IMG/VR virus record: IMGVR_UViG_3300047667_000629
Coordinates: 1 to 35,134 of that record
Source of the DNA: a virus
Reading direction: 5' to 3' (one strand)
Length of the DNA: 35,134 nt
The notes beneath the pieces are model-generated. The model worked only from the letters and a program-made list of their open reading frames with translations. It did not search any database and was not told the origin of the DNA. Every line of letters starts with the position of its first letter. The first letter of the stretch is position 1. Of the stretch, positions 1-35,134 are shown one piece after another. The translations under genes and the position numbers were made by a program.

Positions 1-93
1 GGAGCTTATTTTGCCATTGACTTTCGATACTTCTTTCCTACTGCCAAGGAAGACAAGAGGCCCAAGGTTAGGGTCGTCAAGTATAGGGGATAA
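1..93 (+). CDS. C-terminal end of a host protein (partial)
   Basis: Frame 1 reads about 30 residues without interruption and ends at TAA (91-93). The peptide is protein-like, with aromatic beta-strand-like residues followed by a basic tail ending KVRVVKYRG. I read it as the end of a host gene. The stop codon overlaps the first bases of the phage terminal motif, so the stop may be supplied by the phage and the gene may be interrupted. The product is not recognised. Confidence 0.45.
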   Translation, partial: GAYFAIDFRYFFPTAKEDKRPKVRVVKYRG

Positions 94-107
94 AACCAAA
101 GGCACAA
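92..107 (+). repeat. Left-end transposase site candidate (L1)
   Basis: AAAACCAAAGGCACAA matches the reverse complement of the two right-end motifs at 14 to 15 of 16 positions. A degenerate further copy may lie at 182-196 (one gap, two mismatches). Mu-type transposases bind several such sites inside each end. Assignment to MuA binding is inferred from position and inverted orientation. Confidence 0.6.
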
Positions 108-205
108 GTAAACAAAGCAAAAGAAGCCCGAAAAAAGCCCGTTAAATAAGCGATTGAAAGCAATACACCACGAGAGGCCCGAAAAACAAAGCGCAATAAA
201 AACCC

Positions 206-270
206 CATTCGGATGCGATTCGTGTGCGATTCGAACGCCATTCAATGTCGATTCAAATTCATTTGATTGG
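206..270 (+). repeat. 11-bp phased ATTC array, left copy
   Basis: Five units of the form [C/G]ATTC[G/A]NNNN[C] begin exactly 11 bp apart, with ATTC at 207, 218, 229, 240 and 251. A sixth degenerate unit (ATTT at 261) is one base out of phase. The array lies between the left terminus and the end of the repressor gene and overlaps its last codons. The core at 229-243 (ATTCGAACGCCATTC) recurs in the middle and near the right end of the phage. The 11-bp phase puts every unit on nearly the same face of the helix, which suggests cooperative protein binding. Confidence 0.7.
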
Positions 271-750
271 ATCCGCTCCTGGCTTATCCTGGTCTATCTG
301 CGATTTGATCTCCAGAAGTTCAGCACGAAGCTGCTCCACCTCTAGGCGCAGCTCCTTCGTAAGTTCTGCCACGTTCAAGAATAACCTCCCGCCAAGCACC
401 TGAACCTCCACCGCCTCATTGTTTTCATTTCCTTCCAGGCGCTCTCCTCTCTCTTCTGCACCTCTCTGAATTTTTAGTGTTGGGGTGACAGTTGGGGTGA
501 CAGTTGGGGTGACATTTTTATCTTCATTCTGAAGCATTTCACCCTCTCCAGTAAGCAGCCACCGCGCGTTGATTTGCGGATACATGACGCTAAACCTTTC
601 CAAAAGCTCAGCGCTGGGCGTTCTACCCTGGTTTATTTTACTCAATACAGAGTCAGAAGTGCCCATCTCTTTTGCTGCCGCATACCGCGACAGGCCGACC
701 TTTTTGATCGCTTGAAGGAATCGTCTAGATAAATTTTTTGCCCTTTCCAT
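259..750 (-). CDS. Phage repressor (C-like, XRE-type HTH)
   Basis: Codes for 163 residues. Residues about 5-60 form an XRE-type helix-turn-helix (SRYAAAKEMGTSDSVLSKIN), followed by a region ending in RWLLTGEGEML that is typical of short Bacteroidota phage repressors. The middle holds repeated TVTP units encoded by three 12-bp repeats. The C-terminus is a predicted coiled coil (ELTKELRLEVEQLRAELLEIK). It probably keeps the prophage silent by binding the palindrome at 779-800. A longer start at 822 is possible but would cover the operator and the early promoter, so the ATG at 750 is preferred. The gene points away from the transposition genes, as repressor c does in Mu. Confidence 0.85.
   Translation of the reverse strand: MERAKNLSRRFLQAIKKVGLSRYAAAKEMGTSDSVLSKINQGRTPSAELLERFSVMYPQINARWLLTGEGEMLQNEDKNVTPTVTPTVTPTLKIQRGAEERGERLEGNENNEAVEVQVLGGRLFLNVAELTKELRLEVEQLRAELLEIKSQIDQDKPGADPIK
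479..514 (-). repeat. Three tandem 12-bp repeats inside the repressor gene
   Basis: GTTGGGGTGACA is present three times in perfect tandem (479-490, 491-502, 503-514). It encodes repeated TVTP tetrapeptides in the linker between the DNA-binding domain and the C-terminal coiled coil. Gain or loss of a unit by slippage keeps the frame and changes linker length by four residues. Confidence 0.9.
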
Positions 751-781
751 TTGGATACTACTTTCCAATCGTTTAGGTTTG
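750..781 (+). promoter_or_regulatory. Early promoter (Bacteroidota type)
   Basis: TTTG at 750-753 is followed after 20 nt by TAGGTTTG at 774-781, an exact match to the TAnnTTTG -7 box used by Bacteroidota primary sigma factor. It points rightward into the Ner-like gene and the transposition operon. The -7 box overlaps the left arm of the palindrome at 779-800, so a protein bound there would block transcription. Confidence 0.75.
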
Positions 782-800
782 TCCCAATAAATAGGGACAA
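779..800. promoter_or_regulatory. Palindromic operator between repressor and Ner genes
   Basis: TTGTCCC (779-785) and GGGACAA (794-800) form perfect 7-bp arms with an 8-bp AT-rich spacer. The palindrome covers the early -7 box and expected transcription start and ends 6 bp before the Ner ATG. It is the natural target for the repressor, the Ner-like protein, or both. Confidence 0.75.
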
Positions 801-805
801 CAAAT

Positions 806-1006
806 ATGAACAAAATTTCCATAGTTAGCGAATCTCTTCAGCACGGGGACCTGAGCTGGATCTCCAAGCAGACGACAATTCCATTCGATACAGTGCGCGC
901 AGTAATGGCTGGTAAAAGGAACTGGGACACCCCGAAAGGTCGCCGCATCAAGAAGGTCGCGGAGCTTTTAATAATGAGCCGCGAAGAGCTAAAAAAAGCA
1001 ATTTGA
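806..1006 (+). CDS. Ner-like HTH regulator
   Basis: A small basic protein of 66 residues. It is mostly helical with a likely helix-turn-helix around ISKQTTIPFDTVRAVMAGKRNW and a second helix pair in the C-terminal half. It is the first gene of the early operon, divergent from the repressor, which is the position of ner in Mu. There Ner limits early and repressor transcription. The stop overlaps the TTG start of the transposase gene (TTGA), implying translational coupling. Function is assigned from position and fold, as overall similarity to Ner is not evident by eye. Confidence 0.65.
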   Translation: MNKISIVSESLQHGDLSWISKQTTIPFDTVRAVMAGKRNWDTPKGRRIKKVAELLIMSREELKKAI

Positions 1007-2934
1007 TCTATCAGGACGACATACTGTATCTGCACTACGCAGACCTTGCTCCTGACCCCATCAGCGAAAGCGCCTACAAGCAAGGCAAGCGTCGCGGGAA
1101 CTTTCAAGTCCAAGGCCGTGGCGGCAATGGGCGCGAAGTTCTCATCGCCTATGAGTCACTGCCATCCAAATGGAAGGCAAAGCTCGCCGACAAGTACGGC
1201 GACCTCTACAGCTACTGCTCTGCGCAGATCATCAAGCCGCACCTGGTCTACTCAGACAAGGATGCTGAAACCATCAAGAACTTCATCACCTCCAAGGAGG
1301 AGCACCTTCCAGAAGAAGCGCAAGAAGCCTACCGCACCGCCTGCGCCTACCTCACACTGATGGCCATGAACAAGAGAGCCGCCCAGATCAAGAAGCTCGG
1401 CTTCCCTTCGAAGGGACAGCTCACGGACTCCATCCAGCGCTTGATCCAGGCCGAAGGAATCAAGCTACCATCCAACTACTCGAACCTCAAGCGAAAGCTC
1501 CGAGAATACGAAGAGAACGGAGCCACTGCCGTGATCTCTGGCAGATGGGGGAATTCGAACACCGAGAAGATCACAGAAGAGATCGAGAAGTGGATGGTGC
1601 TCGAAATGTGCCGCACACGCTTGAGTCCAGAGTCGGTTCACCAGCGCTACATGAAAGTGGCCAAGGATCTCGGCTTCAGGACTGACATCAGCGCCGAAGC
1701 ATTCAAGCACCGACTTGCTCAGCCTCACCTCTTCCAGCTCATCTCTCTGAAGCGATACGGCAAGAAGGACGTCAGAAGCAAAACAGGGCAGACCTTCAAG
1801 ATCGCGCCGCCAGTATATTCAAACGACTACTGGCAAGGAGATGGATCTGCCATTGATCTCGCCTTCAGAAATGAAGCAGGCAAGATCGGCATGGCCACCG
1901 TCTACATCGTAGTGGACGTGCTCACTGAGTCGATCATCGGCTGGTCGATCAACGAAGGAAAAAACAGAGAAGACTTCCAGCTTCAGCTCAAGGCATTCCG
2001 CCACGCGGTGAGAACCACAGGCTCCAAGCCTTACCAGTTGAAGTACGACAAACAGAAGGGCCACCTCACTGAGGAGGCGCAAAAGTTCTATGATTCACTT
2101 GCCACAGTCCACTTCCCGTCCAGAGCATACCGCTCTTCGAGTCGGAGAGTGGAGGGCATCTTCGGAAGACTCCAGCGCCAGATCCTGGCAGAGTACCCAT
2201 TCTGGACAGGGTTCGGACGCCACACCAGCAGCAAGCTCGCCAACTGGTACGACGCCGACAAGATGAACCGCAACCTCCACAACCTCCCGAACTACGAGGA
2301 GCTGTGCCAATTGTGGGAGGTTATCGTGAACGACTGGAACGCAGCAACGCACCCGAACAAGAAAGCATCCAGAGCCGAGTTCTACCAGTCGCGAAAGGAT
2401 CCAAAGGTTCCAGCAGTAGAGCTGCCAGAGATGGTGGAGATGTTCTTCAACGTGACCAAGCCAATGAAGTACCAGGCGAACGGCATCACGCTGACACGGA
2501 AGGGACACTCGACCACGTATGTGGTGTACAACGAGAAGGGACTGGTGGACTACAAGTTCCGCGAGAAGTACCTCAAGGCCGCGCTCCATGTCAAGTACGA
2601 CCCAGAATTTGAATATCCAGAGGTGGAGCTGTACGCTCCAACACCCAGCGGAGATATGCGCTTCGTCGCAACAGCACAGCCAGCCAGAGAGACCCACGAC
2701 GTGGTGAAGTACCTGGAGCCAGGCGAGCGCCAGTACATAGACGAAGAACTTCAGAACGAGGACGACTTCTACACGCACCTGGATACAAAGGCCAACGCTC
2801 TCGGATACGACGAGACAGAGGTGATGACATCCTGGCGCTCGAAGATCGGCCTCAGACCTACCAAGAAAAAACAAACAGTTGACGCCGCCACGGATACCCG
2901 CAGCGATGAAGACTTTCTCCTTGATCAATTATAA
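1003..2934 (+). CDS. MuA-type DDE transposase (A protein)
   Basis: Codes for 643 residues, close to Mu A (663). The N-terminal part (about 1-65) resembles the Mu-type DNA-binding domain (GREVLIAYESLPSKWKAKL), followed by helical end-binding regions to about 260. The RNase H-like core holds an apparent catalytic triad: D280 in YWQGDGSAI, D349 in LKYDKQKGH and E384 in SSRRVEGIFGRL. A Mu-type C-terminal beta-barrel region with TLTRKGHSTTYVVY follows, and the tail should contact MuB. The start is TTG at 1003, overlapping the Ner stop. It cuts and joins the phage ends during integration and replicative transposition. Confidence 0.95.
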   Translation: MIYQDDILYLHYADLAPDPISESAYKQGKRRGNFQVQGRGGNGREVLIAYESLPSKWKAKLADKYGDLYSYCSAQIIKPHLVYSDKDAETIKNFITSKEEHLPEEAQEAYRTACAYLTLMAMNKRAAQIKKLGFPSKGQLTDSIQRLIQAEGIKLPSNYSNLKRKLREYEENGATAVISGRWGNSNTEKITEEIEKWMVLEMCRTRLSPESVHQRYMKVAKDLGFRTDISAEAFKHRLAQPHLFQLISLKRYGKKDVRSKTGQTFKIAPPVYSNDYWQGDGSAIDLAFRNEAGKIGMATVYIVVDVLTESIIGWSINEGKNREDFQLQLKAFRHAVRTTGSKPYQLKYDKQKGHLTEEAQKFYDSLATVHFPSRAYRSSSRRVEGIFGRLQRQILAEYPFWTGFGRHTSSKLANWYDADKMNRNLHNLPNYEELCQLWEVIVNDWNAATHPNKKASRAEFYQSRKDPKVPAVELPEMVEMFFNVTKPMKYQANGITLTRKGHSTTYVVYNEKGLVDYKFREKYLKAALHVKYDPEFEYPEVELYAPTPSGDMRFVATAQPARETHDVVKYLEPGERQYIDEELQNEDDFYTHLDTKANALGYDETEVMTSWRSKIGLRPTKKKQTVDAATDTRSDEDFLLDQL

Positions 2935-2952
2935 ACACCAAAACCCAAAACA

Positions 2953-3813
2953 ATGAATGCACCGCTAGAACAAATCAGAGAATTAACACTGGAGAAGATC
3001 CAGTCCACAGGACTCTCACAGCGAAGGTATGCCAAGCAGGCAGGCTGCGCAGCCTCCACTATCACCGCGCTAAAAAATCGCGAGTGGTCAAAGTTTGGTG
3101 ACGACATGATCCAGAAGCTGGCCATCGCCTGCGGATACAACTCGCTAAGCTGGAAGACCGCCGAGACCACCAACATGAGACTGGTCTCATCTATCTGCAA
3201 CCGCGCACAGAGCCAGTCCATCTCGATGGCCATCACCGACATCGCTGGACGAGGGAAGACTCAAGGGTTCAAGGAATACACCAAGAGCCACAGGAATGTC
3301 TTCCACCTGAACTGCGCCGCCCACTGGACGAATAAGCTCTTTATGGAGAAGCTACTCCAGGAGCTAGGAGTGGACGGCAGCGCCCACGCTACCAGTAAGA
3401 AGTGCGAGATCGCCATCCAGGCACTGGCCCGCGTAGAGAAGCCGCTCCTCATTATCGACGAGGCTGACAAGCTGCGCGACTCCTCGCTGCTCTTCTTCAT
3501 TGAGATATACAACAGACTCGACGGCTACTGTGGAGTGATCCTGTCAGGCCAGAAGAATCTGGAGAAGAACATCGACAAAGGCCGCAAGCGCGACAAGCGT
3601 GGCTATAACGAGATATACTCTCGCATTGGTCGCCGCTTCATTGAGCTGAAGGCTGTGAGCCTGTCAGACACGGAGGCCATCTGCAAAGCGAATGGAATCA
3701 TCGAGCCGCAGCACATCAATGAGATTTACAACGACAGCGAAGGAGATCTCCGCAGAGTGAAGCGAGCCATCGAGGTGCTCCAGACCAAACTCAACAAAGC
3801 CGTCCCAGTATGA
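2953..3813 (+). CDS. MuB-type transposition ATPase (target selector)
   Basis: Codes for 286 residues. An N-terminal helix-turn-helix (about 20-45, LSQRRYAKQAGCAASTITAL) precedes an AAA+ core. Walker A is DIAGRGKT ending near residue 103, and Walker B is LLIIDEAD with D169 and E170. Mu B uses the same layout: an HTH domain and an ATPase that forms filaments on target DNA, delivers it to MuA and stimulates strand transfer. The ATG follows an A-rich leader without a Shine-Dalgarno sequence. The next gene starts at the stop (ATGA overlap). Confidence 0.92.
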   Translation: MNAPLEQIRELTLEKIQSTGLSQRRYAKQAGCAASTITALKNREWSKFGDDMIQKLAIACGYNSLSWKTAETTNMRLVSSICNRAQSQSISMAITDIAGRGKTQGFKEYTKSHRNVFHLNCAAHWTNKLFMEKLLQELGVDGSAHATSKKCEIAIQALARVEKPLLIIDEADKLRDSSLLFFIEIYNRLDGYCGVILSGQKNLEKNIDKGRKRDKRGYNEIYSRIGRRFIELKAVSLSDTEAICKANGIIEPQHINEIYNDSEGDLRRVKRAIEVLQTKLNKAVPV

Positions 3814-4187
3814 AAACCAAGGCCACAATCAGAACCAAGGCACTCACAGAGAGCGCCGTGAACGGATCCAACATTCGCCAGCGGGCGAAGATGACCCAGG
3901 ACGACTACGGTCTGCTATTCCTGGACACGGGCTGCGCCTTCATCGAGCACTTGTTCGATTTGCCAGGCTACGAGGACATGATGGACTTCTACCTCCGCGA
4001 CACTGCCTCCAGGTACTGGAAGTGGTGGAGAGCTGAGTGGATGAACCACGAGCGCTATGTCTACCGAGAGGTTCAGGACTGCTGGCGCAAGGATAGCAGC
4101 GAAACCATCAAGAACCTCTTCAAGGAAATGATCACATCAAACCTAGTACATAAGTCTTTTATGAATCACGTCAAAAACCTCATTTAA
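3810..4187 (+). CDS. Conserved early protein, unknown function
   Basis: Codes for 125 residues and overlaps the MuB stop by 4 nt, so it is translationally coupled. The N-terminus is basic, the middle is rich in aromatic and acidic residues (DDYGLLFLDTGCAFIEHLF, YWKWWRAEW), and the protein appears all-helical. No signal peptide or membrane segment is visible. No known family is recognised. Its place right after MuB suggests a role in early replication or host takeover, but this is inference from position only. Confidence 0.75.
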   Translation: MKTKATIRTKALTESAVNGSNIRQRAKMTQDDYGLLFLDTGCAFIEHLFDLPGYEDMMDFYLRDTASRYWKWWRAEWMNHERYVYREVQDCWRKDSSETIKNLFKEMITSNLVHKSFMNHVKNLI

Positions 4188-4188
4188 C

Positions 4189-4449
4189 ATGAAACGAGCA
4201 AGGAACAACAGCGTCCAAAACCGCACCAACTACGAAGAGAAAATCGCCACAGCGAAGGCCCGCATCGAGAAACTCGAAAAGGACTACAACTGTATGGGCG
4301 ACAATTGGCTCACCGACATCCGCGCGATCCACAACCTCCAGGTGAATGTCTCCATCTGGAAGAAGGTCGTGAACAACCTTCGCCACCACATCCCATCCCA
4401 CGGAGAGCCTGTGGGATCCTTTCAAAATTCAAATTTAGTAATACAGTAA
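4189..4449 (+). CDS. Small coiled-coil early protein, unknown
   Basis: Codes for 86 residues, starting 1 nt after the previous stop with a TTTAAC leader. Residues about 14-32 form a likely coiled coil (NYEEKIATAKARIEKLEKDY), followed by a basic helical segment. The final 12 residues lie in locally AT-rich DNA that also serves as the leader of the next gene. The family is not recognised. Confidence 0.7.
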   Translation: MKRARNNSVQNRTNYEEKIATAKARIEKLEKDYNCMGDNWLTDIRAIHNLQVNVSIWKKVVNNLRHHIPSHGEPVGSFQNSNLVIQ

Positions 4450-4451
4450 CG

Positions 4452-5060
4452 ATGAAAACATGGACAGACGAGAAGGGCCACGAGATCCCATACTCAAGAA
4501 TCACAAAGCTGGAGAAGCGCACCCAGCGCGAGACGAAGAAGCTCCTGCGCAAAGCTCAAAGCATCAACACAAAGCTGGTGGACTTCAAGACAGAGGTCGC
4601 CATCATTGCAGAGGAGCTATGGATCTCTACCATCCAGGAGGCTGGCTCCAAAACGAAGGACAGCAAGGGCAATATCACCATCTACAACTTCGACCGCTCC
4701 ATCAAGATGGAGGTCAATGTGGCCACGCCGATCAAGTTCGACGACGCGCTGATCGCAGTGGCCCGCGAGAAGTTCAACGAGTTCCTGGATGTCAGCACGG
4801 CCAATGTCGAGGACTTTATGAAGGAGATGATTCACAGCGCATTTGAAACGAGTCGAGGACAACTGGACACGAAGCAAGTGATGGATCTCGTGAGCCTGCG
4901 CAAGCGAGTAGACCGCGCCAGGTTCCCGCTCTTCCATGAGGCCATTGATCTCATCGAGGACAGCATCCGCCGACCAAGTTCGAAGAAGTACTTCAGGATC
5001 TGGTACAAGGACGAGGCCAATGAGTACCAGATCGTTGATCTAAATTTCAGTTCCATCTGA
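4452..5060 (+). CDS. DUF3164-like early protein
   Basis: Codes for 202 residues. The start at 4452 follows an AT-rich leader; an upstream in-frame start at 4305 would overlap the previous gene and its extra residues are not protein-like. The sequence begins WTDEKGHEIPYSRITKLEK and continues with a helical region. A beta segment (NITIYNFDRSIKMEVNVATPI) follows, then another helical stretch. This matches the DUF3164 family found in the early region of Mu-like phages. Its molecular role is unknown. The final TGA overlaps a possible ATG of the next gene. Confidence 0.8.
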   Translation: MKTWTDEKGHEIPYSRITKLEKRTQRETKKLLRKAQSINTKLVDFKTEVAIIAEELWISTIQEAGSKTKDSKGNITIYNFDRSIKMEVNVATPIKFDDALIAVAREKFNEFLDVSTANVEDFMKEMIHSAFETSRGQLDTKQVMDLVSLRKRVDRARFPLFHEAIDLIEDSIRRPSSKKYFRIWYKDEANEYQIVDLNFSSI

Positions 5061-5092
5061 TGCTTCCGAATAGCATCACAACCATAAACAAA

Positions 5093-5581
5093 ATGAAACA
5101 AGCAGCTAAATGGGCCTTTTTCACTGGCCTCCTTATACTTTTATCTATCGCCTGCCAGGCACAGCTCACCATCAAGGGAGAGCTGAGATCTCACAGCCCT
5201 GCCGTGATCACACTCACACACCAGAGCGATGGCAACAGCTACCCACTCTATCACCTCAAGAGCAAGGAGAAGATGGTGGACAACGAGCTGGTCTACGTTA
5301 CAAAGTACCGCTTCCCGTGGTCGTTCGAAAAGAATTATAGTTATAGCCTAGTATTCGAAGACGGCACCGTGAGCAAGACGATCATCATTCACGGGCCAGT
5401 GCCAGAAGGGATCCATCCCGTGCAGCGCCTCGACGTGATCGTTGACCTCACCAACATGACCACCGCCGACGAGACTCTCGTGATCTACTGGAGCGAGAAG
5501 CACGACGAGTACTGGCAGCGCCCGCTCTACGAGCTGGACAAAATAAACGATGAAGCCTTCCGACCTCTCTCCGCCAACTGA
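5093..5581 (+). CDS. Secreted beta-rich protein, unknown
   Basis: Codes for 162 residues from the ATG at 5093; an ATG at 5060 overlaps the previous stop but would put 11 polar residues before the signal. The N-terminus is a signal peptide: KQAAK, a hydrophobic core (WAFFTGLLILLSI), then ACQAQ, a likely signal peptidase I site typical of Bacteroidota. The mature part is beta-rich (QLTIKGELRSHSPAVITLTH, YSYSLVFEDGTVSKTIIIHG). It would act in the periplasm or at the surface. An exported protein amid replication genes is unusual; superinfection exclusion is one speculation. Family not recognised. Confidence 0.72.
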   Translation: MKQAAKWAFFTGLLILLSIACQAQLTIKGELRSHSPAVITLTHQSDGNSYPLYHLKSKEKMVDNELVYVTKYRFPWSFEKNYSYSLVFEDGTVSKTIIIHGPVPEGIHPVQRLDVIVDLTNMTTADETLVIYWSEKHDEYWQRPLYELDKINDEAFRPLSAN

Positions 5582-5796
5582 TGGCAAGCGGAGTGTCACT
5601 GGACGATCAGATCGCGGAGGTCAACAGAGAGCTGAAGCTCCGCCTGAAGATGTACCCGAAATGGATGAGCCTCGGACAGCTCAAGCGAGCCGACGCCAAC
5701 AAGCAATACAACGCCCTCCTGGCTACACGCAACAGCCTGGAGCGGCTTCAAGGAATCGAAGAAGGACAACAGGCCAGCCTGTCCCTTGAAGAGTAA
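5581..5796 (+). CDS. Small conserved phage protein, unknown
   Basis: Codes for 71 residues and starts on the last base of the previous stop (TGATG overlap). The pattern VSLDDQIAEVNRELKLRLKMYPKWMSLGQL followed by a charged helix resembles a widespread small phage protein with the core EVxRELxLRxxxYPxW. Its function is unknown. It is mostly helical and soluble. It precedes the tRNA-like element. Confidence 0.72.
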   Translation: MASGVSLDDQIAEVNRELKLRLKMYPKWMSLGQLKRADANKQYNALLATRNSLERLQGIEEGQQASLSLEE

Positions 5797-5803
5797 GCTC
5801 TCA

Positions 5804-5854
5804 TCCCCTTGCCAGTCGGTGGCGCACCAGGTTCGAGTCCTGAATGGGGAGCCA
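5804..5854 (+). ncRNA. tRNA-like element lacking an anticodon arm
   Basis: The 51 nt fold as a mini-tRNA. The acceptor stem is TCCCCTT (5804-5810) with ATGGGGA (5844-5850), 6 of 7 pairs. The D arm is GCC-AGTCGGT-GGC (5811-5823), with the GG of the D loop. The T arm is CCAGG-TTCGAGT-CCTGA (5827-5843), 4 of 5 pairs with a canonical TTCGAGT loop. The discriminator is G5851 and CCA (5852-5854) is encoded. The anticodon arm and variable loop are absent. It fills the gap between two early genes and cannot decode. It may be a decayed tRNA or a processing signal for RNase P and CCA-recognising enzymes in the early mRNA. Confidence 0.55.
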
Positions 5855-5875
5855 ATAAATTAACACCGCCGCAAT

Positions 5876-6520
5876 ATGACCAAAGTACTAGGAGTAAACC
5901 AGGTGCTCCAGAAAAACTACCGCATCCTGGAAGAGATCCCGCAGTGGATCACCGACACCGTCGGAGTCCTTCCAGATCCTTTCCACATCCAAGTGATCGG
6001 CAAACCGAAGAACGGGAAGACCTCCTTCGTGATGCAGCTCGTGAAGTCGCTGGCCTCACGGTACGACATATTCTACAGCAGCCTGGAGGAGGGCGACAGT
6101 AAAACGATCCAGGACGCCTTCAAGCGCGTGAACATGACGGAAGTCGCTGGCAAGGTAATGCTGGGCGATGGCTTCTACTTCAACCAGCTCATGGAGTACC
6201 TCCGTGGCCCTGGTCGCCGCAAGAAGATCGTCGTGATCGACTCGCTCGACTACATGAAGCTGACCAAACTCCAGTACATCAAACTGATCGAGACCTTTCC
6301 CAGGAAGAGCTTCATCATCATCTGCTGGGGAGGCATGAAGGCCCGCGAGTTCGTCTGTGACGACTACTATGGCAACCAGATCAAGTACATGATGGGCGCC
6401 ATCGTCGGCGTGTCCAGCTTCAAGACCCACACCGTGGGGAGATACGGCCCCTGCGAGAGCCACACCATCTGGGCGGAAGGCGCCAAAGTTCAACACGCAA
6501 AACAACTCCAATTAATATGA
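5876..6520 (+). CDS. RecA/DnaB-like P-loop ATPase
   Basis: Codes for 214 residues. Walker A is GKPKNGKT at 42-49 and Walker B is IVVIDSLD at 118-125, with strand FIIICWGG near 147-154 as the next core strand. This order fits a RecA/RadA/DnaB-type ATPase with a single domain. The C-terminus lacks an obvious DNA-binding extension. In the early operon it may serve in replication, recombination or host takeover; the exact partner cannot be told. It follows the tRNA-like element after a short AT-rich leader and overlaps the next gene by 4 nt. Confidence 0.78.
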   Translation: MTKVLGVNQVLQKNYRILEEIPQWITDTVGVLPDPFHIQVIGKPKNGKTSFVMQLVKSLASRYDIFYSSLEEGDSKTIQDAFKRVNMTEVAGKVMLGDGFYFNQLMEYLRGPGRRKKIVVIDSLDYMKLTKLQYIKLIETFPRKSFIIICWGGMKAREFVCDDYYGNQIKYMMGAIVGVSSFKTHTVGRYGPCESHTIWAEGAKVQHAKQLQLI

Positions 6521-6909
6521 GCAAATTCGCCCGCTTTTTTGCTGCGCTCAAGGCAGCCGAGCAACAAATAAAGCAGAAGATCGACCGCCACGATCTCATT
6601 CACGACTTCACCAAAGGCCGCACCCAGTCGCTCACCGATCTGTCGATGGGCGAGCTGAACGAGCTGATCACTCAGCTCGGCGCACAGAATTACGACCCCT
6701 GTGATCGGATGCGCAAGAAGATCATCTCCATGCTGAAGTACCAGGGATACCAGCTACCAAGCGGCAAGGCCGACATGGTGCGGATCTACGCCTTCATTCT
6801 AAAGTACGGCTACCTCCACAAACACCTGAACGAATACTCGGAGGAGGATCTTCCCAAACTCGTGTACCAAGCCGAGACAATGAAAAAGAAATACATCGCA
6901 AACCTATGA
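6517..6909 (+). CDS. Possible GemA/gp16-like regulator (DUF1018-like)
   Basis: Codes for 130 helical residues. The layout (LIHDFTKGRTQSLTDLSMGELNELI, then RMRKKIISMLKY, DMVRIYAFILKYGYLHKHLNEYSEEDLPKLV) recalls gp16/GemA-type early proteins of Mu-like phages. Those have paired helical repeats and a C-terminal segment in which leucines follow an SxxEL motif. Mu GemA affects host gyrase and transcription. The similarity is by pattern only. It overlaps both neighbours by 4 nt (ATGA), so it is co-translated. Confidence 0.5.
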   Translation: MSKFARFFAALKAAEQQIKQKIDRHDLIHDFTKGRTQSLTDLSMGELNELITQLGAQNYDPCDRMRKKIISMLKYQGYQLPSGKADMVRIYAFILKYGYLHKHLNEYSEEDLPKLVYQAETMKKKYIANL

Positions 6910-7211
6910 GAGAGCACACCATCAAAGTCACGCACTGCGGCCTTCAGGCGCTGGTCAATACACTGGAGAGCGAGCAGCTCCCCAGCCCTCACAGCAAAGG
7001 GATCGACAAATTACTGGAGAGCCTCAAGGTGAGCCTCATCATTCGCTTCCGCAAGAAGCTGCTGGTGTCGCAACCTACCTACAAGTTCAAGCTGCCGATG
7101 CACGAAGCGCTAGGACTCCAGGAGATCCTCGGCCTCTGCCTCACTCAAGGCCATTTCGAGTACAACGAGATGAACCAGCTCACTGCCAGAATAGACCAGT
7201 ACTACGCATGA
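6906..7211 (+). CDS. Small early protein, unknown
   Basis: Codes for 101 residues, coupled to both neighbours by 4-nt overlaps. It has two likely helical halves, with a basic centre (IIRFRKKLLVSQPTYKFKLPMHEALGLQEIL). No membrane segment, metal site or known motif is visible. The family is not recognised. Confidence 0.7.
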   Translation: MREHTIKVTHCGLQALVNTLESEQLPSPHSKGIDKLLESLKVSLIIRFRKKLLVSQPTYKFKLPMHEALGLQEILGLCLTQGHFEYNEMNQLTARIDQYYA

Positions 7212-7627
7212 AGATATTCCAACTACAAAGCAGCAAGCTGCCAGAGCCTGTGGTCTTCGAATACAATTCGAAGGGACTTCTCACGGCGTTCAAAAGCACG
7301 GGACTCAGCGAGGAGCAGCTCCTCTGGGTGTTCGAACACTTTCCCACCAATGTGAAGAGCGTCGAGATCCTAAGGAAGAAGCACAAGATCGACTTCCTGG
7401 AGATCAAGGTCGAGGTCACATTCGAGGACTTCTTCCGCAACTACTCGGCGCTGTACGGCGACCGCGTGGACAAGAAGAAGGCAAGCGAGATCTGGGCCAG
7501 GATGAGCAAGGCCAAACAGTTCGGAGCCTACGAGTTCATCCCGCGATACTTCAGCAGATGCAAGCGGTACACCGTCGCACCTAAGATGGCCAAGACTTAT
7601 CTCAATCAAGAACCCTGGAATGATTAA
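7208..7627 (+). CDS. Unknown early protein with replisome-organizer-like C-terminus
   Basis: Codes for 139 residues. The C-terminal third (FFRNYSALYGDRVDKKKASEIWARMSKAKQ, ending TYLNQEPWND) follows the pattern seen at the end of many phage replication initiation or helicase-loader proteins: a helical region then a T-[YF]-[LI]-N-Q-xx-W motif. The N-terminal half is mixed alpha/beta and not recognised. A role in loading replication proteins is plausible for a phage that replicates by transposition, but it rests on this short motif alone. Confidence 0.6.
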   Translation: MKIFQLQSSKLPEPVVFEYNSKGLLTAFKSTGLSEEQLLWVFEHFPTNVKSVEILRKKHKIDFLEIKVEVTFEDFFRNYSALYGDRVDKKKASEIWARMSKAKQFGAYEFIPRYFSRCKRYTVAPKMAKTYLNQEPWND

Positions 7628-7637
7628 ACCCCTTAAC

Positions 7638-8006
7638 ATGATATACACATCCACACAGCTCAAAGCTCTCAAGCACCACCACACCGCAGTCTCGAAAGAG
7701 ATCCGCGCGCAAACGAAGAAGCTCATCACTCTCTGCCTCGACCTTAATGACAAGTCAGAGCTGTGCTTCTTCTCCAATTTCTACGGCCACGTAGAACAGG
7801 TATCTATCCGTGTAACGAAATCGGCTGAAGCATTCAATCAAGTGATCCGCACCGATGACTTCTACTTCTTCGACACCTCTGATCAGTGGGGTATTGAGTC
7901 AGCGATCCAGTCAATGGAGAACCAGGTCGCGGAGATCAAGAAGCTCATCACAGAGCTGAAGCTCCTGGCCAAGAAGCACCCGATCACCAAAACAGAAAAA
8001 AACTAA
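7638..8006 (+). CDS. Helical early protein, unknown
   Basis: Codes for 122 residues from the ATG at 7638, preceded by CCTTAAC. An upstream in-frame ATG at 7620 overlaps the previous gene and adds six residues. The N-terminal and C-terminal thirds are amphipathic helices (AVSKEIRAQTKKLITLCLDL; ENQVAEIKKLITELKLLAKK), separated by a beta-rich centre with many aromatics. The family is not recognised. Confidence 0.65.
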   Translation: MIYTSTQLKALKHHHTAVSKEIRAQTKKLITLCLDLNDKSELCFFSNFYGHVEQVSIRVTKSAEAFNQVIRTDDFYFFDTSDQWGIESAIQSMENQVAEIKKLITELKLLAKKHPITKTEKN

Positions 8007-8009
8007 ACC

Positions 8010-8234
8010 ATGACAGGACTCATCATTCACATCATCGACGACGGTAAAACCATCGGATACTTCGGCCACTGGCTGGACAGTGGAGTGCCGCATCTCTTCC
8101 CATTCGCCCACAACGCCCGCATCTTTATCACGCCATCAATGGCCCGCCGCCACGCCAAGTGGGTGGAGATCATGGGACGCCGAACCTCCGCGATGGGCAA
8201 AAACGCACACGCAAAACTTGAACGCCATGAATAA
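8010..8234 (+). CDS. Small early protein, unknown
   Basis: Codes for 74 residues. The N-terminal half forms strands (LIIHIIDDGKTIGYFGHWL) and the C-terminal half is basic and rich in Arg, His and Lys. The family is not recognised. It overlaps the next gene by 8 nt. Confidence 0.6.
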   Translation: MTGLIIHIIDDGKTIGYFGHWLDSGVPHLFPFAHNARIFITPSMARRHAKWVEIMGRRTSAMGKNAHAKLERHE

Positions 8235-8511
8235 TCTCAGCACCGAAACCATCGAGGCAATGATCGCGCTATGTGTCGCCATCGTCCTCATCATCCTCCT
8301 CTACTGGATCCACAGCTCCACGGAGCCGCAACGCAAGCAGCCAAACCTCCAGGACTGGAACGACTGGCCCGTGAATGGATCCGATGATCTCCCCGAATTT
8401 ATGCAGTGCGCCAACTGCGGCAGCACTCAATCCGATAAGGATGGCCAGATCTGCAAGAGATGCGGATCACAGGAGTGCATAGAGGTAGGCCCGCGCCCTC
8501 TCGAATCATAA
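8227..8511 (+). CDS. Membrane-anchored zinc-ribbon protein
   Basis: Codes for 94 residues. One membrane helix (about 10-28, EAMIALCVAIVLIILLYWI) is followed by an acidic linker and a zinc ribbon with C61-x2-C64 and C77-x2-C80. The ribbon should lie in the cytoplasm if the short N-terminus is outside. Zinc ribbons of this kind often bind nucleic acid or protein, but no target can be named. The start at 8227 is chosen because upstream residues in this frame are a shadow of the previous gene. Confidence 0.65.
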   Translation: MNNLSTETIEAMIALCVAIVLIILLYWIHSSTEPQRKQPNLQDWNDWPVNGSDDLPEFMQCANCGSTQSDKDGQICKRCGSQECIEVGPRPLES

Positions 8512-8529
8512 ACCTAAAACAAAAAAAGC

Positions 8530-8853
8530 ATGAAGATCTACATCGCAGGAGCCATAACTGGCCACGACCTGGAAGAAAGAAAGCGCATATTCGCAACAGC
8601 AGCGCAAGCAGTAACCGAAGCAGGGCACACACCCGTGAACCCGCTAGAGCTAGACCACGACCACGACAAAAGATGGGAGAGCTATATGAAGGTATGCATC
8701 ATCGCCTTGATAGAGTGCGACGCCATCTACCACATCATGGACGCGGCATGGGGCAAGAGCAGAGGAGTGCGCATGGAGTACTTCATCGCGCAAGAGATGG
8801 GACTCAGGTCTATCACTGAACTCGAAATCGAAATACTAAAAGCAATACCATGA
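8530..8853 (+). CDS. DUF4406-like (nucleoside deoxyribosyltransferase fold)
   Basis: Codes for 107 residues. MKIYIAGAITGHD at the start, HTPVNPLEL near 38-46, then a RWESYMKVCIIALIECDAIYHI segment and a SRGVRMEYFIAQEMG motif match the DUF4406 family. That family is related to nucleoside 2-deoxyribosyltransferases and the TIR/MTCN-type fold. Such small phage proteins may hydrolyse or exchange nucleoside bonds, but the activity of DUF4406 is not established. It has an A-rich leader (AAACAAAAAAAGC) and no Shine-Dalgarno sequence. Confidence 0.8.
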   Translation: MKIYIAGAITGHDLEERKRIFATAAQAVTEAGHTPVNPLELDHDHDKRWESYMKVCIIALIECDAIYHIMDAAWGKSRGVRMEYFIAQEMGLRSITELEIEILKAIP

Positions 8854-9006
8854 ACAAGCCACAGAAAATACTCCAAGCGATCACAGAAGAAAGCCGCTAG
8901 TACTCACCGACAATAAAATGGATTTTAACTTGCTTTGGCAGCTGTTGATGCCGTTATTGCAAATTACAAAGCGCCACCAGTGAAGGAGGAGGAGCAGAAG
9001 AGGTAA
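8850..9006 (+). pseudogene. Remnant of a short early gene
   Basis: An ATG overlapping the previous stop opens a 16-codon frame (MNKPQKILQAITEESR) that ends at TAG (8898-8900). In another frame, after TAA, a protein-like C-terminus runs LALAAVDAVIANYKAPPVK to TAA at 9004-9006. The two pieces look like the beginning and end of one gene broken by a frameshift and stops. The reading is tentative; alternatively the stretch is a non-coding spacer. Confidence 0.35.
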
Positions 9007-9013
9007 AAGTCTC

Positions 9014-9238
9014 ATGAATGAATCAGCTATCAGTAAATTCAAAGAACTATTTTGTGAGATCGAACCAGCCGATCTGTCCATCCTCCTCGCTGAGGTGCGC
9101 GACAACTACGCAGTGCTGGCGCTAAGCAATCACCAGGACATGATCCACGACAATGCTGCCACGCACTACTACTATCTGAAGCGGATCATCGACTTGATGG
9201 AAGAGGCCGCCGCCGAGACTCAACGCTTGGCAAGTTAA
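9014..9238 (+). CDS. Small helical early protein, unknown
   Basis: Codes for 74 residues, acidic and mostly helical (KFKELFCEIEPADLSILLAEV; YLKRIIDLMEEAAAETQRL). No known motif is seen. It starts 8 nt after the remnant described upstream. Confidence 0.65.
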   Translation: MNESAISKFKELFCEIEPADLSILLAEVRDNYAVLALSNHQDMIHDNAATHYYYLKRIIDLMEEAAAETQRLAS

Positions 9239-9274
9239 TTGCATACAACACACCAAACTAAACACACCACCGCG

Positions 9275-9661
9275 ATGGGAATACTTGACAAAATGAAGGA
9301 GAAGCAGGCCCAGCTTCAGGACAAAGTACACGGGCACCGACGAGAAGAGCTGGAGCAGTACCTCCTCCAGGATGAAACCGTCCAGCACCTATTCAACACA
9401 GACACGGGAGCAGGCCAAGACTTTGCCGCCATCACCGACAGGAGAGTCCTGGCGGTAGACAAGACCATGATCACGGCCAAGTCTGCCGTCTATAGCTTCC
9501 CGATCAGCAGGATCCTCTTCGTGAGCCTGGAGCGTGGCGGCCTTGCTGCCATCTCCAAGACGGTCGAGTTCGGCATCAGCGGGAAGAGCATCTCCTTGAA
9601 GTTCCTGGACGAGTCCACCGCGCTCACCTTTCACAAGGCGCTGAGCGAGGCCATCTCCTAG
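9275..9661 (+). CDS. YokE-like bacterial PH-domain protein
   Basis: Codes for 128 residues. A short N-terminal helix (MGILDKMKEKQAQLQDKV) leads into a beta-barrel pattern typical of bacterial PH domains: AITDRRVLAVDKTMITAKSA, VYSFPISRILFVSLERGG, SISLKFLDE, then a C-terminal helix FHKALSEAI. Bacterial PH domains bind lipids or proteins. It is the last gene of the early operon, 20 nt before the terminator hairpin. The role in the phage is unknown. Confidence 0.72.
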   Translation: MGILDKMKEKQAQLQDKVHGHRREELEQYLLQDETVQHLFNTDTGAGQDFAAITDRRVLAVDKTMITAKSAVYSFPISRILFVSLERGGLAAISKTVEFGISGKSISLKFLDESTALTFHKALSEAIS

Positions 9662-9681
9662 AGATCCACCGCACCACTTTC

Positions 9682-9715
9682 ACCCCAATCGACTCTAGTC
9701 GGTTGGGGTTTTTTT
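9682..9715 (+). terminator. Rho-independent terminator of the early operon
   Basis: ACCCCAA (9682-9688) pairs with TTGGGGT (9703-9709), CGACT (9690-9694) pairs with AGTCG (9697-9701), and a T·G pair joins the two stems. Seven T residues follow (9709-9715). The stem is strong and fits the end of the transposition and early gene operon. Confidence 0.9.
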
Positions 9716-9775
9716 GTGCCCTTCGGGGAGTGTTCATTCTGTTGTTCAAAAAGTTTTCAAGGAACTACTCAACAA

Positions 9776-9997
9776 ATGGAAAGTATGGCAGTAACTTGCA
9801 GCCGTCCCTCTATGGCCCGTTCAAGAACCCTAATAAACAAGCGCAACAGCTTCATCCGCGAGCGCTTCGAAGATCTCCGCAACCTCAAGGAACACGGAGT
9901 AAGAAAGCACAGCTCTGAGTGGTGCATCCACGAGATCGCGCACCAGGTGTGGCTCGAACCGACCACAGTCTCCAACATCGTGTACAGTACCGAGTGA
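9776..9997 (+). CDS. Small HTH protein, candidate late-gene regulator
   Basis: Codes for 73 residues from the ATG at 9776; ATGs at 9785 and 9812 are also possible. The C-terminal part reads FIRERFEDLRNLKEHGVR, then a likely helix-turn-helix CIHEIAHQVWLEPTTVSNIVY. This helix followed by a small HTH is common in short regulators of Bacteroidota phages. Standing alone after the early terminator and before the late genes, it occupies the place of mor/C in Mu, so it is a candidate activator of late transcription. That is inference from position and the HTH. Confidence 0.6.
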   Translation: MESMAVTCSRPSMARSRTLINKRNSFIRERFEDLRNLKEHGVRKHSSEWCIHEIAHQVWLEPTTVSNIVYSTE

Positions 9998-10008
9998 ATC
10001 CCTAAACC

Positions 10009-10290
10009 ATGAAAGACTCAAACCGCAAGCACCTGAAGCTGGGAATTGTTGGCGCTGCCAACTCTGGCAAGACCTACCTCCCGACGCAAGGCTCCGCGTG
10101 TATCATTGACCCGCGCCTGGGTCTCTTAATGGTAGAGCCAGAAGAGCCTCTCGTCTTTACGATACACGCGAGGCCGCCCTTGCCAGATGTTTGGGTTGAT
10201 CCTTCAGCTCCTGTTTTTAACCAGGCCAAACACCAGCGGAGCTGCACCAAGAACCGAAGGAAACGAAAGAAGAAAAAACAGCGAAGCTAG
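10009..10290 (+). CDS. Unknown protein with P-loop-like start and basic tail
   Basis: Codes for 93 residues. The N-terminal GIVGAANSGKT has the spacing of a Walker A motif (GAANSGKT), but no Walker B strand follows. The protein ends in a run of Lys and Arg (KNRRKRKKKKQRS). It is either a short protein or the truncated start of a P-loop ATPase fused to unrelated DNA. The stop lies 17 nt before the first attC-like site, so a recombination event may have shaped its 3' end. Confidence 0.4.
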   Translation: MKDSNRKHLKLGIVGAANSGKTYLPTQGSACIIDPRLGLLMVEPEEPLVFTIHARPPLPDVWVDPSAPVFNQAKHQRSCTKNRRKRKKKKQRS

Positions 10291-10306
10291 TGGTGTGCCA
10301 GATGGC

Positions 10307-10368
10307 TGCCAACGGTTAGGGTATGGTGTCGGTTGCTTTTCGCAACTGCACTATAACCAGTGTTAGGT
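10307..10368 (+). repeat. attC-like recombination site, upstream of the cassette
   Basis: The site begins TGCCAAC (10307-10313, R''-like) and ends GTTAGGT (10362-10368, R'-like, exact match to GTTRRRY). Between them an imperfect hairpin pairs GGTTA with TAACC, GTG with CAC, and GTTGC with GCAAC around a short T-rich loop. At 62 nt it is within the usual attC size range. Cleavage in such sites falls between G and TT, here 10362/10363. Confidence 0.6.
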
Positions 10369-11005
10369 GTAGTATGAACGGATTAAAAGAACGAAATATG
10401 AAATATAAAACGATAGTAATAGACCCGCCTTGGAAGTACGGCAAATGGGGTAGTGGAAGTGAAAAGGCTTTAGTGCAAGGCGAGGCAAATAAACCTGCAC
10501 CACTACCTTATGAATGGATGACAGTAGAAGATATAAAAGCACTACCAATTAAAAGCCTTCGTGATGAAAATTGCGAGGTTTATTTATGGACTACACAAAA
10601 ATATTTACCTGATGCTTTTGCCGTATTAGATGCGTGGGGTTTAAAGTACTGCCAAACATTGACTTGGTGTAAAAAACCTATGGGTACAGGGCAAGGAGGG
10701 GTTTACTGCCCTACAACAGAGTTTTTGTTACTTGCAAGACGTGGTAAGATGCCAATAGTTAAAAGAATAGATAGTACTTGGTGGGAACATAAAAGGCAAA
10801 AACGACATAGTAAAAAGCCTGAGTTCTTCCAAGACTTAATTGAAACTGTAAGCGAAGAACCCAGACTGGAAATGTTTGCAAGACGTGAGCGAAAAGGCTG
10901 GTCGGTTTTTGGTAATGAGGTTGGTAATAGCATTGACCTTAGTGAATATTACACCTAACACCAAGCTAAGGCGAGTGCGGCGCAGCCCATTCGCTTTAGC
11001 AACTG
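10363..11005 (+). mobile_element. Integron-type gene cassette carrying a methyltransferase
   Basis: The 643-bp unit starts TTAGGT and ends with a 59-nt attC-like site. The first bases (with preceding G: GTTAGGT) are perfectly complementary to R'' of its own attC (ACCTAAC, 10953-10959), the rule for integron cassettes. The following junction GTTGGC is complementary to the GCCAAC of the upstream site, as expected if the cassette entered a pre-existing attC. The gene stop codon lies in R''. Base composition is much more AT-rich than the phage. No integron integrase is in the window. Confidence 0.6.
10398..10958 (+). CDS. MT-A70 family adenine methyltransferase
   Basis: Codes for 186 residues. 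Motif DPPW at 9-12 in KTIVIDPPWKYG is the catalytic signature of MT-A70 N6-adenine methyltransferases. CEVYLWTTQKYLPDA and TEFLLLARRGKMP supply the SAM-fold strands, and the C-terminal part FFQDLIETVSEEPRLEMFARRERKGWSVFGNE is typical for phage members. It likely methylates adenine in DNA, shielding the phage from restriction as Mom does for Mu. ATG 10398 follows an A-rich leader; ATGs at 10374 and 10323 are alternatives, the latter inside the attC-like site. Low GC and different codon use mark it as recently acquired. Confidence 0.85.
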   Translation: MKYKTIVIDPPWKYGKWGSGSEKALVQGEANKPAPLPYEWMTVEDIKALPIKSLRDENCEVYLWTTQKYLPDAFAVLDAWGLKYCQTLTWCKKPMGTGQGGVYCPTTEFLLLARRGKMPIVKRIDSTWWEHKRQKRHSKKPEFFQDLIETVSEEPRLEMFARRERKGWSVFGNEVGNSIDLSEYYT

Positions 11006-11011
11006 TTGGCT
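10953..11011 (+). repeat. attC-like recombination site of the cassette
   Basis: ACCTAAC (10953-10959) matches R'' RYYYAAC exactly and contains the TAA stop of the methyltransferase. GTTGGCT (11005-11011) matches GTTRRRY at six of seven positions. Inside, AGCTAAGGCGAGTG pairs with CATTCGCTTTAGC as an imperfect stem. Length is 59 nt. The end GGCTGCC repeats the bases before the upstream site. Confidence 0.6.
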
Positions 11012-11025
11012 GCCGTCTTTAATTC

Positions 11026-11055
11026 GTTTCAAAATCACCGTACAGCGGATCCACC
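11026..11055. repeat. Left direct repeat flanking the 890-bp islet
   Basis: 30 bp beginning GTTTCAAAATCAC and ending AGCGGATCCACC match 11916-11945 at 27 of 30 positions. On the minus strand it encodes VDPLYGDFET followed by N and a stop, the same C-terminus as the gp37-like gene (VDPLYSDFETT). It is therefore a leftover or imported 3' end of that gene. Confidence 0.75.
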
Positions 11056-11080
11056 CGCCTAAGTTTTCGCGCCTCCGTGC

Positions 11081-11110
11081 TTGCATAAGTTAAGTATATA
11101 CTTATATTTG
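11081..11110 (+). promoter_or_regulatory. Islet promoter with internal operator
   Basis: TTG (11081-11083), then exactly 19 nt, then TATATTTG (11103-11110): a full match to the Bacteroidota consensus TTG-N19-TAnnTTTG. Between the boxes lies the perfect 14-bp palindrome TAAGTATATACTTA (11091-11104), overlapping the -7 box. Repression by a small HTH protein, perhaps the last gene of the islet, is likely. Confidence 0.8.
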
Positions 11111-11130
11111 CATCAACAAACACGGAAACA

Positions 11131-11352
11131 ATGACCACGACATTCACATTCTCAGACGGCTCGGAGAGCATCACCATCAAGACTGGCGAGAGGTTCAGAC
11201 TAGAGCAAGACATCAATGGCCTGTGGGGCTACACTTCCAACAAGGGATACAACTCCTGGGAGAATGAAGTGCTGCCGACCACGAAGGCCGCCGCGAAGAA
11301 AGGGCTGAGAGAGCTGGAGAAAGTCGAAGTTTTAAACGCCAGATACGCCTAG
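11131..11352 (+). CDS. Islet gene 1, unknown
   Basis: Codes for 73 residues, the first gene behind the islet promoter. Beta-rich N-terminus (TTTFTFSDGSESITIKTGERFRL), then GLWGYTSNKGYNSW and a C-terminal helix. It resembles no family I know. Intergenic distance to the next gene is 3 nt, so it belongs to a compact operon. Confidence 0.65.
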   Translation: MTTTFTFSDGSESITIKTGERFRLEQDINGLWGYTSNKGYNSWENEVLPTTKAAAKKGLRELEKVEVLNARYA

Positions 11353-11355
11353 AGG

Positions 11356-11547
11356 ATGCAGATCTCAGAGATTAAAAAGGAACTAATGAGCGGCCAGCAG
11401 TTTGGGAACGAATCGGCGAACTGGTACACTTTGAGCAAGCCGAGCGAGAGCCGCCACATCATTGTCTTGAATGGGGACTATAAGTTCTACAAGAGCCTGG
11501 ACTCCTTCGCTCGACGGATCTCTTCACTCATCAAAACAGGGAACTAA
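11356..11547 (+). CDS. Islet gene 2, unknown
   Basis: Codes for 63 residues, with a helical N-terminus (QISEIKKELMSGQQF), a central strand region (SRHIIVLNGDYKFYKSL) and a C-terminal helix. The family is not recognised. Its stop overlaps the start of the next gene by 1 nt. Confidence 0.6.
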   Translation: MQISEIKKELMSGQQFGNESANWYTLSKPSESRHIIVLNGDYKFYKSLDSFARRISSLIKTGN

Positions 11548-11732
11548 TGAGAAGCGAAAAACAGCACCGAGTGGAGCGAGGCAACGAGACGGACGTCTTG
11601 AACATTGTCAGAGGTGAGCACGGCTCACTTGTGTACCAGATGTGGATCGAGATAGCTGGTAAAAAATTGGACTACACCTGGATAACACGCCAGCGACTAG
11701 ATAGTGAATCGAAAAAATACTGGGGACTATGA
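11547..11732 (+). CDS. Islet gene 3, unknown
   Basis: Codes for 61 residues, charged, with a beta segment (LVYQMWIEIAGKKLDYTWI). The family is not recognised. It overlaps the downstream HTH gene by 4 nt (ATGA). Confidence 0.55.
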   Translation: MRSEKQHRVERGNETDVLNIVRGEHGSLVYQMWIEIAGKKLDYTWITRQRLDSESKKYWGL

Positions 11733-11893
11733 ATATCAAAGAAATCAAAAAAGCAAACGGAGTAAGTGACGCCAACATCGCGAAGGCGTTCGGATACAAG
11801 TCTGCGGCAGCCTACTCAAACAGCAGCGCAAAAAAGCGAATTGAAAAAGGGCTGGAGTGGTTCTATGAAATAGCTGCGGCAAATCACCGATAG
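11729..11893 (+). CDS. Islet gene 4, small HTH regulator
   Basis: Codes for 54 residues. The sequence MNIKEIKKANGVSDANIAKA, then FGYKSAAAYSNSSAKKRIEK and an aromatic C-terminal helix, looks like a minimal Cro-like helix-turn-helix with the turn around VSDANIAKAFGY. It is translationally coupled to the previous gene (ATGA). It is a good candidate for autoregulation of the islet operon through the palindrome in its promoter. That link is inferred. Confidence 0.6.
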   Translation: MNIKEIKKANGVSDANIAKAFGYKSAAAYSNSSAKKRIEKGLEWFYEIAAANHR

Positions 11894-11908
11894 AAGACCA
11901 GGCTGCTG

Positions 11909-12493
11909 CTAGGTTGTTTCAAAATCACTATAAAGCGGATCCACCTCTGCTGCTCCTGGCGCCTGCGCCTCGTTCCTGACTTCCATCTCTTGATCATCTC
12001 CCAGGTCGCTCTCGAATCCTTTCACTGCTGTGTTGTCAGAGATCAGACACTGGTACGCCTGGAGGTGTACCTTCCCGCCAGGGTGTGGCGTCGGCTCCTT
12101 CTGCTGATCGACGCGAGTCATCGCGCTGTGGTGCGTTCCTACACGTCCGTGAAGCAAGCGGTGGATCGACACCATCAGCTCGCCAAACTTCAAGGCGTCG
12201 CCCTGGTTCCAGCTCCCCTGATGAGTGTCGGCAATGTCTATGTAGTACAAGTGCGCCGTGATGGTGTAGTCGCAGATCTGGCCCAGGTCGCCCTTGTCCA
12301 TCATCTCGTTGGTGTTAAATTCCAAGTACACCGCAGGCGCTGGCACAGGATACTCTTCGTCTGCGCTGTAGGGCTGCTCCTCCCATAGATCCACCCACTT
12401 GATCTCTGGGATCGCAGCGATGGCGGTGGCCAGTTCTTTGTATGCTTCCAGCCAGTTCTGGCCCTCGTTAATCACTTCAATGTTCTCGCTCAT
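11909..12493 (-). CDS. Mu gp37-like head-tail or tail-terminator protein
   Basis: Codes for 194 residues. The order LEAYKELATAIAAIPEIKWVDLW, AVYLEFNT, YTITAHLYYIDIAD and FGELMVSIHRLLHG fits small phage proteins of the gp37/tail-terminator class, with alternating helices and strands and a variable loop. It is the last gene of the leftward head operon and overlaps the gpG-like gene by 4 nt, which also supports a head-tail completion role. The C-terminus VDPLYSDFET recurs in the left direct repeat. Assignment is by pattern and position. Confidence 0.6.
   Translation of the reverse strand: MSENIEVINEGQNWLEAYKELATAIAAIPEIKWVDLWEEQPYSADEEYPVPAPAVYLEFNTNEMMDKGDLGQICDYTITAHLYYIDIADTHQGSWNQGDALKFGELMVSIHRLLHGRVGTHHSAMTRVDQQKEPTPHPGGKVHLQAYQCLISDNTAVKGFESDLGDDQEMEVRNEAQAPGAAEVDPLYSDFETT
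11916..11945. repeat. Right direct repeat flanking the 890-bp islet
   Basis: Second copy of the 30-bp repeat found at 11026-11055. Here it is the functional 3' end of the gp37-like gene, encoding VDPLYSDFETT. The similarity to the left copy continues weakly upstream in the protein (EA preceding VDPLY), suggesting the left copy came from a related but diverged gene. Confidence 0.75.
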
Positions 12494-13056
12494 TTTTTAA
12501 AGATTTGCCGCTCCAGTTCCTTCACTTGCTTGAGGTACTCGCGGTCGATGGACTTCATTAAATCGGGCGAGGCGCCGATAAATTGACGTATCGGCAAATT
12601 CACCGATAACTGTCGGCTATGGCCCTTCACATCTGCCGCCTTTCTTCTTCCGCCTTTGATCTTTTTGCCCGCCCTTCTGTGTGCTTTGTACTTGTGCTCG
12701 CGTCTGCTGTGTGCTGGCACGTTCACCTTCTGCTCCAGCTCCAGCCCTTCGTTGTGTGCTTCAGCGTAGGGCACGTCCGTGCCTACCACCACACGGCGAC
12801 GGCTCGCTTCTGTCGTTCGGATACTCCGCTGGAGTCGTCCTGTCTTCTTCAGTATCGCTGCGCCCTTTCTTTTGTCGGGTGCCTTTCGCTTCTCCCACCT
12901 GTCCAGTCTTCCATTCATTGGGAAACCTTGCCGCCTGAAGTTGCCCTTGAAGAAGGCCACCGCCTTGGCGCTTGCCGACCTTGGCTGGTTCGCCATGATC
13001 TTCACTATCCCATTCACCAGGACGAGCTGCTGCTGCTTGTTCAGGACTCTGCTCAT
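12490..13056 (-). CDS. Mu gpG-like virion morphogenesis (tail completion) protein
   Basis: Codes for 188 residues. The pattern GRLDRWEKRKAPDKRKGAAIL, KKTGRLQRSIR and VVVGTDVPYAEAHNEG is diagnostic of the phage virion morphogenesis family (Mu gpG, P2 gpS). A highly basic insert (about 120-145) follows. The protein acts at head completion or head-tail joining. ATGA overlaps link it to the genes on both sides. The family usually has about 150 residues, so the basic insert accounts for the extra length. Confidence 0.85.
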   Translation of the reverse strand: MSRVLNKQQQLVLVNGIVKIMANQPRSASAKAVAFFKGNFRRQGFPMNGRLDRWEKRKAPDKRKGAAILKKTGRLQRSIRTTEASRRRVVVGTDVPYAEAHNEGLELEQKVNVPAHSRREHKYKAHRRAGKKIKGGRRKAADVKGHSRQLSVNLPIRQFIGASPDLMKSIDREYLKQVKELERQIFKK

Positions 13057-13283
13057 GGCTTCAGCTTTCGGTCTACAAATTTTTCGAACTTGATCGCCTC
13101 CTCGATGTTGGTGATCCGCTGCGCGCTGTCTTCTTCGGCCATCTTCACAAAGTGATAAGGCTCACACTCGTGGATCGCGAAGCCATTGTCCAGGAGAAAG
13201 TCCACGACCTCCACATGGTGGCCGTCGCTTATCTTCAGGCAGATCTCCCCAGTCTGCTCGTGTCTTGCTATCAGTACATTCAT
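13053..13283 (-). CDS. Small protein between gpG-like and portal/gpF genes, unknown
   Basis: Codes for 76 residues and overlaps both neighbours by 4 nt. It appears to have an alpha/beta fold (MNVLIARHEQTGEICLKI, VEVVDFLLDNGFAIHECEPYHF) with a charged C-terminal helix. It starts right behind a gene ending in a toxin-like domain. It could therefore be an immunity protein for that domain, although this is only a positional argument. Confidence 0.6.
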   Translation of the reverse strand: MNVLIARHEQTGEICLKISDGHHVEVVDFLLDNGFAIHECEPYHFVKMAEEDSAQRITNIEEAIKFEKFVDRKLKP

Positions 13284-15682
13284 CGCTTCAATAGTATCCC
13301 GTTTCTAACGGTGTCCATAAGTTCGGTCTCAGCCAAATCAAACCAGCGCCAGCCGCTCACTGTCATCGCTCCGTTCACATCTACCAGGGCGGCTCCGTTC
13401 TCGTAGTACTTCAAGTACCTGGTACTTTGCACGCTCGTCCAGACTTCGCTTGGTAGCGCCAGCACTTCGCTGGCCAGGTGTGCCTTGTCGCTTTCGCGAA
13501 AGGGTTCATCGTCGAGGCGCACGGCCAGACCATTGTGATCGGTGGCGGTGCGGTACTCTGCCGACTCCTCGAATGCTTTCGAGGGTGCGGTCTTCAGCCC
13601 TTTGGGATCTGCCAAGACCTTGGAGGCTGGCCTCATTCCATAGTTCCGAATGGCATCGAGTGCGGTGGGTGCCTGTGGCAGCACTTGGTAGTATGGGTGC
13701 GCGTTGGTGTACACGATCCCAGTCTTCCCGACATTGGCCTGGAAGGCTGGCGGCACATCTATCGAAGGGTTCGAAGTGGTCACTCGACTGCTGTCGCTGG
13801 TGCTGGTGGCATCGCATCGGCAGCCGTGGCCCAGTGGTGGGTAGTTCTTATCCCACCAGGCGTCTCCGATTGGTTTCACCACTCCGTCCAGGAGGCTGTG
13901 CTCGTTTCTCACTCGTGCGTCTCCTGCCGTTACATATTCCAGGAAGGGAAAGAGATCAGCGTCGGCCTCGTATCGGTTCCACTGTGCGCCCATCTGGCCG
14001 CTGGCCACTGCGTTGTTCCGCTCTGTCTCCAGCCATGTCACGTTGTGGATCTTTGCCACCTTCTCGGCTTCCAGCTTGAAGTCGGCGAAGGATCTCACTC
14101 TGCCCTGGTCATCCACCAGCAGCTCGCTCATCTCCTTCATTTGCGTGTATGTCTTGGCAGAGCTGAACGCGTAGAGATTGTCGCGCATTCGCGAGGCCAG
14201 CAGGTTGTCTGCCGCATTGTAGTCGATGCCTCCAAAGTCGAAAGCTCCCGCAGCTCCACCATAAAGGTCGTCGCCTATGGATGTGGCCAGCGCAGCGTCG
14301 AGCTGGTTGGCGTCCACCTTCCCGTCGAAGATCTCACGGATCACTCGCTCGGCATCACCACCACCGATGGCGGCAATGCTTACACCCGCATGACTCGGCT
14401 CTCCATAGAGCGCTCGCATACGGGCATTAAACTTTCCCAGCCCGCCTCCATTTGCTTCTTCAGTGAACTCTCCAGGAAGGCGCCGCAGCTTGGTGATGGG
14501 TAGACCCGTGCGTCGAGCCACTTCTTCTGGTTCAAATTCGTAGTACTGGCTGAGATCTTTCACGGCTTCGATCAGCTCCTTCGCGGATAGATCCTGGAAG
14601 TCGTCCCAAGCAAACGAGAGACCCTTCAGCGGGTAGCCCATTTGCACCAGGCGCGGCATCAGATCCTCGTTGATGAGATAGTGCAGCATCATCTTGTCCA
14701 TGTCGTGGATCGCGTCACTCACCTCGGCCATCACCTTCAGGCTGCCATAGGTTCCAGTCCCGTCCTTCTCTGTGGTGCCGTTCTCACCTACCAGCAGGCC
14801 CGTGATATTGCTCTGGAACATCTTGATGAGAGACTCAAATAGATCCTTTGATCCTGCCGTATTGCTAGGCTCGAAGATCTTCAGCTCCTCGCCCTCCTTG
14901 ATGATCGCATAATTGGAGCTAAGCATATTTTTCATAAGCTCATTCAACTGTCTCAGGCGTGTCTTGTCGGCGCCCTTGTGCATCAGCACCCGTGGGGGTG
15001 TGCCAAATTTGTGAACGTAGTCCACCGCGATGGCTTGGATGAAGCTCATATAAATAAAAGGCACCGAGACCTTCATCAGCAGGCCGAAGTCGTCAGTATC
15101 CCCTGCTTGTAGGTAGTACGGCTCCAGTAATGGATCCGTGTAGTCCCATCCATTCAGGTCGCCTGTGTACTTGGTGACGAACTTCTTCCAGTAGTTTACA
15201 TTCCCTTCGGGCATCAATGTGAGCTTCGAGATCTCTCGATCCTTCAGCTCCGTGATCTCAATCAGTTGCGGCCCTCTGAAGATAGAGGTCATCGACATAC
15301 CCAGGAAGCTGGTGAACCACTTGGACTCCATCAGCTTGGTGGCTTCTTGGTTGTGTACTCCATCGGCGCCCACCAGTTTGAAGCGGCTGCGCTTGACGCG
15401 GCTCATCCTCTTCTGTATGCCTCGCGTCACGGTGTCGTCTAACATCATGCGGTCGTATATCCGTGACATCAGCACACGAGTCGGCTCGATACTGCGCAGT
15501 CCATTCACTGCTCTCAGCCAGTCGTCCACCTCCTGCCTGGAGATGGGTGTCATCCTGTTGTCCACTTGCTCGCTCAGCGGCGCGTCTGACTTCGCGGCCA
15601 TCATCACATTCAGCTCCTGCTCGCTGAAGTTTCTCGTGGCGAATCCTTTTAAGGTATTTTTAAGCGTTGTCTTGATTCCCAT
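13280..15682 (-). CDS. Portal (Mu gp29, DUF935) fused to gpF head protein with toxin-like tail
   Basis: Codes for 800 residues, against about 510 for Mu gp29 alone. Residues about 1-430 match the DUF935 portal family (MTPISRQEVDDWLRAVNGLR, MYDRMMLDD-like helix, SNITGLLVGENGT, PLKGLSFAWDD). Residues about 495-640 match the Mu F minor head protein (RVRNEHSLLDGVVKPIGDAWW, YPPLGHGCRCDA). Residues about 705-800 resemble a phage BECR-fold nuclease domain (HLASEVLALPSEVWTSVQST, YENGAALVDVNGAMTVSGW). The portal forms the DNA gate; the fused tail could be a polymorphic effector released with the DNA. The fusion is seen directly; the nuclease call is tentative. Confidence 0.85.
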   Translation of the reverse strand: MGIKTTLKNTLKGFATRNFSEQELNVMMAAKSDAPLSEQVDNRMTPISRQEVDDWLRAVNGLRSIEPTRVLMSRIYDRMMLDDTVTRGIQKRMSRVKRSRFKLVGADGVHNQEATKLMESKWFTSFLGMSMTSIFRGPQLIEITELKDREISKLTLMPEGNVNYWKKFVTKYTGDLNGWDYTDPLLEPYYLQAGDTDDFGLLMKVSVPFIYMSFIQAIAVDYVHKFGTPPRVLMHKGADKTRLRQLNELMKNMLSSNYAIIKEGEELKIFEPSNTAGSKDLFESLIKMFQSNITGLLVGENGTTEKDGTGTYGSLKVMAEVSDAIHDMDKMMLHYLINEDLMPRLVQMGYPLKGLSFAWDDFQDLSAKELIEAVKDLSQYYEFEPEEVARRTGLPITKLRRLPGEFTEEANGGGLGKFNARMRALYGEPSHAGVSIAAIGGGDAERVIREIFDGKVDANQLDAALATSIGDDLYGGAAGAFDFGGIDYNAADNLLASRMRDNLYAFSSAKTYTQMKEMSELLVDDQGRVRSFADFKLEAEKVAKIHNVTWLETERNNAVASGQMGAQWNRYEADADLFPFLEYVTAGDARVRNEHSLLDGVVKPIGDAWWDKNYPPLGHGCRCDATSTSDSSRVTTSNPSIDVPPAFQANVGKTGIVYTNAHPYYQVLPQAPTALDAIRNYGMRPASKVLADPKGLKTAPSKAFEESAEYRTATDHNGLAVRLDDEPFRESDKAHLASEVLALPSEVWTSVQSTRYLKYYENGAALVDVNGAMTVSGWRWFDLAETELMDTVRNGILLKR

Positions 15683-15710
15683 AGGTATGTATCGTTTTAA
15701 CTAGATCGTC

Positions 15711-15750
15711 GATTCTCGCGCAATTTGAACGGTATTCGAACGGCATTCTC
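15711..15750 (+). repeat. 11-bp phased ATTC array, internal copy
   Basis: ATTC or ATTT elements begin at 15712, 15723, 15734 and 15745, exactly 11 bp apart. The core 15734-15748 (ATTCGAACGGCATTC) differs from the left core at one base. It lies in the 76-bp gap between the portal and DUF1320 genes of the leftward operon. Read on the minus strand it includes GAATGCCGTTC and GAATACCGTTC in tandem. Confidence 0.7.
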
Positions 15751-15758
15751 TTGCCCTC

Positions 15759-16229
15759 CTATACCTTGAAGTTTGTCACCTTGCCATCACCTCCCCAGAT
15801 CGGCTCGTCCGTTCTGAGGGTATCCGTGGCGGTAATGGGTGGCAGACTGGGGTGAATAGTATTCTCGGCGATGCCGTCCAGCCAGTCCATCACTTCGTTG
15901 TAGTCGTCTTTCACTTGCTCTGATACGTTGCGAGGGTTCACCGAGCGCCACAGTCGATACCGCACCAGGTTGCAGAGGTACTCCTTGATCAGCTCCTTGT
16001 CGCCATAAGTGCTGGCGGTGTTAAAGATCACAGCGCTGTCGAAGCGGTTGCTCAAGTAGCTGCTCATCTTGGAGATGGAGCTGGCCTCTGCCTTCTCCTT
16101 GCGAGCCTGCACGGCTGCGATCTCCTCGCTCGTGCTTTCGCCTGTCGTGTTGTCCTGGCTTATGATCGCCAGGAACTGCGGCTGGATGTCAGTCGTGAGG
16201 TCTTCTTCTGTGATGAATTGATAAGGCAT
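15759..16229 (-). CDS. Mu gp36-like protein (DUF1320)
   Basis: Codes for 156 residues. FITEEDLTTDIQPQFLAIIS at the N-terminus, then SSYLSNRFDS and KEYLCNLVRYRLWRSVNPRNVSEQVKDDYNEVMDWLDGIAEN match the DUF1320 family. These small adaptor proteins join head and tail in Mu-like phages. It sits 2 nt after the terminase gene. Confidence 0.88.
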   Translation of the reverse strand: MPYQFITEEDLTTDIQPQFLAIISQDNTTGESTSEEIAAVQARKEKAEASSISKMSSYLSNRFDSAVIFNTASTYGDKELIKEYLCNLVRYRLWRSVNPRNVSEQVKDDYNEVMDWLDGIAENTIHPSLPPITATDTLRTDEPIWGGDGKVTNFKV

Positions 16230-16231
16230 AT

Positions 16232-17773
16232 TTAAACAAGTTTGTTTGTGTAGGTGTCGCCGTACTGTGGCGGAGATGGTGTGCCGATGTAGATCTCTTT
16301 CTGTAAGCGGGAGAAGGCGCCCTCGTCTGCATCGGGTGCGTCGTCCTTGCTGGTGTAGCCAGGCTCGATCCCTTTGATCTGCTCGATCCCTTGCAGTGTA
16401 TCGTTGTGGCTCTTCAGCTCCTGGTTGATATACACGCGGCGGCCTTGGTAGTACACTTGTGTGGAGAGGATCCTGTCGTACTTCTTCGACTTCGGTGTGT
16501 CCACCTTTATCAGATTGAGCTGGAGCTTGTGCTCATCGCTCACCTCTTGGATCGTCTGCTCCACTGCATCGTTCCAGAACTGCGCCTCGAACTGCCACTG
16601 GATGTGGATGTCTGTCTTGTAGCTTTCTTTGATCTCCTTCTCCTTTCTGCACATCCAGTCGATGGCTTTGTCCATCTTGCTCTGCCTCACAAAGCAGTCG
16701 ATCATGTAGAAGTTCCGCCCCTTCAGTCCCCAAAGTCTTACGGCGTTGTAGTCGCTCGTGGATGTGCCTGCATAGGCGACGTCCCAGTGGCCCACGATCA
16801 AGTCGAAATGATCTAGGCGCGGCAGCTTCGCCCATTGGAAGTCCTCGTCCTTCCAGATCTTGCCCTCCTTGTGTGGGATCTGTAGGAACTCAGCGCGGCA
16901 GGCGATCACGCCGATGCCTTCATCTGGATCCTCCATGTCTCGCCAGTACTGCGCCGTGTACTTGGAGGCCCAGGTCGGCTCGTATGTTATGGGATCGTAT
17001 GCTTTGATGTGGTGAACGTACCAGCCAGGGTGCCGTTCTTGGAGGACAGTCTGCACCATGCGGTTCGCGTACTTATTATTGCTGTGTATGTAGCGCCTGT
17101 GCGGCCCGTCCATTGTCGGGATCAGATCCCGCTCCACCCATTGAGCCTCTGCGTCCTGGCGCTTCGGGTTCTTGTTCAAGTCCTTTGTCTCGATGTCATC
17201 CACCACGCAGATGGTCGGCCTCAAGGTTCCCTTCCTGAGTCCTCTCACATTCTGGCCCAGACCTAGAGCTGCACCAACGAAGCCGCCAGTGGTTTGGAAG
17301 AAGCCATCCTCCCAGCTCCCGATCTTCTTCTGCTCTCCCAGGTAGTGGAGGATCTGAGGGTTCACCTCAAGCTCTCCGTGGATGTCACTGAGCAGTGTCT
17401 TCGCTTTATTATAGCTGTCGCCGATCACTACCAGGTAGACTGGCTCGCCTCTCAGCCACAGCCAGAACGGGATGAAGATCGTATTCCAAACAGACTTAGC
17501 ATGGCCACGCGGCCACTCGCTGAAACCCTTGAAGGTCTTCTTCTTGCCGACACGCTTCGCCCAGGAGATCTGGAAGTCGCCGCTCTCGCTGCTGCAATAG
17601 TGCGGGAAGAATGTCTCCGCGCAGAACTTCACATCCTTGCGCGCTCGTTCCAGGACAGCCTTCTTCTCGTCCTCCGTTTCGTCGGGGTTGAAGTTGGTGC
17701 CGCTCTTGATCATGTCGAGCTTCAGCCGATACTGATCGAGCGCTTGCTTGTCCCTTTTGCTTTGACTTAACAC
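16232..17773 (-). CDS. Terminase large subunit (Mu gp28-like)
   Basis: Codes for 513 residues. The ATPase has a Walker A variant WPRGHAKS (87-94) and Walker B ICVVDD (188-193, catalytic pair D192/D193 or following E195). The RuvC-like nuclease begins LIVGHWDVAY with D331 and contains a late acidic cluster (DDAPDADEGA). It pumps DNA into the prohead and cuts it, in Mu by headful packaging from the left end into host DNA. The gene overlaps the upstream small gene by 7 nt. Confidence 0.93.
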   Translation of the reverse strand: MLSQSKRDKQALDQYRLKLDMIKSGTNFNPDETEDEKKAVLERARKDVKFCAETFFPHYCSSESGDFQISWAKRVGKKKTFKGFSEWPRGHAKSVWNTIFIPFWLWLRGEPVYLVVIGDSYNKAKTLLSDIHGELEVNPQILHYLGEQKKIGSWEDGFFQTTGGFVGAALGLGQNVRGLRKGTLRPTICVVDDIETKDLNKNPKRQDAEAQWVERDLIPTMDGPHRRYIHSNNKYANRMVQTVLQERHPGWYVHHIKAYDPITYEPTWASKYTAQYWRDMEDPDEGIGVIACRAEFLQIPHKEGKIWKDEDFQWAKLPRLDHFDLIVGHWDVAYAGTSTSDYNAVRLWGLKGRNFYMIDCFVRQSKMDKAIDWMCRKEKEIKESYKTDIHIQWQFEAQFWNDAVEQTIQEVSDEHKLQLNLIKVDTPKSKKYDRILSTQVYYQGRRVYINQELKSHNDTLQGIEQIKGIEPGYTSKDDAPDADEGAFSRLQKEIYIGTPSPPQYGDTYTNKLV

Positions 17774-18021
17774 TTTGTTAGATTCGTTTGGCTGCCTCTC
17801 GCCAGCTTTCTCATCTTCACCTCGAAGTTCTTCTTCCGCATATTAAAGGAGAGATCCTTCACTTGGTAGATCGTGCCGTGCTTGTTCATCCCGATTTGCT
17901 TCAGGTAGTATGGTGCGCACTTGTCTAGGATGGCCACGGCCTTCTCCATGCGTCGGTTGTATCTCCAGGCGGAGACTCCTCTCACCATCTTGTTCTTCTT
18001 CCAGATCTGTATCAATCCCAT
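17767..18021 (-). CDS. Small basic packaging-module protein, unknown
   Basis: Codes for 84 residues, strongly basic (many Lys and Arg), helical, with VRGVSAWRYNRRMEKAVAILDK and a C-terminal KVKMRKLARGSQ-like run. Being placed between small and large terminase genes suggests a DNA-packaging or DNA-binding role. The family is not recognised. Confidence 0.65.
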   Translation of the reverse strand: MGLIQIWKKNKMVRGVSAWRYNRRMEKAVAILDKCAPYYLKQIGMNKHGTIYQVKDLSFNMRKKNFEVKMRKLARGSQTNLTKC

Positions 18022-18528
18022 TTACTCGTGCAGTTTTGCAATGTTATTTATGTGCGACTCCTGGAAGTCCAGAAGCTGGAGGTAGATCTTCGGGCAGTCC
18101 TTTTGCATACTGTCGAAGATGCTCTCCATCACTTTGATGTAGGTGCTGAGCGGGATCTTGTTCTCCTTCTCTGCGTTGTCCAGTGCCTTGTTGATCTTGG
18201 AGATCTCGTCGCTCAGGCGCACCTTGTCGCGGTCGCGCTCGGCTGCTCGTTCCAGGCGCTGCTCTTCATCTTCTCCTGCTCTCTTGGCTGGCTCCGTCTC
18301 TAGGAGCTGGCGCTTGTCCACCAGTGTCTGCAACAGTGTGCGGTACGAACGGATGAGCGAGTCGCCTGCTGTGATCTTGGCGGTGCGTCTCTCCTTCCAG
18401 TTCCCGTCGGCCACCCATTTGCCCAGTGTGTTTTCGCTCAGCGAGAGCTTCGCTGCGATCTCCTTGGCTGTCTTGCCTTGCTCGATGTACATCACCGCCG
18501 CCAGTTTGCGCTCTTGATCCTTTGCCAT
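18022..18528 (-). CDS. Terminase small subunit (HTH), first gene of the leftward operon
   Basis: Codes for 168 residues from the ATG at 18528. An HTH near the N-terminus (QGKTAKEIAAKLSLSENTLGKWVADGNW) is the DNA-recognition domain of many small terminases. A long charged coiled coil follows (about 70-130) and a C-terminal helical region for oligomerisation. It selects phage DNA for packaging. A longer frame to 18867 exists but would cover the divergent late promoter and protease start, so the internal ATG is preferred. Confidence 0.82.
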   Translation of the reverse strand: MAKDQERKLAAVMYIEQGKTAKEIAAKLSLSENTLGKWVADGNWKERRTAKITAGDSLIRSYRTLLQTLVDKRQLLETEPAKRAGEDEEQRLERAAERDRDKVRLSDEISKINKALDNAEKENKIPLSTYIKVMESIFDSMQKDCPKIYLQLLDFQESHINNIAKLHE

Positions 18529-18619
18529 ACTTGTCTTTGAGATAGCCTTCAGCCTCTGGCTTCGTGCGTTCGTTCTCTTCAAAGGTCGCCCAGCTCCACC
18601 GTTCTCGCCAATTGCTTTT

Positions 18620-18650
18620 ACATGGTGCCGCAAAAGTTCCCATACCATGT
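18620..18650. promoter_or_regulatory. Inverted repeat in the divergent late control region
   Basis: ACATGGT (18620-18626) and ACCATGT (18644-18650) are perfect 7-bp arms with a 17-bp spacer. The repeat lies between the leftward head operon (start 18528) and the rightward late operon (start 18754). It is a candidate binding site for a late activator acting in both directions. Confidence 0.45.
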
Positions 18651-18680
18651 GGGAAGTCTTGCCCTGTCTTGAGTTCTCGA

Positions 18681-18712
18681 TTTGCGAAAGGCGCAGATCG
18701 TCCCCAATTTTG
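18681..18712 (+). promoter_or_regulatory. Candidate rightward late promoter
   Basis: TTTG (18681-18684), 20 nt, then CAATTTTG (18705-18712), one mismatch from TAnnTTTG. The expected transcript would begin near 18719, before the TTG start of the protease gene at 18754. The imperfect -7 box suits a promoter that needs an activator. Confidence 0.45.
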
Positions 18713-18753
18713 GAGTCCAGAAAGCAGGCAACTGCAAAACGAAAAGACTCCAT

Positions 18754-19998
18754 TTGAACAAACGCACACATTTCAGCAGCGGTGAAAAGAGGGCCAGGAT
18801 CTATGCGAAAGCAGGCGGTTCTGGCCCTTTGCTGCTTTCTATCGTAGCGAAGGGCACGACCGCCCACATCGAGATCGAAGGCGACATCTCTGAGTATGGC
18901 GGCACAAGCGCCATAGAGTTCAAGGCTCAGGTCACGAACTTAATGGCTCAAGGAATCAAGGACGCGCACGTCTACATCAATAGCTTCGGCGGCGATGTGT
19001 TCCAAGCGAACCAGATCGTGAACGAGATCCAACGCTTCGAGGGCAGGGTGACAGGAGAAGGTGGCGCAGTGGTGGCCAGTGCTGCCACTTACATAGCTAT
19101 CCATTTACAGTCCTTTACTATGGCGATGAATGGGATGTTCATGATCCACAAACCCTACGGCGGATTCTATGGCACGGCCAGCGAGATCGAGAGCAGCCTC
19201 AAGCTCCTCAAAGATTTGGAAGGAGCCTACCTGGCGAAGTATGCCGAGAAGACTGGCAAGACAGAAGCAGCCATCGCGGAGATCTGGAACAAAGGCGACT
19301 GGTGGATGACGGCCCAGGAGGCGCTCGATGAGAGCTTCATCTCTGGGATCACCGAGATCACGGAGATCTCTCCAGAACTAGCCGCACAGATGACGGCAAA
19401 AGGTGCGCCCAATGTAGTGGCCACAGCGAAGGCTCCGATACCAGAGCCACCCAAACAACCAGGCAAATCAAATAAACCACATAACGTGAAAGAATTACAA
19501 ATCTTAGCCCTTTCGATGGGCCTATCCGAAGATGCAACCCTCGCAGACATAAAGGCAGAGCTTGCAAAGTTGAAGCTCCTGGGCGCGAGAGCAACCAAGG
19601 CAGAGCAAGATCTTGAAGACCTCAAGAAGGCTGAAGGAGTGAAGGCCAAGGCAGCAGCCAAGAAGCTATTCACTGCGGCATTCGATGCCAAGCTGAACGA
19701 CAAGGCGGTAACGGAAGATTACAGACCTGGCCTCATGGCTAAGTTTGAAGCCAATCCAGAAGCAGCTCTCGCAGAGGTGGCGGCGTTCATGCCTGCACCG
19801 ACATTAAGCGGAGACCTCGGAGACGGCGCTCCTCCAGTGGAAGATTTGAAGACGTTCGCAGAGTACCAGACCAAGAACCCGAAGGCACTCTTCGCTCTAG
19901 CGAAGGCTGACCCTGCAAAGTTCAAGGCTCTATACACTGCCCAGTACGGAGCGGCACCTTCTGATTCCACCATCAACGCTATGGCAGAACAAGCCTAG
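18754..19998 (+). CDS. ClpP-like prohead protease fused to scaffold (Mu I/Z-like)
   Basis: Codes for 414 residues from a TTG at 18754, which leaves room for the promoter upstream; an earlier TTG at 18682 lies in that promoter. Residues about 30-215 are an S14/ClpP-type serine protease with Ser near 109 (VVASAATY) and His near 132 (MIHKP), and GGDVF before them. After a proline-rich linker (PIPEPPKQPGK), the C-terminal half is an Ala/Lys-rich coiled coil acting as scaffold. It shapes the prohead and then cleaves scaffold. It starts the rightward late operon. Confidence 0.9.
   Translation: MNKRTHFSSGEKRARIYAKAGGSGPLLLSIVAKGTTAHIEIEGDISEYGGTSAIEFKAQVTNLMAQGIKDAHVYINSFGGDVFQANQIVNEIQRFEGRVTGEGGAVVASAATYIAIHLQSFTMAMNGMFMIHKPYGGFYGTASEIESSLKLLKDLEGAYLAKYAEKTGKTEAAIAEIWNKGDWWMTAQEALDESFISGITEITEISPELAAQMTAKGAPNVVATAKAPIPEPPKQPGKSNKPHNVKELQILALSMGLSEDATLADIKAELAKLKLLGARATKAEQDLEDLKKAEGVKAKAAAKKLFTAAFDAKLNDKAVTEDYRPGLMAKFEANPEAALAEVAAFMPAPTLSGDLGDGAPPVEDLKTFAEYQTKNPKALFALAKADPAKFKALYTAQYGAAPSDSTINAMAEQA
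19486..19998 (+). CDS. Possible nested scaffold protein (internal start)
   Basis: An in-frame GTG at 19486 follows an unusually AT-rich leader (AATAAACCACATAAC), like the leaders of true genes in this phage. It begins VKELQILALSMGL exactly where the protease linker ends and the scaffold domain starts. Mu Z and lambda Nu3 are made the same way from inside the protease gene. The product would have 170 residues. Confidence 0.5.
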   Translation: MKELQILALSMGLSEDATLADIKAELAKLKLLGARATKAEQDLEDLKKAEGVKAKAAAKKLFTAAFDAKLNDKAVTEDYRPGLMAKFEANPEAALAEVAAFMPAPTLSGDLGDGAPPVEDLKTFAEYQTKNPKALFALAKADPAKFKALYTAQYGAAPSDSTINAMAEQA

Positions 19999-20030
19999 CA
20001 CATTTAAAAACGCATACTAATAACATAACT

Positions 20031-21065
20031 ATGAAAAAGTTCTTTTTTGCTTTATTTGTAACGCTCTTCGCGGGTTCGGCTATCGGCCACGCGATAGGAG
20101 TAGATTCGACCACGGCCATGCCCGTCGCCATCGGCGCCTCGGCTGTCTATTCATTCCTGCCAAAAACTCAAGGAGTGGCGAACAGCGTCGTGTTGACGGA
20201 GTTATTCACTAATGAACTGATCAACAAGTTCCGACACGAGCACACCTGGCTGAACGAGATTACCAGCCGCGACGAGTGGGTGGGTAATAACGTGATCAGA
20301 CTCAATGACATCGGGGACGATCCGAAGGTATTGATCAATAACAACACTTACCCCATCGGCACAGTGTCCAGAACAGACGACGGGATTCTGATCGCGCTCA
20401 ATAAGTACGAGACAGAGAACACCCCAGTGACGGACGACGAACTCTATGGTCTGCCATATGACAAGCCAGGAAGCGTACAGCGTCAGCACCGCGAAACATT
20501 GGAAGAGGTAACTGGAGAGCATGGTCTCCACATCTGCGCTCCAGCCAGCGCGACGGACAAAAGCCCTATCATTGTAACAACTGGCGCGGATGACGCAGGC
20601 AGAAAGAGAATGGTCTCGGCTGACGTTGCGAGCTTGAAGAAGGCGCTCGACGTCGCCAAGGTGCCGAAGATGGGCAGGATATTGGTGCTCAATAGCGAGC
20701 ACGTCAACGATCTATTGATCGAAGATAAAGCCTTCACGACTCAATACCAGAACCACACAGAAGGCGTGATCGCCAAAAATTACTACGGGTTTAAAATCTT
20801 CGAGAGCGCATATAATCCAGTTTACAACGCGAGCAACGTGAAGAAAGCCTTTGGCGCTGAGAGCGCGGGCAACGACAGGAACGCATCGGTCTGCATCTAC
20901 ACTCCGCGAGTGATCAAAGCGCGCGGGACGGTCGAGATGTACCAAGGATTTGCCAAGGACAGACCAGAGACCCGCGACACCGTGATGGGGTTCAAGCTCT
21001 GGGGAGTAGTCATTCCGAAGAAGTACGACGGAATGGGCGCAATTGTATCAGTTCCATCATCTTAA
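20031..21065 (+). CDS. Major capsid protein
   Basis: Codes for 344 residues, close to Mu gp34 (T). The order VVLTELFTNELINKFRH, PVTDDELYGLPYDKPGSVQ, RKRMVSADVASLKKALDVAKVP and RILVLNSEHVNDLL, with the final VMGFKLWGVVIP strand, fits HK97-fold capsid proteins of Bacteroidota Mu-like phages. An unusual feature is the hydrophobic N-terminus (KKFFFALFVTLFAGSAIGHA), which looks like a signal or membrane segment. It is probably removed by the prohead protease. Confidence 0.88.
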   Translation: MKKFFFALFVTLFAGSAIGHAIGVDSTTAMPVAIGASAVYSFLPKTQGVANSVVLTELFTNELINKFRHEHTWLNEITSRDEWVGNNVIRLNDIGDDPKVLINNNTYPIGTVSRTDDGILIALNKYETENTPVTDDELYGLPYDKPGSVQRQHRETLEEVTGEHGLHICAPASATDKSPIIVTTGADDAGRKRMVSADVASLKKALDVAKVPKMGRILVLNSEHVNDLLIEDKAFTTQYQNHTEGVIAKNYYGFKIFESAYNPVYNASNVKKAFGAESAGNDRNASVCIYTPRVIKARGTVEMYQGFAKDRPETRDTVMGFKLWGVVIPKKYDGMGAIVSVPSS

Positions 21066-21075
21066 TCGAAGAGAA

Positions 21076-21408
21076 ATGTCAAAGACAAAATTCGCATTCG
21101 GCTATAGCTGCCTAGTAGCAGCTACCGCAGACACTGGAGTGATCGCATTCGCTCCTTCAGAGTCCCGTGAGATCGTAGAGATCGACCTGACAGCAGCCGC
21201 GACGATCAACGTGGACACCGCCATCTCCACCATCGGCGACGAGGTAGTGGTGAAAGTATCCAGCAACAACACAGCGCGAGATCTAACCTTCGGGACGGGT
21301 ATCACTGGGCCTGTACTGGCTGGAGTAATCAACAAGACAAAAGTGCAGTCTTTCGTGTTTGACGGCTCGGCCTTCATCGCGACAGCCGCTCCGATTCAAA
21401 TAGATTAA
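21076..21408 (+). CDS. Small beta-rich head protein, decoration candidate
   Basis: Codes for 110 residues. Alternating strands rich in Thr, Val and Ala (REIVEIDLTAAATINVDTAI, DEVVVKVSSNNTARDLTFG) and a final FDGSAFIATAAPI suggest a beta-sandwich. Its place right after the capsid gene fits a head decoration or stabilising protein. The ATG at 21076 is preferred; a frame from 21043 overlaps the capsid gene. Confidence 0.65.
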   Translation: MSKTKFAFGYSCLVAATADTGVIAFAPSESREIVEIDLTAAATINVDTAISTIGDEVVVKVSSNNTARDLTFGTGITGPVLAGVINKTKVQSFVFDGSAFIATAAPIQID

Positions 21409-21414
21409 AGTAAA

Positions 21415-21475
21415 GTTTAAGGGGAGAGCAGGGATGGATGGCCTTGACTGGTTCAGATGCCCTGCTCACTTAAAC
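21415..21475 (+). other. Long stem-loop between capsid-associated and lysis genes
   Basis: Outer arms GTTTAAG (21415-21421) and CTTAAAC (21469-21475) enclose inner arms GAGCAGGG (21426-21433) and CCCTGCTC (21460-21467). A 26-nt loop lies between. All 15 arm pairs are perfect. No T run follows, so it is not a simple terminator; it may slow or process the transcript after the abundant head genes. Confidence 0.65.
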
Positions 21476-21491
21476 ACTCAAGAAGGAAAGC

Positions 21492-21917
21492 ATGAAGATG
21501 AGAATGGTCATAGTCAGAAATGGAGAAAGCACCCGACAAACTGAAGGGTATCTCTTCATTTTTAAGGGTATCCGCTTGGCATTTCAGTGTGCCGTTCTTG
21601 AGCTTGGCGACAACCATAACCGCCGCAGCGTCTCACGGATTCCTGCTGGAGCTTACCAGGTGAAGAAGCACCAGTCGCCAAGGTTTGGCGCGGCGCTTTG
21701 GGTGCTGGATGTGCCTGACCGTTCCGAGATCTTGTTCCACTGGGGCAACTATAACATGGACACGCGCGGCTGCATCTTACCAGGCCGCCACTTTGTGGAC
21801 ATGAACAAAGACGGCGACGTCGATGTGACCGACAGCCGCCGAACTATGGGCGAACTTTTGCACCACTGCGATACTGATTTTCAATTAAACATAATAGACG
21901 AACCCATCTACACCTAG
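21492..21917 (+). CDS. DUF5675-like protein, lysis candidate
   Basis: Codes for 141 residues. SVSRIPAGAYQVKKHQSPRFG, VLDVPDRSEILFHWGNYNMDTRGCILPG and a C-terminal helix match DUF5675. That family has an L,D-transpeptidase-like look, with conserved H and C residues (FHWGN, RGCIL). It often lies beside holin genes in Bacteroidota phages, as here, so a cell-wall role in lysis is plausible but not established. No other endolysin is seen in the window. Confidence 0.75.
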   Translation: MKMRMVIVRNGESTRQTEGYLFIFKGIRLAFQCAVLELGDNHNRRSVSRIPAGAYQVKKHQSPRFGAALWVLDVPDRSEILFHWGNYNMDTRGCILPGRHFVDMNKDGDVDVTDSRRTMGELLHHCDTDFQLNIIDEPIYT

Positions 21918-21919
21918 CC

Positions 21920-22402
21920 ATGCCTGAGCAGAAACAAAGCTACAGAGAGAAGCACGGGAAGACCCGTGTCGGTCGCATGATCCAGACCATCGGAAACGTG
22001 GCGCCAGATCTTTTGCAGTTGGCTGGGGACATCACTGGCGTGGAAGCCCTGGAGAAATTGGGTAAACGCCTGGACAGAGATCCAAGCATCGACCAAGCTG
22101 ACAAGGACAACCTCATGGTGGCCATCCAGCAAGACATCGAAGAGGCTCGCGAGATCACCAAGCGGTGGGAAAGCGACAACAACCAGGAGAGCTGGCTGCC
22201 TCGCAACATCAGACCGCTGACATTGATCACGGTCATCTGCTTCACGCTGCTCGTGATACTTCTGGACGCCTGCCCGCTCGACTTCAGTGTCAGCGCTCAT
22301 GCGTTCAACTACTTGGAGATGATCTCCCTCACTGCTTTGGGTGGCTACTTCGCCGTTCGAAGTTTCGACAAACATTCAAAAAACAAAAACCCAATTCGAT
22401 GA
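21920..22402 (+). CDS. Holin, 3-TM superfamily
   Basis: Codes for 160 residues. The N-terminal half is soluble and charged (up to EITKRWESDNNQESWLPRNIRP). The C-terminal part has hydrophobic segments LTLITVICFTLLVILLDAC and YLEMISLTALGGYFAVRSF. The WESDxxxxSWLxRNIRP motif before the first helix is characteristic of the three-TM holin family found in Mu-like phages and gene transfer agents. It should permeabilise the inner membrane. Confidence 0.85.
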   Translation: MPEQKQSYREKHGKTRVGRMIQTIGNVAPDLLQLAGDITGVEALEKLGKRLDRDPSIDQADKDNLMVAIQQDIEEAREITKRWESDNNQESWLPRNIRPLTLITVICFTLLVILLDACPLDFSVSAHAFNYLEMISLTALGGYFAVRSFDKHSKNKNPIR

Positions 22403-22869
22403 AGACCTACTCACTCGATCAATTGAAAACAATGGCGGAGGAGTTCTTCGCTGGCAACACGGAGGCCACGAAGTTCTTCGCGACTTCCGACGGCCAGTTC
22501 TTCGGAGAAGGAAAGCGCAACGCCGCAGAGTTCCACTCCAAGCAGAACAAAGGGCTGAAGATCTACGACATCGAGAAGCCGCAGGCTGCTGGTAAAGTTA
22601 TCAAGCTATCAAGCGAAGGAGATCCCGAAGCCATCAAGGCTGCCATCCTAGCGAAAGCAGAGAAGGGCGAGGAGCTAATCAATGCGGAATTTCAAGAACT
22701 AACTATCCAAGAAGTGAAGGCATACGTCGCACTGCTGGAAGCCGTCGAGGCCATTGAGGCACTCGGCGAACATGATACTAAAGGCGGGAAGGCTGCTGTC
22801 CAGGCTCGCATTGAAGAGCTGGCTGCTGATCCGACCGCCTCCACTACTAACAAAAAAGAGACAGAGTAA
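22399..22869 (+). CDS. FluMu gp35-like protein, head-tail region
   Basis: Codes for 156 residues, overlapping the holin stop by 4 nt. KFFATSDGQFFGEGKRNAAEFHSKQNKGLKIYDI is a short domain with the ATSDGQ and AEFH pattern seen in small proteins before the tail genes in Mu-like phages. The rest is a charged, Ala/Glu-rich helical tail. Function is unknown; an adaptor role is inferred from its place before the sheath gene. Confidence 0.55.
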   Translation: MKTYSLDQLKTMAEEFFAGNTEATKFFATSDGQFFGEGKRNAAEFHSKQNKGLKIYDIEKPQAAGKVIKLSSEGDPEAIKAAILAKAEKGEELINAEFQELTIQEVKAYVALLEAVEAIEALGEHDTKGGKAAVQARIEELAADPTASTTNKKETE

Positions 22870-24134
22870 TGAGCACATTCAAAGGCCCACAGAACGAGAA
22901 GCTCCAGGGCGGTCTCGGAAGACGCAACCCATCCACCGACAACATCATGGGACTCGTGATGGGTGGCGTGGCAGTAGCTGAGAAGATCGCCCTCGGCGCT
23001 CCAGCGAAGCTGATCCAGCTCCAGGACGCCATCGCGCTCGGCATCGACGCTGCTTATGACTCGACCAATGACGTGCAAGTCTACTACCACATTGCCGAGT
23101 TCTTCAGGATCAACCCCGACGGGACGCTCTACATCATGCTGGTGGCGAAAGACACCACTCAAGAGGATATGTGGGACGTGACTGAAGACAATTGTGCGCT
23201 GTTGTTCAACACTCATAAGGACATCAAGGTGATGGCCACGGTATTAAACCCTGGCGGATCTTACTCTCCGACAGTGACGAACGGCATCGACGTGGATGCT
23301 GAAGCAGCCATTCCAAAAGCACAGGCTCTGGTCGCTGCACTCTTCGCTGATTCTCTTTACCTGGACGCCTGCCTCATTGAAGGCCGCAACGTGTCGGGAA
23401 CTTATGGCGACCTCGTGGATCTTACCACTAAGGCCGCGCCGAACGTGGCGATGGTGATCGGAAACGATCCAGCCCAGGTGGCGCTCGACGCAGAGTATGC
23501 GAAGACCGCAGCGATGGGACTCGCACTGGGTTCGATTGGTGTGCGAAAGGTGAATGAAAGCGTGGGATCGGTAGAGATAGCGAACCCACCAGCAGCCAAG
23601 AGAGGACTGGAGAGCTACAGCTTGACAGACGTCTCTCTCTCGCGTGTCCTGACTGCCGCACTGAGCAACAGCACAGACGTGGCCATCTTGACCACGACAG
23701 AGGCGCAAACATTGAGCGACAAAGGATACCTTTTTATGGGGTTCTTCGAAGGATATGATGGATTTTACTGGAACAGCGACCGCACCTGTGTGGAATCTGC
23801 CAGCGACTTCGCCACCATCCAGAATAACAGAGTGTGGAACAAAGCGGCGGCCATTGTGCGGATCGCTTTGATCCCTAAGATCCGCAGCGTGGTGCCCACC
23901 ACTGAAGCTGGAGCGATAGCTCCGAGCACAGTCGAAGCATGGCAGCAGCGAGTGAACACTGTGCTGGAGCAGATGGTGAAGGATGAGGAGATCAGCTCCT
24001 TCGACTTCTTCATTGATCCCGCTCAGAATGTACTGGCAGGCAATCCAATTATCACACAGTTGGAGATCGTACCCACTGGCACAGCTCAAGCAATTACAAA
24101 CCAGATCGGGCTGACGAACCCGTTTAAACAATAA
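22869..24134 (+). CDS. Contractile tail sheath protein (DUF2586-like)
   Basis: Codes for 421 residues. The N-terminus (GLGRRNPSTDNIMGLVMGGVAV) and domains with VLNPGGSY-type turns and LAATSRVLTA-like helices match DUF2586, the sheath family of Bacteroidota Mu-like phages. The C-terminal part (SFDFFIDPAQNVLAGNPIITQLEIVPTGTAQ) is the conserved sheath hand-shake region. It forms the outer contractile layer of the tail, so the virion should be a myovirus. Confidence 0.85.
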   Translation: MSTFKGPQNEKLQGGLGRRNPSTDNIMGLVMGGVAVAEKIALGAPAKLIQLQDAIALGIDAAYDSTNDVQVYYHIAEFFRINPDGTLYIMLVAKDTTQEDMWDVTEDNCALLFNTHKDIKVMATVLNPGGSYSPTVTNGIDVDAEAAIPKAQALVAALFADSLYLDACLIEGRNVSGTYGDLVDLTTKAAPNVAMVIGNDPAQVALDAEYAKTAAMGLALGSIGVRKVNESVGSVEIANPPAAKRGLESYSLTDVSLSRVLTAALSNSTDVAILTTTEAQTLSDKGYLFMGFFEGYDGFYWNSDRTCVESASDFATIQNNRVWNKAAAIVRIALIPKIRSVVPTTEAGAIAPSTVEAWQQRVNTVLEQMVKDEEISSFDFFIDPAQNVLAGNPIITQLEIVPTGTAQAITNQIGLTNPFKQ

Positions 24135-24141
24135 GAGAACT

Positions 24142-24579
24142 ATGGCACAGCCTACTATCATTAATAAGTTCGGCAATATGGTCGGATGGAATAGCGTCAC
24201 GTTCAACTGGCTCGACCGCGACGTGGAAGGCGTCACCTCTATCGAGTACGATGACGACCAGGAGATGGAGAATATCAAAGGCGCTGGCGGGTATGCTGTC
24301 GGACAAGGCGCTGGAGACTACAGTGCGAAGGCATCTGTCACGCTTTACCTGGAAGAGATTCGCGCAATGGAGAAGCAACTCGCCAAAGGGAAGCGGCTCC
24401 AGGACATTGTGATCCCTTCCGTCCAGGTGCAATACGAACAGGGCGGTGTGATCGTGACCGACGTGCTCAAGAATGTACGCATCAAGAACAGAGGAGTGGC
24501 CGTGTCGAACAATGACAAGAGCATCTCCTTCAAGCACGACCTCCTGGTGACGCACATCGAGTGGGACGTGAACAGATAA
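24142..24579 (+). CDS. Tail tube protein
   Basis: Codes for 145 residues, directly behind the sheath gene as in other contractile phages. NMVGWNSVTFNWLDRDVEGVTSI, then a beta pattern with GAGDYSAKASVTLYLEE and a C-terminal strand set (SISFKHDLLVTHIEWDVN) fit the gpM/tube family. It forms the inner tube that crosses the envelope. Confidence 0.8.
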   Translation: MAQPTIINKFGNMVGWNSVTFNWLDRDVEGVTSIEYDDDQEMENIKGAGGYAVGQGAGDYSAKASVTLYLEEIRAMEKQLAKGKRLQDIVIPSVQVQYEQGGVIVTDVLKNVRIKNRGVAVSNNDKSISFKHDLLVTHIEWDVNR

Positions 24580-24604
24580 AGCACTTCAATCAATAGCTAT
24601 AAGG

Positions 24605-24636
24605 GCGGAAGCCATCACTGTCTTCCGCTATTTTTT
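24605..24636 (+). terminator. Terminator between tube and tail chaperone genes
   Basis: GCGGAAG (24605-24611) pairs with CTTCCGC (24622-24628) around a 10-nt loop, followed by TA and six T residues (24631-24636). It lies inside the tail operon. Partial read-through would lower expression of chaperone and tape measure compared with sheath and tube. Confidence 0.75.
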
Positions 24637-24662
24637 CAGCCTTAACCCTTAAACCCTTGACG

Positions 24663-25043
24663 ATGTCAAAAGAAATAAAAGAAGTTAAAGAGATCACCAA
24701 GTTCGCCCAGATCACAGACGCTATGAAAAGCGAATGGCGTGAGCGGTATCCATCGGCGCGAGTGGTGACTTGTCCAGTGGACAGCTTTGAAAAGGATCTT
24801 GATCCTGAAGAGTGGACGGAGACGGCCACCTTCGTGATCCGTATGCTGGAGCGCTCAGAGATGAAAGCACTGGAGAAGTACGCAGCAGAGAAGAACACCG
24901 CTAAGTTCAACCAGGTGCTGGAAAAGAACAGCATACTAGGAGGAGACATGGACATGATGGACAACGATGTGGTCTACAAGTCGCTGATCCGTGAGTGTGT
25001 CACTCTACTCGCTGCGGGCAAGGCGAAGGTCGCAAAGCTATAG
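24663..25043 (+). CDS. Tail assembly chaperone (gpG/gp41-like)
   Basis: Codes for 126 residues. It has a helical charged N-terminus, an alpha/beta middle (SEWRERYPSARVVTCPVDSFEKDL) and a C-terminal helix ending LLAAGKAKVAKL. It lies between tube and tape measure, the usual place for tail assembly chaperones that wrap the tape measure during tail growth. A downstream frame joins it by a likely -1 frameshift. Confidence 0.78.
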   Translation: MSKEIKEVKEITKFAQITDAMKSEWRERYPSARVVTCPVDSFEKDLDPEEWTETATFVIRMLERSEMKALEKYAAEKNTAKFNQVLEKNSILGGDMDMMDNDVVYKSLIRECVTLLAAGKAKVAKL

Positions 25044-25279
25044 GCTCAGCTCAATTTATAGCGGGCGAAACACTGGACGAGGATCCTGAATGGATCCGAA
25101 AAATAGACGCTGTCCTGCGTTACGAATTAAGACTCGATCCCGATGAGCTGAGCGACCAAGAATGGGCACTGGCTTATCGGGATTTTTGCTACCTGGAAAG
25201 CAGGAGGGCGAACCTCCTGGAAAGCACCTTCGGTAAGGTGATGAATGAAGTACTAAAAGCATTTAGCGGTAACGGATAA
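25034..25279 (+). CDS. Tail chaperone frameshift extension (gpGT-like)
   Basis: This frame is -1 relative to the chaperone and has no ATG before its conserved part (ETLDEDPEWIRKIDAVLRYE, LSDQEWALAYRDFCYLESRR). It is therefore most likely made as a fusion by programmed frameshift. Two slip sites are possible: GGGCAAG (25016-25022), one base from the lambda G-T heptamer, and AAAG (25034-25037) just before the stop. GCTATA and TATAGC (25037-25051 region) can form a stem right after. It connects to the tape measure in other phages. Confidence 0.72.
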   Translation, partial: KAIGSAQFIAGETLDEDPEWIRKIDAVLRYELRLDPDELSDQEWALAYRDFCYLESRRANLLESTFGKVMNEVLKAFSGNG

Positions 25280-25282
25280 GAA

Positions 25283-27277
25283 ATGGCAACGCAACACAGA
25301 ACGGAATGGATCCTTGAACTCATGGACAAAGTCACCTCTCCAGCGAAGAGAGTGATGACCAGCATGGGCAACATCGACGAAGCTATGGGGCAGACTGCCT
25401 CCAACATGGCAGAGTTTGCCGAGCCTGGCATCAGTCAGCTCCGCAACTTGCGGCAGGGGTTCATGGATTCAGCTCGTGGTGTGCCTGTCTTGGGCGATGC
25501 TATCCAACTTCTTGAGAACCCCATCGGCGCGGCATTGACTGCGGCGGTGTCTTTGGCTTTGGTGCTGGGCACTATGACGGGCAAAGCGGCAGACTTCCAG
25601 CAAGATCTCGCTGAGCTTTCGGCCATCACGGGAACGGTGGGCGAAGACCTCGACTACATTGGCGAGCGCAGCCTCTCGATGGCGGCGCAGTATGGTCTGG
25701 CCACGAGTCAGACCGTGGAAGCCTCGAAGCTCTTGGCTTCGAATATCGACATCGCCACCATCGGTGGGGTGAGAGGTCTCTCGATGCTCCAGGAGCAGAC
25801 GGTGCTCCTCTCCAAAGCTGCTGGAGTAGATATGCCACTGGCTGCAAACCTTATGGCGGGAGCCATCAATCAATTCAGTCTTCCCGCATCAGATGCGGCG
25901 CGAGTCGTCAACACTTTGGCGGCGGGTGCTAAGTTTGGAGCGGCAGAGATACCTGACCTGGCCCTATCTCTCAAAAATGCGGGAACCACAGCAGCTCTGG
26001 CTGGTGTGAGTCTGGAGTCTACAGTCGCCGCGCTGGAGCTTATGTCTCAGAACATGATCAAAGGATCGGAAGCGGGCACTGGTCTGCGCAACGTGATAAA
26101 CGTGCTGCAAACTAAAGACATTGCAGGGGTGGACTTTGCCACGATGGGATTCGCCGGATCTCTCCAGGCATTGGCTCCACGATTGGAGGATGCCACGTTC
26201 CTGACGGAAATCTTCGGGCGTGAGAACCTCTCGTCTGCTCAGATTCTCATCAAGAACGGCTCGGCGATGGATGAGATGACCAAGAAAGTGACGGGCACCA
26301 GCGTGGCAATGGAGCAGGCACAGATCCAGACAAACACCTGGAGCGGATCTATGGATCGCTTCCGTGCTTTATGGGAGACCGCCTCGATCAGTATCGGCTC
26401 GATGATCATCGATATTTTATTTCCTGCTCTGAACATGGTGAACTCTACATTTCAGTGGATGATCGACAACGGCACGGCCATCAAGGCGGTGCTGATCGGT
26501 GTGGGTATTGTAGCCGCAGGCGCTGCCATCAATTGGATCGTGTTGAACGCGGCCACCATTGGCGCCACCATCGGTCTCGGTCTTTTTAACCTGGCTTTTA
26601 TGGCGATGAATGCAGTCCTGGCGGTGACGCCACTCGGCTGGATCTTGATCGCTGTGGGTGCTCTTGCTGGCGCTGCTTACTATGCCTGGAACGAGTTCGA
26701 GGAGTTTCGTGGCGTCATCGTGGGCACCTACGAAGCCGTGAAGGTCTTCGGCAACTTTCTATACGACTCCGTGATCATTCGAATCAAAGAAATACTTTCA
26801 GGAATGAAAGGACTGGCGGGTGCTATAGGCGCATTTTTCAGTGGTGAGTTTGAGCAAGCGGCAGAGCTTGGATCTCAAGCTATTTTCGATTTGCAGGGCA
26901 CTGCTTCTGATGCGAAGATCGGGATCATGTTCGATGATTCAGTGGCCGACGCGATCAGCGCAGGCCGAGAGGGATATATGAAAGGAGTAGGAATGGGTAG
27001 CGAAGAGGCTGGAGCATCTGGCAGCATGAACGCGCCGCCATTCGCTCCCCAAGATTTGAACCTAGACGGATCAACTCCTGGAGGCGCGTCAATTGAACAA
27101 TCAAAAAGCGGTATCGAGGGCGGTGGCTCTTCTAAGATCATCACCATGACCATCGGCGACATAAATATGGAATTTAATCTACCACAGAACCTCCAGGCAG
27201 GAGCTGAAGAAGCCGCGACTCTCGTGGCTCAGATCCTAACTGGTAAAATAAGAAACGGCCTCGCGCTGGGTAGCTGA
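25283..27277 (+). CDS. Tape measure protein
   Basis: Codes for 664 residues. Residues about 90-360 match the TP901-type tape-measure core (DFQQDLAELSAITGTVGEDLDY, SKLLASNIDIATIGG, SGSMDRFRALWETASISIGS). Three hydrophobic segments follow at about 395-465 (VLIGVGIVAAGAAINWIVL, IGLGLFNLAFMAMNAVLAV, WILIAVGALAGAAYYAW). They probably insert in the host membrane at DNA entry. By the usual 1.5 angstrom per residue the tail would be about 100 nm long. Confidence 0.92.
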   Translation: MATQHRTEWILELMDKVTSPAKRVMTSMGNIDEAMGQTASNMAEFAEPGISQLRNLRQGFMDSARGVPVLGDAIQLLENPIGAALTAAVSLALVLGTMTGKAADFQQDLAELSAITGTVGEDLDYIGERSLSMAAQYGLATSQTVEASKLLASNIDIATIGGVRGLSMLQEQTVLLSKAAGVDMPLAANLMAGAINQFSLPASDAARVVNTLAAGAKFGAAEIPDLALSLKNAGTTAALAGVSLESTVAALELMSQNMIKGSEAGTGLRNVINVLQTKDIAGVDFATMGFAGSLQALAPRLEDATFLTEIFGRENLSSAQILIKNGSAMDEMTKKVTGTSVAMEQAQIQTNTWSGSMDRFRALWETASISIGSMIIDILFPALNMVNSTFQWMIDNGTAIKAVLIGVGIVAAGAAINWIVLNAATIGATIGLGLFNLAFMAMNAVLAVTPLGWILIAVGALAGAAYYAWNEFEEFRGVIVGTYEAVKVFGNFLYDSVIIRIKEILSGMKGLAGAIGAFFSGEFEQAAELGSQAIFDLQGTASDAKIGIMFDDSVADAISAGREGYMKGVGMGSEEAGASGSMNAPPFAPQDLNLDGSTPGGASIEQSKSGIEGGGSSKIITMTIGDINMEFNLPQNLQAGAEEAATLVAQILTGKIRNGLALGS

Positions 27278-27903
27278 TGCCGCTCGGTTATAACATAGCA
27301 GAGTTCGCGCGCGCCATCCTTGGCCAGCCATTGATCCGATATGGTTCGCCAGAGTTTGGCTCCAAGAGTCAGCGCATCGACTACGGTGGTGTGAAGGTGG
27401 TGGAAGCTACTGAAGGCCGTCGTTTGAGTGCAATGGGGACGCCGATCATCTTCCCGATCACATTCAAGGCGGGCAAGTACAACATCTACAGCCGCAGCGG
27501 TGAAGTAGTAGAGAAAAACATGAGAGACTTCGCTCTTCCCGCTTCGTGTATCGCTCAGTTCAGACGCAAGAAGATCAAGAAGAAGACGCGAGTGGTGGCC
27601 AGCCAGAGCAGTGTCAAAGAACTGTATGGCCACGACGACTGGATGATCACCATCACAGGGATCTTCTTCGACGACGACTCTCATCCACAGGCCACCGACT
27701 GGCGTGATCAAAAGAACATACTCATGGAATGGGAGGAGCTGGCTGACAGCATCGAGGTGGAAGGTGAACTCTTCCAGGACTTGAACATCTTCAGGATGGA
27801 CATCAACGAGATCCAAATGACGCAGCAGATCGGCAGGGATCGAGTGATGGCCTTCCAGATCAGTGGCGAAAGTGACGACCCTAGAGACCTCTTTGACCTA
27901 TGA
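27277..27903 (+). CDS. Tail/baseplate protein (DUF6046-like)
   Basis: Codes for 208 residues, sharing its first base with the tape measure stop. YGGVKVVEATEGRRLSAMGTPI, FKAGKYNIYSRSGEVVEKNM and DDWMITITGIFF fit the DUF6046 family found after the tape measure in Bacteroidota contractile phages. Position matches the DNA-circularisation or gpX-adjacent hub protein of Mu. Confidence 0.75.
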   Translation: MPLGYNIAEFARAILGQPLIRYGSPEFGSKSQRIDYGGVKVVEATEGRRLSAMGTPIIFPITFKAGKYNIYSRSGEVVEKNMRDFALPASCIAQFRRKKIKKKTRVVASQSSVKELYGHDDWMITITGIFFDDDSHPQATDWRDQKNILMEWEELADSIEVEGELFQDLNIFRMDINEIQMTQQIGRDRVMAFQISGESDDPRDLFDL

Positions 27904-28124
27904 CAATATTCAGAAATATGGCAGAACATTTATCTAGCATGATCGGAGGCGCCTCTCTGGTTGTCTTGGCGGTGCCGCCGTCCAAGTTGATCGAGGTGAT
28001 CATTCTCGCCCTGGTAGGTGGTGCTATTGGTGCCTTCGCTAAGGGTGCAGGAACTACCGCGTGGAAATATGCCCACGGCAAGTACAGCGACTGGAGCGAG
28101 GCACGAAGAACACGCAAGGGATGA
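27900..28124 (+). CDS. Small membrane protein in the tail operon
   Basis: Codes for 74 residues, overlapping neighbours by 4 nt. A hydrophobic helix (IEVIILALVGGAIGAFAKGA, about 31-50) is preceded by a weaker one (MIGGASLVVLAVPPSKL). The C-terminus is basic. It could be a second holin-like or antiholin-like protein. The family is not recognised. Confidence 0.6.
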   Translation: MTIFRNMAEHLSSMIGGASLVVLAVPPSKLIEVIILALVGGAIGAFAKGAGTTAWKYAHGKYSDWSEARRTRKG

Positions 28125-29065
28125 ACCTAGCAATGGCTGCACATATCACATTCGGCGACTTCTCGATCAGAAGGATCCACTCCGTCACGATCAAGAAGCG
28201 CGTGAGCGAGATCTCCCAGGTGGCCACCATCGTGCTGCCTCGGCGCGTGACAGAGCTACGCGATAAAGAGATCAAGACCTTCATCAAACGGAACGATCCC
28301 GTGACCATCAGTCTGGGATACAATGGCGAGATGATCGAGGAGTTCCGTGGCACCGTGACCTCTGTGGGTGCGGGTATCCCTGTGGAGATAGTCTGCCGCG
28401 ATGAGATGTATCTCATCCAGCAGGCGCAGTACTCGAAGAGCTTCGAAGACTGCCACGTTCCCACCTTGCTGCGCGAACTGATCCCGCAGAGTATTGAAGT
28501 CGATGCGCTGGACGTAACCATCGGCCCGCAAGCATTCAAGAAGGTGACAGTGGGCGAGGTGCTGAAGTATCTCAGCGATGAGTTCAGTCTCTACACCTTT
28601 ATGAAGAAAGGCGTGGTCTACTGTGGTAAAAGATTCAATTCAGACCCTACGATTCACACCTATGTGATCGAGGAGCTGGTGAAAGAGGACAGTCTCACCT
28701 ATAAAGACGCCGACGAGATCCGCATCAAAGTGGAGGCGACAAGTGTCCAGGCTAATGGTGAGCGCTTCACGGTAACGGTGGGCGATGACGACGGCGAGAT
28801 CAGAAAGCTCAGCTACTTTGCCATTGCATCAGAGGCAGAGCTGCGGAAGCTGGCCCTGCTCGATCTGGACAAATTTAAGTACACGGGATACGAAGGAACC
28901 CTCACGGGATACGGATCTCCCGCTGCCGACTTCGCTGACTTTGCAAAGGTGGTCTCTCGGCAATTTCCCGAAAGGAACACGACCGTCCTCATCGAGGAGA
29001 TGGAGATCAAGTTCGACGCCTCGCCTGAATACTCACGAAAACTGACACTCGATGGGGCCATTTGA
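28121..29065 (+). CDS. Late control/baseplate hub protein (gpD-like)
   Basis: Codes for 314 residues from the ATG at 28121, coupled by ATGA; ATG 28133 is an equally good start. ITFGDFSIRRIHSVTIKKRV, then VTISLGYNGEMIEEFRGTVTSV, VPTLLRELIP and VGEVLKYLSDEFSLYTFMKKG give the split-barrel pattern of gpD/gp27 hub proteins. It forms the top of the baseplate hub that carries the spike. Confidence 0.82.
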   Translation: MNLAMAAHITFGDFSIRRIHSVTIKKRVSEISQVATIVLPRRVTELRDKEIKTFIKRNDPVTISLGYNGEMIEEFRGTVTSVGAGIPVEIVCRDEMYLIQQAQYSKSFEDCHVPTLLRELIPQSIEVDALDVTIGPQAFKKVTVGEVLKYLSDEFSLYTFMKKGVVYCGKRFNSDPTIHTYVIEELVKEDSLTYKDADEIRIKVEATSVQANGERFTVTVGDDDGEIRKLSYFAIASEAELRKLALLDLDKFKYTGYEGTLTGYGSPAADFADFAKVVSRQFPERNTTVLIEEMEIKFDASPEYSRKLTLDGAI

Positions 29066-29552
29066 TGACTTTACAAAAGCGCTCCGCGAGGAGATGAAGC
29101 GGTCGGTGCCTGTGCAGACTGTCTGGGCGACCGTGGAAAGCGTGACCGCCACCACGATGACCGTGGCAGATGCCGACGAGAGTGCTGTGAAATACTACAA
29201 TGTGCTGCTGGGCCTCCAGGGAATGATCATCGAGCCTGTGGTGGGTTCGAAGGTATTGATCGGTGTCATTGAGAACAAGGCCACGGCCTACTTCTTAATT
29301 CATGCCGACCAGTGGAAGAGCTGCCGCATGAATGGAGACAAGAATGGAGGCATGGCTATCGCTCCCAACATTGCCGCAAGGCTGAAGGAACACGAGACTA
29401 AGGTGAACGCCTTGATCGACTACATCTCTCTGCTGCCTGTGGCCGTGTCTGGAGCTGTGGGTGCGCCACCTGTGCCGCTGCCCTATGCCGCCTTTAAACT
29501 GACTTCAACCTCCGCGAACCAACTACAAAGCACAACGATAAAACATGGCTAA
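29052..29552 (+). CDS. Baseplate spike/assembly protein (gpV/gp45-like)
   Basis: Codes for 166 residues. An N-terminal OB-like part (VWATVESVTATTMTVADADES, GSKVLIGVIENKATAYFLIH) is followed by a short helical segment and a small C-terminal repeat region ending TTIKHG. The order after gpD matches gp45/gpV. Compared with Mu gp45 (about 197) it is short, with a minimal spike. Confidence 0.7.
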   Translation: MGPFDDFTKALREEMKRSVPVQTVWATVESVTATTMTVADADESAVKYYNVLLGLQGMIIEPVVGSKVLIGVIENKATAYFLIHADQWKSCRMNGDKNGGMAIAPNIAARLKEHETKVNALIDYISLLPVAVSGAVGAPPVPLPYAAFKLTSTSANQLQSTTIKHG

Positions 29553-29829
29553 CGACTACCAACTAGACGACGATGGCGACCTCAAGATCGAGGCGGGAGA
29601 CTTTGTCTTCAGCGACGCTCTGACGGACGACGTGGCCATGATCATCTCGATCAACCAGGGCGAGCTGAAGAGCGACCCGCTGACGGGGTGCAATATGGTG
29701 AGCAGGATCAGAAGCCAGCAGTCTGCTGAGGAGATCCAGCGATCTGTGCGCCTCCAGCTTCAGCGAGATGGAAAGAATTTTAACGAGATCAAAGACTATT
29801 TAAAGACGATAATCAATGGCGGAGACTAA
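29545..29829 (+). CDS. gp46/gpW-like baseplate protein
   Basis: Codes for 94 residues. YQLDDDGDLKIEAGDFVFSDALTDDVAMIISINQGELK, then SQQSAEEIQRSVRLQLQRDG is the standard pattern of gp46/gpW (gp25-like) wedge proteins. It overlaps both neighbouring genes. Confidence 0.82.
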   Translation: MANDYQLDDDGDLKIEAGDFVFSDALTDDVAMIISINQGELKSDPLTGCNMVSRIRSQQSAEEIQRSVRLQLQRDGKNFNEIKDYLKTIINGGD

Positions 29830-30127
29830 GGAGATCACGGTGCGAAATCAGCAGAGCCTGGAAGACTTGGCGCTGGAGCACTACGGTGGAGTGGAGGGCG
29901 TGATGAGCCTCCTCCTCGACAATCGTGACTCGCTGAGCGCTGGCTTCAACTCCTATCTGTACGCAGGAATGAAGCTCAGAGTGCGGCCCGTGGCTGAGAA
30001 TGCTGAGATGTTGGCAGCCGTGCGCAAGCTAGGGATGCACCCCGTGAGCGACGAGAATACGGGCGCGCCTAAGCCGCAAGCCTCAGATTTTAACGCTGAT
30101 TTTAACAATGATTTTTATACCGACTAG
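29816..30127 (+). CDS. LysM-like tail protein (gpX-like)
   Basis: Codes for 103 residues. ITVRNQQSLEDLALEHYGGV, then VMSLLLDNRDSL and YAGMKLRVRP form a LysM-type fold as in the tail protein X family. The C-terminal 30 residues are disordered and rich in Asp, Asn and Phe. In a baseplate it may contact peptidoglycan or the hub. Confidence 0.72.
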   Translation: MAETKEITVRNQQSLEDLALEHYGGVEGVMSLLLDNRDSLSAGFNSYLYAGMKLRVRPVAENAEMLAAVRKLGMHPVSDENTGAPKPQASDFNADFNNDFYTD

Positions 30128-30130
30128 ACA

Positions 30131-31552
30131 ATGAGCAATTTTTTAATTAATCAACTCCAGGCGAGCATCACCGCCGCGATTAAGACGAACGGGAACGAGG
30201 AGATCACTGGCCCTGTCTTGCAGGCTGCGCTGGTATCTATAGTCCAGACGCTCTGGGGTGTTATAAGTGAGCCAGACGACTATCTTCTGAACCAGTTCCC
30301 AGCGTATGGCGCGGGCACTACCTATGTAGCCGCTGAAGAGGTGATCGTGAAACATGACAGCGCTCTGTGGGTATTTGTGAGCGACACTGATCAGACGGGT
30401 GTGACTCCTGGGGTGAATGCGGCAGTCTGGACGGCTATCAACTCTTTGAGCTTGGCACACTTCCGTAATAAAGATTCAGGACTTGATCTGGGCGGCACGC
30501 ATGAAGTGTCTGCTCAGACTATTGTCGAATTTATTGCAGCGATGGGACTAGACTATGCTCTGGAGCTTGAGTCTGAGGCTTCCGTCAATGACAAGGCCGT
30601 AGAGGTGGAGTCTGTTGTGTCGGAGACGGGCCAGGTGGCTAAGCTCATTCTGGACGGCTCGCGGTATTCTGAGCTGAGCTATACCAAAGCGAATGGCGAC
30701 GTGATAAGATTCCAGGCCCGCGAATCTGAGGCAGAGATGGAAGTGGAGGATGCCGCAGGCGGTCGGCTACGCTTTAGGATCAGCGCACTCACTAAAAAAT
30801 ACGATTTTTACGCTCAGGGATCTTCGACGAAAGCCTTCAGCATCGACACGACTAATCTCACCGAGAGCGTGAACATGGTCACGCAGGCGGGACTTCCTGG
30901 CAATGTGCTCACCAAGATGCCAGACGGATCATGGCAGATGCAGGAGCGGAGCGTTAATGGTGTCTTTCCTTCTTCTGGTGTCACTGAGCTGGATCTGGAA
31001 GACCTGGCTCCTGGCCCAGTCGGCCAGCTTTACAGTGAATATGATGTAGAGCGCGCGGGAAAGCCGCAGAGCGCCGCCTTCCCTTTAACGCCTAGCGATT
31101 ATCAAAAGCACTTTAGAAAGGATCTGGGCCTCATGTTCCACTTTGACCAGTCACGAGGCAAGTGGCTATCTGAGTACACTCGTGAAATATTATTTTATGA
31201 CGACGAAGCCTCTGCGACTATTGATACCGCTTTGCAGCTTAATCATTCGAGCATAACTGGCGCGGGTAATAGTGTGAAATATTTGGACGGAGAATGGACG
31301 CTTGTCGGGATGTGTATCGGCAACTCATTGGGGACTTCGGCGGGTAGTGTTCGGCTCTACACAGGCACCACTGGTGCTGGGACGACTATCCACACTGAGA
31401 CATACACTGGCGGCGGAAAGACGACTTTCTTGCTGAACGTGAACGTCCCAGGCACATCACTGAAGGCGGAGCTAACACCTACAGCCGTGGCTGCTGGTGA
31501 AGGTGTCAGCAGACCAGAGGTGGCCTTCATTTTTAGAAAAAGACAAACATAG
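30131..31552 (+). CDS. Tail fibre protein 1
   Basis: Codes for 473 residues. The N-terminal helical part (FLINQLQASITAAIKTNGNEEITGPVLQAALVSIV) is an attachment segment common to Bacteroidota phage fibres, followed by a carbohydrate-binding-like DSALWVFVSDTDQTGVTPG. The centre contains beta repeats, and the C-terminus is a beta-sandwich with many Thr and Gly (SVRLYTGTTGAGTTIHTETYT). It is the likely receptor-binding protein. Codon use is less GC-rich than the baseplate genes, a sign of exchange. Confidence 0.7.
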   Translation: MSNFLINQLQASITAAIKTNGNEEITGPVLQAALVSIVQTLWGVISEPDDYLLNQFPAYGAGTTYVAAEEVIVKHDSALWVFVSDTDQTGVTPGVNAAVWTAINSLSLAHFRNKDSGLDLGGTHEVSAQTIVEFIAAMGLDYALELESEASVNDKAVEVESVVSETGQVAKLILDGSRYSELSYTKANGDVIRFQARESEAEMEVEDAAGGRLRFRISALTKKYDFYAQGSSTKAFSIDTTNLTESVNMVTQAGLPGNVLTKMPDGSWQMQERSVNGVFPSSGVTELDLEDLAPGPVGQLYSEYDVERAGKPQSAAFPLTPSDYQKHFRKDLGLMFHFDQSRGKWLSEYTREILFYDDEASATIDTALQLNHSSITGAGNSVKYLDGEWTLVGMCIGNSLGTSAGSVRLYTGTTGAGTTIHTETYTGGGKTTFLLNVNVPGTSLKAELTPTAVAAGEGVSRPEVAFIFRKRQT

Positions 31553-31564
31553 AAAAAGAAAAAA

Positions 31565-32491
31565 ATGGCTATACTAGGAACAGCAAACACACTGCCCACA
31601 GAGGTGGCTTCGTTAAATGCTACTTTTTACCAAGACGTTGCTTACTATGGCTTCGATAGGAATAAATTCGACTTTTTTAAACCCATCGGCGGCGCTGCGG
31701 TGAAGCCTGTCGCGATCTTGTTTCATGGTGGTGGGTTCATTTCTGGAGATAAGTCTGCTTTCTGGCAGTTTTCGGAGCAAAGGACTTTTTTAACTGCTTT
31801 AATAAACGCAGATATAGCGGTCTGCACGGTTAATTATAGATTCATTGCCACCGATAACTCCGAGACACTTGGTATAAAGAAGTGTATGCGCGACGGCGCT
31901 AATGCAGTCCAGCGAATCCTCTACAATTCGCAAGAGCTGGGAATCGACAAGACTAAGCTCGGTCTCCACGGTGACAGTGCTGGCGGCTCCATTTGTATGT
32001 TCTTGTCAGGCCCAGAGCTTGGCATTCCGACCGCTTCAAATTACAAGGTCGAGAGCTGCCGACCTATTGCTGTGGCAACGTATCGACCGCAGACTCTGGA
32101 CATCCCTAGATGGGAAAGATATTTTAGCTCTCTGACCTTCCAGGGTATTCTCGAAGCCTCCGCCGAGACAAAAGAACGCTGCTATCATTTTTTTGGACTT
32201 CCAGCTCCCACGACTCCCGACGCGGAAGACTTTGAGACTAGAAAAATATACAATTATGCGCGCCGCATGGATTTGGTAAAGAACGCCGACCCTTCTGGGA
32301 TCTCTTTGCATTTGTCAAACTATGACGCCTCTACCGATCCAGTCACTTTTGGGACGCTTATCCACCACCCTAACTACGCGAATGCATATAAAGAAAAATG
32401 GGACGCTTTGGGAGTGTCGTGTGACTTTTACACGGCAGACCCTCCAGCAGAGTCTGCCGCCTCATTTTTGATTCGCATCCTTAACGCTTAA
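31565..32491 (+). CDS. Alpha/beta-hydrolase (esterase-like) in the fibre cluster
   Basis: Codes for 308 residues. HGGG at 54-57 (ILFHGGGFISGDK) forms the oxyanion hole and GDSAGG at 136-141 holds the nucleophile S138. These are signatures of the hormone-sensitive-lipase/acetylesterase family. D254 is a possible acid. The usual His after it is not obvious; H267 and H268 are nearer than normal, and the C-terminal strand has none. It has no signal peptide and lies between two structural genes, so it may be a virion component that removes acyl groups from surface polysaccharide. The gene is visibly AT-richer than its neighbours. Confidence 0.8.
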   Translation: MAILGTANTLPTEVASLNATFYQDVAYYGFDRNKFDFFKPIGGAAVKPVAILFHGGGFISGDKSAFWQFSEQRTFLTALINADIAVCTVNYRFIATDNSETLGIKKCMRDGANAVQRILYNSQELGIDKTKLGLHGDSAGGSICMFLSGPELGIPTASNYKVESCRPIAVATYRPQTLDIPRWERYFSSLTFQGILEASAETKERCYHFFGLPAPTTPDAEDFETRKIYNYARRMDLVKNADPSGISLHLSNYDASTDPVTFGTLIHHPNYANAYKEKWDALGVSCDFYTADPPAESAASFLIRILNA

Positions 32492-32495
32492 CGCA

Positions 32496-33341
32496 ATGCA
32501 AACAGTTGAAGAAATATATGACGAAATAACCGCATCGCAAACCGTTCAGTCTAGTCTAAGTGATCTGGACGCCACGGGCGACACGGCGGTCTCTCTGCTC
32601 GCCGATGTGGGGAGCGGTAGCAAGGTTGGTCGCCATCGCCTCATCAAGTGGGTGGTGGCTTATGCCATGTGGACGCAGCGAGTGCTCTGGGAGATCTTCA
32701 GGATCGACACCAAAGCACTGGCAAAAGATGGACACTTCGGAACCAAGCGCTGGCTGGTAGCCAAGGCGCTGGCGTTCCAGTATGGCGATGACCTGGTCTT
32801 CACATCGCTGGATGCTACCTATGACCCTATCGACGCATCTGCGCAGATCGTGGCCAAGGCTGCCGTGACAGAGCTGGCTTACAAGGCCATCGTCAAGGCG
32901 GTGAAACAAAGCGGCACGGGTTACACGGTACTGACCAGCGACGAGCGGAATGGTCTCCAGGACTACTTCGACGAGCTGAAGCCACCAATGAACATCGAAG
33001 TGAGGAGCGCCCTGGCTGACAAGGCCAGGATCTACGGGACGGTGGTATGTGACGCGAAGCAAGGGATTCCACAGATACAGAGCAACGCAGAGGCGGCAAT
33101 CGTGCAATATATTGCAGACCTCGACTTCAATGGAGTGTTTTCGATCAATAAGATGCGCGAAGCGGTGCTCGACATCGCTGGCGTGATCGACTTCCTGGTG
33201 GTAGAGGTCGGCATCCGTATAGATGGAAACACGACATTTGTGAACGTGCCGAGGGTTTATAGTACATACGCGGGCCACATGGTGGTGGACTCCAGTTATG
33301 CCTTGAGCCAAACTTTAGAATTTAAGAGTTCCAATGTATAA
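32496..33341 (+). CDS. Baseplate J-like protein (Mu gp47-like)
   Basis: Codes for 281 residues. A helical start (TVEEIYDEITASQTVQSSLSDL), then LIKWVVAYAMWTQRVLWEIFRI, GTKRWLVAKALAFQYGDDLV and a C-terminal beta part (GVIDFLVVEVGIRIDGNTTF) match the gpJ/gp47 wedge family of Bacteroidota contractile phages. It overlaps the next gene by 8 nt. Confidence 0.72.
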   Translation: MQTVEEIYDEITASQTVQSSLSDLDATGDTAVSLLADVGSGSKVGRHRLIKWVVAYAMWTQRVLWEIFRIDTKALAKDGHFGTKRWLVAKALAFQYGDDLVFTSLDATYDPIDASAQIVAKAAVTELAYKAIVKAVKQSGTGYTVLTSDERNGLQDYFDELKPPMNIEVRSALADKARIYGTVVCDAKQGIPQIQSNAEAAIVQYIADLDFNGVFSINKMREAVLDIAGVIDFLVVEVGIRIDGNTTFVNVPRVYSTYAGHMVVDSSYALSQTLEFKSSNV

Positions 33342-33873
33342 CCCCAACTACACCAAGCTGATCAAGCGGATGCTGCCAAAAGTGGCACGGCTCCCGAAGT
33401 GGCAGGAGTGGATCTTCGCGCTAATTAAGCCGATCAGATCCATCGACACCGACTTCCAGACGCTGCGCGACGAGGTGACGCACGAGTATGGCTACAACGG
33501 TCTGAAGCACTCGCTGGAGGCGCTGCTCAATGATGGCTGGGATGCGATAGATCGCGGCATCTACATCGAGACCGTGGACAAGCTGCCGATGCTCTTCATC
33601 AAGGACGACGGCGAGCAGCCAGACGCCTATCTGAAGGACGACGGCGAGATCCCTGACTACTTCATCTGGGACGCGGTTGACGTGAATAGTTCTATTCAGG
33701 TCAATTATGAGTTTAAAGTCATGGTGCCAGCGGCTCTGGAGTTCATTCCTGAAGAGATGCTTGAGCTGCTTGATGTGTACCGTTTCGCAGGCTTACGGCC
33801 TCGAATCTTCACCTTTGGGATCGGAGTAGCAACAGAGATTAATTCACCATATGATATACTAGGCAATGAATAA
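33334..33873 (+). CDS. gp48/gpI-like baseplate protein
   Basis: Codes for 179 residues. The N-terminal KLIKRMLPKVARLPKWQEWIFALIKPI and an acidic middle with the repeated motif KDDGEQPDAYLKDDGEIPDYF are followed by a beta C-terminus. Placement after the J-like gene and before the second fibre matches Mu gp48, which connects wedges and fibres. Confidence 0.65.
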   Translation: MYNPNYTKLIKRMLPKVARLPKWQEWIFALIKPIRSIDTDFQTLRDEVTHEYGYNGLKHSLEALLNDGWDAIDRGIYIETVDKLPMLFIKDDGEQPDAYLKDDGEIPDYFIWDAVDVNSSIQVNYEFKVMVPAALEFIPEEMLELLDVYRFAGLRPRIFTFGIGVATEINSPYDILGNE

Positions 33874-34780
33874 AATTGATTTTAAAAGAGGGGACTCGAT
33901 CCCGACAAGGAGCACGAGAGACTTCCAACACGCAGGTATTCTGGGAGGTTTCGAGTCATTACTGAGCAGCTTCACGGCTGACTCGAATGGCTTCTTCATC
34001 AGCGGCTGTGCCGTGAGTGAAGCGGTGGATGGTGGCAATGTGACGGTCAGCATCGCTGCTGGCCATGTCTCATTTGCTGGCGAGCCGTTCGCGGTGGAGT
34101 CTTCGTCTATCGTGAGGCTGGCTTCGGAGGTTGCCTGGCTGGAGATCACTGAGAGCTTCGTGGATGCGACACCAACGAACAACACGGAAGGAGTCGGCAG
34201 GAACGTGAAGATGAAGCGAGTAATGGCTCTACAGAAGGGCAGCAACTATCCAGGAGCATCAGAGCACCTAAAGCTGGACGCGACGACGCAGATGGCTCTT
34301 CTGGAGGCTAAGCTGTCTGGCAGGCTTATGCGAGTGGGTTCTGTCTTCATATGGACGGGAACGCTGGACAACTTCGACAATACTGGACTGGGACTGGTTG
34401 GCACAGCAGCGGCTGGACTTGCTAAGTGCAACGGGAACAACGGGACTATTGACATGAGAGGACTGGCAGCAGTTGGAGCTATCGACACGGGGAAGAACAC
34501 AGGAGCGGGATCTCTTCCTGCTGGAGTGGCTTCGAACTATAGCCTGAATGATGTCTTCGGCGCGGAGAACGTGTCGCTGACAGAGGCGCAACTGCCAGAG
34601 CACAACGTGTCTTATGACAAGACGACACTGAGCGCGACAGGAGGAGCTGGAACGGTTGAAGATGGGACTGGGAGAACGGTGAACATAACGCAGACAGACT
34701 CGGCGAATGTCGGTGAAGACGAAGAGCACGAGAACAGGCAACCATCGAAAGCGGTGCTCTTTGTACAGGTAATATCTTAA
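33866..34780 (+). CDS. Tail fibre / tail-collar protein 2
   Basis: Codes for 304 residues. GSVFIWTGTLDNFDNTGLGL, TIDMRGLAAVG and LTEAQLPEHNVSYD followed by EHENRQPSKAVLFVQVIS are the pattern of phage tail-collar domains, in which the QLPxH and NxQPS motifs are conserved. The N-terminal part attaches to the baseplate. It is the last long gene of the late operon. Confidence 0.75.
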   Translation: MNKIDFKRGDSIPTRSTRDFQHAGILGGFESLLSSFTADSNGFFISGCAVSEAVDGGNVTVSIAAGHVSFAGEPFAVESSSIVRLASEVAWLEITESFVDATPTNNTEGVGRNVKMKRVMALQKGSNYPGASEHLKLDATTQMALLEAKLSGRLMRVGSVFIWTGTLDNFDNTGLGLVGTAAAGLAKCNGNNGTIDMRGLAAVGAIDTGKNTGAGSLPAGVASNYSLNDVFGAENVSLTEAQLPEHNVSYDKTTLSATGGAGTVEDGTGRTVNITQTDSANVGEDEEHENRQPSKAVLFVQVIS

Positions 34781-34784
34781 ACAC

Positions 34785-34833
34785 ATTTAAACATCATTCA
34801 AATGGCAAACGAAAAGGATTCAAACAGCATTCA
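34785..34833 (+). repeat. 11-bp phased ATTC array, right copy
   Basis: ATTT or ATTC elements begin at 34785, 34796, 34818 and 34829; the position at 34807 is occupied by a degenerate AAAC. All are in 11-bp phase. The core 34818-34832 (ATTCAAACAGCATTC) matches the left and internal cores at 12 to 13 of 15 positions and keeps the same orientation. The array overlaps the start of the last small gene. Confidence 0.6.
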
Positions 34834-34969
34834 ATTGGAAGGTTATCGCGAGCGTCTGACAGCTCGCTTTCGTCAGGTTCTTTGCACTACTTTAGCGCGA
34901 GCAGAGAGAGCAGAACGAGAGAGAGATCAGCTCAAGCGTCAGCTCTTGACTGAAGGAGTGGAAATCTAG
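34802..34969 (+). CDS. Small charged helical protein at the right end
   Basis: Codes for 55 residues. The C-terminal two-thirds is a long Arg/Glu-rich helix (LEGYRERLTARFRQVLCTTL, RAERAERERDQLKRQL). Its ATG lies within the phased ATTC array. It could be a real late gene or a chance frame; the regular charged helix favours a real one. Confidence 0.5.
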   Translation: MANEKDSNSIQLEGYRERLTARFRQVLCTTLARAERAERERDQLKRQLLTEGVEI

Positions 34970-35001
34970 CGATCAAAGGGAATTTTTCCAGCACTCAAAA
35001 G

Positions 35002-35039
35002 TTGTGCTTTTGGTTTTAAAAAATTGTTCCTTTGGTTTT
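35002..35039 (-). repeat. Right-end transposase sites (R2 and R1 candidates)
   Basis: TTGTGCTTTTGGTTTT (35002-35017) and TTGTTCCTTTGGTTTT (35024-35039) are 22 bp apart, the length of a MuA binding site. Both are the inverse of the left-end motif AAAACCAAAGGCACAA. Two adjacent sites at the right end fit the R1-R2 arrangement of Mu. Confidence 0.7.
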
Positions 35040-35126
35040 CGCGATTATATTGATCACTACTTCTTGATCCCACGACGCTTCGGCAACGGCATGGCAGTCG
35101 CTCGCATAATCTGCGGATGGCAATAA
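35040..35126 (+). CDS. Host protein C-terminus after the prophage (partial)
   Basis: A frame of 27 codons after CGC reads DYIDHYFLIPRRFGNGMAVA and so on to two consecutive TAA stops (35124-35129). It is protein-like and starts where the phage ends. It may be the separated end of the host gene seen at 1-93 or of a different gene. Function is not recognised. Confidence 0.35.
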   Translation, partial: RDYIDHYFLIPRRFGNGMAVARIICGWQ

Positions 35127-35134
35127 TAACGAAT

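Follow-up and report, generated by a model that had tools for sequence, protein, structure and literature searches.

The DNA analysed here (the window) is an entire IMG/VR record of 35,134 bases, a complete viral record. It belongs to a Mu-like phage whose MuA has relatives in Bacteroides, Porphyromonas and Winogradskyella phages and which appears to be a virus of Bacteroidota bacteria. At 10307-11007, an MT-A70 methyltransferase gene lies between two hairpins; its product shows both the PF05063 profile (1.8e-22) and the DPPW catalytic motif. An earlier note, made from the sequence alone, had read this region as an integron-type cassette within the phage, carrying an AT-rich methyltransferase gene of anti-restriction type. 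The profile match confirms the identity of the enzyme, whose sequence is consistent with such a cargo, and the base composition had been seen correctly (GC 0.396 for the cassette gene versus 0.532 ± 0.025 elsewhere in the window). As the note also stated, no integrase is present: the tyrosine-recombinase/IntI profile TIGR02249 matched nothing in the window or in 20 carrier contigs, and 25 of 26 carrier contigs, a set with many fragments in it, yielded no tyrosine recombinase. Rfam at gathering threshold returned no match, and no annotated phage with DNA similar to the window cassette was found. A 93-aa ORF beside the cassette (10009-10290) has no family match and is missing in a sibling phage. 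The features of the locus are as follows.

10313-10958, plus strand: mobile cassette (646 bp) of hairpin site, leader and methyltransferase gene; boundaries proposed by analogy with the L044/L045 indel and the 667-bp unit of L025/L032, with identical boundary sequences in other viral contigs
10307-10368, plus strand: attC-like hairpin site of the cassette, AAC-GGTTA-stem-loop-stem-AGT-GTT (covariance model R1, 42.2 bits, E 6.4e-8; DNA fold -12.1 kcal/mol, z -2.55)
10301-10313, plus strand: resident site, left outer arm: GATGGCTGCCAAC, whose other strand has A at position 11; crossover GCCAA↓C (pairing with 11005-11017)
10362-10375, plus strand: inner arm beside the hairpin, GTTAGGTGTAGTAT, with G at position 11 (13/14 match with 10946-10959; grammar as in 77 chromosomal and 17 phage cassettes)
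10362-10397, plus strand: constant non-coding leader, GTTAGGTGTAGTATGAACGGATTAAAAGAACGAAAT (92% mean identity in 14 cassettes whose proteins average 46%)
10398-10958, plus strand: MT-A70 family DNA methyltransferase, 186 aa, DPPW motif (PF05063 1.8e-22; PHROG 359 DNA methyltransferase 1.7e-43)
10946-10959, plus strand: inner arm at the 3′ end of the gene, ATATTACACCTAAC, with the stop codon inside; crossover CACCTAA↓C (arm matching with 10362-10375)
10957-11007, plus strand: resident hairpin site (E type), AAC-ACCAA-stem-loop-stem-AACT-GTT (in five phages, including this one, the last site found is of this type; fold)
11005-11017, plus strand: right outer arm, GTTGGCTGCCGTC, with G at position 11 (pairing with the left outer arm)
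9998-11016, no strand: segment exchanged in the sibling phage L001 (99% identical) for a 333-aa N6_N4 DNA methyltransferase

Hairpin sites and their arms

The covariance-model search that the earlier note had proposed was run with a model of our own, R1, built from 27 sites with the window left out. It gave a single match in the 35 kb, at the left hairpin (10307-10368), and no match in the sibling L001 or in Xer control loci. A simple stem search had missed this site because of a bulge. The idea that both sites fold holds for the left one, which on the plus strand folds better than shuffled sequences (z -2.55); the z of the right site, -1.46, is not significant alone. Compensatory changes back the hairpin at 7 of 11 pairs. 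The exact left hairpin was sought in viral contigs and gave no match. In the window, as in phages L024, L028, L037 and L039, an E-type site comes last among the sites found.

R1 also picked up sites around gp22 of Winogradskyella phage Peternella_1, an isolated Mu-like phage, and in two Polaribacter phages, P12002L and Danklef_1. In Peternella_1 (L160, 11440-11958) two sites flank gp22, of unknown function, and show 14-nt arms with the position-11 mismatch. P12002L (L038, 38032-38939) has a second group of sites, with model matches at 38032 and 38876, near a Mom-like gene and another methyltransferase. Chained R′/R″ arrays are present in phages L028, L024 and L020. In L031 (1152-1560) the cassette leader is followed by a 95-aa protein, DnaA-like by eye, in place of a methyltransferase, and the cassette is preceded by two tandem sites separated by a tiny spacer. 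A similar layout was seen in L016 (2980-3600), where an MT-A70 gene has 19-bp inverted arms and a hairpin unlike the Bacteroidota type; this arrangement possibly lies outside Bacteroidota.

The inner arms of the window, GTTAGGTGTAGTAT and ATATTACACCTAAC, are inverted repeats matching at 13 of 14 positions, the only pair to do so among the 2752 GTT/AAC pairs spaced 300-1000 bp apart in the window. They contain the complementary GTTAGGT and ACCTAAC that the earlier note had pointed out, which fit the R′/R″ consensus GTTRRRY/RYYYAAC, and the TAA stop codon falls within CCTAAC, that is in R″, as the note had also observed. The outer arms, GGCTGCCAAC and GTTGGCTGCC, match at nine of their first ten bases. 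Over their whole length (10301-10313 against 11005-11017) 11 of 13 positions are paired, with mismatches at position 7 and at the fixed position 11. The complementarity claimed for the outer halves GCCAAC and GTTGGC is thus real, although GTTGGCT and TGCCAAC, complementary over six bases, deviate from the GTTRRRY consensus. Written as GTTGGCTGCCGTC and GTTGGCAGCCATC, the outer arms of the resident site follow the same arm rule.

This rule is seen in 77 chromosomal cassettes, against 0.2 expected in shuffled sequence. Their ends match at positions 1-9 and 12-14 and have a fixed mismatch at position 11, where one end has A (77/77) and the hairpin end G (68/77). The requirement of six matching bases and 9/14 for detecting a cassette accounts for part of the early arm matches, but not for the position-11 rule. 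Among phage cassettes position 11 is A in 14/17 and G in 12/17, and the window agrees. In 11 canonical gammaproteobacterial cassettes complementarity ends after 7-8 nt.

Gain, loss and sharing of cassettes

Two pairs of phage contigs reveal which unit moves. The sequence that L044 and L045 share, about 1760 bases, is 100% identical; the one difference is a 949-bp unit present in L044, which consists of a hairpin and a methyltransferase and lies at TAAC between GTGCCTAAC and GGTTTAGG. The order in L044 is GTGCCTAAC, then AAGGTATTTGCG, hairpin, GTTATAGG, methyltransferase and ACCTATAAC, then GGTTTAGG. L025 and L032 have in common a 667-bp unit of hairpin and methyltransferase, 100% identical within unrelated flanks, with breaks at AAC and CCTAAC. 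In both pairs the hairpin upstream of the gene travels with it. A unit of gene and right hairpin moving together was also considered and was dropped, since the moving units comprise the left hairpin.

By the same token the window unit would be the left hairpin plus the gene, and the right hairpin would be resident. On this analogy the window cassette can be taken to run from GCCAA↓C (10313) to CACCTAA↓C (10958), with 10957-11007 as the resident landing site. The earlier note had rightly proposed a landing site in the phage, but its assignment of the right hairpin as the cassette's own attC did not hold. With the left hairpin as the cassette's own site, the orientation of the gene is the reverse of that in a canonical integron: attC is not 3′ of its gene, the moving units having their hairpin 5′, a layout extended to the window by homology. 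Gain or loss at G↓TT was observed in L044/L045, a related cassette rather than the window's own. In other viral contigs, GTTAGGTGTAGTATGAACGG opens and ACACCTAAC closes the relatives of the window methyltransferase, and the point where homology is lost generally lies close to these sequences or else at the distal end of the left hairpin. The 5′ end of the cassette was detected in 15 viral contigs; its 20-base leader was absent from 84,980 bacterial genomes.

Sibling phages had been suggested as a further check, with a different cassette or an empty joined site as the expected result. L001 does hold a different methyltransferase, the unrelated 333-aa N6_N4 enzyme, and has no hairpins at the locus. 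The position is therefore a methyltransferase locus, but this sibling is not an empty site. The joined site expected for the window phage (GCCAA↓CACCAAGC) was not found, nor was any empty-site relative. The same gene is flanked, on the left and on the right, by hairpins that differ from phage to phage; sites and genes must therefore also have been reshuffled in other ways.

The 14-bp inverted arms at both ends would also suit a small unit of transposon type, bounded by terminal inverted repeats and mobilised by MuA or an unknown transposase. There is no target-site duplication beyond the shared TAAC, however, and insertion is at the AAC of a hairpin site. Across different cassettes the arms vary in concert at both ends, as site-specific recombination predicts. 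A transposon-like unit is the least probable of the explanations considered.

Alternatively, the hairpins could be ordinary terminators or MITE-type repeats, and general homologous recombination could have replaced the gene at a variable phage locus. Base-exact ends at AAC in L044/L045 and L025/L032, the latter within unrelated flanks, contradict this, and terminators do not predict nested complementary arms, chained arrays or a fixed mismatch at position 11. Such an origin is very unlikely, even though the sibling holds a different methyltransferase at the same place without a hairpin, a simple hairpin adjoining the site in L039 has CGTTTTAATG loops as well, and the constant leader and 3′ end described below could act as arms for homologous exchange. 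The anatomy and boundaries of the cassettes, their gain or loss and their sharing between phages are supported here directly. Together, the R1 match, the arms and the exact indel in L044/L045 bear out the core of the original reading, an integron-type cassette in a Mu-like phage.

Cassette cargo

Fourteen cassette methyltransferases average 46% identity, falling to 38% in the middle (minimum 25%). Around the same genes, mean identity is 92% in the non-coding leader and 90% in the final 50 bases. Leader and tail served as search keys; each set was found by one key, and the other end was conserved too, except in L044, which has the tail only. In the MT-A70 set (window 10398-10958, L023-L044) a divergent core lies inside a constant leader and C-terminus, as if swapped. 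Our guess is that cores are replaced by homologous exchange between the constant ends. Other cassettes carry N6_N4 methyltransferases. Anti-restriction cargo dominates the sampled cassettes, in a sample that was itself seeded by a methyltransferase.

Chromosomal arrays and a probable recombinase in Flavobacteriaceae

A loop-based pattern identified 24 stretches in bacterial genomes, and those resembling real sites were all in Bacteroidota. Chained arrays were found in Tenacibaculum, Muriicola and Confluentibacter, the Tenacibaculum array being headed by a predicted 385-aa tyrosine recombinase with relatives in 59 of 120 sampled Flavobacteriaceae genomes (E 1e-60). Sites were present at 13 of 20 fetched Flavobacteriaceae recombinase loci; three of the seven site-less loci stop at a contig edge right after the recombinase. 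Of 67 sites, against 2.6 in shuffled sequences, 66 lie directly downstream of the recombinase with a polarity antiparallel to it, and at 12 of 16 loci an attI-like TATAAC..↓GTT lies 29-45 nt past the recombinase stop codon, with the first cassette joined there. As controls, the Xer loci of four Bacteroidota genomes were searched and had no sites. Complete integron-like loci, with recombinase, attI-like site after the stop codon and chained cassette arrays, were seen in L099 (a Tenacibaculum pelagium contig, 1-7013, with the recombinase at 5856-7013), L102 (Muriicola marianensis) and L139-L157. The recombinase and attI-like site beside these arrays, and the grammar that the arrays have in common with the phage cassettes, are observed directly.

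The recombinase matches TIGR02249 in two stretches, 2-181 and 240-315, at about 190-210 bits (cut-off 265), whereas true IntI proteins of a control class reach 300-500 bits, in most cases along the entire model. It lacks the insert of about 43 residues that forms the IntI-specific domain, and has an N-terminal extension of about 90 residues. It branches with IntI and not with Bacteroidota Xer, a placement to be read with caution because the branches are long.

These data also bear on the view that the window holds a classical cassette, a gene followed by its own right attC and mobilised by a canonical IntI. The inner GTTAGGT/ACCTAAC fit the classical consensus, the stop codon is in R″, and the related cassettes of L037 and L026 have a similar right hairpin. 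The left hairpin, however, belongs to the moving units, the outer GTTGGCT violates GTTRRRY, the arms are 14 nt long rather than the 7-8 nt of canonical gammaproteobacterial cassettes, and no TIGR02249 protein over the cut-off was found in 16 Bacteroidota genomes. A classical cassette is thus highly improbable. In this respect the earlier note was not upheld: the system is not of the classical IntI type, because its arms measure 14 nt, not about 7 nt, and the chromosomal recombinase is without the IntI-specific domain.

Phage and chromosomal cassettes differ in gene direction. In phages genes are co-directional with the site (24/25 upstream, 23/24 downstream), whereas in chromosomes they are opposed to it (27/27 upstream, 28/28 downstream); part of the chromosomal sample had been obtained with a single pattern, and the arrays found through the recombinase agree on direction. 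Because these directions are opposite, the phage cassettes were not simply taken from the sampled chromosomal arrays.

Discussion

The feature is, with high probability, a gene cassette of an integron-like Bacteroidota system, inserted at a resident phage hairpin and carrying a methyltransferase with a presumed anti-restriction role. In the mechanism proposed here, a host tyrosine recombinase would recognise folded hairpin sites of the form AAC-5/6 nt-stem-loop-stem-3 nt-GTT and cross over at G↓TT on one strand and AA↓C on the other. Folded single strands would be its substrate, and it may act while replicating phage DNA is single-stranded. A cassette of hairpin and methyltransferase would have entered at the AAC of the resident hairpin (10957-11007), leaving the gene between two hairpins whose complementary arms are nested. 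The enzyme would then modify phage DNA against host restriction, and exchange of cassettes would switch the specificity of modification. We infer that a Bacteroidota host recombinase most likely acts on the phage sites.

On balance, the combined data favour a broader reading, in which Bacteroidota have an integron class of their own, with an IntI-related recombinase that lacks the IntI-specific domain, an attI-like site, and 14-nt arms with a fixed mismatch. Beside it there would be a separate phage pool, with inverted genes and methyltransferases of constant ends and variable cores, exchanged by the host enzyme and changing modification specificity.

The IntI-specific domain is held to be essential. 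If the system described here is active, integron-type exchange works without this domain, and phages use an exchange system to trade anti-restriction genes. It comes with a set of sites that can be tested, with an enzyme and with a clear rule for the sequence. According to IntegronFinder 2.0, classical Bacteroidetes are nearly free of integrons, with In0 earlier and one complete integron in Salinibacter (PMC9024848); against this reported near-absence, about half of the sampled Flavobacteriaceae hold the recombinase.

That phages carry attC sites and methyltransferase cassettes is known from Qi et al. 2023 (PMC9892861). There, IntI1 recombined five out of six attC sites taken from virulent phages, and Polaribacter phage P12002L carries a two-methyltransferase CALIN, one of whose two attC sites was used by IntI1. 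The P12002L sites found here belong to the same site family as that of the window. A literature search covering mainly open-access journal articles found the inverted unit, the arm grammar and the Bacteroidota chromosomal platform described nowhere.

The phage-borne CALINs resemble the present system in having attC-bounded cassettes without an integrase and DNA methyltransferases as cargo; the inverted unit, 14-nt arms, exact gain or loss, shared cassettes and Bacteroidota platform are not described in the available text of PMC9892861, which makes no mention of Bacteroidetes. Orphan phage DNA methyltransferases (MT-A70/Dam-like) likewise stand alone in a phage, with no nuclease partner, whereas here the gene forms an exchangeable unit with constant ends and a variable core. 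XerA, XerC and XerD provide the closest solved structures (5HXY, XerA) and have the same simple domain layout; the present recombinase differs in its separate branch, nearer to IntI (long branches again urging caution), its N-terminal extension and its adjoining cassette arrays. With classical integrons the system shares site-specific cassettes, chained complementary R boxes and arrays beside a tyrosine recombinase with a primary site, and it differs from them in a chromosomal recombinase without the IntI insert, in 14-nt arms with a fixed mismatch and, in phages, in a gene inverted relative to its site.

Follow-up and report, generated by a model that had tools for sequence, protein, structure and literature searches.

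Arrays of an 11-bp phased near-palindrome dispersed through Mu-like phages of Bacteroidota, with a tentative role in prophage folding

Between the genes for a portal-MuF fusion and the head-tail adaptor gp36, the phage genome contained in the window, i.e. the whole stretch of 35,134 nucleotides analysed here, has a gap of 76 bp (15683-15758) holding a short phased array, whose core recurs near both phage ends. This locus raises the question of whether such an array is a peculiarity of one genome or a copy of a more general element and, in the latter case, what this element could do in a transposable phage. As shown below, the phage carries three copies, the central array among them, of an element dispersed through transposable phages of Bacteroidota.

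The central array and its terminal counterparts

The carrier is a Mu-like transposable phage, in which MuA (with an rve domain), MuB, the Mu portal/F protein and gp36 are all present, together with a terminase and a Clp-like protease. Its ends probably lie at about 82 and 35049, as judged from inverted terminal sites (Table 1). As described in the sequence-only reading, the four elements of the central array are spaced by exactly 11 bp (ATTC at 15712, ATTT at 15723, ATTC at 15734 and 15745), and the 15-bp core at 15734-15748 matches 229-243 at 14 of 15 positions and 34818-34832 at 13 of 15, all on the + strand. While this common orientation is real, it carries little information because the unit is a near-palindrome; likewise, the 'centre' is, relative to the probable ends, some 45% along the phage. 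Of the four units of this array, two are full RTTYRAAY and two are halves, and it is the weakest of the three arrays in the window.

Table 1. Coordinates of arrays and associated features in the window phage, and array positions in other phages
Feature	Position	Strand	Remark
Central array, ATTCTCGCGCA ATTTGAACGGT ATTCGAACGGC ATTCTCTTGCC	15712..15755		directly downstream of gp36 stop
Left-end array	207..261		five ATTC units, 11 bp; ~125 bp inside the probable left end
Right-end array	34785..34839		units at 34785, 34796, 34807 (poor), 34818, 34829
MuA-like transposase	1003..2934	+	
MuB-like AAA ATPase, N-terminal HTH	2953..3813	+	
gpG/neck protein	12490..13056	-	no array at its stop codon (gene-anchored matrix scan)
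Portal-MuF-like fusion	13280..15682	-	start adjoins central array
gp36 head-tail adaptor	15759..16229	-	end adjoins central array
Left terminal site, AAAACCAAAGGCACAA	92..107	+	probable transposase site, from inverted match to right end and sequence reading
Right terminal sites, TTGTGCTTTTGGTTTT, TTGTTCCTTTGGTTTT	35002..35039	-	22 bp apart; end near CGCGATTATA (35049)
Hankyphage p00 arrays	141/5253/21136/27405/42661		
Peternella arrays	2594/8428/14852/20683/30771/36400/39574		
TCUEAP3 arrays	158/734/6642/11490/21232/32687		

According to several null models, the three arrays of the window phage are unlikely to have arisen by chance. The pattern ATTCN7ATTCN7ATT, with at most one mismatch, occurs six times against 0.54 expected, a count reached in 0/100 shuffles, so that the phased clusters stood up to the shuffling check that had been called for. 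With a matrix derived from the left array only, the centre scores 23.7 bits and the right array 23.0-25.6 bits; while none of 200 Markov-4 simulations reached 23.0 bits, 3/300 column-scrambled matrices also attained the 23.7 of the centre. When a matrix from other phages, i.e. the family matrix trained without the window, was applied, the three best matches were the right (22.3), left (18.2) and central (13.1) arrays, the next one scoring 8.1, to be compared with a 95% level of 10.7 and a maximum of 17.1 over 200 simulations. There is a single close relative, a metagenome contig of 98% identity, and its copy of the central array shows no change.

The repeat unit and its recurrence

The left-end array of hankyphage p00, ATTTGAAC-CTT-GTTTGAAC-GCC-GTTCAAAT, located ~141 bp from the left end, led to the unit being recognised as an 8-bp near-palindrome with a 3-bp spacer. 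Thus, ATTC is not the defining element that it had first been taken for; the actual unit is RTTYRAAY followed by RSY, amounting to 11 bp, and arrays comprise about three or more units. Until then, strict ATTC patterns were misleading: a scan of viral contigs for five units yielded 97 stretches, mostly simple tandem repeats and set aside as such, with one in a contig bearing MuA- and MuB-like genes, and four ATTY units were found in 0/26 related records. In that Mu-like contig (L095:6402-6562), a long 11-bp array of the CATTCATCATC type lies ~1.1 kb upstream of the MuA-like gene. Near the right end of Porphyromonas phage 015a (L006:33106-33145), ATTT/ATTC/ATTT follow each other at 11 bp, below the matrix threshold.

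Across arrays, the TT..AA and R..Y columns are near-invariant, a change from TTTAAA to TTCGAA within units preserves the palindrome, and the RSY spacer is conserved though it was no selection criterion. Because RSY separates the palindromes, a flexible pyrimidine-purine step comes back to the same face at 11-bp intervals, with G/C in between, and the A/T profile of 143 arrays alternates with an 11-bp period over about 33-45 bp, more weakly in the central array of the window. A count over 126 loci, made up of the window, related phages and two phages that do not transpose, gave 95 three-unit arrays with at least 21/24 matches at an 11-bp period, against 1 to 7 when seven other periods were used. 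Other palindromic motifs gave neither a period-11 peak nor enrichment; AAATTT, also bendable, was not enriched.

The period was then assessed in a hold-out set of 78 viral loci selected by MuA similarity alone, the matrix being trained on other loci. At 20 bits or more, 79 arrays were found at period 11 and none at each of periods 8, 9, 10, 12, 13, 14 and 15; 58 of the 78 loci had at least one array and 20 had none at 20 bits. L390, on the same contig as training locus L320, was excluded, L336-L338 and L382 were kept although their MuA is 93-97% like that of training phage p00, and L365, L388 and L404, in which the MuA start is cut off, entered the period test and are absent from the position list. 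Relative to the MuA start, positions recur at the left end, at +278 to +296 (inside MuA), at about +2925 to +3130 (3' end of MuB) and at +8.2 to +9.8 kb. The suggestion that arrays at the ends and inside characterise related phages was upheld as a phylogenetically widespread, non-chance feature.

Carriers and places along the genome

The arrays recur in many Bacteroidota Mu-like phages and are concentrated in prophages, not in their hosts. In 2.9 million viral contigs, one exact three-unit pattern occurs as 9 stretches in 8 contigs, with MuA or MuB in five of these, Mu-like head genes in two and neither in one. A four-unit pattern gave 16 stretches, 11 of which read as plain or nearly plain tandem repeats; the five with varied spacers comprise four in Mu-like contigs and one (L324:9607-9650) in a contig of P2-like appearance, outside the Mu-like group. 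Over 14 host genomes, with up to two mismatches, a hand count placed 17/35 clusters in Mu-like prophages, which represent ~1% of the sequence; a reversed control pattern produced 12 hits. In phage Mu, four arrays score at least 16 bits, and in SuMu six; the motif is the same in phages with MuA proteins about 27% identical. In Mu, a 29-bit array, ATTTAATTAACGTTTAAACAAAATTTAATTACG, lies at the A-B gene junction (L327:3314-3346). Arrays of 16 bits are absent from lambda, P2, crAss001 (50 kb), B40-8 and three non-transposing Flavobacterium records. The matrix scan also gave none for D3112 and for one Klebsiella and three Porphyromonas Mu-like phages; such array-less Mu-like phages count against a universal rule.

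Array-bearing genomes hold 2 to 8 arrays, often at one or both ends. The end-centre-end triplet of the window is thus not the rule, most relatives having 4-8 arrays over the genome. Over 13 genomes, each with four arrays or more and one of them Mu, arrays are more evenly spaced than at random (mean CV 0.41 vs 0.74), keeping in mind that relatives are not independent; this set leaves aside the window (3 arrays), G023 (3), G024 (2), fF4 (2), SuMu (6, scanned later) and BX-TP2, a near copy of p00. With respect to genes, arrays were found at the stop codon of gpG in 25/61 Bacteroidota loci, of gp36 in 6/87, of terL in 2/93 and of the tail completion gene in 0/52, where a match at any of four control periods occurs in 2, 2, 0 and 0 loci, respectively. 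The central array of the window occupies the gp36-stop place, the gpG stop being the commonest place in relatives. While some arrays are intergenic, many lie inside coding sequence and, for this reason, the plain operator role that had also been considered is unlikely.

Candidate functions

The comparison with the strong gyrase site (SGS) of Mu, also put forward from the sequence, gained in relevance since the gpG stop corresponds to the neighbourhood of this site. In the Mu record, the gyrase cut is annotated at 17879-17880, 20 bp after gene G, and the right arm of the SGS carries TTTTAAAA, TTTTAAAC and ATTTAACG, at distances of about 21 and 12 bp, as phased TTTAAA-like steps with G/C between; a matrix match in SuMu, at 18376, falls in the G-I gap, 200 bp from the midpoint. 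The strict 11-bp matrix missed the SGS of Mu itself, and 15 non-Bacteroidota loci with a located G gave two arrays, neither in the gap after G. According to a Topo-Seq study, the GyrA C-terminal domains were proposed to recognise phased bending signals, 35-52 bp being wrapped (PMC6379681), and a review describes how the right-arm repeat motifs of Mu bend DNA onto the GyrA pinwheel (PMC10052514); the same phasing is discussed in a 2025 preprint (PMC12393610). Taken together, the Mu cut near G, the phased arm, this work on GyrA bending and the SuMu array make architectural sites working like an arm of the SGS the most likely, if still tentative, reading of the arrays.

Following this gyrase reading, the GyrA pinwheel of host gyrase would wrap the phased, bendable DNA of the arrays, which would become fixed points of the supercoiled prophage and divide it into loops of a few kb; they would also align the phage ends for transposition and perhaps set a self-immune phage domain, the link to self-immunity drawing on PMC2837660 and PMC7350765. 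For the window phage, this would make the gp36-portal site the inner anchor, with the left- and right-end arrays as outer anchors. By way of comparison, self-insertions in phage Ab30 were read as its genome folding into four loops (PMC5977238). That a single motif occurs in hosts belonging to different classes would suit an enzyme conserved among hosts. The restriction to period 11, the conserved spacer, the fixed places and the even spacing are likewise in favour of the gyrase reading. Against this, the near-fixed columns look like direct protein recognition and AAATTT lacks enrichment, several arrays per genome contrast with one SGS in Mu, the window has no array at its gpG stop, some Mu-like phages are array-less and related phages are not independent samples. 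The likeness to the Mu SGS resides in the place just downstream of gene G, the phased TTTAAA-like steps and the SuMu array in the same gap, whereas the arrays differ in being several per genome, strictly phased at 11 bp, made of palindromic units and present at both ends, with a gyrase role that would apply by analogy. BIME/REP elements are dispersed, palindromic and, in E. coli, gyrase targets (PMC6379681), but the arrays have another sequence and are concentrated in prophages rather than being chromosomal. As for the Mu transposition enhancer and MuA end sites, they too act in cis in a transposable phage, with one located near the left end; the terminal inverted sites of the window differ from the arrays in sequence, however, and the arrays also occur far inside.

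Alternatively, the arrays could be the sites of one dedicated DNA-binding protein, of phage or host, binding as a dimer to each 8-bp palindrome, spreading along the 11-bp phase and thereby bridging or marking the arrays. Since the base pattern is strict, AAATTT arrays are lacking and genomes have several copies, this is nearly as likely as gyrase, though likewise short of an even chance. The near-invariant columns, the adjacency of several units and the survival of the palindrome through the TTTAAA to TTCGAA change are in its favour, as is the presence of a small HTH-like protein and MuB among the proteins common to all 41 tested loci. Conversely, the motif is kept across phages with highly divergent MuA, arrays are few in host chromosomes, and a co-occurrence search (34 loci with arrays and 7 without) tied no family convincingly to them; as its top matches resemble spurious ORFs, this search was uninformative as to a binder. 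Ribbon-helix-helix (RHH) proteins spread on plasmid centromeres, as ParR does on the 11-bp repeats of R1 parC. Clustered 11-bp repeats are common to parC and the arrays, but the latter are dispersed and short and no par operon was seen; among the subset of ORFs compared, 10 window proteins against PHROGs and 10 against Pfam gave no RHH or ParM match.

An action of the arrays on the MuB-like ATPase, nucleating or blocking it, as cis elements of genome immunity against self-insertion, is rather improbable. Their distribution along the entire genome, at intervals of a few kb, would suit such a role, as would the proposal that specific Mu sequences assist genome immunity in Mu (PMC2837660), which is said to be mostly independent of MuB (PMC7350765). 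On the other hand, the MuB of Mu binds nonspecifically (PMC5977238), and the MuB-bearing phages of Porphyromonas have no arrays, any more than D3112 or the Klebsiella phage. Far less probable still are RNA hairpins acting as terminator or processing signal: while 8-bp units and 3-nt spacers would yield triloop stems from adjacent palindromes and stop codons are a frequent array site, neighbouring units show no clear pairing preference, with 91 Watson-Crick cases against 99 others for positions 1/8 and an odds ratio of 1.5 for positions 8/1, and many arrays are located within genes or else outside them, at the left end. A chance or coding artefact can practically be dismissed: the MuA-internal arrays do encode a conserved peptide, FEYxLNGVQT, but the excess is confined to period 11, when 72 MuA genes were shuffled synonymously, the 19 arrays observed in them dropped to a mean of 0.4, and the hold-out result contradicts it.

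No account of these arrays was found in the literature covered, which included repeat-related passages of the hankyphage paper (PMC12135933), subscription papers such as the 2006 SGS dissection being outside its scope. What may emerge, with some reservation, is a previously undescribed class of dispersed loop anchors, in which palindrome arrays phased at 11 bp, located at both ends and at intervals of a few kb inside, would be bound by one conserved factor, fold the prophage into a multi-loop domain, pair its ends and confer immunity to self-insertion. This bears on how Mu-like phages outside E. coli pair ends that are 35-45 kb apart, as well as on the basis of Mu genome immunity once MuB is excluded. 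A defined, conserved element also provides an experimental address, which can be deleted, moved or used as a pull-down target in cultured Bacteroides hankyphage lysogens, besides being a sequence signature for transposable phages.

Two further features of the window concern its genes. In the repressor gene (479-514), GTTGGGGTGACA forms three perfect 12-bp copies coding for VTPT repeats, and 12-bp triple repeats of other sequence occur in the repressor/left-end region of Peternella, Porphyromonas phage 015a, p00 and contigs G008, G015, G023 and G026; considered as a candidate shared element, these triple repeats were set apart. The product of the tail-end gene at 31565-32491 is presumably alpha/beta hydrolase-like, as judged by eye from its HGGG and GDSAGG motifs.
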